Source of the DNA: Paracoccaceae bacterium
GTDB taxonomy: Bacteria > Pseudomonadota > Alphaproteobacteria > Rhodobacterales > Rhodobacteraceae
Reading direction: 5' to 3'
DNA: 64,000 nucleotides
NCBI GenBank assembly: GCA_024742405.1
Contig: JANSYP010000004.1
Coordinates: forward strand, 1 to 64,000
Shown: piece after piece, positions 1 to 64,000 of the stretch
How the letters are laid out: each line of letters opens with the position of its first letter
Numbering within the stretch: the first letter of the stretch is position 1
The notes under the pieces: model-generated
What the model saw: only the letters and a program-made list of their open reading frames with translations
Databases searched by the model: none
Told to the model about the DNA's origin: nothing
Program-made: the position numbers and the translations under genes

Positions 1-141
1 GCCGTCGATCTGGTCATACGCCTTGAAATCGCCGAAATACTTCGTGATCGCCGCCGTCAGCGTCGTCTTGCCATGGTCAACATGGCCGATCGTGCCAACA
101 TTCACATGCGGCTTGTTACGCTCAAACTTTTCCTTTGCCAT
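1..141 (-). CDS. tuf: Elongation factor Tu, N-terminal fragment (cut by window start)
   Basis: The first 47 codons read [20 protein letters not shown] and continue through the P-loop GHVDHGKT, the signature start of EF-Tu, the GTPase that brings aminoacyl-tRNA to the ribosome. The ATG lies at 139-141. The rest of the gene is outside the window. The upstream gene on the same strand is a lipoprotein ending 104 nt away. That spacer holds a small GC hairpin (GGGGC-N5-GCCCC near 163-177) and presumably the tuf leader. Identity is certain from the motif; which tuf copy it is cannot be told. Confidence 0.97.
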
Positions 142-245
142 CTTGCGGCGCCTCTCCATGCGGGGCGGAATGCCCCCCTACGATACGGCGCGCTCGTTAG
201 CCGCGGCGGGCGCGAAAGGCAAGCGGTCTTCGCAGCTTGGCGCGG

Positions 246-815
246 TCAGCTTTCGGCTGCAGCGGCGGCGTCGTCCGACGGCTTGGGCGCGAACCATTGC
301 GGATTCTCGCGCAACCAGCGCTCGATTTCGATGGCCGCGTTGTCGACAAGCTCTGCCAACTGCTCTTCGGCCGACTGCGTGAAGCCGGATCCGACCACTG
401 TGTCGCCGCCCGCATCCTCTGTCACGACAAGCCGCTTGGGCGACCGATTGAGTCTCACCGGGCGGTCGTCATAGACGTTGACCGACATCGCCAGCAGAGA
501 ACGCGGCGCGGCCAGGACCGGAATGCCGGGCGCTGCCAGAGAGTAGCCCTGAAGGTTGATCCCAACCGAATAGAGCTGATCGCCATCGAACCGGCGCAAG
601 CGTTGATCGACCGCGTCCGTCAGCGCCACCTCCAGCGCTTCATCGCCAATCTGGCGCGAAAAAGGCATCTGCTCGGGGCTATCGACGATCACCACCAGAC
701 GGTCGAGGCGGAACTCTCCCAGATCGCTCTGGGACACGTCAGGCGGAAGCTCCGAGGTGCAGCCGACCATCACGGCAACGGTCATCAACAGAGCGGCGGG
801 GCGAAACAAGTGCAT
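246..815 (-). CDS. Hypothetical lipoprotein, about 189 aa (possibly DUF6778)
   Basis: The product opens with a hydrophobic signal segment ending in the lipobox VMVGC (Cys about residue 19), so it should be a lipid-anchored envelope protein. The mature part has mixed alpha/beta composition, with a tyrosine/valine-rich central part (around LQGYSLAAPG) and an acidic, alanine-rich tail. No catalytic motif is visible. It resembles lipoproteins of unknown function common in Rhodobacterales, possibly the DUF6778 family; that link is from memory. It lies upstream of tuf on the same strand but is probably separately transcribed. Function unknown. Confidence 0.75.
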   Translation of the reverse strand: MHLFRPAALLMTVAVMVGCTSELPPDVSQSDLGEFRLDRLVVIVDSPEQMPFSRQIGDEALEVALTDAVDQRLRRFDGDQLYSVGINLQGYSLAAPGIPVLAAPRSLLAMSVNVYDDRPVRLNRSPKRLVVTEDAGGDTVVGSGFTQSAEEQLAELVDNAAIEIERWLRENPQWFAPKPSDDAAAAAES

Positions 816-970
816 CCGGACTGTCCTATTGCAGCGGGCCCTAGAGCCCCGAAATCAGATGCCCGGTCTAGCGCACCCCCGCCGCTACCGCAATCGCGCG
901 GGCCGGTCGACAGAGGTCACCCTTCCGCTAGGTTCTGCCGCAAGCCCGACGTCACCGACGGAGTTCCGTG

Positions 971-2359
971 ATGCAGATCACCCCGATTACCCGCCGCAAG
1001 TCACAGGCCGATGTCCCCGTCTTTGCGCCCCTCGCATCGCGACCGCTGGGGATATGGGACAGCTTTGCCACGGCCCGGCGCAATGTGCTGGAATTGATCC
1101 CGGCCGCGTCGCTTCACCTGCCGATCCTGTCGGGCAAGTCCGTCGGACGCTGGCACATGGTCACCGATCCAACCGCTAATCGCCGGATCCTCAAAGAGGC
1201 GCCAGACGACTATCCCAAGTCCAGCGTCACCAAGGACATCCTGCGCCCCGCCATCGGCGAGAGCCTGTTCGTGGCCGAAGGGGAGCACTGGCGCTGGCAG
1301 CGCAAGCTGGCCGCTCCTGTCTTTACCCACCGCAATGTGGCGGCTCTCGGACCCGTCATGACGGCAGCCGCGGAACGCGCCGCCGATCGGATCGCCGCCA
1401 GCCGGGGGCGCGCCGCCGATATGCTGGCCGAGATGGTGCAGGCCACCTACGAGGTCATCTCGGACGTCACGTTCTCCGGCAAGGACGGGTTCGACCGCGA
1501 CGCGCTGAACCGCGCGATCGAGGCCTATCTCGACGATGCCGCCAAGGTGTCGATCCTCGACATCCTCGCAGTCCCGACCTGGGTACCGAGGCTGTCGCGC
1601 GAACGCGCGAAGCGCCTGCTGGCCGGACCCAAGACCAGCGCCGACGGGCTCATCGAAGCGCGCAAGCGCGACGGAGCCCGCCCCGTTCCCGATTTGCTCG
1701 ACCTGCTCCTTGCCGGCGGCGATGGCAGCGACCGGCAGATGACCACGCAGGAGCTACGGGACAACTTGCTGACCTTCATCCTGGCGGGTCACGAGACCAC
1801 GGCGCTGACACTTGCCTGGGCGCTCTATCTCTGCGCCTTCGACCCAGCCGTGCAGGAAGCGGCGCGGGACGAAGCTGCGGGCGTCCTTGGCCAAGGACCC
1901 GCGGCCCGGCCCGCCACGGCAGAAGATGTCGCGAAGCTGCCCTATACCCGGCAGATCATCGATGAGGCTTTGCGGCTCTACCCGCCGGGAGGGTTCATGT
2001 CGCGCACCGCCAAGGCGCCGGACGTTCTGGCGGGGCACGAGGTCCAACCGGGCGATACAGTCTCGCTGCCGGTCTATGCGCTCCACCGCAACCACCGGCT
2101 GTGGGAGGATCCCGCGCGCTTCCGGCCCGAGCGCTTTGCCGACCGTGCGGCCATCGACCGCTATGCCTATCTGCCCTTCGGCGACGGGCCACGGATCTGC
2201 ATCGGCGCCAGTTTCGCTATCCAGGAGGCGGTGATCATCCTCGCCACGCTGCTCGCGCGGTTTCGCTTCACCGCTGTGCCCGGCCGCGTGCCGAAACCGG
2301 TGATGATCGTAACACTGCGCCCCGAGGGCGGCGTCTGGCTGGAGGTTCAGGACGCCTGA
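971..2359 (+). CDS. Cytochrome P450
   Basis: A 462-residue class I-type bacterial P450, a haem monooxygenase that needs separate ferredoxin and reductase partners; none is encoded nearby. The I-helix oxygen-activation motif AGHETTA, the K-helix EALRLYP (ExxR) and the haem loop [10 protein letters not shown] are all present; the haem-ligand Cys is about residue 410. There is no membrane anchor, so it should be soluble. The ATG at 971 is preferred to the adjacent GTG at 968. The 3' end overlaps the convergent trhO by 13 nt. The substrate cannot be inferred; fatty acid, terpene or carotenoid oxidation are all possible. Confidence 0.95.
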
Positions 2360-3255
2360 CAGCGCCCGACCGTGGCGCGCGCCGCGGCCAGATCGAGCTG
2401 GCGCTGACGTTCACGGAACCTGGCTTTGTCGTCCGCGCTCGTCTCGACCGCGCAATGGTGACAGGCCACGCCGCGCTCATACTCAGGTCGCTCCAGATCC
2501 CTCGGCTCCAGTGGTCTGCGGCAGCCGTAGCATAGCTGATGAGGCCCCTCTCGCAGCCCGTGCCCCACCGACACGCGGCGGTCGAAGACAAAGCATTCGC
2601 CCTGCCATAGGCTGCCCTCTTCGGGAACCTCCTCAAGATACTTCAGAATGCCGCCCTTCAGGTGATAGACATCCTCAACCCCCTCGCCGATGAGGAAATT
2701 GGTCGACTTTTCGCAGCGGATGCCGCCGGTGCAGAACATCGCGACACGCTTGCCTGAGAAACGCTGACGGTTCGCACGCCACCATGCCGGAAACTCGCCG
2801 AAACTCCGGGTTTCGGGGTCGACGGCGCCCGCGAAACTGCCGATCGCAACCTCATAATCGTTACGCGTGTCGATCACGACGACATCGGGCGCGGAGATCA
2901 GCGCATTCCAGTCGGCGGGCTCCACGTAGCGGCCCACCGCGGCTTTCGGGTCGACCTCGGGCTGGCCCATCGTCACGATCTCGCGCTTCAGCCGTACCTT
3001 GAGCTTGCCGAACGGCGCCGCACTGGCTGTGCTTTCCTTCCACTCGAACCCTGCACAGCCCGGCAAGGCGCGGATGGCAGCGAGCGCCGTGTCGATGCCT
3101 GCCCGGCTGCCCGCAATGGTCCCGTTGATCCCCTCCGGGGCCAGCAACAGCGTGCCCGTGACGCCTGCGGCGCAGCAGGTTGCCGCAAGCGGCCCACGCA
3201 CGGCGGCGGGGTCCTCGAACCGGGTGAAATGATAGAGCGCGGCGACGGTGTACAT
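2347..3255 (-). CDS. trhO: tRNA uridine(34) hydroxylase TrhO (rhodanese-domain, YceA family)
   Basis: A 302-residue member of the UPF0176/YceA family, which makes 5-hydroxyuridine at tRNA wobble position 34 using O2. It has an N-terminal acylphosphatase-like part (starts [10 protein letters not shown], with [10 protein letters not shown]), then a rhodanese domain with [11 protein letters not shown] and the active-site loop [12 protein letters not shown]-terminal tail carries two CxxC pairs (CYGC and CHHC) that look metal-binding. The upstream open frame reaches 3480, but homology begins at the ATG at 3253-3255. It is divergent from pncA and overlaps the P450 end by 13 nt. Confidence 0.93.
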
Positions 3256-3596
3256 GGGCGCGGCTCTAGCCCAGTCTCCGCCAGAAAAGCAAGATTGCGC
3301 CGGACAACTGACTCCCAGGCTGCGCAAGTCAGGCAGGTCGGAGCAGCACCGCACACTCTCACACGACGCCACATCACTGGATTGCGCACCCGTATCCGGC
3401 AACCGCGACCGCACCGTCACTCGATCAAACGTACTGCAGACGGGCCGCAAGGCCCGGCTGCGCGGCCCAACGCCGGGCAAGCGGGCGGCAGCTCCGCGCC
3501 GATCCGGGGGCGGGAGCCTCCCTCTTCCCGCGCAGGCAGTTGACCGAAACAGCCCGTCTGCGTAGCGATGGCGCGACCAAACAGGAGCACCCTGCC
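3256..3596. other. Divergent intergenic region, trhO/pncA
   Basis: No gene is apparent in these 341 nt. The right half is very GC-rich, with several short self-complementary runs of GGGC/GCCC type around 3450-3500. A possible promoter for pncA is TTGACC at 3540-3545 followed after 17 nt by the weak -10 TAGCGA at 3563-3568. The pncA Shine-Dalgarno AGGAG is at 3583-3587. The TTG at 3540 could extend pncA in frame but has no support as a start. Confidence 0.4.
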
Positions 3597-4202
3597 ATGC
3601 GCCCAGAGACCCACGCCCTGATCGTCATCGACGTGCAAAACGATTTCTGCGGCGGCGGCGCGCTGGCTGTGCCCGATGGCTCCGCCGTGGTGGCGCCGAT
3701 CAATGCGCTGATGGACGAATTTCCGACCATTGTGCTGAGTCAGGACTGGCATCCCGAAGATCACCGCTCCTTCGCCAGCCAGCATGAAGGCAAACAGCCC
3801 CTGGAATTGATGGAGATGCATTATGGCCCCCAGGTGCTCTGGCCCGACCATTGCGTCCAAGGCAGTCGCGGCGCGCATTTCCATCCGGAACTGCGCACCG
3901 ATGCCGCCCAGATGATCGTCCGTAAAGGGTTTCGCCCGACCATCGACAGCTACTCGGCGTTCTTCGAGAACGACCGGACCACCCCGACGGGCCTTGAGGG
4001 GTATTTGCGGGCGCGTGGCGTAGACCGGATCACGCTGGTGGGCCTCGCGCTGGATTTCTGCGTGCACTACTCCGCCATCGACGCCGCGAAACTGGGGTTT
4101 GCCGTAGACGTGATCACCGATGCCTGCCGCGGGATCGACCTTGACGGCTCGCTCGATGCGGCACATGCAAACATGCGAGACGCGGGGGTTCAGGTCCTTT
4201 GA
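3597..4202 (+). CDS. pncA: Nicotinamidase
   Basis: A 201-residue cysteine hydrolase that converts nicotinamide to nicotinate for NAD salvage. The triad is visible: Asp in VIDVQNDF, Lys in IVRKGFRP and Cys about residue 155 in LDFCVHYSA. The metal-site pattern [10 protein letters not shown] is followed by WPDHCVQGS. The ATG at 3597 sits 9 nt after AGGAG; the in-frame TTG 57 nt upstream is not needed. The next gene, pncB, uses its product, so the pair forms a complete nicotinamide to nicotinate mononucleotide route, though the 118-nt gap may hold a second promoter. Confidence 0.96.
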
Positions 4203-4320
4203 CCGCGTCCGCAGGCTCTCGACGGCTCCACGGGCGTCCCAGGTCGCCGGCCCAATCCCCGCGACCGGCTTGCACCCACGCTGCCGGGTTGGTCTAACCA
4301 AAGGTGGGAGGACCGTTGCC

Positions 4321-5613
4321 ATGGTCGACATCGCGACGCGCGTCTACAATCACGAATGGAAGATCGACCCGATCGTCCGGTCGCTGATCGACACCGATTT
4401 CTACAAGCTCCTGATGTGTCAGTCGGTGTTCCGCAACAAGCCCGACACCCGCGTCACCTTCAGCCTGATAAACCGCACCAAATCGATCCGTCTGGCAGAA
4501 TTGATCGACGAGGGCGAGTTGCGCGAACAGCTCGACCACATTCGCTCGCTCTCGCTCAGCCGCGGCGAAAGCACCTGGCTGCGGGGCAATACGTTTTACG
4601 GAAAGCGCCAGATGTTCCGCTCCGACTTCATGGAGTGGTTCGAGAACCTGCGCCTGCCGGCCTACCACCTGGAAAAGCGCGACGGCCAGTATGAGCTGAC
4701 CTTCGAAGGCGCATGGCCCGAGGTGATGCTGTGGGAGATCCCGGCGCTTGCGGTTCTGATGGAACTGCGTGGCCGCGCGGTCCTGCGCGACATGGGCCGG
4801 TTCGAGCTGCAGGTGCTCTATGCTCGCGCCATGACCAAGATCTGGGAAAAGGTAGAACGTCTGCGCGGCGTCACGCCCCTGCGTCTGGCCGACTTCGGCA
4901 CGCGGCGGCGTCACAGTTTCCTGTGGCAGGACTGGTGCGTACAGGCGCTGATGGAGGGGCTCGGCGACAGTTTCTTGGGCACGTCAAACTGCCTGATCGC
5001 CCTGCGCCGGGAGGTCGAGGCCATTGGCACCAACGCCCACGAGCTGCCCATGGTCTATTCTGCCCTAGCCGAGAACGACGAAGAGCTCGCCAACGCGCCC
5101 TACCGCGTTCTGGCCGACTGGCAAGACGAACATGACGGCAATCTGCGCATCATTCTGCCCGACACATACGGCACCGAGGAATTCCTGCGCCGCGCCCCGG
5201 ACTGGCTCGCGGGCTGGACCGGCATCCGCATCGACAGCGGCGACCCCGCCGCCGGCGCAGAGACCGCCATCCGCTGGTGGCGCGCGCGGGGCGAAGATCC
5301 CAGCCAGAAGCTGGTGATCTTTTCCGACGGGCTCGATGTCGACAACATGATCGCGCTGCACGCGCGCTTTGCCGGACGGGTCCGGGTGAGCTTCGGCTGG
5401 GGTACGCTTCTGACAAACGACTTTCGCGGGCTGGTGCCCGGCGACGCTCTGGCGCCCTTCAGCCTGGTCTGCAAGGCAGTCAGCGCCAATGGGAGACCCA
5501 CCGTCAAGCTGTCGGACAATCCCAACAAGGCGCTGGGACCGACCGACCAGGTCGAACGCTACAAGCGCGTCTTTTGTCTTGGCGCGCAACAGCCGCTGGA
5601 CGTGCTCGTCTAG
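4321..5613 (+). CDS. pncB: Nicotinate phosphoribosyltransferase
   Basis: A 430-residue NAPRTase that joins nicotinate and PRPP to nicotinate mononucleotide. Family landmarks are [11 protein letters not shown] near the start, the substrate-loop [12 protein letters not shown], the GTSN segment, the GIRIDSGDP strand and the C-terminal KLSDNPNK. Length is normal for the bacterial PncB type. The ATG at 4321 follows a GGGAGG Shine-Dalgarno; the open frame continues upstream into pncA without homology. It works directly after PncA in the Preiss-Handler salvage branch. Confidence 0.96.
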
Positions 5614-5927
5614 GCACGGCACGTCCCCCACCGCACGATCAATTGGCCGCGTCGCAGGAAACGCGGGAAGCGACAGGGGCGCTCCTTTGAGGCCTGCGCT
5701 CTTGCAAGCAGCCAGAAACAACTGAGCGCTCCGGAGGGCAACGGCAGAAAGGATCACCAGCGCACGCAGCGCTCCTGTTTTTCCGGTCGGCCGGTCAGGC
5801 GTGTCAAAGCGACGTCACCGAAGCGCGAGGCCCGTCGAGTTCCGGGCCAATGACCGGACACATCCCGAGTCACTCGGCACGACCTGCGTGCGCCAATTGG
5901 CAGGCCGTCGCCCGGAGTGGCGCGCGA
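5614..5927. other. Intergenic region after pncB, possible weak terminator
   Basis: 314 nt between the convergent pncB and yggT with no recognisable gene; open frames here are shadows. A short hairpin AGCGC-N5-GCGCT just after 5760, followed by CCTGTTTTT, is a candidate weak terminator for pncB. The GGTCGGCCGGTC palindrome near 5790 is the only other notable feature. Confidence 0.3.
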
Positions 5928-6215
5928 TCAGGCGAACAGGGCGAAGTTGTTGCGGATGATGATCTCGATCCCGAAGATCGCCAGCAGAGCCACGAGCGGC
6001 GCAAGGTCGAGTCCGCCGGTCTGAGGCAGGATTCGCCGGATCGGATCGTAGATCGGTTCAAGAAGCCGGTTCAGACCGTACCAGATCTGCCCGACAAGCT
6101 GTTGATTGGCATTGAGCACGTTGAAGCTGATGAGCCAGCTCATGATGACATGAACGAAGATCAGGAACTTCGCCACGCCGACGACGAGCAAGACGATTTC
6201 GAGAAGCGATTGCAT
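5928..6215 (-). CDS. YggT family membrane protein
   Basis: A 95-residue integral membrane protein. Two hydrophobic segments (about residues 5-30 and 68-90) flank a conserved amphipathic loop, LLEPIYDPIRRILPQTGGLD, with the typical YggT signature of LEP, DPIRR and GGLD. The family is widespread and has been linked to osmotic tolerance and, in plastids, to thylakoid and cytochrome b6 assembly; its molecular role in bacteria is unclear. The start is the ATG at 6213-6215; the longer open frame upstream has no family similarity. It is divergent from the thioesterase. Confidence 0.9.
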   Translation of the reverse strand: MQSLLEIVLLVVGVAKFLIFVHVIMSWLISFNVLNANQQLVGQIWYGLNRLLEPIYDPIRRILPQTGGLDLAPLVALLAIFGIEIIIRNNFALFA

Positions 6216-6344
6216 GGCGGAGCCTTCGGTCTGACGGGTTTTGAAGCACCTATGCGCGCACGGCGGTGAGAGCAAGCTTTGCCGCAACGTCTCTATTGAC
6301 CTGTGCGCGCGCCGGATCGAGCTAAAGGACAAAGGAAACTGCCC

Positions 6345-6908
6345 ATGTACCCCTTTCTCCGGTTCGTCAAAACGCTCTTCCAAAGCCGCCGCAGTCCGAC
6401 GCTGCCGCTCGCCGGCACTCATGTCTCGCAGCATATCTGCTGGCCCTGGGATCTCGATCCGTTTCTGGAGCTTAACAACGGCCGGACCCTGACGCTCTAC
6501 GATCTCGGGCGGTTCGGGCTCGGCGAACGCATGGGTCTGCTGAGCTTGCTCAAGCGCGAAGCCTGGGGGCTGACCATCGCCGGATCCTCGGTACGCTATC
6601 GCCGCCGGTTGCGCGCCTTCGACCGGTTCGAAATGCGCACGCGCACGGTCGGCTGGGATGACAGGTTTCTCTATATGGAACAGGCGATGTGGCGCCGGGA
6701 GACGTGCACGTCCCACCTGCTGGTGCGTGTTGCCATCACGGACCGCAACGGACTGGTGCCCATGGACCGCGTAGCGGCAACCCACGGCATCCCGCCCGAA
6801 AGCCCGCCTTTGCCTGCATGGATCTCCGCCTGGATCGACGCCGAAGCGCAGCGGCCCTGGCCGCCTATGCAGGATGACGACCCCTTCGGGATTGGCCGCG
6901 CCGCCTGA
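6345..6908 (+). CDS. Acyl-CoA thioesterase-like hotdog protein
   Basis: A 187-residue protein with hotdog-fold thioesterase features: the helix region DLDPFLELNNGRTLTLYDLG resembles the D-x-N-x-H-x-N-N-x-x-Y-x-x-x-x-D pattern of 4HBT_2 enzymes, then strand-rich segments (VRYRRRLRAFDRFEMRTR, WDDRFLYMEQ). It probably hydrolyses an acyl-CoA; the substrate is unknown. Related Roseobacter proteins are annotated thioesterase or THEM6-like, from memory. The ATG at 6345 follows AAAGGA; the upstream frame from 6303 is not supported. It ends 42 nt before the MFS gene and may be co-transcribed with it. Confidence 0.75.
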   Translation: MYPFLRFVKTLFQSRRSPTLPLAGTHVSQHICWPWDLDPFLELNNGRTLTLYDLGRFGLGERMGLLSLLKREAWGLTIAGSSVRYRRRLRAFDRFEMRTRTVGWDDRFLYMEQAMWRRETCTSHLLVRVAITDRNGLVPMDRVAATHGIPPESPPLPAWISAWIDAEAQRPWPPMQDDDPFGIGRAA

Positions 6909-6950
6909 GCGTGGCTGGACGCGCTGCGTCGCTGCACCCATAGTCGCGCG

Positions 6951-8303
6951 ATGGACGCGAATGCACAGCGCTCGGCACGCCGCCGGATCCTAGGCTGGTG
7001 GTGCTTTGACATCGCCAGCCAGCCACACAGCACTCTTGTGATCACATTCATCTTCGGGCCCTATTTCGCCACAGTGGTGGGCGATGCAGTGCGCGCGCAA
7101 ACGCTTTGGGCCGCAGCGTTGACGGCTTCGGGGCTCTTCATCGCAATGGCCGCGCCGGTGATGGGCGCCATGGCCGACAGATCGGGAAATCTGCGCGGCT
7201 GGGTCTGGGGGCTGTCCGCCTTGCTGGTGATCTCGATGGCGAGCCTGTGGTTCGCGACCCCGGCCATGGTCCATTTCACGCCCGTCCTGATCGCGGTGGC
7301 CCTGAGCATCATCGCGGTGGAAATGGCCACCATCGTCACCAACGCGATGCTGCCCGGGCTCGCGCCAAGGTCCGAGATCGGGCGGCTCTCCGGCACCGGC
7401 TTCGCCCTAGGATACGCAGGTGGCCTCACGTCGCTGATCGTGATGCTGCTCTTTTTTGCTGAGAACGGGGGCGGCGTCACCCTGCTGGGCCTGCCCCCGG
7501 CCTTCGGGCTGGACCCGGAGACCCGCGAAGGCACCCGCTTCGCCGGGCCATTCTCGGCGCTCTGGTACATGCTCTTCATGGTGCCGTTCTTCATCTGGGT
7601 CCGCCCTGCACCGACGGCTGGGTCAGGACAGGGCGTCGGATCGGCGCTGAGAGAGCTTGCGCGCACACTGCGCCGCCTACCGGCGCGCCAATCGCTCCTG
7701 GCCTATCTCGGCTCCTCGATGTTCTACCGGGATGCGCTCAACGGGCTCTACAGTTTCGGCGGGCTCTATGCGATCGGGGTGCTGGGCTGGTCGATCACGC
7801 AGCTCGGCGTCTTCGGCATTGCCGGCGTGCTCTCCGCAGCGGTAGCCTCCTGGCTGGGCGGTCGGGCCGATCACGCCTATGGCCCCAAGCCGGTGATCGC
7901 CGCCTGCATCGTGATCCTGACTGTGGTTTCGGTTACGGTGGTCGCCACCACGCGGGACGCCATCTTCGGGATCGCTGTCGCGCCCGACTCGATTGCACCG
8001 GACGTTTCGATGTATATCTGCGGATCTCTGATCGGAGGGGCGGGTGGTGCACTGCAGGCGGCGTCGCGTACGATGATGGTCCGGCACGCCGATCCGGCGC
8101 GGCCCACCGAGGCGTTCGGGCTCTATGCGCTCTCGGGCAAGGCGACCGCATTTCTCGCCCCGCTGCTCATCGGGCTGGCCACGGCTGTGAGCGGCGATCA
8201 ACGGATTGGAATTTCGCCTCTGATTGTTCTGTTCCTCGTCGGTCTGTTGCTGTTAGTCTGGGTTCGCAAAGACGGAGACATCGCCGACGGAGCCACCGCC
8301 TGA
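6951..8303 (+). CDS. MFS transporter, UMF1/Atg22-like family
   Basis: A 450-residue inner-membrane transporter with about twelve hydrophobic segments. The start (RRRILGWWCFDIASQPHSTL) and the loop GAMADRSGNLRGWVW match the UMF1 family of the major facilitator superfamily, whose eukaryotic relatives export amino acids from the vacuole. The substrate in bacteria is not established. The stop codon overlaps the start of mepA (TGATG), so the two genes are translationally coupled and probably form an operon with the downstream esterase-like gene. Confidence 0.88.
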   Translation: MDANAQRSARRRILGWWCFDIASQPHSTLVITFIFGPYFATVVGDAVRAQTLWAAALTASGLFIAMAAPVMGAMADRSGNLRGWVWGLSALLVISMASLWFATPAMVHFTPVLIAVALSIIAVEMATIVTNAMLPGLAPRSEIGRLSGTGFALGYAGGLTSLIVMLLFFAENGGGVTLLGLPPAFGLDPETREGTRFAGPFSALWYMLFMVPFFIWVRPAPTAGSGQGVGSALRELARTLRRLPARQSLLAYLGSSMFYRDALNGLYSFGGLYAIGVLGWSITQLGVFGIAGVLSAAVASWLGGRADHAYGPKPVIAACIVILTVVSVTVVATTRDAIFGIAVAPDSIAPDVSMYICGSLIGGAGGALQAASRTMMVRHADPARPTEAFGLYALSGKATAFLAPLLIGLATAVSGDQRIGISPLIVLFLVGLLLLVWVRKDGDIADGATA

Positions 8304-9220
8304 TGCCAAACCTTTCTCTGACCGCCATCGTGATCACCGCGGCCCTCGCGCTCGGGCTGGCCGCAGCCCCCGAGCCGCTTTCGGCCGAGCCGCGCGCCAA
8401 CCAGCTTTTTGGCGCCAAGGCCAAGGGCTCGCGCCAGGCCTCCCAGGCGTTCGGCGCCTACAACAAAGGCTGCGCTGCCGGCCTGATGGAACTGCCCGAG
8501 ACCGGGCCGACCTGGCAGGCCATGCGCCTGTCGCGCAACCGCAACTGGGGCCACCCCGAGGCGCTGTCCTACATCGCCCGCCTGTCGCGCTTTGCCGCGC
8601 AGCAACCCGGCTGGGCCGGGCTCTATGTCGGCGATATCAGCCAACCGCGCGGCGGCCCGATGACCAGCGGGCACCAGAGCCACCAGATCGGGCTCGATAT
8701 CGACATCTGGATGCTTCCGCCGAAACGCCTGAACCTCAGCCGCGGCCAGCGCGAAAGCCTCAGCTCGATTTCCGTGCGCGCCAGCAACCAGCGCGGGGTC
8801 AACGGCAACTGGACACCCCAGCATGCCGCGATCCTGCAGCGGGCGGCCAGCGATCCGGCCGTCGACCGGATCTTTGTCACACCGCCGGTGAAGATCGAGA
8901 TGTGCAAGACTGCGACCCGCTCGGACCGCGACTGGCTGCAGAAGATCCGGCCGATCTATGGCCACCACTACCATTTCCACGTGCGTCTGAAATGCCCCAA
9001 GGACTCGCCCGGTTGCGTGACGCAGTCGCCGAGCGTGCGGGAACTGTCCAATGGCGGCAATGGTTGCGATGACACGCTGATGTGGTGGGTGACGGACTAT
9101 CTGAACCCGCCCAAGACGACGAAGCCGACCGGGCCCGCGCCGCCGCCGCGCCGCAGCGCACGGGATTTCACAATGGCCGACCTGCCGCGTCAATGCCAGA
9201 CCGTGCTCGCCTCCAACTGA
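8303..9220 (+). CDS. mepA: Penicillin-insensitive murein endopeptidase MepA
   Basis: A 305-residue periplasmic LAS-type zinc endopeptidase that cuts D-Ala-meso-DAP cross-links in peptidoglycan. There is a cleavable signal peptide (about residues 1-29). Zinc ligands sit in [15 protein letters not shown] and in the [13 protein letters not shown] block. Six cysteines, including CPKDSPGC, suggest disulfides, as in E. coli MepA. It starts at 8303, overlapping the MFS stop by one nt, and its last 28 nt overlap the start of the next gene. Confidence 0.95.
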
Positions 9221-10146
9221 TCCCGGTGCTCGCGGTCCTCGGCCTGCTGGCCGGGGACGTTCTGGCCACCGGCGCCGCGCCGGCCATCTATGTGAACAGC
9301 ACGACCTGGCAGAGCCGGGGCGACCGGATCCACGGCGGCGTCTCCGGGCTGGTTCTGTCGGACGATGGCACCCGCTTTGTCGTGGTCTCAGACCGCGGGG
9401 CGATGACCACAGGTGAGCTGATCCGGGAAAACGGCACCATCATCTCCGTCCGGGCGGACTCCTTCCGGCCACTGGTCGATCCCGCCGGACGTCCGCTGGT
9501 CGGCGACGACCAGGACGCCGAAGGCATGACCCGCCTGGATGACGGCACGATCCTGGTGTCGTTCGAGGCCCGCGGACGGATCGGGCACCTGGACCCCGAG
9601 ACCGCGACCGTCACGGAATTGCCGGTTCCCGACGTGTTCCGCGAACTTCAGAACAACTCGGGCCTGGAGGCGCTGGCCACCGACCGGCAGAACCGTGTGC
9701 TGGCAATCCCCGAACGCTCGGGCAAGCTCGACCGGCCGTTCCCGGTATATCGCAGGGATGGCGACAGCTGGTCCGTGCCTTACGCCGTGCGCCGCGACGG
9801 GGGGCCGTTTCTCGTGGCCGGAGCAGACACGGGACCCGACGGACGGCTTTATGTGCTGGAACGCAACTTCGCGAAATGGCGTGGGTTCGCGACACGGGTG
9901 CGCAGCTTTGCCTATGACAATGGTGTTTTGACCGACGAACGGCTGGTCCTGCAGACACCCTTGGGGCGCCACGACAATCTCGAAGGGCTGGCGGTCTGGC
10001 GCGACGAAACCGGCGCGATCCGCCTGACCATGGTGTCGGACGACAACTTCTTTGCCTTACAGCGCACCGAGTTCGTGGAATACCGCCTGCCAGACGACCG
10101 GGTCGAGCAAGCCCCGCCACTTGATCCCGCCGGCGAAGGGGGCTAA
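9193..10146 (+). CDS. Secreted esterase-like-activity (phytase-like) protein
   Basis: A 317-residue protein with an N-terminal signal segment ([17 protein letters not shown]) and the esterase-like-of-phytase beta-propeller pattern: [55 protein letters not shown] and DNLEGLAVW. The family fold is known; the physiological substrate is not. The ATG at 9193 lies inside mepA (28-nt overlap) and gives the signal peptide; the open frame from 9082 would put a charged tail in front of it. Probably part of the MFS-mepA-esterase operon. Confidence 0.82.
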
Positions 10147-10210
10147 GCGCTGCCGTCTGCCGCGTGGTGCGGCCAAGTCTCCGCAACCTTGTAAAAACGG
10201 AAAACCGATT
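10147..10210 (+). promoter_or_regulatory. yhhQ leader with a possible pseudoknot
   Basis: The 64-nt gap before yhhQ contains TGCGG-N8-CCGCA, a 5-bp stem whose loop holds CCAAG. The tail right after the stem reads ACCTTG, which could pair with the loop, followed by an A-rich stretch and the start codon. Queuosine transporter genes are often under preQ1 control, but this sequence does not match the preQ1-I consensus well enough to name it. Treat as a candidate only. Confidence 0.2.
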
Positions 10211-10825
10211 ATGCCCCGTCTTCTGCCCGGCATCCTTGCCATGGCGGCGATTGTCGTCGCCTCCAACATCCTCGTTCAGTTCCTCCTTGGTGACTGGCTC
10301 ACCTGGGGGGCCTTCACCTATCCGCTCGCCTTCTTGGTCACCGACGTGATGAACCGCGTCTACGGTGTCGCCGCCGCCCGCCGTGTCGTGTTCATCGGCT
10401 TTCTCGTGGGTCTGACCTGTTCCTTTGTCGGCACCCAGATCGAAGGGTCATTCGGCCCGCTCGTCACCCTGCGGATCGCGCTCGGCTCCGGCCTGGCCTT
10501 CCTGACCGCGCAACTGCTTGACGTGGCAGTGTTCAACCGTCTGCGCGAGGGCACCTGGTGGCGTGCGCCGCTGGTTTCGACCCTCATCGGGTCGACCTTG
10601 GACACGTTGCTGTTCTTTTCCATCGCCTTCAGCGCTACGCTCGCCTGGATCGATCCCGGCACCGACGTCGCCTGGGCCAACGAGGCAGTGCCCCTCCTTG
10701 GGATCGGCCCGGTCGCGCCGCTCTGGGTGTCGCTCGCCGTGGCCGACTGGGGCGTCAAACTCAGCCTGGCGCTGATCGCGCTGGCGCCATTCAGGGCGAT
10801 CACGGTCCGGCTCGCCCCAAGTTGA
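10211..10825 (+). CDS. yhhQ: Queuosine precursor transporter (YhhQ/VUT family)
   Basis: A 204-residue inner-membrane protein with about six hydrophobic segments. The family core is present: LTWGAFTYPLAFLVTDVMNR near the N-terminus, then AFLTAQLLDVAVFNRLR and STLIGSTLDTLLFFSIAF. YhhQ imports preQ0/preQ1 for queuosine tRNA modification. The ATG at 10211 gives the family N-terminus; the frame open from 10052 overlaps the esterase gene without similarity. It lies 64 nt after the esterase gene and may have its own leader control. Confidence 0.92.
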   Translation: MPRLLPGILAMAAIVVASNILVQFLLGDWLTWGAFTYPLAFLVTDVMNRVYGVAAARRVVFIGFLVGLTCSFVGTQIEGSFGPLVTLRIALGSGLAFLTAQLLDVAVFNRLREGTWWRAPLVSTLIGSTLDTLLFFSIAFSATLAWIDPGTDVAWANEAVPLLGIGPVAPLWVSLAVADWGVKLSLALIALAPFRAITVRLAPS

Positions 10826-10846
10826 CCGGAATGTGACGGTTTTCTT

Positions 10847-11077
10847 TTGACAAACCCGTAAAGCCGGTGAACCGTGAAGGCGTGTTCAACAATCGAAAGG
10901 AGGTGATCCAGTGGTCAGAGAAACATTGGAGCGAGGTGTCGGAACAATTCGGGAGGTTCGCCGCTGAGGCAACCCTCGGTCGTTGGGACCACCGGACCGG
11001 CAGGCGCTGACGGCGCCGCTTGAACGACCCCACCTCCATGACTCTCGAAGGGCCGCTCCGATTGGAGCGGCCCTTTT
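10847..11077 (+). ncRNA. Candidate small transcript with a 16S-complementary segment and tiny ORF
   Basis: A consensus -35 TTGACA is at 10847-10852; the -10 is degenerate (around 10868-10876). At about 10895-10911 the sequence GAAAGGAGGTGATCCAG is the near-full complement of the 16S rRNA 3' end, far longer than a normal Shine-Dalgarno. A GTG at 10911 opens an 18-codon ORF (VVRETLERGVGTIREVRR, stop 10965-10967). A second frame from GTG 10903 gives 35 codons ending at 11010. A strong intrinsic terminator closes the unit. It could be a small RNA, a micropeptide mRNA, or both. No longer gene fits in the 308-nt gap. Confidence 0.45.
11048..11077 (+). terminator. Strong intrinsic terminator
   Basis: A perfect 12-bp stem, AAGGGCCGCTCC paired with GGAGCGGCCCTT around a GATT loop, runs straight into TTTT (11074-11077). 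It ends the small plus-strand unit and may also serve the convergent DUF2799 gene. Confidence 0.9.
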
Positions 11078-11133
11078 GGTGATCGCACACCGCATCAACC
11101 GGTAGCCGTTTGCAGAACGCAGTGGACCGCGGG

Positions 11134-11682
11134 TCAGACCGGATAGTCCGAATACTGGATGCGCTCGAACCTCAGCGCGCGCAGACGGTCCTCAATGCGC
11201 GCCCGCTCGCGACGCAGCTGCCGTCGGTCGCGCAATTCCTCGTCGGAGGCGAAATCGGAGATGTTCCGGATCTGGCTGTTGAGATCGTTGACCTGCGCGC
11301 TGAGCTGACCAATCTGGGTCGACAGTTCGTGATACTGAAGACCGGTAACATTTGCGCGGCTCAGCGCGTCGCGCTCTCCGGCCGGACAGTAGGGTGCCAA
11401 CCGATTGCCGTTGCGGCCGATCTTGTAGGCGTTCTGGGGCGTGCAGTAGCGCTTCAGCCCCTCGGTGCGCCCCGCGCGCCATGCCCTTGCATCGGGCGTG
11501 ATGCCGATCTTGGCGCAAGTCTCGTGATAGGCATTGATCCGGTCCGGCGCGCGACCCGCCGCGCCATCGGCGATGCCGATCCCGCGCCAGTCACCCGCAC
11601 GGCACGCATCCTCTGAAATCGGTTCGCAGGCTGCAAGGAACACCGTTGCGCCGGTCGCGAAAAATAGACACCGAAATAGCAT
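11134..11682 (-). CDS. DUF2799-type lipoprotein
   Basis: A 182-residue lipoprotein with a signal segment and lipobox FLAAC (Cys about residue 19). The central part has the DUF2799 layout: DWRGIGIADGAAGR, then HETCAKIGITPD, then YCTPQNAYKIGRNGN, with paired cysteines. The C-terminal third is a predicted coiled coil rich in Leu, Gln and Arg (LSTQIGQLSAQVNDLNSQIR onward). It is probably anchored in the envelope; function unknown. It faces the small plus-strand transcript unit tail to tail. Confidence 0.85.
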   Translation of the reverse strand: MLFRCLFFATGATVFLAACEPISEDACRAGDWRGIGIADGAAGRAPDRINAYHETCAKIGITPDARAWRAGRTEGLKRYCTPQNAYKIGRNGNRLAPYCPAGERDALSRANVTGLQYHELSTQIGQLSAQVNDLNSQIRNISDFASDEELRDRRQLRRERARIEDRLRALRFERIQYSDYPV

Positions 11683-12108
11683 TGCTCACCTGCAATTCTT
11701 CGAGACGCGGCTTTGCCGGGACCGCAGGATTCCCAGACTGTCCCAGCGGCACGGCCCTCGGCTAAACTGATAGACGGGAATTCAGACGCTTGCGAGCCTT
11801 CGGTGCATGGATCTGAGAACAAGCCGGGGATCAGCCGCGCGCCCGTGAAACGCGTCCGAGTTTCGAGGAGTAAACCGCGCCGACGTGCCACTGCATGAGC
11901 GGCATGTCCTCCGGCAGAAAGGTCGCGCTTGGGGTCATCACAGGAGGGTTGATCACGGGCAGGATGAGCCCCTGACCGGAAACACCGTCATACCGACGAG
12001 AAGCAGAGCGACCTTGGCGATCGTGATTGCCTCCGTCAGCCGATCCACACTCCGGTTTGCGCTGGGTCAGTCGGCAGCGGACCCTTCAGGCCCGATGCCG
12101 CTTCGTGA
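11683..12108. other. Intergenic region between DUF2799 gene and dctP
   Basis: 426 nt without a convincing gene. On the minus strand a stop-free frame ends with a TGA at 11831-11833; its last 46 codons read like protein (for example LPVINPPVMTPSATFLPEDM) with GC-rich third positions. It lacks a good start or Shine-Dalgarno: the only ATG, at 11938, gives 35 codons. It may be a decayed gene end or chance. No terminator is clear after dctP. Confidence 0.3.
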
Positions 12109-13176
12109 TCAGCCCCGCTGGGTCAGGCTCGGCGCGGTGAAGGCGTCGGCATAGGGGATCGCCAGCGCGAGGAAGGCGTCGTAGCTCTCCTTGACCCGGG
12201 CAAATTGCGTGCTCGCGGCGGCCTGCTCTTCCATCACCTCGGCCACGGCGCCCTTAAGCGCGTCGATGACCTCGGGCGGGAAAGTCCGAAACTCGACGCC
12301 GGTTTCCTTGAGCTGAGCAAAGGCCTGGGCGTTGAAGAACTCGAACTGACTGAGCGATTCCGTCACGCAAGCCTCGGCGGCAGAGCGCAGGATCGCCTGC
12401 AGGTCCGGGGTCAGGCTGTCCCACGCATCCTTGTTGACGATCACTTCGAGCGCAGCCGAGGGCTCATGGAAGGCCGGCGCGTAGCAGATGTTCGTGATCT
12501 TGTTCAGCCCGAACGCCTGGTCGAGCATCGGGCCAACCCATTCGGCGGCGTCGATCGCGCCCGACTGGAAGGACGGAAAGATCTCCGGCGGTGGCAGCAG
12601 AACCGCGTTCACGCCGAGCTTGCGCATCGCCTCGCCCCCGAGCCCCGCGATCCGCATGTTCAGCCCCTGGAGATCGGCGACGGAGTTGATCTCCTTGCGG
12701 AACCAACCCGCGGCCTGAACCGAGGAGTTGCCAGAATAGAGCGGGATCAGGTCGCGCTCTGCATAGATCTCATCCCACAACTCCTGACCACCGCCATAGC
12801 GCAGCCAAGCGGCCTGTTCGTTCGCGCTGAGCCCGAACGGCGCGGTGGTAAAGAAGTGCAGCGCCGGGTTCTTGCCCGCGTTGTAATAGGGCGTGGAATG
12901 GCCGATCTCGGCCGTGCCCTGCTGTACGGCATCCTCCACCGCGAAGGGCGGGACCAGATCGCCGCTGCTGAAGATCTTGAGCTGCAACCGCCCCTCGGCC
13001 ATGGCGTTCACCCGCGCGGCAAAGCTGGTCGCATTGGTGCCCACACCCGGCGCATTGGCCGGAAAGGACGTGGGGTACTTCCACTCCATCACGCCCTGGG
13101 CCAGCGCCGGCGTGGCGAGGGCCGCGGGGACCGCGACGGTTGTGGCAGCGGCGGTCAAAATCTCTCTGCGGTTCAT
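12109..13176 (-). CDS. dctP: TRAP transporter substrate-binding protein (DctP/TakP-like)
   Basis: A 355-residue periplasmic solute receptor. The N-terminus MNRREILTAAATTVAVPAAL ends in ALAQ and looks like a twin-arginine-style or ordinary signal peptide. The mature part follows the TakP-like branch (EWKYPTSFPANAP, SSGDLVPPFAVEDAVQQG, EIGHSTPYYNAGKNP, NMRIAGLGGEAMRKLG, GAIDAAEWVGP), which binds 2-oxo acids or lactate in characterised members. The exact ligand cannot be read from sequence. It is the last gene of a dctQ-dctM-dctP set, 28 nt after dctM. Confidence 0.93.
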   Translation of the reverse strand: MNRREILTAAATTVAVPAALATPALAQGVMEWKYPTSFPANAPGVGTNATSFAARVNAMAEGRLQLKIFSSGDLVPPFAVEDAVQQGTAEIGHSTPYYNAGKNPALHFFTTAPFGLSANEQAAWLRYGGGQELWDEIYAERDLIPLYSGNSSVQAAGWFRKEINSVADLQGLNMRIAGLGGEAMRKLGVNAVLLPPPEIFPSFQSGAIDAAEWVGPMLDQAFGLNKITNICYAPAFHEPSAALEVIVNKDAWDSLTPDLQAILRSAAEACVTESLSQFEFFNAQAFAQLKETGVEFRTFPPEVIDALKGAVAEVMEEQAAASTQFARVKESYDAFLALAIPYADAFTAPSLTQRG

Positions 13177-13204
13177 CTAAGGTCAACCTCCCTTGGGTTT
13201 CTTG

Positions 13205-14710
13205 TCAGCCAAACAACACGGAAGGCAGCCAGGTCGCAAGCGGCGGCAACGCCAGAACCAGCGCAAGGGCGGCAAGCTGGATCAGTACGAAGGGCACGAT
13301 AGCGCGGTAGATCTGGGCGGTCGTGATCTCCGGCGGCGCGACGGAGCGGAAATAGAACAGCGCAAAGCCGAAGGGGGGCGTCAGAAAAGACGTTTGCAGG
13401 TTCAGCGCCAGCAGCACCGCGAACCAGACCGGATCGACATGCTGCAGCAGAACCGGCCCGACGATCGGTACGGTAATGAAGACGATCTCGACGAATTCCA
13501 GCACGAACCCGAGCAGGAAGACGACGAGCAGCGTGGCCAGCAGCATGCCGGTCGGTCCACCGGGCAGCGCCGTCAGCAGGTCATGCACGACATCGTCCCC
13601 GCCAAAACCGCGGAACACGAGGCTGAGCATGGAGGCCGCGAGGATGATCCCGAAGATCATGGCCGAGACCTGCACCGTCTGCGCAAAGGCTTCACCGAGT
13701 GCGCCGGTCCGAAACGTGAGCGCCGCGGCGAGTACCAGCGCCACAAGCAGAAGGCCGGTCAGCGCGAAGAGGATCGGGACCGGTGCGATACCCACCAATT
13801 TCAGCGCAACGATGGCGAACCCCGCGGCTGTGCCCGCCGCCAGCACCCATTGCAGCCGTGGGGCCTCCGTCCCTGCGGTCAGAAGCAATGCACCTGCCGC
13901 ACCCACAGCGGCAGCTTCGGTCGGTGTGGCAACACCTGCGAGGATCGCGCCCAGCACGGCCACGATGAGCAGGACCGGCGGCACGATGTCGGCCACCAGC
14001 TTCATCGTGCTGGCCGTGCCGCGATCAGTCGGCGCACGCGGCGTGGCTGGCAGACGCCAGATCACCCAAAGCGCGTAGAAGCCGACCAGCATCGCGCCGG
14101 GCAGGAGCGCGCCGGCAAAGAGATCGCCAATCGTCACCGGATCGGGCGCAAAGTTCCCCGCCGATTGCTGCGCATCCAGATAGGCGTTGGAAATCTGATC
14201 GCCGAGCAGGATGAGCACGATGGAGGGCGGGATGATCTGGCCCAGGGTGCCCGCGGCACAGACCAGACCCGAGGCCAGCCGCTCCGGCACGTTGGCCTGC
14301 AGCAAAGCAGGGAGCGAGATCAGCCCCAGCATCACGATCGTCGCTCCGATGATGCCGGTTGAGGCTGCGATCAACGTGCTGACCAGCAGCACCGACAGCG
14401 CCAGGGCCCGGCCCGAGCCGCCCATGGCCTCGGCTGCCGACAGCAGCATCCTCTCGGCCAGCCGTGAGCGCTCCAGCAGCGTTCCCATGAGCACGAAAAG
14501 CGGCACGGCGATCAACAACCCGTTGCCCATGACGCCAAAGATCCGCTGGGGATAGGCTTGCAGGAAAACCAGATCGAACGCACCGGCGCTCGCTGCAAGT
14601 GCCGCCACTGCGACAGGCACCCCGGCCAGCACCATCATGACCGGCAGCCCGGACAGAATCCCACCCAGAAGTGCCACGCCCAGCGTGATCAGCCAGAGAT
14701 TCTCAACCAT
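13205..14710 (-). CDS. dctM: TRAP transporter large permease DctM
   Basis: A 501-residue permease with about thirteen hydrophobic segments, the sodium-coupled translocation subunit of the TRAP system. Family landmarks include LSGLPVMMVLAGVP near the start, GIIGATIVMLGLISLPALL, CAAGTLGQIIPPSIVLILLG and the second-repeat NLQTSFLTPPFGFALFYFR. It is slightly long for the family, owing to a hydrophobic Ala/Leu-rich central insertion (about 280-330). It overlaps the end of dctQ by 8 nt, indicating coupling. Confidence 0.95.
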   Translation of the reverse strand: MVENLWLITLGVALLGGILSGLPVMMVLAGVPVAVAALAASAGAFDLVFLQAYPQRIFGVMGNGLLIAVPLFVLMGTLLERSRLAERMLLSAAEAMGGSGRALALSVLLVSTLIAASTGIIGATIVMLGLISLPALLQANVPERLASGLVCAAGTLGQIIPPSIVLILLGDQISNAYLDAQQSAGNFAPDPVTIGDLFAGALLPGAMLVGFYALWVIWRLPATPRAPTDRGTASTMKLVADIVPPVLLIVAVLGAILAGVATPTEAAAVGAAGALLLTAGTEAPRLQWVLAAGTAAGFAIVALKLVGIAPVPILFALTGLLLVALVLAAALTFRTGALGEAFAQTVQVSAMIFGIILAASMLSLVFRGFGGDDVVHDLLTALPGGPTGMLLATLLVVFLLGFVLEFVEIVFITVPIVGPVLLQHVDPVWFAVLLALNLQTSFLTPPFGFALFYFRSVAPPEITTAQIYRAIVPFVLIQLAALALVLALPPLATWLPSVLFG

Positions 14711-15191
14711 CGGCAGGTCGCAGGACGCGGGCCACGCCCTGCAGCATCATGAGCGCGCAGGCGATGGGCAGGCAAGTCTTGACCAAAAAGAACCCGGGCA
14801 GCCCGCCGGTCTCGATCGAGCCCTCCCGGATCGACCAGGAGTAGGTGACGTCGGGCCAGACATGCCACAGCGTCAGCCCGAACACCGGGACCAAAAACAA
14901 CACAAGCCCCGCCAGATCGAACCGCGCGCGGGTACGCGGCGTCTGGCCCTCGCGAAAGACGTCCACACGGACATGGGCATCGTCATAGAGTGCGACCGGC
15001 AAGCCCAGCACCACGAGGGCCGCAAAGGCATAGGCGACGGCATCCTGCAGCTCCAGAAAGCCGATACCGAACCCATAGCGCAGGATCACAACGGCAAGCT
15101 GACCAGTCACGATGACCGCAAGAGCCGCGATACAGACGGCGCGGGTCAGCCGGTGCAGGGCGTCGGCGAGCGAGAGAAAGGCGGCGCGCAT
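14703..15191 (-). CDS. dctQ: TRAP transporter small permease DctQ
   Basis: A 162-residue four-helix membrane subunit that pairs with DctM. Typical features are the first helix (AVCIAALAVIVTGQLAVVILRY), FLELQDAVAYAFAALVVLGLP and the conserved DAHVRVDVF segment. The start MRAAFLSLADAL at 15189-15191 has AGGAA 5 nt upstream, better than the open-frame start at 15215. First gene of the TRAP operon; 87 nt separate it from thiX on the same strand. Confidence 0.9.
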   Translation of the reverse strand: MRAAFLSLADALHRLTRAVCIAALAVIVTGQLAVVILRYGFGIGFLELQDAVAYAFAALVVLGLPVALYDDAHVRVDVFREGQTPRTRARFDLAGLVLFLVPVFGLTLWHVWPDVTYSWSIREGSIETGGLPGFFLVKTCLPIACALMMLQGVARVLRPADG

Positions 15192-15278
15192 GGGGATTCC
15201 TGCGATGACACGCACCAGGACGCAAGTGGCGGACAGGTCGCAGCGCCGCGCGGTACTGGCCCGGCGGCACGAAACGCG

Positions 15279-16106
15279 TCAGCTCACGCGGCGCACCAGC
15301 GCATCACACCCCGCCCCAACGACGCGGTAGAGGATCAGCGTCATCGCCACCAGCACCGCAAGGGCGGCGAACATCAGGTCGATCTTGGCGCGGCCATTGG
15401 CAAGCAGCATCAGATAGCCCAGCCCCTGGCTCGCCCCGACCCATTCGCCGATGATCGCGCCGATGGGCGCATAGACGGCGGCCAGACGGAGCCCAGAGGC
15501 GAGCGACGGCAGCGCCGCGGGCAGACGGACATGGAGCAGTACCCGCCAGGGCCGCGCACCCATAACCCGCGCCTGGTCAAGCCAGCCCCGCGGCGTTTGC
15601 ATCAGCCCATCGAAGAAGGCCGAAGCCACAGGAAAATAGATGATCAGCACCGCCATCAGCACCTTGGACCAGAGTCCGTACCCCAGCCAGAGCGTCAGGA
15701 TGGGGGCCAGCGCAAAGACCGGCAGCGCCTGTGTGATCACGAGCACCGGGCGGATGACACGGCGTGCCGCGGGCGACAGCGCCAGCCCCAGCGCGGTCGC
15801 GGCGCCGAGCACCGCACCGATGATCAGCCCGGCTACGACCTCGGTCAGCGTGATCACCGCATGCCCGGCGATCAGACCGGCATTGTCCCAAAGCGCGAAC
15901 GCGACCCGTCCCGGTCCCGGCAGGATGAAAGGCGGCAGATCCGCCGCCCAGACCAGTGCCTGCCAGGCCGCGATCAACCCGATGGCGATCCCGAATCCCG
16001 TCCCGACACGCCCGGTCATGGCAGGGCGGCTGTCGGTGCCGCGCCTGTCATTCACGCGCGCCGGAGTCCGTTGTACGGGATCCGTCGCAGGAGCGTTCTG
16101 GTTCAT
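15279..16106 (-). CDS. thiX: Thiamine-precursor ABC transporter permease ThiX
   Basis: A 275-residue ABC permease of the nitrate/sulfonate/taurine type with about six membrane helices and the EAA loop ARVMGARPWRVLLHVRLPAA. Its start overlaps the thiZ stop by 4 nt (ATGA). It closes the thi operon. With ThiY and ThiZ it should import hydroxymethylpyrimidine or formylaminopyrimidine, breakdown products of thiamine; the neighbours thiD and tenA support that assignment. The first 28 residues are hydrophilic and Pro/Arg-rich; a later ATG at 16019 is an alternative start. Confidence 0.9.
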   Translation of the reverse strand: MNQNAPATDPVQRTPARVNDRRGTDSRPAMTGRVGTGFGIAIGLIAAWQALVWAADLPPFILPGPGRVAFALWDNAGLIAGHAVITLTEVVAGLIIGAVLGAATALGLALSPAARRVIRPVLVITQALPVFALAPILTLWLGYGLWSKVLMAVLIIYFPVASAFFDGLMQTPRGWLDQARVMGARPWRVLLHVRLPAALPSLASGLRLAAVYAPIGAIIGEWVGASQGLGYLMLLANGRAKIDLMFAALAVLVAMTLILYRVVGAGCDALVRRVS

Positions 16107-16825
16107 GCGAGCGCCCGCAGCTCTTGCAGAAGCCGGCCCTGAACGCGCAGCGTCTCCGGATCGTCGACCGCGCGCAACGGTGGGGTGGCCGGGATCTCGG
16201 CGTCGCGCAGCCCGTCGCGCGTCATAAGAAGATTGCGCGCGCCAAGCCGCGTCGCCTCGCCGGGATCATGGGTCACGAGCAGCACGGTGCGCCCGGCCAG
16301 CGCCTCGGCCGCGAGATCCTGCATCTGAGAGCGCGTGCGCGCATCGAGCGCCGAAAAAGGCTCGTCCAGCAGCACGATGGGCCGGTCTTCCATCAGCGTC
16401 CGGGCGAGCGCCACGCGCTGCCGCTGCCCGCCCGAAAGCGCCGCGGGCCGCTTGATCCTGTGCGACCAGAGCCCGAGCCGGTCGAGCAACGCGTCAGAGC
16501 GGGCCCGGTCCGGCGCTTCGCCGCGCAGGCGCGCTCCGAGTGCGACATTTCCCGCTACGTCGAGCCAGGGCATCAACAGGTCCTCCTGCGCCATGTAGGC
16601 GACGCGGGGCGCGACCGGTCCGCCATCCGAAGCGCGGACCGTGCCGTCGAACGCCGCCCCGGTCTCCAGCCCCGCGATCAGCCGCAGGATCGTGGATTTG
16701 CCGACGCCGGAAGGACCCAGCAGGCAGGTCCAGGCCCCGGCCATGACCTCCAGCCGCAGCGGACCGAAGAGCGGCGCGCCGCCGATATCGGCCAGGCCGG
16801 CCAGGGTGACCGATGGCGCAGTCAC
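16103..16825 (-). CDS. thiZ: Thiamine-precursor ABC transporter ATPase ThiZ
   Basis: A 240-residue ABC ATPase with Walker A GPSGVGKST, Q-loop YMAQEDLLMPW, signature LSGGQRQRVALAR, Walker B IVLLDEPFSALD and the H-loop LLVTHDPGEA. It powers the ThiX permease at the inner face of the membrane. It is coupled on both sides by ATGA overlaps, to tenA upstream and thiX downstream. The specific thiamine-precursor role is inferred from the operon. Confidence 0.93.
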   Translation of the reverse strand: MTAPSVTLAGLADIGGAPLFGPLRLEVMAGAWTCLLGPSGVGKSTILRLIAGLETGAAFDGTVRASDGGPVAPRVAYMAQEDLLMPWLDVAGNVALGARLRGEAPDRARSDALLDRLGLWSHRIKRPAALSGGQRQRVALARTLMEDRPIVLLDEPFSALDARTRSQMQDLAAEALAGRTVLLVTHDPGEATRLGARNLLMTRDGLRDAEIPATPPLRAVDDPETLRVQGRLLQELRALA

Positions 16826-17499
16826 CCCGCCGCGAGCCCCATGTCCCAGAACCCGGCCTCCAGTCGCGTGGCGATGCGGAACCGGTTGCAGAGTGCCGTC
16901 CAGCGCGGGCCGTCTTGGGGATTGTCGCCAAGCCGCCGCGCGACCGCCCCGTCGATGAGCGCGCCGACCGCCTCACAGGTCTCCTGATAGTCTGCGCCAC
17001 CATAGGTTTTGATCCAGTCACTATAGGCGCCATGGGTGGCCGCGGGGTCGAGCCGCCGGCCGATCTCGCCATAGCCCAGCACGCAGGGCGCCAGCGCGAC
17101 CAGCAGATCGAGGAAATCCCCGCTATGCCCGGCATCCAGCACATACCGGGTATAGGCGATGTTGGCAGGGTCTTCCTCGGTCGCGAACAGAGTCTCTTCG
17201 TCGAGGCCTTCCTCCGCGCAGAGCCGCAGGTGCAGCTCCATCTCGTCGCAGATCAGCGCCTGCACCGTGTTCGCCGCAATCCGCATCTCGCTCACGGTAT
17301 CGGCCTTTGTCACTGCGAGGGCCCAGGCGCGGGAAAAATGGATCAGGAAGACGTAGTCTTGGCGCAGATAGTGCAGGAAAGCCGCCCGCGGCAGGCTGCC
17401 ATCGGCAAGCTGCGAAACGAACGCATGTTCAACGAACGCGTCCCAATGGACGCCGGCCGAGGCCCGCCAAAGGGGAAATGTGGTCCCATACTGGTTCAT
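16822..17499 (-). CDS. tenA: Aminopyrimidine aminohydrolase / thiaminase II TenA
   Basis: A 225-residue all-helical TenA enzyme, which hydrolyses aminomethyl-pyrimidine to hydroxymethyl-pyrimidine in thiamine salvage. Family motifs: YLRQDYVFLIHFSRAWALAV near residues 44-63 and LAPCVLGYGEIGRRL, containing the catalytic Cys, then the terminal ETRLEAGFWDM-like segment (here RLEAGFWDMGL). It sits between thiY and thiZ with 4-nt overlaps on both sides. That fits a pathway in which imported formylaminopyrimidine is deformylated elsewhere and then deaminated by TenA. Confidence 0.95.
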   Translation of the reverse strand: MNQYGTTFPLWRASAGVHWDAFVEHAFVSQLADGSLPRAAFLHYLRQDYVFLIHFSRAWALAVTKADTVSEMRIAANTVQALICDEMELHLRLCAEEGLDEETLFATEEDPANIAYTRYVLDAGHSGDFLDLLVALAPCVLGYGEIGRRLDPAATHGAYSDWIKTYGGADYQETCEAVGALIDGAVARRLGDNPQDGPRWTALCNRFRIATRLEAGFWDMGLAAG

Positions 17500-18446
17500 T
17501 GCGCCCCCAGATCGATGGCCAGATCGCCCACGGTGCGACGCCCCTCGACCATGCCGGAGGCTTCCAGAAATGCCTCGAAGCGGGCGTAGCGGCCATGGTC
17601 CACCGCGGCAGGCGTCAGCGAAAAGCGCGGCCAGGTGTCGACCCAGGCCATGGCGTTCAGCTCGTCCTGCAACTCGCGCGCGGTGCCCGCGAAGATCTCC
17701 CAGCTGTCTTCGGGGTGGTTGACGATGTAATGGGTCGCCTTCTCGGTGGCAGAGAGGAACCGCCGCAGCATATCGCGGTCCATCGTATCGCGGTTGGCGA
17801 TGTAAATCAGCTCGTCATAGGGCGGCAGGCCTTCTTCCTCGAGATAGAAACAGCGGCCGGGCACGTCCTCGATCTCCATCTGGTTGAGCTCGAAATTGCG
17901 GAACGCACCGATCACGGCATCGACCTGCCCCGCCATCAGCGCGGGCGAGAGCGACCAGTTCACATTGACCAGTTCGATCTCCTCAAGCGTGAGACCGTTC
18001 TGGCGAAGGATCTCGTCCAACAATACCTCTTCGACGCCGGCAACAGAAAACCCCACCTTGCGGCCTTTGAGGTCTGCGATGGTCTGCACCGGACCGTCGG
18101 CGAGCACCAGAAGGCAGTTGAGCGGCGTTGCGACCAGCGTGCCGACCCGGATCAGCGGCAGGCCTTCGGCGACCTGCAGATGCAGCTGGGGCTGGTAGGA
18201 AATCGCCAGATCGGCGCGCCCGGCGGCCACCATCTTGGGCGGGTCGGCCGGATCGGCCGGGGCGATCACCTCGACCTCCAGTCCAACATCCGCGAAGTAG
18301 CCACGTTCCTGAGCGACCAGGATCGGTCCGTGGTCGGGATTGACGAACCAGTCCAGGATCAGGGTCATCTTGTCGATGGTCTGCTCCTGGGCCTGCGCCG
18401 GGAGGGCCAGAAGCGCGGCGATAACAAAGGCAAACAAGCGGGTCAT
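17496..18446 (-). CDS. thiY: Thiamine-precursor ABC transporter substrate-binding protein ThiY
   Basis: A 316-residue NMT1/THI5-like periplasmic receptor. It has a signal peptide (MTRLFAFVIAALLALPAQAQ) then the family start LILDWFVNPDHGPILVAQER and EVEVIAPADPADPPKMVAAG. Members bind N-formyl-4-amino-5-aminomethyl-2-methylpyrimidine. Conserved positions such as GRKVGFSVAGVEE and PPYDELIYIANRD fit. The ATG at 18444-18446 is chosen because it starts the signal peptide; the frame upstream is a thiD shadow. It is 13 nt from thiD and overlaps tenA by 4 nt. Confidence 0.94.
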   Translation of the reverse strand: MTRLFAFVIAALLALPAQAQEQTIDKMTLILDWFVNPDHGPILVAQERGYFADVGLEVEVIAPADPADPPKMVAAGRADLAISYQPQLHLQVAEGLPLIRVGTLVATPLNCLLVLADGPVQTIADLKGRKVGFSVAGVEEVLLDEILRQNGLTLEEIELVNVNWSLSPALMAGQVDAVIGAFRNFELNQMEIEDVPGRCFYLEEEGLPPYDELIYIANRDTMDRDMLRRFLSATEKATHYIVNHPEDSWEIFAGTARELQDELNAMAWVDTWPRFSLTPAAVDHGRYARFEAFLEASGMVEGRRTVGDLAIDLGAQ

Positions 18447-18459
18447 CTCGGGTCTCCGA

Positions 18460-19269
18460 TCAGTCGGTTTCGCGCCAGAGCGCGTGGAAATGATGGGTTG
18501 GCCCATGGCCCCGGCCGACATCCAGTCGTTCGGCATGGGCAACGGCGCCGGAGAGGTAGGCTTTGGCCGCGCGCAGGGCGGAAAGAGTGTCCTGGCCCTT
18601 GCCAAGCTCCGCGGCCAGCGCGGCCGACAGTGTGCAACCGGTGCCATGGGTGTTGGGCGTGTCGGTGCGCGGTGCTTCCAGCCACACCGACTCATGCGGG
18701 CCTGCCAGCAGATCCGGGCTGTCGGTGCCGCCCAGATGCCCCCCTTTGAGCACGACCCAATCCGGGCCGAGCGCGTGCAGGGCCCCGGCTTGCGCGGACA
18801 TCGCCGCGCGATCAGTTGCCGGCGCAGTGCCAAGCAGGGCTGCCGCCTCAGGCAGGTTCGGCGTCAGATGCGTCGCCAGCGGCACCAGGTCCGATTTCAG
18901 CGCCTCGACCGCGGCAGGGTCTAGCAGCGACGCCCCGCCCTTGGCCACCATGACAGGGTCGAGCACGATGGGGATGCCGCGATGGGGCGTCAGCGCGCCT
19001 GCGACCGCCAGCGCGATCTCTGCGGTTGCGATCATCCCGATCTTGACCGCATCGACGCGCACATCGGCAAAAACATCCGCGATCTGCTGGGCCACGAATT
19101 CCGGCGGGACCATGTGCACGCCGCTGACCCCGGTGGTGTTCTGTGCCGTGAGCGCGGTGAGCGCGGCCATGCCATAGGTTCCGCGGGCCGAGAACGCCTT
19201 GAGGTCCGCCTGAATGCCGGCCCCGCCCGAGGGATCGGACCCGGCAATGGAGAGGATATTGGCGGTCAT
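18460..19269 (-). CDS. thiD: Hydroxymethylpyrimidine / phosphomethylpyrimidine kinase ThiD
   Basis: A 269-residue ribokinase-fold enzyme that phosphorylates HMP twice to HMP-PP. Visible motifs: ILSIAGSDPSGGAGIQADLK at the start, LTAQNTTGVSGVH, LDPVMVAKGGASLL, LTPNLPEAAALLG and the anion hole DTPNTHGTGCTLSAAL. The start at 19267-19269 overlaps the thiE stop by 4 nt; the 31 extra residues of the longer frame have no similarity. It supplies HMP-PP to ThiE. Confidence 0.97.
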   Translation of the reverse strand: MTANILSIAGSDPSGGAGIQADLKAFSARGTYGMAALTALTAQNTTGVSGVHMVPPEFVAQQIADVFADVRVDAVKIGMIATAEIALAVAGALTPHRGIPIVLDPVMVAKGGASLLDPAAVEALKSDLVPLATHLTPNLPEAAALLGTAPATDRAAMSAQAGALHALGPDWVVLKGGHLGGTDSPDLLAGPHESVWLEAPRTDTPNTHGTGCTLSAALAAELGKGQDTLSALRAAKAYLSGAVAHAERLDVGRGHGPTHHFHALWRETD

Positions 19270-19904
19270 AGCGCCGCCTCCGCCCACGCCAGCGCCACGG
19301 CGCGTGCGGCTGCCTCCGGGTCCGGCTGCCCACAGATGGCCGACACAACGGCCATCCCGCACGCCCCGGCGGCGCGCACCTCGCGTGCATGTTCGGCCTT
19401 GACCCCTCCGATGGCCACAGCCGGAACCGGCGCGGCGGCGATCACCTTGGCAAGGCCGTCGAACCCGATGGGTGTCTTGTGATCCCGCTTCGTCGGCGTG
19501 GCAAAGACCGGCCCCATACCGACATGGTCCACGACGCTCGGATCGACCGCGCGCGCCGCATCGACGCTTTCCACCGACAGGCCCAACGCCATGTCCGGAC
19601 CGACAAGGGCGCGAACGACGGCGGGCGCCATGTCCTCTTGCCCGACATGGACGCCATCAGCGCCGATGGCGCGCGCGGCCTCCGCATCGTCATTGACGAT
19701 GAGCACGGCGCCGGTTCCCGCAAGCGCGGCCGTGAGCGCCTGGCCGAGCGCCACGCGCTCCGCCGTGCTGGCGGTCTTGTGGCGCAGCTGCACTGCCGTA
19801 GCGCCGCCTGCGACCGCGGCCTGCGCGGTTTCCACCATGCCGGCCGCGGCGCAAAGATCCGGGTCGAGGATGAGATAGACTGAAAGATCGAGCGCGCGCG
19901 TCAT
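19266..19904 (-). CDS. thiE: Thiamine phosphate synthase ThiE
   Basis: A 212-residue TIM-barrel enzyme that joins HMP-PP and thiazole phosphate into thiamine monophosphate. Motifs: VQLRHKTAS, LIVNDDAEAARAIGADGVHV, GQEDM, GMGPVFATPTKRDHK and AVAIGGVKAEHA. Several residues differ from the E. coli consensus (for example RHKTAS for R-x-K), within family range. Overlaps thiM upstream and thiD downstream by 4 nt each. Confidence 0.94.
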   Translation of the reverse strand: MTRALDLSVYLILDPDLCAAAGMVETAQAAVAGGATAVQLRHKTASTAERVALGQALTAALAGTGAVLIVNDDAEAARAIGADGVHVGQEDMAPAVVRALVGPDMALGLSVESVDAARAVDPSVVDHVGMGPVFATPTKRDHKTPIGFDGLAKVIAAAPVPAVAIGGVKAEHAREVRAAGACGMAVVSAICGQPDPEAAARAVALAWAEAAL

Positions 19905-20698
19905 GCGGCTTGCACCCGGTGCTCGCCGATAGTGCCGGGCTCCTGCGCCGCAAGCGCATCCAGGAACCGCCAGGCGAAGCTGCCCGGGCCCTCCGCCGGA
20001 CCGGCGGCGCTCTCGCCCGCGGCGGCGAACATCGCCAGCGCCGCGACCGTAGCATCGAACGGGTCTTCAACCACCGCAGCGAACGCGCCAACGAGACAGG
20101 TGAGCGAACAGCCCAGCGCCGTGACGCGCGGCATCAGGTCCGAGCCACCGGTGATCCGCACCGCACGGGCCCCGTCGGTCACGAAATCGACCTCTCCGGT
20201 GACCGCAATGACGGCGCCGGTGTCTTGTGCAAGAGAGCGCGCGGCGGCTTCTGCGGCTGCGACCGGGTCGCCGGCATCGACGCCGCGTCCGCCGCTCGCC
20301 TCGCCGGCCAACCCGAGGATTTCAGAGGCGTTGCCGCGCACGATTGTGGGGCGCAGCGCCATAAGGTCTCGGGCAACTCCGGCCCGATACGGGGTGGCAA
20401 AATGGGCGACTGGGTCCAGAACCCAGGGCCGGCCGGCGCCTTGCGCTCCGGTGATGGCCTTTTGCATCCCGTCGACCCACTCGGGCGAGAGCGTTCCGAT
20501 ATTGATCGTCAGCGCGCCGGCGATGGCGGCGAACGCGCCAGCCTCTTCGGCGGCATGGACCATGGCAGGCGATGCGCCCGCGGCCAGCAGCGTATTGGCG
20601 GCGACATTCATCGCGACGAAGTTGGTGATGCACTGCACCAGGGGCGGGTTGCTGCGCAACAGGGTCAGGGCGGTGGCAGGTGTTGTTTGGCTCGTCAT
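19901..20698 (-). CDS. thiM: Hydroxyethylthiazole kinase ThiM
   Basis: A 265-residue ribokinase-fold salvage kinase that phosphorylates hydroxyethylthiazole, the thiazole half of thiamine. Recognised by PLVQCITNFVAMNVAANTLL, the AGASPAMVHAAEEA segment, INIGTLS, WVLDPVAHFATPYR, TIVRGNASEIL and the GCSLTCLVGAF anion hole, where the usual GTGC is ALGC. First gene of the operon; the ATG at 20696-20698 lies 54 nt after the TPP riboswitch. The longer frame from 20710 adds only four residues. Confidence 0.95.
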   Translation of the reverse strand: MTSQTTPATALTLLRSNPPLVQCITNFVAMNVAANTLLAAGASPAMVHAAEEAGAFAAIAGALTINIGTLSPEWVDGMQKAITGAQGAGRPWVLDPVAHFATPYRAGVARDLMALRPTIVRGNASEILGLAGEASGGRGVDAGDPVAAAEAAARSLAQDTGAVIAVTGEVDFVTDGARAVRITGGSDLMPRVTALGCSLTCLVGAFAAVVEDPFDATVAALAMFAAAGESAAGPAEGPGSFAWRFLDALAAQEPGTIGEHRVQAA

Positions 20699-20751
20699 TG
20701 CACTCCCCAAGCGGGACGGGAGCGCACGACGCCTTTAGCGGGGCATGTGCA

Positions 20752-20828
20752 AGACTCCCTCCGCCGGCATGATCCGGTTCAGGTTCCAAGGGTAAAATCT
20801 CAGCCCGTCACCGGGCACCCCTGTCTCG
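20752..20828 (-). promoter_or_regulatory. TPP riboswitch (THI element)
   Basis: Read on the minus strand, the sequence carries the invariant core of the TPP aptamer in order: GGGGTGCCC, GGGCTGAGA, ACCCTTGGAACCTGA, then CCGGATCATGCCGGCGGAGGGA. It sits in the leader of the thi operon, so thiamine pyrophosphate should shut down the seven downstream genes. The 54-nt spacer to thiM and the lack of a clear T-tract hairpin suggest control of translation initiation, as in other Gram-negative thi operons. Confidence 0.97.
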
Positions 20829-20834
20829 AGCGAA

Positions 20835-20864
20835 AGGATAATCACACCCCGCCGCCGGTGTCAC
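20835..20864 (-). promoter_or_regulatory. Candidate promoter of the thi operon
   Basis: On the minus strand GTGACA (20859-20864) and TATCCT (20835-20840) are separated by 18 nt and lie immediately upstream of the TPP aptamer. Position and spacing fit a housekeeping promoter; the match is moderate. Confidence 0.45.
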
Positions 20865-20884
20865 GGGAGAAACCGCCTGACATG

Positions 20885-21595
20885 TCAGTCTCGGCAGAGC
20901 GCGGCCAGACGCTCCGGATCACGCACCCGCAGCTTGCGATAACTGAGCTCCACCAGCCCTTCTTCGGCAAAGCGGCGCAGGATACGCTGCAGCGTCGGCA
21001 GCGAGACGGCGACGAGACTGGCCAGATGATCCTGCGACAGATGCAGCCAGCCGCCGTCATTGGCTGCGAGTTCACTGTAATGTAGAAGCCGCAAACCAAG
21101 GCGCCGCTCGGACTGGCGGACCGACAGGTTGGACAGCAGCCGCAGGGCAAGCGCGGTATTCTGGTGCGTCAGATCGTAGAAATCCCGCAATAGAGCGGGG
21201 TGTTCCTCTATCATGCGGCGCAGGAACGGCTGCGGCAGAAACAGCGTCTCTGTGGGGGTCGTGGCGGTGATCGACACCAGGCGCGGCTGTTCGGAAAAGA
21301 GCGCCAGATCCCCGATCCAGAAGCCCGGATCCGCCCTGTGCACCAGGGTTTCGACGCCGTCGTCGCCGGGCACGGTGATCTCGAAACTGCCCGAGATCAG
21401 ACCGTGAAGCCCGTCGGCGGGATCACCGACGCGGTAGACCGGTGCTCCCTTGTCGAACAAGCGACGCTGCGCCCCCGCCATCAAAATCTGCTGAACCGCG
21501 GGCGCACGGCGTGCGAACCATCCGTCGAGCCCCAGAACCTGGCTTGGCGCTACGTCAAAGCTGTCATCAGCAGAATAAGCCTTGCTTTGCCTCAT
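20885..21595 (-). CDS. Crp/Fnr family transcriptional regulator
   Basis: A 236-residue regulator with an N-terminal cyclic-nucleotide-type sensor domain (RLFDKGAPVYRVGDPADGLH, LISGSFEITVPGDDG, GFWIGDLALFSEQPR) and a C-terminal winged-helix domain (LHLSQDHLASLVAVSLPTLQRILRRFAEEGLVEL). There is no FNR-type cysteine cluster, so it is not an iron-sulfur oxygen sensor; its ligand is unknown. The ATG at 21593-21595 is preferred to the TTG at 21613. It is divergent from the arylsulfatase gene across 150 nt, so that gene is a plausible target. thiM lies downstream but has its own riboswitch leader. Confidence 0.88.
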   Translation of the reverse strand: MRQSKAYSADDSFDVAPSQVLGLDGWFARRAPAVQQILMAGAQRRLFDKGAPVYRVGDPADGLHGLISGSFEITVPGDDGVETLVHRADPGFWIGDLALFSEQPRLVSITATTPTETLFLPQPFLRRMIEEHPALLRDFYDLTHQNTALALRLLSNLSVRQSERRLGLRLLHYSELAANDGGWLHLSQDHLASLVAVSLPTLQRILRRFAEEGLVELSYRKLRVRDPERLAALCRD

Positions 21596-21745
21596 ATGAC
21601 GGAGTCTCCACAATTACGGCGCGGTAAGCAGCCCTTGCAACGACAAGACCGGAAAAAAACTGCGGCCCACTGCGCTGTCAAAAAGGACAGACCAGTTCAG
21701 AGTAACTTAGCCGGCATCCAACGGGAAGCGAGGAGACACCCGACC

Positions 21746-23332
21746 ATGCGATATCCCCAACCACACAAAGCCCTCCGCAGGGTGGCGGCCGCAACCATCG
21801 GCATGGCGCTCGTCGCCACCGTTGCGGTCGCGCAGGAAGAAAAGCCCAATATTCTCGTCATCTGGGGCGATGATATCGGCCAGTCCAACATTTCCGCCTA
21901 CACGATGGGGCTGATGGGCTACCGTACACCCAATATCGACCGCATCGCCGAAGAGGGCATGATTTTCACCGACTATTACGGTGAGCAATCCTGCACCGCG
22001 GGCCGGTCGTCCTTCATCACCGGCCAAAGCGTGTTCCGCACCGGCCTGTCCAAGGTGGGCATGCCCGGAGCGACCGAAGGCATGCAGGTCGAAGATCCGA
22101 CCATCGCCGGGCTGCTCAAGGCCGAAGGCTATGCCACCGGCCAGTTTGGCAAGAATCACCTCGGCGATCGCGACGAGATGCTGCCCACCAATCACGGCTT
22201 CGACGAGTTTTTCGGCAATCTCTACCACCTGAATGCCGAAGAAGAGCCCGAGAACGAGGATTATCCCCAGAGCCCCGAGTTTCTGGAGCGCTTCGGTCCG
22301 CGCGGCGTGATCAAGTCCTCTGCCAACGAGGACGGCACGCAGACCATCGAAGACACCGGGCCGCTCACCAAGAAGCGCATGGAAACCGTGGATGACGAAA
22401 CCGTCGCCGCGGCGCTGGACTTCATCCGGACCACAACCGCCGAAGGCACGCCCTGGTTCGTCTGGTGGAGCGGGACGCGGATGCACTTCCGCACCCATGT
22501 GAAGCCGGAACTCGACGGCATCTCGGGGCAGGACGAATACGCCGACGGCATGGTCGAACATGACATGCATATCGGCCAGTTCCTGGAATTGCTGGATGAG
22601 CTCGGCATCGCCGACAACACTCTGGTGTTCTACTCCACCGACAACGGCCCGCATATGAACACCTGGCCGGATGCTGCGATGACGCCGTTCCGCGGTGAAA
22701 AGAACACCAACTGGGAAGGCGGCTGGCGCGTTCCGGCCATGGTGCGCTGGCCCGGCCGGATCGAAGAGGGGCGTGTGTCCAACGAGATCATGCACCATAT
22801 GGACTGGCTGCCGACCTTCGTCGCCATGGCGGGCAATCCGGACGTGAAAGAGGAGCTTCTCGAAGGCGTCTCTGTGGCCGAGGTGGGCGGCGGACGCGAC
22901 TACCGCGTGCATCTCGATGGCTACAACACTCTGCCTTACCTGCTCGGCGAGGAAGAGGTCACGCCGCGCAACGAGATCTTCTATTTCTCCGACGATGGCG
23001 ACCTGACCGCGCTGCGGTGGAACGACTGGAAGGCGATCTTTCTGGAGCATCGCTACCCCCAGACCCTCCGCGCCTGGGCGGAGCCCTGGACCCAGCTGCG
23101 CATTCCGCTGCTCTTCAACCTGCGCCGCGACCCCTACGAGCGCTCTCAGATCACGTCGAACAGCTACTATGACTGGTACATCGACCGCGCCTTCGTGCTG
23201 CTGCCCGCCGCAGACTATGTCGGGCAGTTCCTGGCGACCTTCGAGGAGTATCCCCCGCGTCAGAAGCCGGGTAGCTTCACCATCGGCGACGCGGCCGACA
23301 TGATCGTGCAAGGCGCCGCCGGCGCCCGCTGA
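21746..23332 (+). CDS. Secreted arylsulfatase (type I sulfatase)
   Basis: A 528-residue sulfatase with a signal peptide ending AVAQ (about residue 29). The core motif is CTAGRSSFITG; Cys83 is the residue to be converted to formylglycine, matching C-x-A-x-R. Metal and substrate motifs also fit: ILVIWGDDIG near the mature start, GKNHLGD and STDNGPHMNTWPD. It releases sulfate from sulfate esters or sulfated glycans in the periplasm. The ATG at 21746 follows GAGGAG; the upstream frame is a shadow of the regulator. No formylglycine-generating enzyme is seen in this window. Confidence 0.95.
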   Translation: MRYPQPHKALRRVAAATIGMALVATVAVAQEEKPNILVIWGDDIGQSNISAYTMGLMGYRTPNIDRIAEEGMIFTDYYGEQSCTAGRSSFITGQSVFRTGLSKVGMPGATEGMQVEDPTIAGLLKAEGYATGQFGKNHLGDRDEMLPTNHGFDEFFGNLYHLNAEEEPENEDYPQSPEFLERFGPRGVIKSSANEDGTQTIEDTGPLTKKRMETVDDETVAAALDFIRTTTAEGTPWFVWWSGTRMHFRTHVKPELDGISGQDEYADGMVEHDMHIGQFLELLDELGIADNTLVFYSTDNGPHMNTWPDAAMTPFRGEKNTNWEGGWRVPAMVRWPGRIEEGRVSNEIMHHMDWLPTFVAMAGNPDVKEELLEGVSVAEVGGGRDYRVHLDGYNTLPYLLGEEEVTPRNEIFYFSDDGDLTALRWNDWKAIFLEHRYPQTLRAWAEPWTQLRIPLLFNLRRDPYERSQITSNSYYDWYIDRAFVLLPAADYVGQFLATFEEYPPRQKPGSFTIGDAADMIVQGAAGAR

Positions 23333-23338
23333 CCAGGA

Positions 23339-23368
23339 TGCGGGGCGCGCGCGTACACGCGCCCCGCA
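23339..23368 (+). other. Strong 11-bp hairpin after the sulfatase gene
   Basis: TGCGGGGCGCG and CGCGCCCCGCA form a perfect 11-bp stem around an 8-nt loop, 6 nt after the sulfatase stop. There is no adjacent T tract, so it is either a poor terminator or a 3'-end stabiliser that lowers HAD expression relative to the sulfatase. Confidence 0.6.
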
Positions 23369-23431
23369 CACCACGCCATCGGGCCATAGCCCGAGGCGGA
23401 TCCTTTTTTCCTCGCTCAGATCGGAGATCCG

Positions 23432-24403
23432 ATGAGACGCGTCCTCGCTCTTTCCGCTTGCGTGGCCCTGCTGGCCCTGCCCGCGATGGCCGACCCGCTG
23501 CCTTCCTGGAACGATACCGACAGCAAGGCGCGCATCATCGCGTTCGTCGATGCCGTGACCGATCCTACGGGGGATGACTTCGTTCCCACCGCCGATAGGA
23601 TCGCGGTCTTTGACAATGACGGCACGCTCTGGGCCGAGCAGCCGGTTTATTTCCAACTGCTTTACGCGATCGACCGGTTGGGCGACGCGGATCCTTCGAC
23701 ACTCACCACACCGGCGCTCCAGGCCGCTGCTGCCGGCGATATGTCCGGCGTCATGGCGGAAGGTGAAGAGGGTATTCTGGAAGTCATCCACGCCACACAT
23801 TCCGGCATGACGGTGGACGCGTTCCAGGCAGACGTCGCCGCATGGGCGGAAACCGCGACCAATCCGGCCACCGGCATGGCCTATACGGATATGACCTACC
23901 AGCCCATGGTCGAGTTGCTGCGCTATCTGCGCGACGAGGGTTTCGTTACCTACATCGTGTCGGGCGGCGGGGTCCATTTCATCCGCGCCCTGGCCGAGGA
24001 CGCCTACGGCATCCCGCCACGCCAGGTCATCGGCTCACTGCTGGCATCGGAATACCAAGTGACCGAGGACGGCCCGCAGATCGTCAAACTGCCCGAGGTC
24101 GCCTTCATCGACGACAAGGAAGGCAAGCCCGTCGCCATCGACCGGATCATCGGTGCGCGGCCGATCCTGGCCGGGGGCAACTCCGACGGTGACTTCGCCA
24201 TGCTCGAATGGACGACGGCGGGCGACGGCCCGCGAATGGGTCTGCTGGTACATCACACCGATGGCGACCGGGCATTCGCCTATGATCGCGACAGCCATAT
24301 CGGACGGCTGGAGCGCGGGCTCGACGAGGGACCCGAGCGCGGCTGGGTGATCGTGGACATGGCGCAGGACTGGTCGCGGATTTGGACCGGCACCCCGGAG
24401 TGA
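23432..24403 (+). CDS. Secreted HAD-family phosphatase-like hydrolase
   Basis: A 323-residue protein with a signal peptide (MRRVLALSACVALLALPAMA) and the HAD nucleophile motif FDNDGTLW, motif II in YIVSGGG, a Lys in the KLPE to KEGKPV region and motif IV AGGNSDGDFAML. It probably dephosphorylates a substrate in the periplasm. It follows the arylsulfatase after 99 nt on the same strand, a pairing I recall in other Roseobacter-type genomes, so the two may act on the same sulfated/phosphorylated organic matter. Substrate unknown. Confidence 0.85.
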   Translation: MRRVLALSACVALLALPAMADPLPSWNDTDSKARIIAFVDAVTDPTGDDFVPTADRIAVFDNDGTLWAEQPVYFQLLYAIDRLGDADPSTLTTPALQAAAAGDMSGVMAEGEEGILEVIHATHSGMTVDAFQADVAAWAETATNPATGMAYTDMTYQPMVELLRYLRDEGFVTYIVSGGGVHFIRALAEDAYGIPPRQVIGSLLASEYQVTEDGPQIVKLPEVAFIDDKEGKPVAIDRIIGARPILAGGNSDGDFAMLEWTTAGDGPRMGLLVHHTDGDRAFAYDRDSHIGRLERGLDEGPERGWVIVDMAQDWSRIWTGTPE

Positions 24404-24419
24404 GTGGGCCCGACGCGGC

Positions 24420-24701
24420 CTACAGCGCGTCGAGCTTGCCCGCCAGTTTCACGTCGAGATCTGACAGACCATCCGCATCGTGGGTGGTCAGACTCACCTC
24501 CACGGTCTTGTAGACGTTCGACCATTCGGGGTGGTGGTTCATCTTTTCCGCAATCAGCGCGGCGCGGGTCATCCAGCCGAACGCCTCGATAAAATCCGCG
24601 AAGACGAAGCTTTTGGTGATCGCATCGCGCCCGTCCACTAGCGCCCAGCCGTTGGCCAGAAGCGGATCCAGTTTGGTGCGGTCGGTGAGTTTTTCGGCCA
24701 T
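24420..24701 (-). CDS. Pterin-4a-carbinolamine dehydratase
   Basis: A 93-residue PCD/DCoH-family protein with the conserved core [18 protein letters not shown] and [12 protein letters not shown]. It dehydrates 4a-hydroxytetrahydropterin; in bacteria without phenylalanine hydroxylase it has been linked to molybdopterin or other pterin chemistry. No phhA is present here. The ATG at 24699-24701 gives the normal family length. It lies 2 nt after the end of the FemAB-like gene on the same strand and likely shares its transcript. Confidence 0.92.
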
Positions 24702-24703
24702 GG

Positions 24704-25897
24704 TCAGTCCTGTTGATCTGCGGTTGCGTCGGTTTTTCGGAACGGGCCGTAACTGGTCAGCACCTCGATTTCTTCGTCGATAGCAGCCCTCTCGGCCTCG
24801 AGATACTCCGCAATGGCACGGGCAAACCCCGCATCGGCGACCCAATGCAGCGAGTGGGTCGTCACTGGCAGATACCCGCGCGCGAGCTTGTGGGCGCCCT
24901 GGGCGCCGGCCTCGACCGTGGCAAGCCCGTTTTCGATGGCGAAAGCGATGGCCTGATAATAGCAGACCTCGAAATGCAGGCAGGCATGGTCCTCCACGGC
25001 GCCCCAGTAGCGACCGTAGAGCGCGTCGCGGCCGATGAAATTCAGAGCGCCGGCGATCGGGCGGCCATTGCGCAGTGCCAGGACCAGCAGCATGTCGTCG
25101 CGCAAGGTCTCGTGGGCCCGCTCAAAGAACCGACGCGTGAGGTAGGGCGTGCCCCATTTCCGCGCCCCGGTATCCTGGTAGAACACCCAAAATTCGTCCC
25201 AGTAGCGCGCCTCGATCGCGTCGCCGGTCAGCGCCACGATCTCCCCGCCGAAGGCCTGCGCGGTGGCACGTTCCTTGCGGATGTTCTTGCGCTTGCGGGA
25301 GGACAGCGAGGCGAGGAAGGCGTCGAAATCGGCGTACCCGGCGTTTTGCCAATGGAACTGCTGACTGGTCCGGCGCATCAGGCCCATTTCGGCGCCCGCC
25401 GCAGCCTCTGCCTCGGTGCAAAAGGTGACATGGACCGACGACACACTGTTCTGTTCGGCGAGCTGCAAGGCGCCCTGAGTCAGCGCCGCCTGCCCGATCG
25501 TCTCATAGCCCGGCCGGGTCAGGAACCGGCGCCCGGTGGCGGGGGTGAAAGGCACGGCAATCTGCAGCTTGGGATAATAGCGCCCGCCGGCACGCTCATA
25601 GGCATGGGCCCAGTTGTGATCGAAGATATACTCGCCCTGGCTGTGGCTCTTTGCATAGAGCGGTGCTGCAGCGATCAACTCATCACCCAGCCGGGCGAGC
25701 AGATAACGTGGCTGCCAGCCGCTGCCCGCACCGACCGAGCCGCTTTGTTCCAGCGCGCTCAGGAAGCGGTGCGTGGTAAAGGGGTCGAACGGGCGTCCGC
25801 CATCGGCCACTTCCGGGCAGGCGCAGGCGTCCCAGTCTTCCGCACCAACCTCGGACAGGCTTGTGGCGGCAGTGATCTCGACCGAGCTGTCCTTCAT
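24704..25897 (-). CDS. FemAB-like / GNAT-fold acyltransferase (DUF482 type)
   Basis: A 397-residue protein of the peptidogalycan biosynthesis/FemAB-like acyltransferase family. Typical segments are [42 protein letters not shown], the basic [14 protein letters not shown] helix, [43 protein letters not shown] and [19 protein letters not shown]. The family is thought to transfer an aminoacyl or acyl group, but no substrate is proved. The ATG at 25895-25897 has GGAGCG upstream; a TTG at 25963 would overlap the GDPD stop. Confidence 0.88.
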
Positions 25898-25959
25898 AGG
25901 TGGGTCGCTCCGGGGGGCAGGGAGTAGTAGACTGTCAGGTGGCGCGGGTCGCAGGCCGG

Positions 25960-26739
25960 TCAAGGGCCCGACCGCAATGCGGGGCGGTAGCCTTCGAACG
26001 TGATCGCATCGGCAAATCTGCGCGCCGCCGCTTCTTCGGCCAGGCTGCGGATCGTCCAGCAGAGCACCGCGCGCCCGGCGCGGCGCTGCGCGGCCACGAC
26101 CGGAGTATCCAGATCGTGATGTCCATGGCTAATGAACGCGGCGCCGACCGAGCCCGCATCGGCAATGCTGGCCAAACGACGGGCCGTCGCGTGGGGAAGA
26201 TCCGGCCATGCGCATTGATCAAAGGAACAGGTCGTCAATCCCCGCGGCAGATCGGGCGCACGCGCCGCCACCGCCGCAACGATCGCCGGGTTGAACGACA
26301 TCACGGCCGCCGGCCCGGCGTAGGTCCGCAAAAGACGCGCGACTTCGGGCTCCATCGTCAGCGGCGCGGCGCCCAGCACGTCGCTTTGATCCTTGAGCTC
26401 GATGAGCAGGGGCACCTGCCCTGCGACCTGCGCCAGCAGCGCGTCCAGCGTCGGAATTCCCTCGCCCGTCCCGCCACGCAGCGACAGTGCTCCGAGTTCC
26501 ACAGGGCTCAACTCCGCGACCGCGCCGGACGCATCGGTCATCCGGTCAAGCGTGGCGTCGTGGAACACCATGGGCGTCCCGTCCGCGGCGGGTTGCAGGT
26601 CGATCTCGATCCCGTAACCCGCAGTGACGGCAGCCGACACGGCAGCGAGAGAGTTTTCCGGTGCATCACGCCCATGCAGGCCACGATGTGCGAACGGGCG
26701 GTTCAGGAACCCCGGAGGAAGCGGCGGTGTGGCTGTCAC
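25960..26739 (-). CDS. Glycerophosphodiester phosphodiesterase
   Basis: A 259-residue GDPD TIM-barrel enzyme, cytoplasmic (no signal peptide), that releases glycerol-3-phosphate from phospholipid head-group diesters. Catalytic features: AHRGLHGRDAPENS, EIDLQPAADGTPMVFHD and LLIELKDQS. The GTG start at 26737-26739 overlaps the ridA stop by 4 nt (GTGA), indicating coupling. Length and motif spacing are normal for cytoplasmic UgpQ-like proteins. Confidence 0.94.
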   Translation of the reverse strand: MTATPPLPPGFLNRPFAHRGLHGRDAPENSLAAVSAAVTAGYGIEIDLQPAADGTPMVFHDATLDRMTDASGAVAELSPVELGALSLRGGTGEGIPTLDALLAQVAGQVPLLIELKDQSDVLGAAPLTMEPEVARLLRTYAGPAAVMSFNPAIVAAVAARAPDLPRGLTTCSFDQCAWPDLPHATARRLASIADAGSVGAAFISHGHHDLDTPVVAAQRRAGRAVLCWTIRSLAEEAAARRFADAITFEGYRPALRSGP

Positions 26740-27200
26740 CGGATCTGAAAGAGCCCTTCGATCTCGACCGCCACGCCAAAGGGCAGCGCCGAAACCCCAA
26801 CGGCAGAACGTGCATGGCGGCCCGCTTCGCCCAACGCCTCGACCAGGAAGTCCGACGCGCCGTTGATGACCTTGGGCTGTTCGCCGAACGTGGGCGCCGA
26901 GTTGACGAACCCGGTGATCTTCACCACCCGGTCAAGCCGGTCGATGTCGCCGCCGCAGGCCGCGCGCACCTGCCCCAGAAGGTTGAGCGCACAGGCGCGC
27001 GCCGCGGCCACGCCGTCCTCGATGCTCAGACCCGCCCCCATCTGCCCGGTGATCAGCGCGCCGGGTACGCCGGGCAACTGCCCCGAGACATGCAGAATGT
27101 CGCCGATCTGCACGAAAGGGACGTAGTTCGCGGCCGGGGCTGCGGCCTCGGGCAAGGTGATGCCAGCCGCGGCGAGCCGCTCGGACAGGAGGGGTGTCAT
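26736..27200 (-). CDS. RidA family protein (YjgF/YER057c/UK114)
   Basis: A 154-residue member of the RidA-like family, in the longer subfamily beginning LSERLAAAGITLPEA. It has YVPFVQIGDILHVSGQLP, the motif GRHARSAVGVSALPFGVAVEIE and the catalytic-site Arg (in ARSAVGV) and Glu. Members hydrolyse reactive enamine/imine intermediates from PLP enzymes, though this subfamily is less studied. The ATG at 27198-27200 is preferred to the TTG two codons upstream. First gene of a ridA-GDPD-FemAB-PCD run on the minus strand. Confidence 0.9.
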   Translation of the reverse strand: MTPLLSERLAAAGITLPEAAAPAANYVPFVQIGDILHVSGQLPGVPGALITGQMGAGLSIEDGVAAARACALNLLGQVRAACGGDIDRLDRVVKITGFVNSAPTFGEQPKVINGASDFLVEALGEAGRHARSAVGVSALPFGVAVEIEGLFQIR

Positions 27201-27282
27201 GGGCAATGCTCCGTCATTGTCGCCGGCGCACCGGACATAATTGCTGTATTCCCAGGCCGCGCCGGACGCCCCGGGGCGGGGT

Positions 27283-28644
27283 TCAGCTCTCCCGGAAAGC
27301 TTTTACGAAATAGTCCGACAACGGCTTGATCAGATAGGCCAGCGGGCTGCGGTCATTCGTGCGCAAGAAGGTTTCCACCGGCATGCCGGGCAGAAGCGTG
27401 ACATCACCGGGCAGTCTTTGCGCCTCCTCCTCGCTCAACTGCACTTCGGCGCGGTAGTAGCTGATCCCCCGCTGCTCATCGACGAGCGCATCGGCGGACA
27501 CGTAGGTGACCACCCCGTCCAGTTCCGGCGTGGTGCGGGCATCGAGCGCGGAAAAGCGCAGACGCACGTCCTGACCGGGATAGACCTGATCGATATGGAT
27601 CGGCTCGACATCCGCGGCGATCACCAGCGGCCGGTCCTGGGGGATGATGTAAAGTACGGGATCCGCGGCACGAATGACCGAGCGCGGCGCAAAGACCTGC
27701 ATGCCGTAAACAATGCCGGACACAGGCGCAGTCATGTCCAGCCTGGACAGCTGCTCCTTGAGCGACCGGCGCTGTTCGGCAAGCTCGAGCTCGCGATATT
27801 GCAGGTCGCGCAGGGTGGTGATGGAGTCTTCGCGCCGTGCGACTTCGAGCTTGAGCTGTTCGATATCGAGCTCGGTCATACGTCCGGCGCTCTCCGCCTC
27901 CTGAGCCTTGAGATCGCCCAGCGTACCCGCCAGTCGCGCCTCTTCGCGCTGGAGCGACAGCAGCCGCGGTTTTTGTGCGAGACCCTGCTCCAGCAATCGT
28001 TGTTGGTCGGCTCTTTCCTCCCGGATAAACCCGAGCTGGATGTCGAGCGCATCTTGCTGGGCAACGATGCCTTCAACCTGGTTGCCGATCTGGGACTTGC
28101 GCTTGCTCAGCTGATCGATTTCCTTTTCCAGCGTTTCAAGCCGTACCCGAAAGAGACGCTCCTGCCCGGCGACAAGCCCGGCGATCTCGCCATTTTCGGC
28201 TGCCACGGCGAGCAGGTCGGGCTCGAATTCTATGTGGTCGCTCCCGTCGCGTTCGGCCTCCAGCCGTCCGCGCCGCGCCATCAGCTCGAAGAGCTGGTTT
28301 TCGATGATTGCGAGCTCTGAGCGCAACAGCGTTCCGTCAAGCTGGATCAGGACTTCGCCCGCCTCCACCCGGTCACCGTCATCGACGAGGATCTCGGCGA
28401 CGACACCGCCATCGAGATGCTGAACCACCTGCCGGTTCTGATCGACCTCGATCTGACCCGGGGCGATGATTGCGCCGGCGATATTGGTGAAGACCGCCCA
28501 GGAACCGAAGCCGCCCACCAGCAGAACCAGGACCAGAACCCCCATGGTGAGCGTACGGCGCGCGGAAAAGATGTTGGGGGCCTGGGGGCCGCCTTCGGGT
28601 GCCGGTTGGCCGGCGGATTGTGGGGGTTTCGTCGGGCCGCTCAT
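27283..28644 (-). CDS. Type I secretion periplasmic adaptor (HlyD/PrtE family)
   Basis: A 453-residue membrane-fusion protein. A cytoplasmic Pro-rich N-terminus and one transmembrane helix (MGVLVLVLLVGGFGSWAVF, about residues 34-52) lead into a periplasmic lipoyl half-motif (VVQHLDGGVVAEILVDDGD), a long coiled-coil hairpin (about 110-300) and the closing lipoyl/beta-barrel part (MTAPVSGIVYGMQV, ending GMPVETFLRTNDRSPL). It links the inner-membrane ABC exporter to an outer-membrane TolC channel. It overlaps the ABC gene by 4 nt. No TolC gene or RTX substrate is adjacent. Confidence 0.95.
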   Translation of the reverse strand: MSGPTKPPQSAGQPAPEGGPQAPNIFSARRTLTMGVLVLVLLVGGFGSWAVFTNIAGAIIAPGQIEVDQNRQVVQHLDGGVVAEILVDDGDRVEAGEVLIQLDGTLLRSELAIIENQLFELMARRGRLEAERDGSDHIEFEPDLLAVAAENGEIAGLVAGQERLFRVRLETLEKEIDQLSKRKSQIGNQVEGIVAQQDALDIQLGFIREERADQQRLLEQGLAQKPRLLSLQREEARLAGTLGDLKAQEAESAGRMTELDIEQLKLEVARREDSITTLRDLQYRELELAEQRRSLKEQLSRLDMTAPVSGIVYGMQVFAPRSVIRAADPVLYIIPQDRPLVIAADVEPIHIDQVYPGQDVRLRFSALDARTTPELDGVVTYVSADALVDEQRGISYYRAEVQLSEEEAQRLPGDVTLLPGMPVETFLRTNDRSPLAYLIKPLSDYFVKAFRES

Positions 28645-30371
28645 GCAACACCTCCCGGCACGCGGGCCGTTTGAATTTCATTGGCGTTCTTGACCATCTT
28701 GCGCAGCACCTCGTCGCGCGGACCAAACGCCCGCACACCGCCGCCATCCAGCACCAGAAGCTGGTCGCATTCCTGGATCGCCGCCGGGCGGTGGGCCATG
28801 ATCAGCACCGAGTAGCCTTCTTCCTTCATCTGGCGGATCGCGAGGTTCAGCGCCTCGGAGCCGTCATTGTCAAGATTGGAGTTCGGCTCATCGAGCACCA
28901 GCATCACAGGATCGCCATAGAGCGCGCGGGCAAGCCCCAGGCGCTGGGTCTGTCCGCCCGAAAGCCGGTTGGTCATCGCCGCGATCTGGGTGTTGTAGCC
29001 GTCCGGCAGCTTGAGGATCATGTCGTGGGCAGCGGCTTTCTTGGCCGCCGCGACGATGGCCGCGTCTTCAGCCCTTGGATCGAGCCGTGCGATATTCTCG
29101 GCGATCGTGCCGTCGAACAGGTTCACCTGCTGCGGCAGATAGCCGATCAGGCGCCCCAACTCGTCGGGATCATACTGGTCGAGCGCCGCGCCATCGAGCC
29201 GGATCTTGCCACCGGCCGGGCGCCAGACCCCGGTGATCGCACGCGCCAGGGTCGATTTGCCCGCGCCGCTGGGTCCGATCACGCCGATCGCATGTCCCTG
29301 CTCCACCCGGAAGGTGCAGAGCCGAAGCGAGGCCTGCTGTTCCCCCGGCGGGATCACCGTGACCTGATTGACGTCCAGAATCGCACGCGGACGCGGCAAC
29401 TGGGTCCGGTCACGCTGCTTGGGAATGTCGCTGAGAAGCTGCGCGAGCTTGTCCCAGCTCTTCATAGCACTTTGCACCAGAGACCACTGACCGACCGCCA
29501 TTTCGATCGGCGCCAACGCGCGCCCGAGAAGGATCGACCCCGCGATCATCGCACCAGCCGAGAGTTCGTTCTGGAGCACCAGATAAGCGCCCAGGGCCAG
29601 CATCGCCGACTGCAGGAACAGCCGAAATGTCTTGGTCCCCGCGGTGAAGCGGCCGCTCACGTCGCTGGACAACAGCTGTAGCCCGAGGGTGCGCTGGCGG
29701 AACGCGGACCAACGGGTGAACGCGGCGCCGCGCATGCCGAGGCTCTGGATCACGTCGGCCTCGTTGCGCAGCCGGTCCGACATCCGGTCGCTCATCGCAC
29801 CGGCCTGACCCGCCGAGAGCACCGGGCCGCGGGTCATCACCTGGTTCAGGGCGCTGGTGAGCACCAGGATCAGACCGCCCGCGACCGCGAGCCACCCAAG
29901 CCAAGGATGGAAGATAAAGATGCCGATGATGAACACGGGCGTGAACGGCAGATCGAACAGCGCGCCAAGCACCGGCGACGAGATAAATTTCTGTACCGTC
30001 TCCAGATCGCGCGGGCCGGCAGCGAGCGCGCCCTTGTCGCGGGTGGCGGATTCTTCGATGGAGGCAGCGAAAACCCGCTGGTCCAGCGCACTCTGGAATC
30101 GCGCGCCGGCACGGGCCAGCACACGGCCGCGCACGAAATCGAGAAGTCCCATCATCAGATAGAGAAACGCCACTAGCGCAAAGAGCGCGACAAGCGTCGC
30201 CTCGGAGCGGCTTCCAAGCACCCGGTCATAGACCTGAAGCATGAAAATCGGCCCCGTGAGCATCAAAACGTTCACGAAAAAGCTGAAAACGCCCACAAAG
30301 ATGAACAGACCGCGGTTGTTGCGATTTGCGTCACGCAGCTCCGCGCGCCCGGCCTCATATGACTGCTGCAT
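28641..30371 (-). CDS. Type I secretion ABC transporter, permease-ATPase fusion (PrtD family)
   Basis: A 576-residue exporter half-unit: an N-terminal membrane domain (about residues 20-300, starting with the GLFIFVGVFSFFVNVLMLTG helix and YDRVLGSRSEATL) and a C-terminal ATPase with Walker A GPSGAGKST, signature LSGGQTQRLGLARAL, Walker B LVLDEPNSNLD and switch MAHRP. It exports unfolded RTX-type proteins with C-terminal signals. It has no N-terminal C39 peptidase domain. It lies directly upstream of, and overlapping, the HlyD partner. Divergent from mlaA. Confidence 0.96.
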   Translation of the reverse strand: MQQSYEAGRAELRDANRNNRGLFIFVGVFSFFVNVLMLTGPIFMLQVYDRVLGSRSEATLVALFALVAFLYLMMGLLDFVRGRVLARAGARFQSALDQRVFAASIEESATRDKGALAAGPRDLETVQKFISSPVLGALFDLPFTPVFIIGIFIFHPWLGWLAVAGGLILVLTSALNQVMTRGPVLSAGQAGAMSDRMSDRLRNEADVIQSLGMRGAAFTRWSAFRQRTLGLQLLSSDVSGRFTAGTKTFRLFLQSAMLALGAYLVLQNELSAGAMIAGSILLGRALAPIEMAVGQWSLVQSAMKSWDKLAQLLSDIPKQRDRTQLPRPRAILDVNQVTVIPPGEQQASLRLCTFRVEQGHAIGVIGPSGAGKSTLARAITGVWRPAGGKIRLDGAALDQYDPDELGRLIGYLPQQVNLFDGTIAENIARLDPRAEDAAIVAAAKKAAAHDMILKLPDGYNTQIAAMTNRLSGGQTQRLGLARALYGDPVMLVLDEPNSNLDNDGSEALNLAIRQMKEEGYSVLIMAHRPAAIQECDQLLVLDGGGVRAFGPRDEVLRKMVKNANEIQTARVPGGVA

Positions 30372-30488
30372 CTGACACTCCGTGAATACCGCTGACGCGG
30401 CAGATTGAATCGTGACCGTCGGCTGGTATCAATTCCTTCGGCAAACTACTATGTCATCTCAAGTGCAAATAACCGATTGAGGGCAGTT

Positions 30489-31253
30489 TTGACCGTACCG
30501 CCAAGGGCATTCTCAGTACCTTTTCGCCCGATTTTCCTGGTTATCGCAACTATGTCGCTGGTTGCGGGCTGTACTGCACCGCGCCCGGGCGCCGAGGTCA
30601 ACGATCCCTTCGAGCCGGTGAATCGCGCCGTGCACAGCTTCAATACCGGCGTCGATCGCGTTGTCTATCGCCCGGTTTCGGTCGCCTATGGCACTGTTTT
30701 ACCAGCCCCTGTCCGGCGCGGAGTGTCCAACGTCGCCCAAACGATCGACACACCTAAACGTGCGATAAACGGATTTCTGCAAGGCAATATCGAGAACGGG
30801 TTTCACAATACCGCGCGCTTCATCCTGAATGCGACGGTCGGCATCGTCGGGATCTTTGATCCTGCCACGTCGATCGGCCTGGATGAGCGCAACACGGATT
30901 TCGGTGAAACGCTGAAGGTCTGGGGCGCTCCGGAAGGCGCGATTGTCGTTGCCCCGTTCTTCGGCACCTACACCGAACGCCACCTGGCCGGTGATATCGG
31001 CGATATCTTTCTCAATCCGTTCAGCCTGATTCTCAACTATCCCGACAACGTCCCGTCGATCGCCGTCACCCTTGGAGATTTCGCCGGCGACCGGTACGAT
31101 TTCCGGGACACCATCGACACGGTGCTGTACGAGAGCGCTGACAGTTATGCTCAGACCCGGCTGATCTATCTCGAAAATCGCCGCTTCACTCTGGGGACCG
31201 CCCCGGAAACCGATATCATTCTCGATCCCTATGAGGACCTCTATGCAGATTGA
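30489..31253 (+). CDS. mlaA: Phospholipid-binding lipoprotein MlaA (VacJ)
   Basis: An outer-membrane lipoprotein of about 254 residues that removes mislocalised phospholipid from the outer leaflet. It has a signal segment with lipobox LVAGC and the VacJ core: DPFEPVNRAVHSFNTGVDR, YRPVSVAYGTVLP, RGVSNVAQTIDTP, NATVGIVGIFDPA and FGETLKVWG. No good ATG exists before the signal; the TTG at 30489, 5 nt after GAGGG, is my choice, with TTG 30477 or 30405 possible. It overlaps mlaC by 11 nt. The rest of the Mla ABC system (MlaFED) is not in the window. Confidence 0.93.
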   Translation: MTVPPRAFSVPFRPIFLVIATMSLVAGCTAPRPGAEVNDPFEPVNRAVHSFNTGVDRVVYRPVSVAYGTVLPAPVRRGVSNVAQTIDTPKRAINGFLQGNIENGFHNTARFILNATVGIVGIFDPATSIGLDERNTDFGETLKVWGAPEGAIVVAPFFGTYTERHLAGDIGDIFLNPFSLILNYPDNVPSIAVTLGDFAGDRYDFRDTIDTVLYESADSYAQTRLIYLENRRFTLGTAPETDIILDPYEDLYAD

Positions 31254-31845
31254 TCCGACCCGCCGCGCCCTGCTTGCGGCGCTCGCTGCCGCCGCAGCCT
31301 TGGTCCCGACCGGCGCTGCTTTCGCCTTGACCGAACAGGCGGCCGCCACACTCGTCCGCCGTTGCGTTGACGAGATCAATGCGGCCGTGAACTCCGGCAA
31401 GTCCGGCGCCGCGCTTTATCGTGAGTTTGAGCGGATTTTCGAGCGCTACGCCGATGTTCCGACCATCGCGCGCTATTCGCTGGGGCCGGCGGCCCGCACA
31501 GCGTCGCGTGCGGAGCTGCGCAATTTCACGAATGCCTTTGCGCCCTATATCGCGCGCAAGTATGGCCGGCGCTTCCGCGAGTTCATCGGCGGCACGATCG
31601 AGATCAACCGTGCCCGCACCGACCGCAGTCTGGTGATCGTCGAGACCACCGCAAAACTCCGCGGCCGCTCGCCCTTCAAGACCGACTTCCACGTCTCCGA
31701 CCGCAGTGGCTCGGATCGGATCTTCAACGTGATCGTGGAGGGCGTGAACATGCTCACCACCGAACGCAGCGAGATCACGGCGCTGCTCGATACCCAGGGC
31801 GGCAGTATTCCGCGGCTAACCGAAGCGCTCAAATCCGTGGGCTGA
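31243..31845 (+). CDS. mlaC: Phospholipid-binding periplasmic protein MlaC
   Basis: A 200-residue Tat-like or Sec-exported protein (MQIDPTRRALLAALAAAAAL) of the Ttg2D/MlaC family, which shuttles phospholipids between MlaA and the inner-membrane MlaFEDB complex. Family segments are YREFERIFERYADVPTIARY, ELRNFTNAFAPYIARKYGRR, FHVSDRSGSDRIFNVIVEGV and an ILLTERSE-like region (here MLTTERSEITALL). The ATG at 31243 with GAGG 6 nt upstream lies inside the end of mlaA, an arrangement typical of coupled expression. Confidence 0.93.
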   Translation: MQIDPTRRALLAALAAAAALVPTGAAFALTEQAAATLVRRCVDEINAAVNSGKSGAALYREFERIFERYADVPTIARYSLGPAARTASRAELRNFTNAFAPYIARKYGRRFREFIGGTIEINRARTDRSLVIVETTAKLRGRSPFKTDFHVSDRSGSDRIFNVIVEGVNMLTTERSEITALLDTQGGSIPRLTEALKSVG

Positions 31846-31964
31846 GCGGCCTGCGGAAGATGCGGACGCCTCACCAGACTTGACGCACACGCGATGGTGT
31901 GTGTGGATTCTTCTCAAAACGACCGGCGCGCGGATACACGCCGCCGGCATTTGAGGAGTGCACC

Positions 31965-32972
31965 ATGGCAGGCAAGGCGAAAGCGAAGAAGACATCCGTC
32001 CCGATGACCCCGGCGGCCGCGCCCCCTGATTTGCGCGCGGCTGAAGACGCCAAGGCCTGGCGCGATGCCGAAGCCCAGGGTCTCGTGCTCCAATTGCTGG
32101 ATCTCGATGAGGTGCAGACCGATGATCTGCCCCGCGACAGGCTGGATCTGGGCGGTGTCGCAGGGTCGGCGGAGATGGCCGAGCTCAAGGCTTCGATCCG
32201 CGAACGCGGCCAGCGCGAACCGATCGAGGTCTTCATCGACGACCGCGGCCGCTACCAGTTGCTCAAGGGCTGGCGCCGCCTGACCGCTCTGGGTCAGCTC
32301 CATGCCGAGACCGGGCATCCCGCCTTTGCCACGGTCACCGCACGGGTCATGCAGGAGGCCTGGAGCGATCCCGACAGCCGGATGGAACGCTATATCGACA
32401 TGGTCGAGGAAAATGTCGTCCGCGAGGACCTGACATTTGCCGAAATGGCCCAGGTCGCACTGCGCGTCGCCGAAGATCCGGGCGTGGAGGGAACTGATCC
32501 CGAAGCTCTCGTTGGCGATCTCTATTGCTCGCTGCACAAGATGAAGCGGTCTTACATCCGCAGCTTCGTGTTTCTGCTCTCCGCTCTCGGCGAGTCCGTG
32601 ACATGGCCCAAGGAGATCTCGCGCAATCAGGGCGTTGCCGTCGCCCGGGCGCTCAAAGCCGCCCCGGATGCCGTTCCGGTCCTGCGACGGGACCTCGCCC
32701 GCTGCCGGACCGCCGCGGCCCAGGCGAAGACGTTCGAGGGCTTCCTCAAGCGCCACGCCAAGGCCGCGACCTCCGGTAGCCGCGAGCTGCGACTGGGCAG
32801 GACGACCGTAAAGGCGAGTAAGGGCGAGTGCCGGATTGTCAGCCCCGAGGATTTCTCCGAAATCCCGCGCGAACGGCTCGCCCGCGCCATCGCCGCGTTC
32901 GAGGCCGCCCTGCATGACACCCCGAGGCCCAAGGAGACACCGCCGCGCGACGGCATCCTGCGCGCGGTGTGA
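31965..32972 (+). CDS. Orphan ParB/RepB-like N-domain protein
   Basis: A 335-residue protein with a basic N-terminus (MAGKAKAKKTSVP) and a ParB/Srx-type domain at about 75-180: ELKASIRERGQREPIEVFID, YQLLKGWRRLTALGQL and MVEENVVREDLTFAEMAQVAL, the last matching the ENxxRxDL helix. A helix-turn-helix-like part follows (LHKMKRSYIRSFVFLLSALG). It resembles RepB-type partition proteins of alphaproteobacterial plasmids. No ParA/RepA partner or parS-like repeat is adjacent, so a segregation role is doubtful. The ATG follows GAGGAG. Confidence 0.85.
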   Translation: MAGKAKAKKTSVPMTPAAAPPDLRAAEDAKAWRDAEAQGLVLQLLDLDEVQTDDLPRDRLDLGGVAGSAEMAELKASIRERGQREPIEVFIDDRGRYQLLKGWRRLTALGQLHAETGHPAFATVTARVMQEAWSDPDSRMERYIDMVEENVVREDLTFAEMAQVALRVAEDPGVEGTDPEALVGDLYCSLHKMKRSYIRSFVFLLSALGESVTWPKEISRNQGVAVARALKAAPDAVPVLRRDLARCRTAAAQAKTFEGFLKRHAKAATSGSRELRLGRTTVKASKGECRIVSPEDFSEIPRERLARAIAAFEAALHDTPRPKETPPRDGILRAV

Positions 32973-33173
32973 CGGGCAGCCTTGCCGGGCGATCCCACCG
33001 CCGGGGACGCGGTCCTCACGCGGAGGCCCGCGGCAGGGTGCAACGATCGCCAGCTACCTCGCGGCGACGGGAATACCAGGCATTGATCCCCGGAACTTGG
33101 TACCCTTGGGCCTTGCGCGCATAGGAGGTCGCGGCTAGCACTGTTGCCGCGCACCAAACCGCGAGGCTCGCCT

Positions 33174-34025
33174 ATGACTAGCGACGACCCAAGGACACTC
33201 GTCTCGACAGCTTGGCTGGACGACCATCTGCGAGACCCGGATCTGAGGGTCCTTGATGCCTCCTTGTATATGCCCGACAGCGGGCGCGACGGACGCAAGG
33301 AATACGACGAGGGTCATATCCCCGGCGCCCGCTTCTTCGATATCGACGATATCAGCGACCACCGCTCGGACCTGCCGCACATGGCACCGCCTGTCGAGAA
33401 ATTCATGTCTCGCCTTCGCAAGATGGGAGTGGGCGACGGCCATCAGGTCGTGATCTATGACGGCGCGGGCCAGTTTTCCGCAGCGCGCGTCTGGTGGACC
33501 TTCCGCCTGATGGGCAAGACCGATGTCGCAGTGCTCGATGGCGGGTTCCCGAAGTGGAAGGCCGAGGGTCGGGATGTCGAGGATCTCCCCCCGATGATCC
33601 GGGACCGGCACATGACGGTCCGGCGCCAGGCACAACTTGTGCGCGACGTGACGCAAGTGGCCAGCGCCTCGAAACTGGGCGATCACGAGATCGTCGATGC
33701 CCGTTCCCCCGAACGCTATCGCGGTGATGTGCCCGAGCCGCGCCCCGGCTTGCGGGCCGGCCGTATTCCCGGCTCCAAGAACGTCCATTACGCGACGCTC
33801 CTGAACGGAGACGGCACGCTGAAGGACTCCGAGGCGCTGAAGGCCGCGTTTCTGGCCGCCGGGGTGGATCTGTCCAAGCCTGTGATCACGACCTGCGGGT
33901 CGGGCGTGACGGCGGCGATCCTCAGCCTCGCCCTGGAGCGGATCGGCAAAACCGATCACGCGCTCTACGATGGCTCCTGGTCGGAATGGGGCAAATACGA
34001 CGATCTGAAGGTCGCCACCGGATGA
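33174..34025 (+). CDS. sseA: 3-mercaptopyruvate sulfurtransferase SseA
   Basis: A 283-residue tandem-rhodanese enzyme that moves sulfur from 3-mercaptopyruvate to thiols or cyanide. The first domain (VSTAWLDDHLRDPDLRVLDA, YDEGHIPGARFFDID) is non-catalytic; the second carries the active-site loop TTCGSGVTAA with Cys about residue 241, the CGSGVTA form typical of mercaptopyruvate rather than thiosulfate sulfurtransferases. The ATG at 33174 follows GAGG. The stop overlaps the aminotransferase start (ATGA), linking the two functionally. Confidence 0.96.
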   Translation: MTSDDPRTLVSTAWLDDHLRDPDLRVLDASLYMPDSGRDGRKEYDEGHIPGARFFDIDDISDHRSDLPHMAPPVEKFMSRLRKMGVGDGHQVVIYDGAGQFSAARVWWTFRLMGKTDVAVLDGGFPKWKAEGRDVEDLPPMIRDRHMTVRRQAQLVRDVTQVASASKLGDHEIVDARSPERYRGDVPEPRPGLRAGRIPGSKNVHYATLLNGDGTLKDSEALKAAFLAAGVDLSKPVITTCGSGVTAAILSLALERIGKTDHALYDGSWSEWGKYDDLKVATG

Positions 34026-35212
34026 CCCGCGGGCTGTTCGCCGGGGTGGCGGACAGCACACCCGATCCGATCCTGTCTCTGATGGACCGCCACAGGCGCG
34101 ATCCAAGGCAAAACAAGCTCGATCTCGGCGTCGGTGTCTACCGCGATTCGGAGGGACAGACGCCGGTAATGGGCGCGGTGAAGGCCGCCGAGCGTCGGTT
34201 GTTCGACAGTCAGGACAGCAAAGCCTATGTCGGACTGGCCGGTGATCCCGCGTTCCTCGACGCTTTCACCGGTCTTGCCCTCGGGGCCGACGTCCCGCGG
34301 GACAGGATGGCACGGATCGCCACACCAGGCGGTACCGGCGCGGTGCGCCAGGGGCTCGAGCTGGTCCGCCGCACCCGGCCACAGGCCAGGGTCTGGCTGC
34401 CCGATCCGACATGGCCGAACCATACGGCAATTGCCGAGGCTGTTGGCTGCGACTGGCGGCTATACGCCCACGCCGTCCCGGGCGCCACGACGCTGGACGG
34501 TGACCGGATGCTCGCCGATCTGGCAGGCATGGCACCGGGTGACCTGCTGGTGCTCCACGGCTGCTGCCACAATCCCACCGGACTCGACCCCTCCGCGACA
34601 ATGTGGGCCGAGATCGCTGCGCTTTGCCTGCGGACCGGCGCGGTCCCCTTTGTCGATCTGGCCTATCTGGGTCTGGGCGACGGGCTGCACACCGACGCCG
34701 CCGGGCTCCGTCACCTCGCCGAATCTCTTCCCGAAATGATGCTGGCGATGAGCGGGTCCAAGAATTTCGGCCTCTACCGGGAACGGGTGGGCATGCTCGC
34801 CGTGCTGGCCGAAACAGCGGACCACGCAAACCGGGTCCAGGGCGCGCTGAACACGCTCAACCGGCTGAGCTATACCTTTCCCCCGGATCACGGCGCGCGC
34901 GTGGCGCAGATGGTGCTCGACGACGCGGACCTGCGGATGATGTGGGAGCAGGAGCTTGCTGCGATGCGCGCGCGGCTCGATCTGTTGCGGTCCGGGCTCG
35001 CCGATGCGCTGGAGGCTCAAGGATCGGCGGATCTGGGGATTCGCCACGGCCGCGGGCTCTTTGCGCGGCTGCCGCTCGGAACCGATCGGATCGCGGCACT
35101 GCAGGAGACGCACGGCCTCTACATCGTCGGCGACGGGCGCATCAACATCGCCGGATTGCGAGCCCCGGACCTCGGTCGCGTCGCCGCCGGGCTCGCGGCC
35201 GCGTTACGCTGA
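34022..35212 (+). CDS. Class I aspartate/aromatic aminotransferase
   Basis: A 396-residue PLP aminotransferase of the AspC/TyrB subgroup. Landmarks: LDLGVGVYRDSEGQTPVM, GGTGAVRQGLEL, WPNHTAI, HGCCHNPTGLDP, VDLAYLGLGDG and the PLP-lysine segment SGSKNFGLYRERVG. The usual NHP-type helices follow. Coupling by 4-nt overlap to sseA suggests it makes 3-mercaptopyruvate from cysteine for SseA, an activity known for AspC-type enzymes; aromatic or aspartate transamination remains possible. Confidence 0.93.
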   Translation: MTRGLFAGVADSTPDPILSLMDRHRRDPRQNKLDLGVGVYRDSEGQTPVMGAVKAAERRLFDSQDSKAYVGLAGDPAFLDAFTGLALGADVPRDRMARIATPGGTGAVRQGLELVRRTRPQARVWLPDPTWPNHTAIAEAVGCDWRLYAHAVPGATTLDGDRMLADLAGMAPGDLLVLHGCCHNPTGLDPSATMWAEIAALCLRTGAVPFVDLAYLGLGDGLHTDAAGLRHLAESLPEMMLAMSGSKNFGLYRERVGMLAVLAETADHANRVQGALNTLNRLSYTFPPDHGARVAQMVLDDADLRMMWEQELAAMRARLDLLRSGLADALEAQGSADLGIRHGRGLFARLPLGTDRIAALQETHGLYIVGDGRINIAGLRAPDLGRVAAGLAAALR

Positions 35213-35247
35213 AAAAAATGGCCCGGGGGTCACCCCCGGGCCACTTT
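35212..35247. terminator. Bidirectional intrinsic terminator between aminotransferase and amt
   Basis: GGCCCGGGGGT (35220-35230) pairs with ACCCCCGGGCC (35232-35242). Seven As on the left make a U tract for the minus-strand glnK-amt transcript; the right side ends ACTTT, weaker, for the plus-strand sseA operon. Confidence 0.85.
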
Positions 35248-35265
35248 CGGATTTTGGAGGCGGAG

Positions 35266-36615
<1,350 letters not shown>

Positions 36616-36650
36616 ATGGGTCGGTCCCCTTTGAATTACTCGTGTGGTGC

Positions 36651-36989
36651 TCAGAGCGCGTCTTCGTTGGTTTCGCCCGTGCGCACACGGACGGCCTGTG
36701 CCACGTCGAGAACGAAGATCTTGCCGTCACCGATCTTGTCGGTCTTGGCCGTGTTCTGAATGGTTTCGACCACTTGGTCGGCCATGGCTGCTGAGACCAC
36801 GATCTCGATCTTGACCTTCGGGACGAAATTCACGGCGTATTCTGCACCGCGGTAGATTTCCGTGTGACCGGACTGCGAGCCAAAACCCTTGATCTCGGTC
36901 ACCATCATGCCGCGCACGCCGATAGAGGTCAGCGCCTCGCGCACCTCCTCGAGCTTGAACGGCTTGATTGCTGCGATGATTAGTTTCAC
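36651..36989 (-). CDS. glnK: Nitrogen regulatory protein P-II (GlnK)
   Basis: A 112-residue P-II trimer subunit that senses 2-oxoglutarate and ATP/ADP. The T-loop reads SGHTEIYRGAEYAVNFVPK with the uridylylated Tyr51; the B-loop appears in KIGDGKIFVLDV. The GTG at 36987-36989 gives exactly the family length and has GGAAGGGGA upstream; the longer ATG frame is a leader shadow. Expression is probably nitrogen-regulated: see the repeat near 37105. Confidence 0.97.
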   Translation of the reverse strand: MKLIIAAIKPFKLEEVREALTSIGVRGMMVTEIKGFGSQSGHTEIYRGAEYAVNFVPKVKIEIVVSAAMADQVVETIQNTAKTDKIGDGKIFVLDVAQAVRVRTGETNEDAL

Positions 36990-37104
36990 GTTGTTCCCCT
37001 TCCTCAAGGCGGGCCGCTTGCGCGGTTCCATGGGCGCAGTTGCCCGCTTTGAAGGCGCGATCACAAGGAAGGCGATGACATTTCCGCGATGCCGGACCGG
37101 CTAG

Positions 37105-37123
37105 TTTGCACATTTTTTGCACA
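37105..37123. promoter_or_regulatory. Direct repeats TTTGCACA upstream of glnK
   Basis: TTTGCACA occurs at 37105-37112 and again at 37116-37123, one helical turn (11 nt) apart, in an unusually AT-rich stretch of the 274-nt glnK/PBP1A divergent region. The GCAC core resembles NtrC half-sites, but the repeats are direct rather than inverted. This is the most likely operator for glnK-amt; which gene it controls is not certain. Confidence 0.4.
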
Positions 37124-37263
37124 AAATCGGATCACTGCCTAAAAAACAGACACCAGTGAATCGCGTCTTCAGGTCCGTGTGCGTAAAGATCGGGTAAACA
37201 AAGCGGCGCGAACCCGGTATTGGTAGATCCAAGACAGGCAGGCAGACCCAAAACGGGCGGATC

Positions 37264-39444
37264 ATGAGCACTCAAGGTGGAAAACGGCGGTCTCCGACCG
37301 CACCACGGCGCAAGCCGTCAGCGGCAACCGGCCGGCGGCGCAGCACGTCGTCCAAACCGCGCAAGAGCCGGGCGAAACGTGGTATTTTTGCGCGGATACT
37401 TGGGGGGATCGGCGCACTGATCCGCAGGATCATCCGCATGATCTGGGCGCTCGGCTGGCGGTTGGGCGCGGTCGCGGCGCTGGTGCTCGGCGGGTTCGTT
37501 TTCCTGGAGTACGCCAAGCTTCCTCCAGTCGAGAGCCTGCTTGACGGGCGAACCCGCGGATCGGTCACGATGCTGGACCGCGACAACGAGGTGTTCGCCT
37601 GGCGCGGCGACCAGTTCGGCGGCGTGATCACGCCCGATGTCGTCTCGCCCCATCTCAAACACGCCATCCTCGCCACCGAGGATCGCCGTTTTTACAGTCA
37701 TTTCGGGGTCAGCCCGCGCGGCATCCTGGGCGCCATGGCGATCAACATGCGCGAGGGACGCAGCGCGCTCTCGGGTCATGGCGGTTCCACCATCACGCAG
37801 CAGGCGGCCAAGCTGCTCTGCATCGGGCGCCCGTTCGATCCGGCCAGCGGCGAGAGCGAGGCCGAATACGAGGCCGCCTGCCGCGAAGGTTCGATCGAGC
37901 GCAAGGCGCGCGAGGCGATCTATGCCATGGCGATGGAGGCGAAATACTCCAAGGACGAAATCCTCGCCATCTACATGAACCGGGCCTATCTGGGCGCCGG
38001 CACCCGGGGCTTCGAGGCGGCGAGCCAGCGCTATTTCGGCAAGTCGGCGGCCAATGTCACGCCCTCCGAGGCCGCTATGCTGGCCGGGCTGCTGGTGGCC
38101 CCCACCCGGTTTGCGCCGACCTCGGATCTGGAGCGTTCGCGCGAGCGGGCCAATGTCATTCTGGGGCTGATGCATGACGCAGGATACCTGTCGGACACCG
38201 ACCTCGCGGCGGCCCGCGCCAACCCGGCCACCTTGTCGGCAGCCGCCGAAGCCCGTGCGGGCGGCTATTTCGCCGACTGGATCATGGGCAGTGCGCCGGC
38301 CTTTCTGACCCGCGAGACAACCGAGGATGTGGTGATCCGCACCAGCTTCGACCCGCGTCTGCAGCGCGCGGCCGAGGAGGCGATGGCGGAGATCTTCGCA
38401 ACCAAGATCAAGCCCGGCTCCAAAGCCCAGGCCGCCATCGTTGTGATGAGCGCCGATGGCGCGGTTCGGGCCATGGTCGGCGGTCGCGAAACGCAACTGC
38501 CGGGCCAGTTCAACCGGGCCACCCAGGCGATGCGCCAGACCGGATCGGCCTTCAAACCCTTCGTGTACGCCGCGGCACTTGAGATGGGGTATGCCTATAA
38601 CGATGCTGTCGAAGACGCGCCGCTGACGCTCAACATCCCGGGCTCCGGCCCCTGGTCGCCCCAGAACTACACCCGCAAGCACTACGGCACCGTCACGCTG
38701 ACCCGGGCGCTGCGCGACAGCCTCAACGTGCCCGCCGTCAAGGTGTCGGAATCCGTGGGGCGCGAGAATGTCCGCTCCGTCGCCGAGGCGTTCGGGATCG
38801 CGGGCGATCTGGCCGCGGGGCCTGCCTTGGCGCTCGGCTCTTCCGAGGCGACGCTGCTGGAGGTCACTGGCGCCTATGCCGGCATCCTCAATGGGGGCAG
38901 TAGCGTGACGCCTTACGGCGTGCGCGAACTGACCCTGGTCGGCGAGGATGAACCGCTGATGGGGCAGGATGGCGGGATCGTCGAACGCGTGATCTCTCCC
39001 GGCGCCGATCAGCAGCTTGTGTACATGATGCATCAGGTGATCGAGGCCGGCACGGGCCAGCGCGCGAAGCTCGGCGACAGGCCCGCCGCGGGCAAGTCCG
39101 GCACCACCCAGGCGCTGCGCGACGCGTGGTTCGTCGGTTTCACCGCCGACTATGTCGCCGGGGTCTGGATGGGCTATGACGACAACACGCCGCTCAACGG
39201 CGTTACCGGCGGCGGTCTGCCCGCGGAGATCTGGCGCGAGACGATGCTGCGCGTCCATGACGGCCTGCCGATTCGCCCGCTGCCAATGATCGATCCGCAG
39301 GATGCGCCCCAGATCGCCCGAACCGATCTGCCCGGCGATCTCGCCCCCCCGACCACGCACCGAGCCGGAGATCCCGCGCCGATGCCCACGTCCGCTCCGA
39401 ACCCGGTCGGCCGTTTCTTGAATTCACTCTTCGGCCGGAATTGA
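37264..39444 (+). CDS. Penicillin-binding protein 1A-type bifunctional peptidoglycan synthase
   Basis: A 726-residue class A PBP. A very basic cytoplasmic head (about 1-60) and one membrane anchor (about 66-84) lead to the GT51 domain with ATEDRRFYSHFG and GHGGSTITQQAAKLL. The transpeptidase has SxxK in TGSAFKPF, SLN in DSLNVPAV and the KTG-equivalent KSGTT. Between TQQ and RKAREA it carries an insertion of about 25 residues with two Cys (LLCIGRP and EAACREG), which I recall in Rhodobacterales homologues. ATG at 37264. It polymerises and cross-links peptidoglycan. Confidence 0.95.
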   Translation: MSTQGGKRRSPTAPRRKPSAATGRRRSTSSKPRKSRAKRGIFARILGGIGALIRRIIRMIWALGWRLGAVAALVLGGFVFLEYAKLPPVESLLDGRTRGSVTMLDRDNEVFAWRGDQFGGVITPDVVSPHLKHAILATEDRRFYSHFGVSPRGILGAMAINMREGRSALSGHGGSTITQQAAKLLCIGRPFDPASGESEAEYEAACREGSIERKAREAIYAMAMEAKYSKDEILAIYMNRAYLGAGTRGFEAASQRYFGKSAANVTPSEAAMLAGLLVAPTRFAPTSDLERSRERANVILGLMHDAGYLSDTDLAAARANPATLSAAAEARAGGYFADWIMGSAPAFLTRETTEDVVIRTSFDPRLQRAAEEAMAEIFATKIKPGSKAQAAIVVMSADGAVRAMVGGRETQLPGQFNRATQAMRQTGSAFKPFVYAAALEMGYAYNDAVEDAPLTLNIPGSGPWSPQNYTRKHYGTVTLTRALRDSLNVPAVKVSESVGRENVRSVAEAFGIAGDLAAGPALALGSSEATLLEVTGAYAGILNGGSSVTPYGVRELTLVGEDEPLMGQDGGIVERVISPGADQQLVYMMHQVIEAGTGQRAKLGDRPAAGKSGTTQALRDAWFVGFTADYVAGVWMGYDDNTPLNGVTGGGLPAEIWRETMLRVHDGLPIRPLPMIDPQDAPQIARTDLPGDLAPPTTHRAGDPAPMPTSAPNPVGRFLNSLFGRN

Positions 39445-39521
39445 GAGCCCGACTCCGGGAACCCTAGAGAAACGACCCAGGCGCTTGGCGAACGAGGCCA
39501 TCCTCCGGGGAACATGCACCG

Positions 39522-39938
39522 TCAGTTTCGCGCAGCAAGGCCGACGACATTGTCGACATGCTGACTGCATTGGACGTCGCCGCCCAGTATCTGCGCGGCG
39601 GGCCACCACCGGGCATCGCTCACATCGTCCTGCGCCCGGGGCGTTCCGGACACGTATTCGCAGAGCACGGCGGCCAACAGGAAGTGAAACAGAATGCTCT
39701 CATCCTCCGCCCGGACAACGACGTCCACGTTTGTTAGATACCGAACCGGGTTGGCAATCACGCCGGTTTCCTCGTGCAATTCGCGCGCTGCGGCGTTTAG
39801 AGCTGTCTCGCCCAAATCCACATGTCCGCCGGGAAACCCCCAGAGACCGGCATCCGGTTCGTTGCGGCGCTTGACCAGAAGCACGTGCTCCCCGCGGAGC
39901 ACGACGGCTAGGGCCGCCAGTTTCGGATAGTCTGTCAT
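39522..39938 (-). CDS. Nudix hydrolase
   Basis: A 138-residue Nudix protein. The full box is present: GGHVDLGETALNAAARELHE continuing into ETG, with the conserved metal-binding glutamates. The preceding GLWGFPGGHV fits nucleotide-pyrophosphatase members such as MutT-like or ADP-ribose hydrolases. The substrate cannot be told. It is convergent with the PBP1A gene (77-nt gap). Confidence 0.93.
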   Translation of the reverse strand: MTDYPKLAALAVVLRGEHVLLVKRRNEPDAGLWGFPGGHVDLGETALNAAARELHEETGVIANPVRYLTNVDVVVRAEDESILFHFLLAAVLCEYVSGTPRAQDDVSDARWWPAAQILGGDVQCSQHVDNVVGLAARN

Positions 39939-40114
39939 TCAGGCAGTTTTTCACAGCGCTACGAAGAGACAAAGCCCTCGATCGAAACGGTATCGCCTTT
40001 CGAACAGCATGGTGGTTTCATGAACCGGTCTATGTCCTTTCGGAAGCCATTTCTTCGGCACGCGACGCGTATCAGACCGGGGTCCGACGAATAGCGAGCC
40101 GAGTGATCAAGCCC

Positions 40115-40423
40115 ATGCCCGACATTTACGAATTGGTTCTATGCGACATTTCAGGCGATCACAGACCGGTCGCCGTGTTCCGGTCAGAACGCCCCTTCAT
40201 GCCGCTGCAGGTCGGCGAACGCTTCGATGACCAGGGTTGGGATCGTCTGGATGGTGTCGGTCAAATCGGCACACCGGAGAAACCGGTCCGCTACCTCGTG
40301 TTTGCAACCAAGCATGTCGTTTGCGACATTGGCGGCAAAATCCTCTATCAATTCTGTGTTGATCTTCAGCCCTTTAGCGGTCCTCGGTCACCAGCTTGGG
40401 GACATGACACGCCTGTCGATTAG
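40115..40423 (+). CDS. Hypothetical small protein
   Basis: A 102-residue ORF beginning MPDIYELVLCDISGDHRPVA, compact and beta-rich by composition, with aromatic and Cys residues but no known motif. GTG at 40103 could add four residues (VIKP). Base composition is noticeably less GC-rich than neighbours, which together with the surrounding poorly coding DNA suggests an acquired or fast-evolving locus. No partner is obvious. Unknown function; reality of the gene is moderately supported by codon choice only. Confidence 0.5.
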   Translation: MPDIYELVLCDISGDHRPVAVFRSERPFMPLQVGERFDDQGWDRLDGVGQIGTPEKPVRYLVFATKHVVCDIGGKILYQFCVDLQPFSGPRSPAWGHDTPVD

Positions 40424-40673
40424 CTCTTGCCGGTCTGGTGGCCGACATCGTCTCGCAGTTTCACCGCTGGGTGGCCGGTTTTGACGCCAGGGATGTGAGG
40501 TTCCGGCATGAGGCGGTCGATGGCACTCCCAGAAACCTGTCTCAAAGAGCCGGGACGTATCGAAATGTCCAGATTGCGCAGTCTGAGGCCGCTTGTGCGT
40601 CATGCGGCATCCGCCATTCTGTCCCGAAACCGGTCGTCCGGTGCACGCCGCAGGCAGCGCAAGTACCCCCCAG
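40424..40673. other. Non-coding stretch with a possible gene remnant
   Basis: 250 nt between the hypothetical gene and smpB. On the minus strand a stop-free frame of about 60 codons ends with TAA at 40420-40422 (reads RLMPEPHIPGVKTGHPAVKL near its end) but has no credible start. It may be the tail of a decayed gene. No ssrA (tmRNA) sequence is recognised beside smpB. Confidence 0.25.
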
Positions 40674-41150
40674 TCACCCCCGCTCTCGCATCAGCCGCGC
40701 TTTCTGGCGCTGCCAGTCGCGCTTGGCTTCGGTGGCGCGCTTGTCCTGGGCTTTCTTGCCTTTGGCGATGCCGATCTTGATCTTCGCCCGACCCTTGTCG
40801 TTGAAATACAGGACCAGCGGGACCAGCGTCATGCCCTCGCGCTGACGGGCGGACCAGAGCTTGGCCAGCTGCCGTTTGTTGACCAGGAGCTTGCGCTTGC
40901 GGCGCTCCTCATGGCCCCAGGTCTTGGCCTGATTGTAAGGTGGGATATAGCCGTTGATCAGCCACAGCTCGCCTTCCTCGACGTTGGCATAGCTGTCGGC
41001 GATGGAAACGCCACCGGCGCGCATCGATTTGACTTCGGATCCCGTGAGCATGATCCCGCACTCGAGATCCTCCTCGATGGCATAGTCGTAGCGCGCGCGC
41101 CGGTTTTCGGCGACGACCTTGTAGTTGGGGTTGTCCTTTGGCTTGGCCAT
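40674..41150 (-). CDS. smpB: SsrA-binding protein SmpB
   Basis: A 158-residue trans-translation factor that binds tmRNA and rescues stalled ribosomes. Motifs: [45 protein letters not shown] and the basic tail [20 protein letters not shown], which mimics a codon-anticodon arm in the decoding centre. Length is normal. Confidence 0.97.
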
Positions 41151-41220
41151 CGCAGCGATATAGCGGTGTGCGCCTTGCTCGCCAAGGTGGGTTCGGCGCC
41201 GCGCGCGACAGCTCCGGCGC

Positions 41221-41811
41221 TCAGCTCTCCGCTGCCAGCGGTTTTGTCAGCAGCACCCACTGCGCGATCTCTGTGTCCCAGCCCTCTTTTTCACAGGGCC
41301 GCGCTGCCAGCTCGCGATAGCCATGCCGCTCATACAAGCGCCGCGCACCCGCATTTGTGTCAGCGACGATGACACTCATCTTCCCCAGGCCCGCATCACG
41401 CGCGATCCGCTCGGCGATGTCCAAAAGCTTCGAGCCCAGCCCCTGACCGCGATGCGCCGGGTAACTGGCCAGGACATTCACATACCAGCTGTCGAGCGCC
41501 TGGTTCTCCAGCTCCTGCAAAGGCCTGAAAAGCGGCGGGAAATCCGGTCCGATCGGTATCGGCACCGATCCGATGACATAGCCGGTAAGGCTCGCAACGG
41601 CGCCCTGACCGAAATCGGCAACCACGATCTGGCCCTCGCGGGCCTTTTCGGCCTGGCGCATCCGGCCGACCTCCCAGGGATCCTGGCCGTCCTCTGCCAG
41701 GTCCGTCCAAAGGTGAACAGGCAAGCCTTCGCCGGCAAAGTTCACAAGCTCCGCCAGAGCAGCGGCATCGGATGCGGTCGCCACGCGAAATGGCGGATCA
41801 AGCGTGATCAT
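41221..41811 (-). CDS. GNAT family N-acetyltransferase
   Basis: A 196-residue GNAT protein. The acetyl-CoA motif A is [20 protein letters not shown], preceded by the beta4 strand [12 protein letters not shown] and followed by [20 protein letters not shown]. No substrate can be named. It lies 70 nt upstream of smpB on the same strand; no functional link is evident. Confidence 0.9.
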
Positions 41812-41970
41812 GATGTCCTCCCGTCTCTTGCACGCCTCCCGCGGCGCGCGTGCCGGTCCCTTGCGGATCCGGGCCGCGACTCATCTGTCGCGCGGCGGAA
41901 ATGCTCTAGCGCATGCGCGGGACCCACGCAGCGTTAAAGCTGCGCGCCGCGGCGTGAATTGACCGGCCGC

Positions 41971-42447
41971 TCACACCGCGGGCGGCAAATCCACCGTTTC
42001 CAGCCAGGGTTTGAGGTCGATCAGCGGGGTGCCGTCAAAGACATCGATCGCATCGATCCCGATCCGGCCGGCCTCAGGGTCGAGCGAGGTGATCCGCACC
42101 GTCGCCATGGCGACCGGGTTCGGGCGCGCCGGCGAGCGCAGCGCAAAGACGCCGCGCGGGCCGTCCGCGTGACCCGGCCGCTGCACGACGATATCGCGAC
42201 GCGAACGGTCCATCCAGTAGAGCAGGATCACCGGCTGTCCGATGGCGAGCCCCAGCAGACCACCGCCATAGCCTTCGATCAGCTCGATATGCGCCGCTTT
42301 GCCGGTCTCACGCGCGCGGCCGATATTCTTCGGGCAATCGTCCGGGCCCCAGGGCGACCGGATCGTGCCGATGAAGCTCACCGAGCCATCGGCACGCGCC
42401 CCGGGATCGAAGGGCAGCAGGACCTCGCCGGGACGCGGATCGCCCAT
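41971..42447 (-). CDS. trmO: tRNA (N6-threonylcarbamoyladenosine-37-N6)-methyltransferase TrmO
   Basis: A 158-residue TrmO/TsaA-fold protein. It has FIGTIRSPWGPDDCPKN, a serine/arginine-rich VFALRSPARPNPVAMATVRI that matches the SAM-binding R-S-P-x-R-P-N-P signature, then ALRI-equivalent DAIDVFDGTPLIDLKPWL. The family methylates t6A37 in some tRNAs. The ATG overlaps the dapA stop by one nt (TGATG), so it is coupled to dapA. The longer frame upstream is a dapA shadow. Confidence 0.9.
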   Translation of the reverse strand: MGDPRPGEVLLPFDPGARADGSVSFIGTIRSPWGPDDCPKNIGRARETGKAAHIELIEGYGGGLLGLAIGQPVILLYWMDRSRRDIVVQRPGHADGPRGVFALRSPARPNPVAMATVRITSLDPEAGRIGIDAIDVFDGTPLIDLKPWLETVDLPPAV

Positions 42448-43322
42448 CAGTTCAGCAGACCTGCATGGCGCATGGCGGCGTCGATCTGCGCCATGGTGTC
42501 GTCCGTCAGGCCCACGAGCGGCAAGCGCACCTCGGGGTCGCATTTGCCCAGCCGCGACAGCGCGTATTTCGCCCCTGCCAGCCCCGGCTCGACGAAAATC
42601 GCCTCATGGAGCGGCATCAGACGGTCCTGCAGCGCGAGCGCCGCGGCATAGTCGCCGCCCAGAGTCGCCTCTTGGAACTCCGCGCAAAGCTTTGGCGCAA
42701 CATTGGCCGTGACCGAGATGCAGCCCGTCCCGCCATGGGCATTGAACCCCAGCGCGCTGGCGTCTTCACCCGAGACCTGGATGAAGTCGGTGCCACAGGT
42801 CGCACGCTGCTGGCTGACCCGGGTGATGTCGCCGGTGGCATCCTTGACGCCGATGATCCGCTCCAGCTTGGCCAGTTCGCCCATGGTCGCCGGGCTCATA
42901 TCGACGACGGAACGGCCGGGAATGTTATAGATGATGATCGGCAGGCTGCAGCAGTCATGCAACGCTGTGAAATGCGCGATCAGCCCCGCCTGGGTCGGCT
43001 TGTTGTAATAGGGCGTGACCACCAGCGCCGCCGTCGCACCGACACGCTCGGCATGCTGGATCAGCCGGATGCCTTCGGCGGTGTTGTTGGAGCCTGCGCC
43101 CGCGACCACCGGCACCCGGCCCGCGGCGGCGCGCACGACCTCCTCGATCACCGTCTCATGTTCGTCGTGGGACAGCGTCGGGCTCTCTCCGGTGGTGCCG
43201 ACGGGGACCAGCCCATGGCTGCCTTCGGCGATCTGCCATTCGACCAGCGCCTTGAGCTTGTCGAGATCGAGCGCACCGTCCTTGAACGGTGTTACCAAAG
43301 CTGGCAGGGACCCTTTGATCAT
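42447..43322 (-). CDS. dapA: 4-hydroxy-tetrahydrodipicolinate synthase
   Basis: A 291-residue TIM-barrel lyase that condenses pyruvate with aspartate semialdehyde, the first committed step to lysine and meso-DAP. Landmarks: [34 protein letters not shown], the proton-relay Tyr in [10 protein letters not shown] and the Schiff-base Lys in [11 protein letters not shown]. Length is normal. Divergent from the lytic transglycosylase. dapB is 4 kb away in a separate unit. Confidence 0.97.
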
Positions 43323-43473
43323 GGCACGCTCCTTCGGTCAGATCCGCTGTCTCCGGCGGGGGCCGGGCAGCGCGCGCGGACCCTACAGCCGGGCCGCGGG
43401 ATTGCCAAGTTTGTGAGTTGCGACGGGCGACGGGCTGTCTAGGGTCTGTGACTCGGCAGATAATGAGGCGCGC

Positions 43474-45411
43474 ATGGGCAGGTTCTTTTCCGCGGTTTTC
43501 GTCAGCTTGGCCGTTTTATCGGTCTGCGCTGTTCCAGGCAGTGCGGCACGGCTCGATGAGGCTTTGAGCGCGGTGCGCGATGACGACTGGGCCACGGCCC
43601 AGCGCCTGGCACGCGGCGATGGCGAGGTTGCGGTCACGATCGTGGAATGGCACCGCCTGCGCGCCGGTGAAGGCGCGTTTTCGGACTACCGCAGCTTCCT
43701 GCAGCGCCATCCCGACTGGCCGGGGCTGGAGCTGCTGCGCCGCCGCGGCGAAGATACGATCCCCGCCAGCGCCGATCCCCGCGATGTACTGGACTATTTC
43801 CTGCAGACCCAGCCACAGACCGGCACAGGCGCGATGCGCCTGGCCGCGGCCTTCAAAGCGCTCGGCGAGACCGAGGCGGCCAACGCGGAAGCCGTGCGCG
43901 CCTGGACGACGATGAGCCTGACGCCGGCGCAGGAAAGCACGGTGCTCGCCGAATATGGCCAGGTGCTGAGCGACCACCATGTCGCACGGCTCGACAATCT
44001 GCTCTGGCTGCATCGGTTCGGCGAGGCCGAGCGGATGCGCGGTCGGGTGCCAGACGGATGGCGCAGGCTGATGGACGCGCGGATTGCCCTGCGGCGCGAT
44101 CAGCCCGGTGTCGATACGCGCATCGCGGCCGTGCCCGACGACCTGGCGGACGATCCGGGCCTCGCGTTCGAACGGATGGAATGGCGCGCCCGCAAGCGGC
44201 GCGTCGAGGGTGTGACGGAGATCATGCTCGCCTCCTCGGCCAGCGCCGACACGCTCGGCCGCCCCGAGGCCTGGGCCAAGCGCCGCCGCCCGCTCGCCCG
44301 GCAATTGATGCGCGACGGACAGGCCCGCGAGGCCTATCTTCTGGCGAGCCAGCATCACCTGACCTCGGGGGTCGATTTCGCCGATCTGGAATGGCTCGCG
44401 GGTTATATCGCCCTGCGCAAGCTCGATGAGCCCGCCGCGGCCTTGGGTCATTTCCAGCGCTTTCGCGCCAGCGTCGGCAGTACGATCAGCCTGGGGCGCG
44501 CCGGATACTGGGAGGGGCGCGCCTACGAGGCGCTCGGCCAGCCGCTGCAGGCCCAGGCGGCCTATGATTTCGGCGCGGAATTCCAGACGACCTTCTACGG
44601 CCAGCTTGCCGCCGAGAAGGCCGGGCTGCCCATGGACCCGCGACTGACCGGCAGCGAAAGCTTCCCGGTTCCGGCCAACGCGGCCTTCCTGCGCTCCGGG
44701 GTCTATGCCGCGGGCAAGCGTCTGGATGAGGCCGGCGAGGAGGTTCTGGCCGCGCGTTTCTTTGCCCATATGGCGGAATCCATGAGCCGCGCGGAGATCG
44801 GCCAGATGGCCGCAACGCTGGAGGAGCTGAACAGCCCTTACATCCAGCTGCGGATCGGCAAGCGCGCCCAGCGCTACGGCGAGTCGCTCCACCGCGCGCT
44901 GTTCCCGGTGCTTCCGATCTCGGTGCAGGACCGTCCCGGCGTCAGCCAGGCGCTCGCTCTGGCCATTGCGCGGCGCGAAAGCGAATTCAACGCCGAGGTC
45001 GTCAGTCCGGCCGGCGCGCGCGGCTTGATGCAGGTGATGCCGGCAACGGCGGAGGAAACCGCCGAGGCGCTCGGCCTGCCCTACTCACGCAGCCGGCTGA
45101 CGAGCGATCCGGCGTACAACGCCCGGCTCGGGACCGCGTATCTGGTCAAGCTGCGCCGACGGTTCGGGGACGCGACGATCATGGTGGCGGCGGGCTACAA
45201 TGCCGGGCCGAGCCGCCCGCCGCAATGGATCGAACGCTATGGCGATCCGCGCAGTGGCGCAATCGACCCGGTCGACTGGATCGAAAGCATCCCGTTTCGC
45301 GAAACCCGGAACTATGTGATGCGGGTGATGGAGAGCATCGGCCCCTATCGCGCGCGGCTGAGCGGCGAGACGAGCGAGTGGGCTCTGACCCGGGATCTGA
45401 AGGCCGGCTGA
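43474..45411 (+). CDS. slt: Soluble lytic murein transglycosylase (Slt70-like)
   Basis: A 645-residue periplasmic enzyme with a signal peptide (ending GSAA). A long alpha-superhelical U/L-domain (about 30-470, TPR-like repeats such as ALGHFQRFRASVG and EALGQPLQAQAAYDFGAEFQ) precedes the SLT catalytic domain with ALAIARRESEFN (catalytic Glu about 502), SPAGARGLMQVMPATAEETA, AYNARLGTAYLVKL and AAGYNAGPSR. It cleaves the MurNAc-GlcNAc bond with formation of 1,6-anhydroMurNAc. ATG at 43474. Confidence 0.96.
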   Translation: MGRFFSAVFVSLAVLSVCAVPGSAARLDEALSAVRDDDWATAQRLARGDGEVAVTIVEWHRLRAGEGAFSDYRSFLQRHPDWPGLELLRRRGEDTIPASADPRDVLDYFLQTQPQTGTGAMRLAAAFKALGETEAANAEAVRAWTTMSLTPAQESTVLAEYGQVLSDHHVARLDNLLWLHRFGEAERMRGRVPDGWRRLMDARIALRRDQPGVDTRIAAVPDDLADDPGLAFERMEWRARKRRVEGVTEIMLASSASADTLGRPEAWAKRRRPLARQLMRDGQAREAYLLASQHHLTSGVDFADLEWLAGYIALRKLDEPAAALGHFQRFRASVGSTISLGRAGYWEGRAYEALGQPLQAQAAYDFGAEFQTTFYGQLAAEKAGLPMDPRLTGSESFPVPANAAFLRSGVYAAGKRLDEAGEEVLAARFFAHMAESMSRAEIGQMAATLEELNSPYIQLRIGKRAQRYGESLHRALFPVLPISVQDRPGVSQALALAIARRESEFNAEVVSPAGARGLMQVMPATAEETAEALGLPYSRSRLTSDPAYNARLGTAYLVKLRRRFGDATIMVAAGYNAGPSRPPQWIERYGDPRSGAIDPVDWIESIPFRETRNYVMRVMESIGPYRARLSGETSEWALTRDLKAG

Positions 45412-45420
45412 CGGCGCGGG

Positions 45421-45927
45421 TTAAATCCAGGGTTCGGGCTGAACAGTGTAGCCGAGATAGAGCGGATGGCGCGGATGCCCGTGCTTTGTCAGGCCGAGAT
45501 GATGCGCGGAAACCCCGAAGCTCCGGATCAGCATCTCGACCTCGGGCCCACGGTCCAGATGCGCGCCATGGGTGCCCCAGGCGCAGATCACGCGGTCGGC
45601 CCAGGCACATCCCTCGCGGATCGCCGCGTCGTTGCCGGGTCCGACCGGATCAGGCTGCGCCCGCATCTGTTTGGGGTCGGTCTCGCGCCAGGCAAAGATG
45701 TTGCACACCCGGAATGCGCCAAATCCGAGTGCCCTGGCCCGGCGCTCGCAGCGCTCCACCGTCGGATCGTTCGACAGCTCCGTCGCGGTGGAGGGGTTCA
45801 GCATCACGAAGAGCACCTTGTCCCCGCCCGCGTCCCAGACCCGGGTCAGGGCGTAACGGTAGCCTTCGCAGGGCGAATAGATCGCCCAGGACCGGCTCGC
45901 TTCGGTGTCGTGGGTTTTTGTAATCAC
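45421..45927 (-). CDS. DUF1643 family protein
   Basis: A 168-residue protein of the DUF1643 family, recognised by [27 protein letters not shown], the [26 protein letters not shown] core and [10 protein letters not shown]. The fold is unknown to me beyond similarity to uracil-DNA-glycosylase-like proteins suggested by the NPSTA loop. The GTG start at 45925-45927 overlaps the truB stop by 4 nt, so it is translated with truB. Function unknown. Confidence 0.88.
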
Positions 45928-46826
45928 AGGTTGAACACCCGGCTGGGGTGAAGCGTGCCGGCGCGGTAGACGCCCACCGCGACGGGCTGTCCGCCATGGG
46001 ACGCCCAGGCCGGATCGCCATAGCTGGCCGACCTGAGCACCGGCGCGGGATTGCCGTTGCGAAGCCGGGCCGCGGCCTCCGCCGCGCAGGGCAGTTCGGG
46101 CAAATCGGTGAGACCGGCTTGCACCGGCAACAGCCGGGCCTCGAGCGCGGGGCTCTGCGCCTCGGCCTCGACAATGTCCATGCCGATACCGTCTTCGACA
46201 TCGAACGGGCCCGACCAGACCCGGCGCAGCCAGAGCACATGGCCATGGCAGCCCAGCGCCTCGCCCAGATCCCGGCCGATGGCGCGGACATAGCCGCCCT
46301 TGCCGCAGACCATCTCGAACTCGGCTGTGTCGGGATCGGGCTGATCGATCAGATCGAGGCTCTCGACCCAAAGCGGGCGGGCGGCGATCTCGGAAACGTC
46401 GCCTGCCCTGGCACGCGCATAGGCGCGCTCGCCATCGATCTTGACGGCCGAAAACTGCGGCGGCACTTGCTCGATCTGGCCGCGGAAGTCCGGCAATGCG
46501 GCGTCGATCGCGGCGCGGTCCGGGCGCGTCTCGGCGCGAGCGATCACCTCACCCTCGGCATCATCGGTGTTTGTGGCCGCGCCCCAGCGTACCGCGAAAC
46601 GGTAGCATTTCAGCGCGTCGGTGACATAGGGTACGGTTTTCGTGGCCTCGCCCAGCGCCACGGCCAACACGCCGGTCGCCGCAGGATCGAGCGTGCCGGC
46701 ATGACCCGCCTTGGCCGCGCCGAGCGCCCAGCGCACCTTGTTGACCACGGCGGTGGAGGTCGGCCCCGCGGGTTTGTCCACGACCAGCCATCCGGAGATA
46801 TCCCGGCCCTTGCGACGTCGCCCCAT
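45924..46826 (-). CDS. truB: tRNA pseudouridine(55) synthase TruB
   Basis: A 300-residue pseudouridine synthase modifying U55 in the T-loop of tRNA. Motifs: [20 protein letters not shown], the catalytic loop [14 protein letters not shown] with the Asp nucleophile, [33 protein letters not shown] and a C-terminal PUA-like region. It lies 9 nt after rbfA and overlaps the DUF1643 gene; rbfA-truB is a conserved ribosome-maturation pair. Confidence 0.97.
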
Positions 46827-46835
46827 ACCCTTGCC

Positions 46836-47231
46836 TCAGTCGTCTAGATCGCGCCGGACGGTGTCTTGCGAAAAGAGCCTTCGTGTCTCGTCCATCCGGT
46901 CGAACGTGTCGTCGAGCGCGAAGCGCAGCTCGGGCGAAAACTTCAGTTTCACGGCCTTGGCCACAGCGCGACGCAGCTCATGGCGGTTGCGCCGCAGCGC
47001 CTCGAGCGTTTCCTGCGCGCCATCGCCGCCCAGCGGCAGAACGAATGCGGTCGCAACACGCAGGTCCGGTGAGGTGCGGACCTCGCCCACGGTGATCGAC
47101 ACCGCGTTCAGGTCAGGGTCATGCACCGCCCCGCGCGTGAGCACATCCGAAAGCGTCCGCCGGATCAACTCGCCCACCCGCAACTGCCGTTGCGACGGCC
47201 CGGGGCCGTCAAGATGCCTGTTCTTTGCCAT
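46836..47231 (-). CDS. rbfA: Ribosome-binding factor A
   Basis: A 131-residue KH-type fold protein needed for 16S 5'-end maturation and 30S assembly. It shows [39 protein letters not shown], and [20 protein letters not shown] then [10 protein letters not shown]. The ATG at 47229-47231 gives the family start. First gene of the rbfA-truB-DUF1643 run, divergent from dapB. Confidence 0.95.
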
Positions 47232-47329
47232 GTCGGGCAGATAAGCGATACCGGGCCCTGCCCGCAAGCGTGCAACTGAAGCCGTGCCGCAGCGAAACGA
47301 CAGGCAACGACGATGACAGGAGACCAGCC

Positions 47330-48142
47330 ATGACCGGACTTCCCGGAATTGTGATCACAGGCGTTTCGGGGCGCATGGGGCAAATGCTGCTTCAGGCCGT
47401 GGCCGAGAGCGACGCCGCCCATCTTGTCGGTGCCATCGAACGGCCAGGCCACGACTGGGTCGGGCAGGATGTGGGCACTGCGACCGGCGCGGCACCGCTG
47501 GGCGTCGTCGTCACGGACGACCCGCTGGAGGCTTTTGCCAAGGCCCAGGCGGTGATCGACTTCACCTCGCCCGCGGCGACGGTGGAGTTTGCAGCTCTCG
47601 CCGCCCAGGCCCGCGCCGTCCACGTGATCGGTACGACCGGACTGACGCCTGAGGATCTGACGAAAATCGACGCCGCAGCGCTCCACGCAGTGATCGTGCG
47701 CGCCGGCAACATGAGTCTGGGGGTCAATCTGCTGGTCGGGCTGACGCGCAAGGTGGCCGCCGCGTTGGGCGAAGACTTCGACATTGAGGTCATCGAGGCC
47801 CACCACCGCCACAAGGTGGACGCGCCCTCGGGCACCGCGCTGATGCTCGGGCAGGCCGCCGCCGAGGGTCGCGGCGTGGATCTGGCCACGGCGTCGGAGC
47901 GCGGCCGCGACGGGATCACTGGCGCCCGGGAACCCGGGCATATCGGCTTTGCCGCGATCCGGGGCGGCGACATCGTGGGCGAACATGACGTGCTCTTTGC
48001 CGGGCCCGGCGAACGCATGATCCTGCGCCATGTCGCCACGGATCGGCAGATCTTTGCCCGCGGTGCGCTGCGCGCGGCGCTATGGGGTCAGGACAAGGCG
48101 CCGGGACATTACTCCATGGCCGACGTGCTGGGCCTCGACTGA
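47330..48142 (+). CDS. dapB: 4-hydroxy-tetrahydrodipicolinate reductase
   Basis: A 270-residue NAD(P)H reductase of the lysine/DAP pathway. It has the dinucleotide motif [38 protein letters not shown], the active-site [16 protein letters not shown] and the closing [12 protein letters not shown]. The ATG at 47330 gives the normal length; the open frame upstream is leader. It supplies precursors for peptidoglycan cross-linking. The small secreted-protein gene follows 58 nt later. Confidence 0.97.
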
Positions 48143-48200
48143 TCCAACCGGGAGCGGGCTGCGTATCGGGTGCAGGTTTCTACATGACAAGGACATAGCC

Positions 48201-48566
48201 ATGCTCCGCGCTCTGACGATGGCCCTGGCGGCCCTGGCCTTTATCGGCGTTGCCGAGACCACGGCCGCAAATGCCTTTACCAAGATCGACCGGGCCGAGG
48301 AGTTCGTGAACGCGGTCAAGGGCAAGGAACTCACCCGGACCGGTATCCGACTGACCGTCACACCCGGCGGGCAGATCGTCGGCCGTGCCTTCGGGCGACC
48401 CGTGACGGGCGACTGGACGTGGGAGAATGGCTATTTTTGCCGCGATATTGCCTGGGGCAAGCGCGATCTGGGCTACAACTGCCAGATGGTGCAGCTTGAG
48501 GGGACCGCGCTGCGTTTCACTTCGGATCGCGGGCAAGGGATCTATGCCGATCTCTGGCTGAAGTAG
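48201..48566 (+). CDS. Small secreted protein of unknown function (near dapB)
   Basis: A 121-residue protein with a signal peptide (MLRALTMALAALAFIGVAET to about residue 24) and a compact domain: LTRTGIRLTVTPGGQIVGRA, TGDWTWENGYFCRDIAWGKR and GYNCQMVQLEG with two Cys, closing in a TSDRGQGIYADLWLK strand. Homologues in Rhodobacterales often carry the name dihydrodipicolinate reductase in databases, as I recall. It has no NAD-binding motif, so that name is probably an error from its neighbour dapB. Function unknown. Confidence 0.8.
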   Translation: MLRALTMALAALAFIGVAETTAANAFTKIDRAEEFVNAVKGKELTRTGIRLTVTPGGQIVGRAFGRPVTGDWTWENGYFCRDIAWGKRDLGYNCQMVQLEGTALRFTSDRGQGIYADLWLK

Positions 48567-48602
48567 GCGCCTGCGCGGCGTTTCGCGCCAGACATCGATG
48601 GC

Positions 48603-48806
48603 TCAGAAGTCTATAGCCAGACCCTTTTTCTCCCAATCCCCATAGCGCACCGGCTCGGGCCCGTCGCGCCCGCCCAGTTCGGGGGCCAGATCAAGAGCTT
48701 TGGCCTTGCTTCGGCGCGCCTCGGCTTCGGCCAGTGCACGCCGGGCCGCGGGGGGCAGATCGGTCCGATCGCCCTCGTCCCTGGGGGCATCTTGATCCTC
48801 GGCCAT
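48603..48806 (-). CDS. DUF1674 / succinate dehydrogenase assembly factor 4-like protein
   Basis: A 67-residue charged protein. The C-terminal signature RYGDWEKKGLAIDF with preceding GGRDGPEPV is diagnostic of DUF1674, the bacterial relatives of mitochondrial SDHAF4, which aids flavination or maturation of the succinate dehydrogenase flavoprotein. The N-terminal half is low-complexity (AARRALAEAEARRSKAKA). No sdh genes are nearby. The ATG is at 48804-48806; the longer frame is a shadow of rsmB. Confidence 0.88.
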   Translation of the reverse strand: MAEDQDAPRDEGDRTDLPPAARRALAEAEARRSKAKALDLAPELGGRDGPEPVRYGDWEKKGLAIDF

Positions 48807-48868
48807 GGCGGCTCTCCTTGTGATAGGCTGACCGACAGGATACGTCCCCTCGGTCGCAAGGCAAGAGG

Positions 48869-50206
48869 ATGGGACCGATGGGCGCAGAGATCGGCACGGA
48901 ACGGGCAACGGGCAAGGCGCCGGGTTTGGCGGCGCGGCGACTGGCACTGGACCTGCTGCACGATGTGCTGGAACACCGCCGGATGCTGTCGGATGCGCTG
49001 GAGATGCGGGCCGATCAGGTGGCCGCTCTGGCTCCCAGCGACCGCGCACGCGCTCAGCGGCTGACCACGGAAACCCTGCGCCACCTGCACCGCGCAGATG
49101 CCTGCCTGCGCCCCATGCTGCAAAGACCGCCCGCGGCCACGACAAAGCTGATCCTGCGCCTCGCGACGGTCGAGCTCTGTCAGACCGGCGGCGAGGCCCA
49201 CGGCGTGGTCAACTCCGCCGTGACGCTGGCCCGCCGGGATCCCCGGGCAGCCAGGCAGGCAAAGCTCGTCAACGCGGTGCTGCGGCGCGTGGCCGACGAG
49301 GGCCCGGACCGCTGGGCCAAGCTCACAGCGCCCGCGCGCCTGCCCGCCTGGCTGCGCGGGCGCGCGCAATCCGCCTATGGAGCACGAGTCACCGCCGCGA
49401 TCGAAGCCGCGCATGACCGGGGCGCACCGGTGGATCTGACGCCCAAAGACGGCGACGCCGCGGCGCTGGCGGCAGCGGTCGGCGGGCGCGCCCTGCCGAC
49501 AGGGTCCGTTCGGCTCGGCGACGGGCCCGGCGCGGTCTCGACTCTGCCCGGCTACGCCGAAGGTGCATGGTGGGTTCAGGATGCCGCTGCTGCTCTGCCG
49601 GCGCGTGCGCTGGCCGCCCAGCAAGGCGAACGGGTGCTCGACCTCTGCGCGGCCCCTGGCGGGAAGACGCTGCAACTCGCGGCCGCCGGGGCGCAGGTCA
49701 CAGCACTCGATATCTCGGACCGACGGCTGGAACGCCTCAGCGCGAACCTCGCCCGCACCGGGTTGGCCGCCGAGATCGTCGCCGCCGACGCGTTGAGCTA
49801 CGCGGCCGCGCCCTTTGACGCCGTGCTGCTCGATGCGCCCTGCACAGCGACCGGTACAATCCGGCGCCATCCCGACCTGCCCTATCTGCGCCGCAAGGAT
49901 GATCTGTCGGCTCTGGTTGCGTTGCAGGCGGAGCTCCTCGACCGTGCCGTCGGGCTGCTGCGCCCCGGCGGACGTTTGGTGTTTTGCACCTGCTCGCTGC
50001 TGGCCGAAGAGGGGGAGCGCCAGGCGGAGGCCGCCCTCGCGCGACACAGCAACCTGACACCGGATCCCGTTGCGCTGGATTTGCCGGGGACGGAGGCCGA
50101 CTGGCGCAGCGGTTCCGGGCTTCGGCTGCGCCCGGACCTCTGGCCGGAAACCGGCGGGATGGACGGTTTCTTCATCGCCGCGTTCCGCGCCGCCTCGGGC
50201 CATTGA
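48869..50206 (+). CDS. rsmB: RsmB/NOP-family 16S rRNA cytosine methyltransferase
   Basis: A 445-residue protein with an N-terminal NusB-like RNA-binding domain (about 20-150) and a C-terminal SAM methyltransferase domain. SAM motif LDLCAAPGGKTLQLAAAGAQ is followed by ALDISDRRL, the proline loop LLDAPCTATGTIRRHPD and the catalytic FCTCSLLAEEGE. RsmB makes m5C967 in 16S rRNA. A second ATG at 48878 has the better Shine-Dalgarno spacing (AGAGG) and may be the true start. Followed after 49 nt by the heparinase-like gene, an order common in Rhodobacterales. Confidence 0.93.
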   Translation: MGPMGAEIGTERATGKAPGLAARRLALDLLHDVLEHRRMLSDALEMRADQVAALAPSDRARAQRLTTETLRHLHRADACLRPMLQRPPAATTKLILRLATVELCQTGGEAHGVVNSAVTLARRDPRAARQAKLVNAVLRRVADEGPDRWAKLTAPARLPAWLRGRAQSAYGARVTAAIEAAHDRGAPVDLTPKDGDAAALAAAVGGRALPTGSVRLGDGPGAVSTLPGYAEGAWWVQDAAAALPARALAAQQGERVLDLCAAPGGKTLQLAAAGAQVTALDISDRRLERLSANLARTGLAAEIVAADALSYAAAPFDAVLLDAPCTATGTIRRHPDLPYLRRKDDLSALVALQAELLDRAVGLLRPGGRLVFCTCSLLAEEGERQAEAALARHSNLTPDPVALDLPGTEADWRSGSGLRLRPDLWPETGGMDGFFIAAFRAASGH

Positions 50207-50255
50207 AATTCGGCCGGAAACACGCCACTGCAAAACCATAGGCAGGAGATCGGGA

Positions 50256-51998
50256 TTGGCAGGCGACCAGGGGCAAAGCGGAACAGGGCCGACGCTGCGC
50301 GACCGCCTTACCGCGCGGGCCACCGGCTGGCGCGTGGCCAAGCCGAGCTTCACGCTGACCACAGAGCCGCGCAGCATCGGCAACCCGACGCGCGGCCGCG
50401 AACTCTGCGCAGGTCGGTACCATTTCGGTGGGCATGTCGTGGAAGCGGGGCAAACCGGTCTCTGGGCCGTGGAGACCGGCGGCGATGCGGCATTCGAGGC
50501 CGGCCGGCAAGGGTTTGGCTGGATGGACGATCTGGCCGCGCTCGGCTCGGCATCCGCACAGGCCCGCGCGCGGGCCTGGACCGAAGGCTGGCTCGATCTC
50601 TACGGCCGCGGCGCCGGGCCGGGCTGGACCGCACCGCTCGCCGGGCGGCGGCTGATACGGTGGCTGCACCACAGGCGCTGGCTGACCGGCGAAAGCAGCC
50701 CCGGCAAGGCCGAGGACAGGCTGTCCCGCGCGCTCGACCACCATACCCGCTTTCTCGCCCGCCGGGCCGTGACGGCGGGTACCGGCCTCGGCCGGTTCGA
50801 AGCGCTGTGCGGGCTGGCCATCGGCGGGCTCACTCTGAGCGGCCACGACACGCGCGCCGAGCCTGCATTGCGCGCGTTGGAACTGGCCTGCCGCGACACG
50901 ATCGGCATCGATGGCGGGATCGTCAGCCGCAATCCCGAAGAGCTGCTGGCGATATTCGAGCTGCTGGTCTGGACCGACCGCGCCCTGAGCGACCGCGGCC
51001 GGCTGACCCGGCCCGAGCTGCAGGCCGCGATGGAGCGGCTGGCCCAGAGCCTGCGAACGCTGCGCCATGCCGATGGCGGGCTTGCACGCTTTCACGGCGG
51101 CGGGCGCGGCACGACGGGTGGGCTCGAAGGCGCGCTGGCGCTGGCCGATATCCGCCCGGCGCCTGTCGAAGGGCTGGCCATGGGCTTTGCCCGGCTGGCT
51201 CGCGGCCGCACCAGCGTGATCATCGACGCCGCCCCCCCGCCCACCGGTCCGGCCAGCCGCGACGCCCATGCCGCCACGCTGGCCTTCGAGATGACCTCGG
51301 GCCGCCGCCCCGTGATCGTCAATTGCGGCAGCGGCGAGGGCTTCGGCGCGGAGTGGGCGCGCGCGGCCCGCGCGACCGCGTCGCAAAGCACCCTGGGGCT
51401 CGACGGGGTGTCCTCGGCCCGGCTGGGCACCGAAGCGCGCACCCGCGATCTGCTGGTGGAAGGCCCCCGCGAGGTCCTGAACGACCTCGACCTTTCGCCC
51501 GGACCCGCCAGCCTTGTCGCGGGCCATGATGGCTATGCCCAGAACCACGGACTGATCCATGTGCGGCGTCTCGATCTTGGCGTCGATGGCCGTGCGCTTG
51601 CCGGCGAGGATGTGCTGACTGCCGAGGGCGACGCCGACAAACGCCGTTTCGCGCGCGCCCTTGAGCGCCTCGCGAAGTCGGGCAGCCCCGGTATTGCCTA
51701 TACGATCCGCTTCCACCTGCATCCGGACGTCGATGCGCGGCTCGATCTGGGCGGGCGCGCGGTGTCGCTGACCTTGCGCTCGGGCGAGATCTGGATCTTT
51801 CGACAGTCCAGCGCGGCACGGATGAGCCTTGACCCCAGCGTCTATTTGGAGAAAACCCGCGCGACCCCGGTGGCGAGCCTGCAGATCGTGCTGTCCGGGC
51901 GGGCAACGACGCCCGTCACGGCGGTGAAATGGAACCTCGCAAAGGCCCAGGACACGCCCGACCATCTGCGCGATCTTCACCCTGATGCCGCCGACTGA
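50256..51998 (+). CDS. Heparinase II/III family protein
   Basis: A 580-residue protein with an all-helical alpha/alpha-toroid N-terminal half (about 80-300: [35 protein letters not shown]) and a beta-sandwich C-terminal half (from [20 protein letters not shown]). This layout matches heparinase II/III-like polysaccharide lyases encoded next to rsmB and purH in many alphaproteobacteria. No signal peptide is seen. The TTG start at 50256, 8 nt after AGGAG, is better supported than any ATG. The substrate is unknown. Confidence 0.88.
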
Positions 51999-52024
51999 CC
52001 AGATACCGCCCGAGAGGACCCGCC

Positions 52025-53614
52025 ATGACTGATCTCGCGCCGCTCCGGACCGCGCTGCTGTCCGTCTCTGACAAGACCGGCCTGCTGGAGCTGGGCCAGG
52101 CGCTGGCGGCACGCGAGGTACGGCTGCTCAGCACCGGCGGCACCGCCGCGGCCCTGCGCGACGGGGGACTGGACGTGACCGACGTGGCCGATGTCACGGG
52201 CTTTCCCGAAATGATGGACGGGCGGGTCAAGACGCTGCACCCGCGCGTCCATGGCGGGCTTCTGGCGCTGCGCGACGATCCCACCCATCGGAGCGCGATG
52301 GAAGCCCACGGCATCGACGCGATCGATCTGCTGGTGGTCAATCTCTATCCGTTCGAAGCCACTGTGGCGGCCGGCGCGGACTATAACATCTGCGTCGAGA
52401 ACATCGACATCGGCGGCCCCGCGATGATCCGGGCGGCGGCCAAGAACCACGCCCACGTCACGGTCATCACCGATCCCGAGGACTACTCCGGGCTGCTCGA
52501 GGAGCTGGAGGCGCATTACGGCCAGACCTCGCTGCCTTATCGCAAGCGATGTGCCCAGACCGCCTACGCGCGTACAGCCGCGTACGACGCCGCGGTTTCG
52601 GGCTGGATGGCCGGTGCGACGGGTGTTTCGACCCCGCGCCACCGCGCTGTTGCGGGGCGGCTGGCCCAGACCCTGCGCTATGGCGAAAACCCGCATCAAA
52701 CGGCAGCGTTTTATCGCGACGGCTCCACCCGCCCGGGGGTGGCCACGGCGGTTCAACTCCAGGGCAAAGAGCTGTCCTACAACAACATCAACGACACCGA
52801 TGCCGCGTTCGAGCTGGTCAGCGAGTTCGATCCCGCCGCCGGACCGGCCTGCGCGATCATCAAACATGCCAACCCCTGCGGCGTGGCACGGGGTGAAACC
52901 CTGACCCAGGCCTATGCGCGCGCCTTCGATTGCGACCGGACCTCGGCCTTTGGCGGGATCATCGCGCTGAACCAGACGCTCGATGGCGACACTGCCCGCG
53001 CCATCGCCGAGATCTTTGCCGAGGTCGTGATCGCCCCGGACGCAGACGCGGACGCGCGCGAGGTCTTTGCCGCCAAAAAGAACCTGCGTCTTCTGACCAC
53101 CGGCGGGCTGGCCGATGCAGGCGCACCGGGCATCGCTGTGCGGCAGGTGTCCGGCGGACTGCTGGTGCAGGACCGCGATGCCGGGCAGATCGGTGCGGAG
53201 GATCTGAAAGTCGTGACCGAACGCGCGCCCACGGAGACCGAGATTGCCGATATGCTCTTTGCTTGGACCGTCGCCAAGCACGTCAAATCCAACGCGATCG
53301 TCTATGCCCGCGACGCCCGGACGGTCGGCGTGGGCGCGGGCCAGATGAGCCGGGTGGACAGCACCCGGATCGCCGCCCGCAAGGCTCAGGATATGGCCGA
53401 AGTGCTCGACCTCGAACAGGCGCTCACAAACGGCGCGGTCGTCGCTTCGGACGCATTCTTTCCCTTTGCCGACGGGCTCGAGGCGGCGGCCGAGGCCGGT
53501 GCCACGGCGGTGATCCAGCCCGGCGGGTCGGTGCGCGATGCCGAGGTGATCGCGGCCGCGGATGCGCGCGGGTTGGCCATGGTCTTCACCGGCCAGCGGC
53601 ATTTCCGCCACTGA
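52025..53614 (+). CDS. purH: Bifunctional AICAR formyltransferase / IMP cyclohydrolase
   Basis: A 529-residue enzyme for the last two steps of IMP synthesis. The N-terminal cyclohydrolase domain has [50 protein letters not shown] and [18 protein letters not shown]. The C-terminal formyltransferase has [46 protein letters not shown] and a terminal [20 protein letters not shown] with RHFRH. The ATG follows AGGACC. lspA starts 8 nt after its stop. Confidence 0.98.
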
Positions 53615-53621
53615 TATCGGT

Positions 53622-54101
53622 ATGCAGGCGCTTTTGATCCCCGCGGTGCTCATGTTCGCCGTCGACCAGGCCAGCAAGTACGGCGTTGTCTGGGGGCTGA
53701 ACCTGATCGAACTGCGCCGGATCGAGGTTCTGCCGCCCTACCTCGTGTTCCAGATGGGTTGGAACGAGGGGATCAATTTCGGCTTGTTTTCAGGCGCCCC
53801 GGACGCGGCCCGCTGGATCCTGATCGCCATTGCGCTGGCCGTCTGTACCTGGGTTGGCCGCTGGGCACTGCGCGATCGACGCCCGCGCGTGATGATCAGC
53901 GCCGGGTTGCTGATCGGTGGGGCGCTCGGCAATGTCGTGGACCGGCTGATCCACGGCGCCGTGGCCGATTTCCTCAACATGTCCTGCTGCGGCATCGACA
54001 ATCCCTTCAGCTTCAATCTGGCCGATGTCGGCGTCTTCGCCGGGGCCGCGGGTCTGATCGTGCTGACCTGGCGTGACGACGCCCAAGGCAAAGTCTCATG
54101 A
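53622..54101 (+). CDS. lspA: Lipoprotein signal peptidase (signal peptidase II)
   Basis: A 159-residue inner-membrane aspartyl protease that cuts prolipoproteins before the lipidated Cys. Four hydrophobic segments and the catalytic boxes [17 protein letters not shown] and FNLADVGVF contain the two Asp residues; the [12 protein letters not shown] and [11 protein letters not shown] boxes also fit. The ATG at 53622 is chosen; the upstream frame is within purH. It precedes a lipoprotein gene (bamF) that would be one of its substrates. Confidence 0.96.
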
Positions 54102-54164
54102 AGCCGTGTCGTGACTGTGCCGCCAAGCTGCGCTAAACACCCTCCGATACTGGAGCCCGCTACA

Positions 54165-54704
54165 ATGACGATCCGCACGAACATCTTTGCCCTGTTGGCC
54201 ATCGCGGCGGTTGCGATCACCGCGTGCGGACCGCGCAACCCCGACCTTCTGACCTTTCGCCGCAGCGGTGAGGGACCCGACGAGTTTACCGTGGCCCCGT
54301 CCAAACCGCTCGCGGATCCGCCGGCCGCCGGCGCCCTGCCGCCTCCGACGCTCGGCGTGGGCATCAATCGCGCCGACGCCACGCCCGAGGCCGACGCCAT
54401 CGTCGCTCTTGGCGGACGGCAAAACGCGACCACGCTCGACGGCATACCGACCAGCGACGCGGCGCTGATCCGCCATGCAGGGCGCAATGGCCAGTCCACT
54501 GGGATCCGCCAGACTCTGGCGCAGGAAGACATCGAGTTCCGCCGCCGCAATGACGGCCTGATTCTGGAACGGCTGGCCAACAGCAACCTCTATTTCGACG
54601 CCTATGAGCAGCAATCGCTCAACCAGCAGCGCGAGATCGACCGGCTGCGCCAGCGCGGCATCCAGACACCCGGCGCGCCGCCCGCGGAGCTCTTTCCCGA
54701 ATAG
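54165..54704 (+). CDS. bamF: Outer membrane assembly lipoprotein BamF (DUF3035)
   Basis: A 179-residue lipoprotein with lipobox ITAC at about residue 25. The conserved part GPDEFTVAPSKPLADPP is the DUF3035 hallmark; BamF is the alphaproteobacterial subunit of the Bam machinery named in Caulobacter, to my recollection the same family. The C-terminal part is helical and Gln/Arg-rich (AQEDIEFRRRNDG, EQQSLNQQREIDRLRQRG). It follows lspA by 63 nt and precedes two M16 peptidase genes, suggesting an envelope-biogenesis operon. Confidence 0.82.
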   Translation: MTIRTNIFALLAIAAVAITACGPRNPDLLTFRRSGEGPDEFTVAPSKPLADPPAAGALPPPTLGVGINRADATPEADAIVALGGRQNATTLDGIPTSDAALIRHAGRNGQSTGIRQTLAQEDIEFRRRNDGLILERLANSNLYFDAYEQQSLNQQREIDRLRQRGIQTPGAPPAELFPE

Positions 54705-54785
54705 ACTGACCTCACATCCCCGCGGGTGCGGTTGAAACCCCGCCAACACGGCGTAGGTTGGCGGGATCTACGGGGAGAGCCGCTT

Positions 54786-56168
54786 ATGTTTCGTGCCTTA
54801 CTGCTCACCGGCCTGTTCACTGGTCTGGCCGGCTGGAGCGCATCCGCTTCTGCGGAAACGATTTCCGAGTTCACGCTCGACAATGGCCTGGAGGTCGTTG
54901 TCATCGAGGACAACCGCGCCCCCGTGGTGGTCCACATGCTGTGGTACCGCGTCGGTGCGGCCGACGAGACGCCGGGGACGTCAGGCATCGCCCACTACCT
55001 CGAACATCTGCTCTTCAAGGGCACCGAAACCCTCGAACCGGGCGAGTTCTCCCAGATTGTCGAAGCCAATGGCGGGAGCGACAACGCCTTCACCGCCTGG
55101 GACTACACAGGCTACTTCCAGCGCGTCGCCGCCGACCGGCTCGGCCTGATGATGGAGATGGAGGCCGACCGCATGATCAACCTCCAGCTTACCGAAGAGG
55201 TCGTGGCTCCCGAGCTGCTCGTGGTTCTGGAAGAGCGCAAGCAACGCGTGGACGCGAATCCGGATGCGCTCTTTGGCGAACAGGCCCGCGCGGCGCAATT
55301 CATGAACCACCCCTACGGACGTCCGATCATCGGCTGGCCCCAGGAAGTCCGTGAACTGACGCTCGACGATGCGCTGGAGTTCTACGAGACCTACTACGCG
55401 CCCAATAACGCGATCCTGATCGTCGCCGGCGACACCACACCCGAAGAGGTGCGCGCGCTCGCCGAAGAGCATTACGGCCCGATCCCGCCATCCGAGACCC
55501 TGCCCGAGCGGGTCCGCGTCACCGAGCCGCCGCAACTGGCAGAGCGCCGGATTGTCTTCGAGGATCCGCGCGTCGCCCAACCCTATCTGCGGCGGACATA
55601 CCTCGCGCCGGAACGCGACGCCGGCGCGCAGGAAGAGGCCGCGGCCCTCACCATGCTCGCAGCCCTGCTGGGCGACGATCCGGCGACCTCCTATCTCGGC
55701 CAGAAGCTGCAATTCGACAGCCAGACGGCGATCTATACCGGCGCCGGCTATTCCGGTGTGGCGCTCGATGACACGACTTTCGGCATCGTCGTGGTGCCCG
55801 CTGTCGGCGTCAGCCTTGCCGAGGCCGAGGCCGCGCTGGACGAGACGCTGGCCGCATTCCTGGAGGAAGGCGTGGATAGCGAGCAATTCGAACGGCTCAA
55901 GCGGCAGATCTACGCCTCCGAGATCTTCGCCCGCGACAGCACCCGTGGCCTCGCGCAACGCTATGGCGCGGCACTGACCTCGGGCCTGACGGTCGCGGAT
56001 GTGCAGGCCTGGCCCGATCTGCTGCAAGCGGTGAGTGAAGAAGACGTGATCGCCGCCGCCACGGACGTTCTGGACAAGCGCCATGCGGTCACCGGCTGGG
56101 TCCGCCCGCCGTCTGATACGGCCGCCGCGCTATCCGCAGAAACACCGACCGAGGAGGTCACCCAATGA
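54786..56168 (+). CDS. M16 peptidase, zinc-binding (catalytic) subunit
   Basis: A 460-residue secreted M16 metallopeptidase (signal peptide ending SASA). The inverted zinc motif HYLEHLLFKGT (HxxEH) is present, with the downstream metal Glu in LVVLEERKQR. The C-terminal half lacks the R/Y substrate-binding pair. The stop overlaps the second M16 gene by 4 nt (ATGA), so the two proteins should form a heterodimer, each giving half of the active site. Substrates may be small peptides or outer-membrane protein fragments. The ATG at 54786 follows GGGGAG. Confidence 0.95.
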   Translation: MFRALLLTGLFTGLAGWSASASAETISEFTLDNGLEVVVIEDNRAPVVVHMLWYRVGAADETPGTSGIAHYLEHLLFKGTETLEPGEFSQIVEANGGSDNAFTAWDYTGYFQRVAADRLGLMMEMEADRMINLQLTEEVVAPELLVVLEERKQRVDANPDALFGEQARAAQFMNHPYGRPIIGWPQEVRELTLDDALEFYETYYAPNNAILIVAGDTTPEEVRALAEEHYGPIPPSETLPERVRVTEPPQLAERRIVFEDPRVAQPYLRRTYLAPERDAGAQEEAAALTMLAALLGDDPATSYLGQKLQFDSQTAIYTGAGYSGVALDDTTFGIVVVPAVGVSLAEAEAALDETLAAFLEEGVDSEQFERLKRQIYASEIFARDSTRGLAQRYGAALTSGLTVADVQAWPDLLQAVSEEDVIAAATDVLDKRHAVTGWVRPPSDTAAALSAETPTEEVTQ

Positions 56169-57481
56169 GCCGCCTTTTCGCCCTGGCAGCCGTTGCCGCC
56201 ATTGCCGTCACCGGACCCGCCCGCGCCGCGGTCGATATCGTCGAAGTCGAAAGCCCCGGAGGTGTGACCGCCTGGCTGGTCGAAGAGCACGAATTGCCCT
56301 TCGTTGCGCTGGAGATCCTGTTCCGCGGTGGCACATCGCTCGATGATCCGGACGCCCGTGGCGCAGTAAACCTGATGACCGGGCTGCTGGAGGAAGGCGC
56401 CGGTGAGCTTGACGCCCGCGGCTTTGCCGAGGCGCGGGACGATCTGGCCGTCAGTTTTCGGTTCGACGCAGGCGACGATACGATCAGCGTGTCGGCGGAA
56501 TTTCTGACCGACGTGACCGACGAGGCGACCGCACTGCTGCGCACGGCGCTCGCCGAGCCGCGCTTCGATGAGGACGCGGTGGAACGGGTGCGCGCACAGG
56601 TGCTGTCGCGTCTGCGGTCGGATGCCGAGGACCCCGGCGAGATCGCAACCGAGACCTTTGCCGCGAAGCTCTACGGCGCCCATCCTTATGCCACGAACGG
56701 CCGGGGCACGATCGAGAGCGTAACGGCACTGAGCCGCGACGATCTGGTCGCGGCGCACGCGGGAACGATCGCGCGCGACCGCGTTTATGTGGGTGCGGTG
56801 GGTGACATCACCCCCGAGCAACTTGGGGTGCTTCTCGACACACTCTTTGCCGACCTGCCAGAAACCGGTGCGCCCCTACCCGAACGGGTGGATATCAGCC
56901 TCGATGGCGGTGTGCACGTCACGCCCTATGCCACGCCGCAATCCTCGATCCTTTTCGCACAGGGCGGCATCGACCGGGAACATCCGGACTTCTTCCCGGC
57001 CTTCGTGATGAACCAGGTCCTGGGCGCCGGCGGCTTCGGCTCTCGGCTGATGACGGAAGTGCGCGAAAAGCGGGGTCTGACCTACGGCATCTACGCCTAT
57101 CTGGCACAAAAGGATCACGCGGATCTGCTGATCGGCCGTGTCGCCACGGCCAATGCGACTGTCGGCGAGACGATCGATATCGTCCGCGCGGAATGGCAGC
57201 GCATGGCCGACGAGGGCGTTACCGAAGCAGAACTGACCCAGGCCAAGACATACCTGACCGGCGCCTACCCGCTGCGATTCGACGGCAACGGCCGCATCGC
57301 CAATATCCTTGCCGGGATGCAGATCGACGGCATGCCCATCGACTATATCAACACCCGGAACGCCAAGGTCGACGCGGTGACGCTGGAAGACGTGAACCGC
57401 GTGGCAGGGGAACTGCTCAACCCCGAGGCCCTGACCTTCGTCGTCGTGGGTCAACCCGAAGAACCCGCCCCCGCGAACTGA
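56165..57481 (+). CDS. M16 peptidase, partner subunit lacking the zinc motif
   Basis: A 438-residue secreted M16-family protein (signal peptide ending ARAA). At the HxxEH position it reads AVNLMTGLLEEGAG, so it cannot bind catalytic zinc. It does carry the C-terminal GGFGSRLMTEVREKRGLTYG, which contains the Arg/Tyr pair that binds substrate termini. This complements the upstream subunit, as in the Sphingomonas SPH2681/SPH2682 heterodimer. The start overlaps the catalytic subunit stop by 4 nt. A 12-bp hairpin follows 10 nt after its stop. Confidence 0.94.
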   Translation: MSRLFALAAVAAIAVTGPARAAVDIVEVESPGGVTAWLVEEHELPFVALEILFRGGTSLDDPDARGAVNLMTGLLEEGAGELDARGFAEARDDLAVSFRFDAGDDTISVSAEFLTDVTDEATALLRTALAEPRFDEDAVERVRAQVLSRLRSDAEDPGEIATETFAAKLYGAHPYATNGRGTIESVTALSRDDLVAAHAGTIARDRVYVGAVGDITPEQLGVLLDTLFADLPETGAPLPERVDISLDGGVHVTPYATPQSSILFAQGGIDREHPDFFPAFVMNQVLGAGGFGSRLMTEVREKRGLTYGIYAYLAQKDHADLLIGRVATANATVGETIDIVRAEWQRMADEGVTEAELTQAKTYLTGAYPLRFDGNGRIANILAGMQIDGMPIDYINTRNAKVDAVTLEDVNRVAGELLNPEALTFVVVGQPEEPAPAN

Positions 57482-57490
57482 CCAAGACTG

Positions 57491-57525
57491 GCCACAACCC
57501 CTGCGCTTATGCTAGGGGTTGTGGC
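57491..57525 (+). other. 12-bp perfect hairpin abutting the mutL start
   Basis: GCCACAACCCCT and AGGGGTTGTGGC form a perfect 12-bp stem with an 11-nt loop; its last base is directly before the mutL ATG at 57526. There is no T tract. It could end or stabilise the M16 transcript, or hide the mutL ribosome site. Confidence 0.75.
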
Positions 57526-59361
57526 ATGAACGCGCCTGACCGCAACATGTCCAAGTCCCCGCCTCCGATTCGTCAGTTGGACGAGGGGGCGATCAACCGT
57601 ATCGCGGCCGGTGAGGTCGTCGAACGGCCCGCGTCAGCGGTCAAGGAACTGGTGGAAAACGCGCTCGATGCGGGGGCGACACGCATCAATGTCGAAATCG
57701 CCGACGGCGGTAAAAGCCTTATCCGCGTGACCGACGACGGCAACGGGATCTCCGCGGGCGATCTGCCCCTGGCATTGTCGCGCCATGCCACGTCAAAGAT
57801 CGACGGCAGCGACCTGACCAACATTCACAGCTTCGGATTTCGCGGCGAGGCGCTGCCGTCGCTGGGGGCTGTCGGACGGCTGAGCGTCACGTCGCGCGCG
57901 ATCGGGGCCGAGGCCGCCCGGATCACCGTCAGCGGCGGAACCCTCAGCCCGGTGCGACCCGCCGCCCTGACCGCCGGCACGGTGGTGGAGCTGCGCGATC
58001 TTTTCTACGCCACGCCTGCCCGGCTGAAATTCCTGCGCAGCGACCGGGCGGAAACCCAGGCCATCACGGACATGGTCAAGCGCCTGGCGATGGCGGCGCC
58101 GTCCGTAGGCTTGACCCTGCGGGTGATCGGCGATGACGGCGCGCGCACGTTGCTCCGCGCCGATCCCGAGAGCGGCGATTTTTTCGACCGTCTCGGCCGG
58201 CGGCTTGACCGGCTGCTGGGTGCGGAGTTTGCCGCCAACGCCCTGCCCATCGATGCCACGCGCGAGGATCTGCGCCTGACCGGATTTGCCGCCCTGCCGA
58301 CCTACAGCCGGGGCGCCGCGGTGGCGCAGTTTCTCTTCGTCAACGGACGGCCTGTGCGGGACAAGCTTCTGAACGGCGCCCTGCGGGCCGCCTATACCGA
58401 CCTGCTGAGCCGCGACCGTCATCCCGCCGCGGTGCTGTTTCTCGACTGTGCCGCGGAGCTGGTCGACGTGAATGTGCACCCCGCCAAGACCGAAGTACGG
58501 TTTCGCGATCCCGGCCTCGCCCGCGGGCTGATCGTGTCCGGCCTGCGCCATGCCCTGGCCGAAGCCGGGCACCGCAGCAGCAGCACGCTGGCGGGTGCCA
58601 CCCTCGGGGCAATGCAGCCCGAACCAGCCACCGTAGCGCCGCGCTACCAGCGCGATTACGGCAGCGATGCAGCCCGGCGGACCGCTTACGCGATGCAGGC
58701 CCCGCCGGCACAGCCTGGCTTTGCCGAGACCGCGCCGCCTTCGGTCAGGGCAGACGACGCTGTTGCGGATGTGGTGCCCGACGACCACCCGCTCGGCGCC
58801 GCACGCGCGCAGGTGTTCGAGAACTACATCATTGCCCAGGGTGCCGAGAGCCTTGTGATCGTCGATCAGCATGCGGCCCATGAACGGCTGGTCTATGAGG
58901 ACATGAAAGCGGCCCTTGCCGCCAATGGCGTGCCGGCCCAGGCGCTGCTGATCCCGGAGATCGTGGAACTGGGCGAGGGCGCCGCAACGCTGCTGGACCA
59001 TGCCGACGCGTTCGCGCGGCTGGGTCTTGGCCTGGAACCCTTCGGTCCGGGCACGGTCGCCGTGCGCGAAACACCGGCGCTGCTCGGCCCGATCCATGCC
59101 GAGGCGCTGCTGCGCGATCTCTGCGACATGCTCAGCGAGAGCGGCGGAACCGACCTGCTGGCGGACCGGCTCGACGCGGTGCTGTCGCGCATGGCCTGCC
59201 ATGGCTCGGTCCGCTCCGGTCGACGGCTGCAGCCCGACGAGATGAACGCGCTGCTGCGCAGGATGGAGGCCACGCCCCATTCAGGCCAGTGCAACCACGG
59301 ACGGCCGACCTATGTGGCCCTACGCAAGGCGGATATCGAACGGCTGTTCGGACGGACATGA
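57526..59361 (+). CDS. mutL: DNA mismatch repair protein MutL
   Basis: A 611-residue GHKL ATPase that couples MutS to downstream repair. ATP motifs: IAAGEVVERPASAVKELVEN, TDDGNGIS, RHATSKI and GFRGEALPSLGAVG. The C-terminal domain has the endonuclease metal motif DQHAAHERLVYE, ACHGSVRSG and the PHSGQCNHGRP box, so this is the MutH-independent, nicking type of MutL. ATG 57526 or the internal ATG 57547 may be the start; neither has a clear Shine-Dalgarno. It overlaps rmuC by 4 nt. Confidence 0.97.
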   Translation: MNAPDRNMSKSPPPIRQLDEGAINRIAAGEVVERPASAVKELVENALDAGATRINVEIADGGKSLIRVTDDGNGISAGDLPLALSRHATSKIDGSDLTNIHSFGFRGEALPSLGAVGRLSVTSRAIGAEAARITVSGGTLSPVRPAALTAGTVVELRDLFYATPARLKFLRSDRAETQAITDMVKRLAMAAPSVGLTLRVIGDDGARTLLRADPESGDFFDRLGRRLDRLLGAEFAANALPIDATREDLRLTGFAALPTYSRGAAVAQFLFVNGRPVRDKLLNGALRAAYTDLLSRDRHPAAVLFLDCAAELVDVNVHPAKTEVRFRDPGLARGLIVSGLRHALAEAGHRSSSTLAGATLGAMQPEPATVAPRYQRDYGSDAARRTAYAMQAPPAQPGFAETAPPSVRADDAVADVVPDDHPLGAARAQVFENYIIAQGAESLVIVDQHAAHERLVYEDMKAALAANGVPAQALLIPEIVELGEGAATLLDHADAFARLGLGLEPFGPGTVAVRETPALLGPIHAEALLRDLCDMLSESGGTDLLADRLDAVLSRMACHGSVRSGRRLQPDEMNALLRRMEATPHSGQCNHGRPTYVALRKADIERLFGRT

Positions 59362-60593
59362 CGGAGTCGCTCGCCGGGCTCCTCGATAATCCCGAAGCGA
59401 TGCTTGCGGCGGGCGGTGGTGTGGTCGCGCTAATGCTGCTGCTGCTCGTGCTGGCGGTGCGCGCAGCGAGCCGAACGGCCTCTGCCATCGACCCGCTGGC
59501 CCGCGCGCTCGGAGATCTCGGCGGGCGGGTGCAGGCGCTTTCGGATGGCCAGCAGCGACTGACCGGGGGCTTGTCCCATGTCTCCGAGGCGCAGGCCACT
59601 GCCCAGACTCAGATGCTCGCCATGATGGAACGCCGACTGGAGGAGGTGACCCGGTCGATGGGCGACACGCTGCACGGCTCGGCCACTCGCACCGCACGGT
59701 CGCTCGGCGAGCTGCAGCAGCGGCTGGAGACGATAGACAAGGCCCAGCAGAATATCGAGAAGCTGTCAGGCGACGTGCTCGGCCTGCAGGATATCCTGTC
59801 CAACAAGCAGACCCGTGGCGCGTTCGGAGAGATCCAGCTGACCGACATCGTCGCCAAGGCTCTGCCCCCCAACAGCTTCCGGTTGCAGGCGACGCTGTCG
59901 AACGGCAAACGTGCCGACTGCCTGATCGACCTGCCCCAACCTCCGGGACCGATCGTGATCGACAGTAAGTTTCCGCTGGAAGCTTACGAGGCCCTGCGGG
60001 CGGCCGAGAGCGATTCTGAGAAAACGGCAGCGGCGCGGGCCATGCGAACCGCCGTCAAGACGCATATCAAGGCGATCTCGGAGAAGTACATCCTTGAGGG
60101 CGAGACCGCCGACGGCGCGCTGATGTTTCTGCCCTCCGAGGCCGTCTATGCCGAACTGCACGCGAATTTCGGCGATGTCGTGCGTGACGGGTTTGCGGCG
60201 CGGGTGTGGATTGTCTCGCCCACGACCTGCATGGCAACGCTCAACACCCTGCGCGCGATCCTCAAGGACGCACGAATGCGCGCGCAGGCCGGCGCCATTC
60301 GCAAGGAACTGTCAGCGCTGGTCGGGGACATAGAACGGCTCGGGGAACGGATCGGCAGCCTGGACCGCCATTTCGGTCAGGCGCAGAAGGACATCAGCGA
60401 TATCAGAACCAGTGCGGACAAGACCGGGCGCCGGGCGCAGAGGCTGGAAAGCTTCGAGTTCGACGCGCCAGAGCCTGAAGCGGTCACCGCACTGCCAGAC
60501 TCAGAGCCCGTGGAGCCCCCGGCCGCGCCGGGCCGACCCCGCGTTGTCAGATCTGAAGGAACGGCTGCGCCAGACGCGGCAGGAGCGACCTGA
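59358..60593 (+). CDS. rmuC: DNA recombination protein RmuC
   Basis: A 411-residue RmuC-family protein: an N-terminal membrane anchor (GGGVVALMLLLLVLAVRAAS), a coiled-coil stretch (about 60-160, such as ARSLGELQQRLETIDKAQQN) and a nuclease-like domain with LSNKQTRGAFGEIQLTDIV, the IVIDSKFPLEAYE active-site region and FLPSEAVYAEL. RmuC limits inversions and short-repeat recombination. The ATG overlaps the mutL stop (ATGA). Its last 47 nt overlap the convergent chrR end. Confidence 0.93.
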   Translation: MTESLAGLLDNPEAMLAAGGGVVALMLLLLVLAVRAASRTASAIDPLARALGDLGGRVQALSDGQQRLTGGLSHVSEAQATAQTQMLAMMERRLEEVTRSMGDTLHGSATRTARSLGELQQRLETIDKAQQNIEKLSGDVLGLQDILSNKQTRGAFGEIQLTDIVAKALPPNSFRLQATLSNGKRADCLIDLPQPPGPIVIDSKFPLEAYEALRAAESDSEKTAAARAMRTAVKTHIKAISEKYILEGETADGALMFLPSEAVYAELHANFGDVVRDGFAARVWIVSPTTCMATLNTLRAILKDARMRAQAGAIRKELSALVGDIERLGERIGSLDRHFGQAQKDISDIRTSADKTGRRAQRLESFEFDAPEPEAVTALPDSEPVEPPAAPGRPRVVRSEGTAAPDAAGAT

Positions 60594-61194
60594 ACTTCAA
60601 CCGCGCGTCGGTTGCCGATAGGCAAATGCAGTCTTCGGATCCCACGGCCACCGGGGTGTGGTGCACGTCCTGGTCCGCGATTTCCACATCACCGCGGGCA
60701 AAGTAATCGACCTCGTCCTCGAACGCGCCCTTCAGTACGAGCGTCATCTCCATGCCGCCATGGCTATGATCGGGCATCGCCACTCCGCTAGGGATGTAGA
60801 TCAGCCGCACCGTCGCGCTCTTGTTCGTCTTGAGGATCGCCTGTTTCACACCCATGCCGACGGAACGCCATTTCACGTCCTCCAGATCGCCGCCGACATA
60901 GGACTGCAGCGGGGCCGGGAACACGCCGGGTTTCAGCGTGCGGGGTTCGGTCGTGATCGCATCCACCGCGGTGCGGTCGATCATCGCCAGCGTCGCCTCC
61001 AGGCTGCCCTCGCCCATCTCGACGGCATCCACAGTGTCCAGAACAGCGCCACCAAGTGCGTCATAGGTTTCCAGGCGCACACGGCTGTCATCAGACATGG
61101 ATACATGGCTCGCAACGACGACGTTGAAGGCCTCGGGCAGATTTCCTGCCGAATAGGCCATCAGAACCTCGTCTGGCAGATGATGCTTTATCAT
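60547..61194 (-). CDS. chrR: ChrR-type anti-sigma factor of RpoE
   Basis: A 215-residue cytoplasmic anti-sigma factor that holds RpoE until singlet oxygen or related stress. The N-terminal domain starts MIKHHLPDEVLMAYSAGNLP. At the zinc anti-sigma position (H-x3-C-x2-C) it reads HVSMSDDS: both Cys are Ser. The C-terminal cupin keeps its metal ligands in MPDHSHGGMEMTLVL and DQDVHHTP. The start at 61192-61194 is 11 nt after the rpoE stop. Its 3' end overlaps rmuC by 47 nt. The Ser for Cys change may alter sensing or show that zinc is dispensable in this branch. Confidence 0.94.
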   Translation of the reverse strand: MIKHHLPDEVLMAYSAGNLPEAFNVVVASHVSMSDDSRVRLETYDALGGAVLDTVDAVEMGEGSLEATLAMIDRTAVDAITTEPRTLKPGVFPAPLQSYVGGDLEDVKWRSVGMGVKQAILKTNKSATVRLIYIPSGVAMPDHSHGGMEMTLVLKGAFEDEVDYFARGDVEIADQDVHHTPVAVGSEDCICLSATDARLKFRSLLPRLAQPFLQI

Positions 61195-61205
61195 CGGGCT
61201 TGCTC

Positions 61206-61754
61206 TCACTTCATCTCGTGGCGCAACCGTTCCAGCGCCAACCTAATTCTAGACTTGATCGTTCCAAGCGGTAGACCCGTTACGGTTGCAATCTCACTGT
61301 GTGACATATCGCCGAAGTAAGCCTTTTCCACCAGATCGCGCTGTTTTTCGGGCAGAGCCGCCAGCGCCTTGGACAATCGTTCACTCTCCTCCTGCAGAAC
61401 TATGACGTCGGCCTGGTCAGGCTCGGCCTCGGGGCCCCAGGGCAGGTCCTCGGGCTCGGGGCGCTGCTGTTTGCGCAGCACGTCGATTTTCTTGTTCCGG
61501 GCAATCGTGAACACCCAGGTGGACACGCTTGCGCGGGACGGGTCGAACAGGTGGGCCTTGTGCCACAACGTGGCCATGGCCTCCTGCGTGCATTCCTCTG
61601 CCAGGCTCTCACTGGCACCGGATTTCATAAGAAACCCTTTGATCCGGGGTGCAAAATGACGAAACAGGACGACAAACGCCGCCTGATCTTTCTGAGATCT
61701 GATCCGCTCGACCAGAGCGACCCAGTTCGCCTCTTGCGTATCAACTATCGTCAA
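61206..61754 (-). CDS. rpoE: RpoE-like ECF sigma factor (ChrR-controlled, ECF11)
   Basis: A 182-residue ECF sigma factor. Region 2 runs from FVVLFRHFAPRIKGFLMKSG through AEECTQEAMATLWHKAHLFD to TWVFTIARNKKIDVLRK; region 4 is LPEKQRDLVEKAYFGDMSHS with LPLGTIKSRIRLALERLRHE. It matches the ChrR-controlled group that drives the singlet-oxygen response. The start is a TTG at 61752-61754; no ATG or GTG fits in frame upstream. It precedes chrR by 11 nt and is probably autoregulated from the promoter at 61849-61878. Confidence 0.95.
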   Translation of the reverse strand: MTIVDTQEANWVALVERIRSQKDQAAFVVLFRHFAPRIKGFLMKSGASESLAEECTQEAMATLWHKAHLFDPSRASVSTWVFTIARNKKIDVLRKQQRPEPEDLPWGPEAEPDQADVIVLQEESERLSKALAALPEKQRDLVEKAYFGDMSHSEIATVTGLPLGTIKSRIRLALERLRHEMK

Positions 61755-61848
61755 GGTGCCAATACCGTCGCAGTGGTCCGTAGAATGTGAGCCCGAAGCA
61801 TACGGTAAAGGTTAGTCTGGCGCATCCGTTTCTTTCGTCGGACTGTCA

Positions 61849-61878
61849 TGGATACGCGACACCGTTCTGTCTGGATCA
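61849..61878 (-). promoter_or_regulatory. Candidate RpoE-dependent promoter for rpoE-chrR
   Basis: On the minus strand TGATCC (61873-61878) is followed after exactly 18 nt by TATCCA (61849-61854). TGATCC-N18-TAAGA-like sites are the known target of the Rhodobacter sphaeroides RpoE, so this fits autoregulation. The leader would be about 88 nt. Confidence 0.7.
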
Positions 61879-61911
61879 AATATTTTTTCATGCTCTTTTC
61901 TTGGGCAAGAG

Positions 61912-61941
61912 TCATCCGTTCGCTAGGGTCCGCCGTAACAG
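61912..61941 (+). promoter_or_regulatory. Candidate RpoE-dependent promoter for the FAD oxidoreductase gene
   Basis: TCATCC (61912-61917), then 18 nt, then TAACAG (61936-61941), 25 nt before the ATG. It matches the RpoE consensus with one -35 mismatch and keeps the same spacing as the divergent site. AAGGAAAC provides the Shine-Dalgarno. Confidence 0.65.
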
Positions 61942-61965
61942 CTACAGGCTTTACAAGGAAACTGC

Positions 61966-63264
61966 ATGACACACCCCATCCGGTTGGGCGCTCAGCGCCG
62001 CGTTGCCGTCATCGGTGGCGGCATTTCAGGCATGGGGGTGGCCCACCGACTCGCCGGTTCGGCGCAAGTCACGTTGATCGAGGCGGCGCCGCGCCTGGGC
62101 GGTCATGCGCGTACGGTGATCGGCGGATTGAACGGCACGCAGGCGGTCGATACCGGGTTTATCGTCTTCAACCGGGTGAACTATCCCAACCTGACGGCGC
62201 TGTTCGACCGGCTCGGCGTGCCTATCGCCAAGAGCAAGATGACCTTTGCCGCTTCCGTCGATGGCGGCAGCACTGAGTATGCCCTCAACACGCTCAACAG
62301 CCTGTTCGGTCAACGCCGCAACGCGCTGCGGCCCGGTTTCGCGCGGATGCTGCGGGACATCATGCGGTTCAACACCCGGGGCGAAGCGCTGTGTGCAGGC
62401 GATCCGGGCATGACCATCGGCGATCTTATCGACCGGCTCGGCGCCGGGGATGCGTTTCGGGACCATTATCTGCTGCCCTTTTCCGGCGCGATCTGGTCGA
62501 CACCGACGGACGACATTCTGCGCTTTCCCGCGGATGCGCTGATGCGGTTTTTCCGCAACCACGCGCTGCTCGGCGTCAGCGGTCAGCACCAATGGTACAC
62601 CGTCCAGGGCGGTTCGATCGAATATGTCAGCCGGCTCCAGGCCGCCTTGCGCGCGATGTCGGTCGAGATCCGCACCGGCACGCCGGTTCAGGCGGTGCAA
62701 CGGACGCCGTTGGGCGTGGAAATCAAGCTGGGCGGTGCGACGTGGGAGCGGTTCGACGAGGTCGTGTTTGCCACCCATTCCGACGACGCGTTGCGGCTGC
62801 TGGCCGACCCAGCCCCCGAAGAGGCCGCCGCCCTGGGTGATATCCTCTACCAACCCAACAGTGCCGTCCTGCATGCAGACCCCGCGCTGATGCCCCGCCG
62901 CCGCCGCTGCTGGGCGTCGTGGAACTATGTCGAGCCGGTGGAGCGCCGGGCCGCGGGGATCGGGCTGACCTACTGGATGAACTCGCTGCAGCCGATCCCG
63001 GAAAGCGATCCGCTGTTCGTGACGCTCAACAGCACGCAGAAGATCCGCGAAGAGCTGATCTATGACGAGACCAGTTTCAGCCACCCGCTCTACACCACTG
63101 ACGCGATCCGGGCGCAGGAGCGGATACGCGGGTTCAACGGCGCGCGGAACACATGGTTCTGCGGTGCCTGGATGAAAAACGGCTTTCATGAGGACGGGCT
63201 GGCAAGCGGACTCGACGTGGCCGAGGCCATCCTCGAGCGCCCGGTGCAGGAGGTTGCGGCGTGA
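61966..63264 (+). CDS. FAD/NAD-binding oxidoreductase of the RpoE regulon
   Basis: A 432-residue flavoprotein of the amine-oxidase/desaturase type. The FAD motif is AVIGGGISGMGVAHRL with the GG doublet PRLGGHARTV; the C-terminal flavin box is WFCGAWMKNGFHEDGLASGL. It is divergent from rpoE and has an RpoE-type promoter. The R. sphaeroides counterpart RSP_1091 belongs to the RpoE regulon and, to my recollection, to the pathway that makes methylated furan fatty acids from membrane lipids. It overlaps the next gene by 4 nt (GTGA). Confidence 0.9.
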   Translation: MTHPIRLGAQRRVAVIGGGISGMGVAHRLAGSAQVTLIEAAPRLGGHARTVIGGLNGTQAVDTGFIVFNRVNYPNLTALFDRLGVPIAKSKMTFAASVDGGSTEYALNTLNSLFGQRRNALRPGFARMLRDIMRFNTRGEALCAGDPGMTIGDLIDRLGAGDAFRDHYLLPFSGAIWSTPTDDILRFPADALMRFFRNHALLGVSGQHQWYTVQGGSIEYVSRLQAALRAMSVEIRTGTPVQAVQRTPLGVEIKLGGATWERFDEVVFATHSDDALRLLADPAPEEAAALGDILYQPNSAVLHADPALMPRRRRCWASWNYVEPVERRAAGIGLTYWMNSLQPIPESDPLFVTLNSTQKIREELIYDETSFSHPLYTTDAIRAQERIRGFNGARNTWFCGAWMKNGFHEDGLASGLDVAEAILERPVQEVAA

Positions 63265-64000
63265 GCGTAGTCGCAGATCAGGTCGAACATGTCGCCGGGC
63301 GCACCTTTCACGGTCGCCATGGGGCTGTCGAAAACGCGTTCACCTATTCGGTCGACTACATGTTGCTGGACCCCAAAAGGGCGCGCGGCCCGGCGCTGTT
63401 TTCGCGCAACCGGGCGAACCTGACGGCGCTCCATGACCGTGACCATGGCGGTATGCCGGGCGAGGGGCGTGGCGTGGCCTGGGTTCGCGAAGTGCTGAAC
63501 GATCGCGGCGTCCATGACGCGAGCGGGCGCATTCTGCTGCTGGCCCAGCCACGTGTGATGGGCCATGTCTTCAACCCGGTCAGCTTCTGGCTCTGCCACG
63601 GGCTCGACGGGACCCTGCGCGCGGTGATCGCGGAAGTCTCCAACACCTACGGCGACCGTCACTCCTATCTCTGCCATCACCTTGACCAGCGGCCGATCCA
63701 GCCCGAGGACACGCTGGAGGCACGCAAGATCTTTCATGTCTCACCGTTCCAGCCGGTCGAGGGCGGCTACCGCTTCAATTTCGACATCTCGCCGGGTGCG
63801 ATTGCGATCCGGATCGACTATCGCAGCGGCAATGAACGGCTGATCGCCACCCTTGCCGGTCCACGGCGGCGCCTGACCAACCGCAGCATACTGACCTCCG
63901 TCCTCCGGCGGCCTTTTGGCTCACGCCGCGTGCTCGGCCTGATCCACTGGCAAGCGCTCAAACTCTGGTGGAAGGGCGCACGCTGGCATGTTCGCCCCGA
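63261..64000 (+). CDS. DUF1365 family protein (cut by window end)
   Basis: A partial protein of at least 246 residues that starts with GTG at 63261, overlapping the FAD gene stop. The DUF1365 core is clear: RTFHGRHGAVENAFTYSVDY, RVMGHVFNPVSFWLCH, AEVSNTYGDRHSYLC, ARKIFHVSPFQPVEGGYRF and a tail with LIHWQALKLWWKGA. These proteins sit beside the FAD oxidoreductase and a cyclopropane-fatty-acid-synthase-like methyltransferase in many bacteria. That methyltransferase would be expected next, outside the window. Biochemical role uncertain. Confidence 0.93.
   Translation, partial: MSVVADQVEHVAGRTFHGRHGAVENAFTYSVDYMLLDPKRARGPALFSRNRANLTALHDRDHGGMPGEGRGVAWVREVLNDRGVHDASGRILLLAQPRVMGHVFNPVSFWLCHGLDGTLRAVIAEVSNTYGDRHSYLCHHLDQRPIQPEDTLEARKIFHVSPFQPVEGGYRFNFDISPGAIAIRIDYRSGNERLIATLAGPRRRLTNRSILTSVLRRPFGSRRVLGLIHWQALKLWWKGARWHVRP

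Follow-up and report, generated by a model that had tools for sequence, protein, structure and literature searches.

Among described RNAs, CC2171, a Caulobacter sRNA that Rfam holds as family RF01867 and types as an sRNA gene, that is as non-coding, comes closest to the element presented here. MH_s33 of Mesorhizobium is listed under RF01867 (PMC5596092), and the structure of the family was revised in Rfam 15 (PMC11701678). In the open-access literature searched, no functional description of CC2171 was found. According to Schrader et al. (2014), translation does take place on two Caulobacter RNAs formerly classed as ncRNAs, which the text does not name (PMC4117421).

The window analysed here is a stretch of 64,000 nucleotides from a Paracoccaceae bacterium (contig JANSYP010000004.1 of assembly GCA_024742405.1, positions 1 to 64,000 of the forward strand). 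RF01867 matches it at 10887-11074 over the full length of the model (1-159), with 45.9 bits and an E value of 7.6e-9 to 8.6e-9; the gathering score of 75 bits is not reached. An earlier note had described a -35 hexamer, a near-full complement of the 16S rRNA 3' end, an 18-codon ORF and a terminator at this locus, and a direct reading of the sequence found every one of them where the note had placed it. The note knew of no described function, which holds as far as was searched, but the RNA itself cannot be called undescribed, being related to RF01867/CC2171. The reading that we consider the probable one, with real room for doubt, is that of a stand-alone, self-masking, structured micro-mRNA, a Rhodobacteraceae-type relative of CC2171 that would be opened by the free 30S subunit by means of its 16S complement. 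The features of the locus are as follows.

10847-10852, plus strand: -35-like hexamer TTGACA (direct reading of the sequence)
10884-11077, plus strand: predicted small RNA of about 190 nt, its 5' end placed at the onset of conservation and its 3' end at the T tract
10887-10913, plus strand: 5' block CAACAATCGAAAGGAGGTGATCCAGTG, common with the Rfam CC2171 consensus (cmscan alignment and class-wide 20-mer scan)
10895-10911, plus strand: 17-nt complement of the 16S rRNA 3' end with the Shine-Dalgarno inside it, GAAAGGAGGTGATCCAG (from the 16S tails of relatives)
10899-10905, plus strand: 5' arm of P1, GGAGGTG, the Shine-Dalgarno itself (P1 97.4 % paired over 66 sequences)
10907-10930, plus strand: P2, hairpin around the start codon, 10907-10915 with 10922-10930 (93.8 % paired)
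10911-10967, plus strand: 18-codon ORF VVRETLERGVGTIREVRR, GTG start, TGA stop at 10965-10967 (from ORF length in relatives)
10935-10942, plus strand: 5' arm of P3, partner 11024-11030 (93.6 % paired, four pairs with both-sided changes)
10947-10997, plus strand: P4, long stem in which 10947-10955 pairs with 10989-10997 and, in its apical part, 10961-10969 with 10974-10982; it contains the stop codon and the 3' end of the ORF
10999-11020, plus strand: P5, small stem, for which the alignment pairs 10999-11001 with 11018-11020 (86.9 % paired, two pairs with both-sided changes)
11031-11037, plus strand: 3' arm of P1, CACCTCC, internal anti-Shine-Dalgarno just before the terminator (alignment fold)
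11048-11077, plus strand: intrinsic terminator with a stem of 12 bp (11048-11059/11064-11075) that runs into the T tract TTTT at 11074-11077

A canonical -10 to partner TTGACA was not found, the consensus scan giving no full promoter; upstream of the elements of relatives, a TTTTGAC block followed some 17 nt on by a GTGnCA block recurs. Elsewhere in the window a TPP riboswitch is present (20739-20832, minus strand, 68.7 bits, above the Rfam gathering score).

By DNA similarity the block was detected in 129 of 150 genomes of the same family, nearly all from different genera, the weakest matches covering the terminator only. A covariance model, R1, was built from 66 elements; it matches the window at 10890-11076 with 145.7 bits. 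Applied to the 121 same-family genomes that are at least 90 % complete, it gave a match in 107, nearly all of them strong and with one strong match per genome. The earlier note had named lack of conservation in close relatives as what would speak against it, and on this count its proposal came through strongly. Judged by these comparisons, the block is conserved far beyond chance.

The likeness to CC2171 lies at both ends of the RNA. In the cmscan alignment, the 5' block (CAACAA..GAAAGGAGGUGAUCCAGUG / CAACAAUCGAAAGGAGGUGAUCCAGUG) is identical over 27 nt, and in both RNAs, which are of similar length, a strong terminator hairpin of the same kind comes straight after the closing helix, the 3' end of the model aligning to 11074. 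The middle part, in contrast, is unrelated in sequence. At CC2171-type loci the closing helix is formed by the first codons (UCAUUGUC) and the segment preceding the terminator, which leaves the Shine-Dalgarno mostly single-stranded, whereas in the window element the closing helix takes in the Shine-Dalgarno itself and P2 holds the start codon. When the CC2171-type closing helix was looked for in the window element, cmscan flagged mismatches at some of its pairs. Because of this outcome and of the score below the threshold, the element is not filed as a member of RF01867. In the reciprocal search, R1 finds the right stretch in many loci of the class, with a best E value of about 2.5e-8, its weaker scores overlapping those of bare terminators. 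These comparisons make it very probable that the window element and CC2171 are forms of a single old RNA, from which the Rhodobacteraceae branch has diverged.

RF01867 matches occur in 61 of 289 alphaproteobacterial genomes, mostly as a single copy, and in a phylum-wide sample all RF01867-type elements among the matches listed fell inside the Alphaproteobacteria. The strict 20-mer AAAGGAGGTGRTCNNRTGTC was present in 82 of 386 alphaproteobacterial genomes and absent from the reversed control. Outside the family, 57 of 58 distinct loci have an ORF of 18-35 codons; lengths in the other frames spread from 0 to more than 60. One genome (G161) apparently carries two diverged CC2171-type copies (C1:805104-805255 and 2921849-2922077). 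At another locus (L157) this 20-mer start block is followed by a longer, signal-peptide-like ORF of 56 codons, possibly a case in which the start site of the element was recruited by a longer gene. In the micro-ORFs of the non-family loci L106, L107, L109, L113, L119 and L181 an internal mimic of the 16S tail, CCUGGAUCnUCgCCUCC, was noticed, which resembles a tail copy into which 3 nt have been inserted and which encodes TWIVAS-like residues; it could pair with the Shine-Dalgarno of the RNA itself. Across the class, an internal 16S-tail-like stretch scored z below -2 in 17 of 58 loci, with a mean z of -1.24; the signal is uneven and uncorrected for kinship, and a class-wide mimic is suggestive only.

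The fold derived from the 66 sequences comprises eight helices and 55 pairs. Standard pairing amounts to 90.7 %, against 38-55 % when the partners are slid by one to three columns, a control that somewhat favours a structure derived from the same sequences. Less dependent on that derivation are the shuffles and the both-sided changes, which were seen at 32 pairs versus 18.6 +/- 1.8 in shuffled data. Thirteen of these pairs are in helices 4-6, and in the terminator (helix 8, 96.3 % paired) 11 of the 12 pairs show such changes. The window RNA folds with z = -3.66 relative to dinucleotide shuffles. P1 shows one-sided changes only, from which its support comes; both-sided changes are lacking here because the Shine-Dalgarno arm is fixed by the 16S complement. 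As predicted from the alignment, the multibranch fold is well supported by covariation.

In 84 of 89 relatives the ORF is exactly 18 codons long, codon 19 being the first in-frame stop. The identity of the stop varies among these (TGA 40, TAG 34, TAA 10), and TGG is never found in its place; some 16 cases of TGG would be expected if the two bases were independent (Fisher p 9e-15, kinship ignored), and the fold would tolerate TGG equally well. In the same 89 relatives, the other frames have no comparable stop peak. In the 66 aligned elements start and stop are always equally far apart, while the spacing between stop and P1 is anything from 48 to 81 nt. The fixed length, the interchanged stops, the absence of TGG and the lack of a stop peak in other frames together strongly indicate translation, so that the ORF is very probably translated. 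The earlier note had left the choice between two start codons; ORF length and stop exchange in relatives speak for translation from GTG 10911, and GTG 10903 was rejected since its frame is broken by early stops in many relatives.

The sequence AAAGGAGGTGATC has a single exact occurrence in the 5.02-Mb assembly, in which no 16S gene of its own could be recognised. The 16S tail was taken from three genomes of the same family because that of the source genome is unassembled. In all three the 3' end reads GCGGCTGGATCACCTCCTTTCTAAGG / CTGGATCACCTCCTTTCTAAGG and is complementary to GAAAGGAGGTGATCCAG over an exact 17 nt, which bears out the near-full complement to the 16S tail that had been claimed. 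Selection on this long Shine-Dalgarno is supported by the comparisons. Exposing the 17-nt site would, by computation, cost about 7.1 kcal/mol in the window RNA and 9.7 kcal/mol on average in the family, and pairing with the 6-nt core would yield about -7.6 kcal/mol, pairing with the full 16S tail about -31 kcal/mol. The over-long Shine-Dalgarno is thereby given a reason: the core barely pays, or fails to pay, for the opening, whereas full pairing does.

Conservation, fold, ORF and 16S complementarity are strongly supported by the sequence comparisons; from the same material we infer transcription, opening by the 30S subunit, switching and output. The micro-mRNA would be made from an RNA gene with its own start region and terminator. 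In the folded state its Shine-Dalgarno would be paired with its own CACCUCC arm, with the start codon inside a hairpin. The 17-nt 16S complement, which goes far beyond what an open mRNA needs, would let the 30S subunit displace the fold and initiate, after which the ribosome would translate through P3 and P4 and stop at a fixed place in P4. The output is most likely the translation state of the RNA itself, with its stability or the exposure of CACCUCC, and not control of a neighbouring gene. The earlier note had proposed three alternatives: an RNA that binds ribosomes, the mRNA of a micropeptide, or a sensor of free 30S subunits. Translation of the ORF and the long Shine-Dalgarno are the supported parts of that proposal; a sensor would be compatible with the self-masking fold and the energetics.

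A further step would be to regard the RNA as dedicated to gauging or sequestering free mature 30S subunits, with a regulatory effect of its open state; this we regard as tentative and rather unlikely. The anti-Shine-Dalgarno of the RNA and the 16S tail would then compete for one 17-nt site, the open or translated fraction would report the availability of 30S subunits, and the class-wide micro-ORF would serve only to clear and reset the RNA. If true, such an RNA would be the ribosome counterpart of 6S RNA.

A plain micropeptide mRNA, made for its 18-residue peptide and with a fold that merely tunes expression, would explain the conservation of frame, start and stop, the family-wide consensus VSRxxLE[RK]GVGT, of which codons 6-12 are conserved, and the VSHCH...TWIVAS of part of the class. 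The peptides diverge between families, however, with only [MV]S in common, and codons 13-18 are hypervariable. Stops within the latter number 2 versus 3.7 +/- 1.7 in column shuffles, not clearly rarer, a comparison that weighs neither way. The conserved codons 6-12 overlap P2 and P3, with which their amino-acid conservation is confounded, and this conservation may reflect RNA structure. The TWIVAS codons coincide, moreover, with the internal 16S-tail mimic in several loci. We regard a plain micropeptide mRNA as unlikely.

In the family, the usual gene order is yhhQ - element - arfB. The gene yhhQ, for a queuosine precursor transporter (TIGR00697, score above the cut-off), lies upstream in 83 of 89 loci, and 77 of the 89 have arfB, the alternative ribosome-rescue gene, downstream in the same orientation. 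This synteny made a cis-acting arfB leader or attenuator, in which translation of the 18 codons decides on readthrough of the terminator into arfB, the early favourite. The gap between terminator and predicted arfB start is only 15-30 nt in several loci, and sensing of ribosomes combined with their rescue would fit biologically. In 12 of 89 family loci, on the other hand, arfB is absent nearby, and in the source genome the element is intact with arfB 224 kb distant (C3:235108-235488, minus strand, locus L105; NCBIfam equivalog, 180.9 bits versus 100). The displacement itself, by about 224 kb, sets this genome apart from most relatives. In the window, arfB is not the gene directly downstream; the next gene, at 11134-11682 on the minus strand and convergent with the element, encodes a DUF2799 lipoprotein-like protein. 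Outside the family, neighbours vary, with the downstream gene often on the other strand, as it is in the window, and no arfB was seen in the flanks examined; with such variable neighbours the element looks like a stand-alone RNA gene and not like an arfB leader. By eye, a TAnnnT-like box is visible some 10-13 nt before the ATG of many arfB genes, the displaced copy included, suggesting a leaderless arfB transcript with a promoter of its own, and the alignments, also inspected by eye, showed no convincing conserved antiterminator or consistent competitor of the terminator. The displaced arfB, the variable neighbours outside the family and the probable own promoters led to the attenuator being downgraded: arfB attenuation is possible in relatives but is not the general function, and as an explanation of the element it is quite improbable. 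The strong synteny is left as a neighbourhood effect, which counts against the stand-alone model.

More doubtful still is a trans-acting small RNA, the CACCUCC arm of which, freed when a ribosome opens the fold, pairs with the Shine-Dalgarno of other mRNAs. In favour stand the conservation of the arm, which any opening of P1 would set free, and the stand-alone organisation of the gene; pairing with the RNA's own Shine-Dalgarno, however, explains the arm fully. That the block is an artefact, be it a Shine-Dalgarno arisen by chance, a 16S fragment that has decayed or an antisense 16S end read wrongly, has next to no credit and is ruled out by the conservation (107/121), covariation, ORF and terminator: the minus strand does read like a 16S end, but the match stops at 17 nt, and the antisense reading that the earlier note had warned of is wrong, since the complement sits within a gene of start region, ORF and terminator with its own conserved fold.

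The self-masking micro-mRNA favoured here would, if confirmed, have the Rfam family re-typed as coding, and would provide a clean, naturally occurring case in which to ask whether an RNA serves cells to gauge their free ribosomal subunits. In an alphaproteobacterial "sRNA" a micro-ORF of controlled length is apparently translated, preceded by a complement to the entire 16S tail; in one family the RNA has apparently been rewired so as to hide its own docking site.

To our knowledge, no full 16S-tail complement is known in rnTrpL or Pos19. These two RNAs, rnTrpL/peTrpL of Sinorhizobium and Pos19 of Rhodobacter, are likewise short, and each has a terminator and a very short ORF that is translated (PMC10117765, PMC5036791). 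By its description rnTrpL is set apart from the window RNA as the leaderless attenuator product of trpE, and Pos19 as an RpoE-dependent RNA of 219 nt. In Staphylococcus aureus, mRNAs with an extended Shine-Dalgarno have been reported, and repeat-borne STAR motifs recruit ribosomes when expressed; the extension amounts to two extra base pairs, compared with the 17-nt complement in the window RNA (PMC13009471). Unlike the window element, the S. aureus STAR motifs and extended Shine-Dalgarno sequences form no folded stand-alone RNA family. The window RNA has yet another point of comparison in its fold. In 5' UTRs that mask the Shine-Dalgarno and in translational riboswitches, the site stays hidden by an internal anti-Shine-Dalgarno until the latter is displaced. 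The window RNA differs from these in that the masked ORF makes up the entire gene and in that the apparent displacer is the 16S tail.
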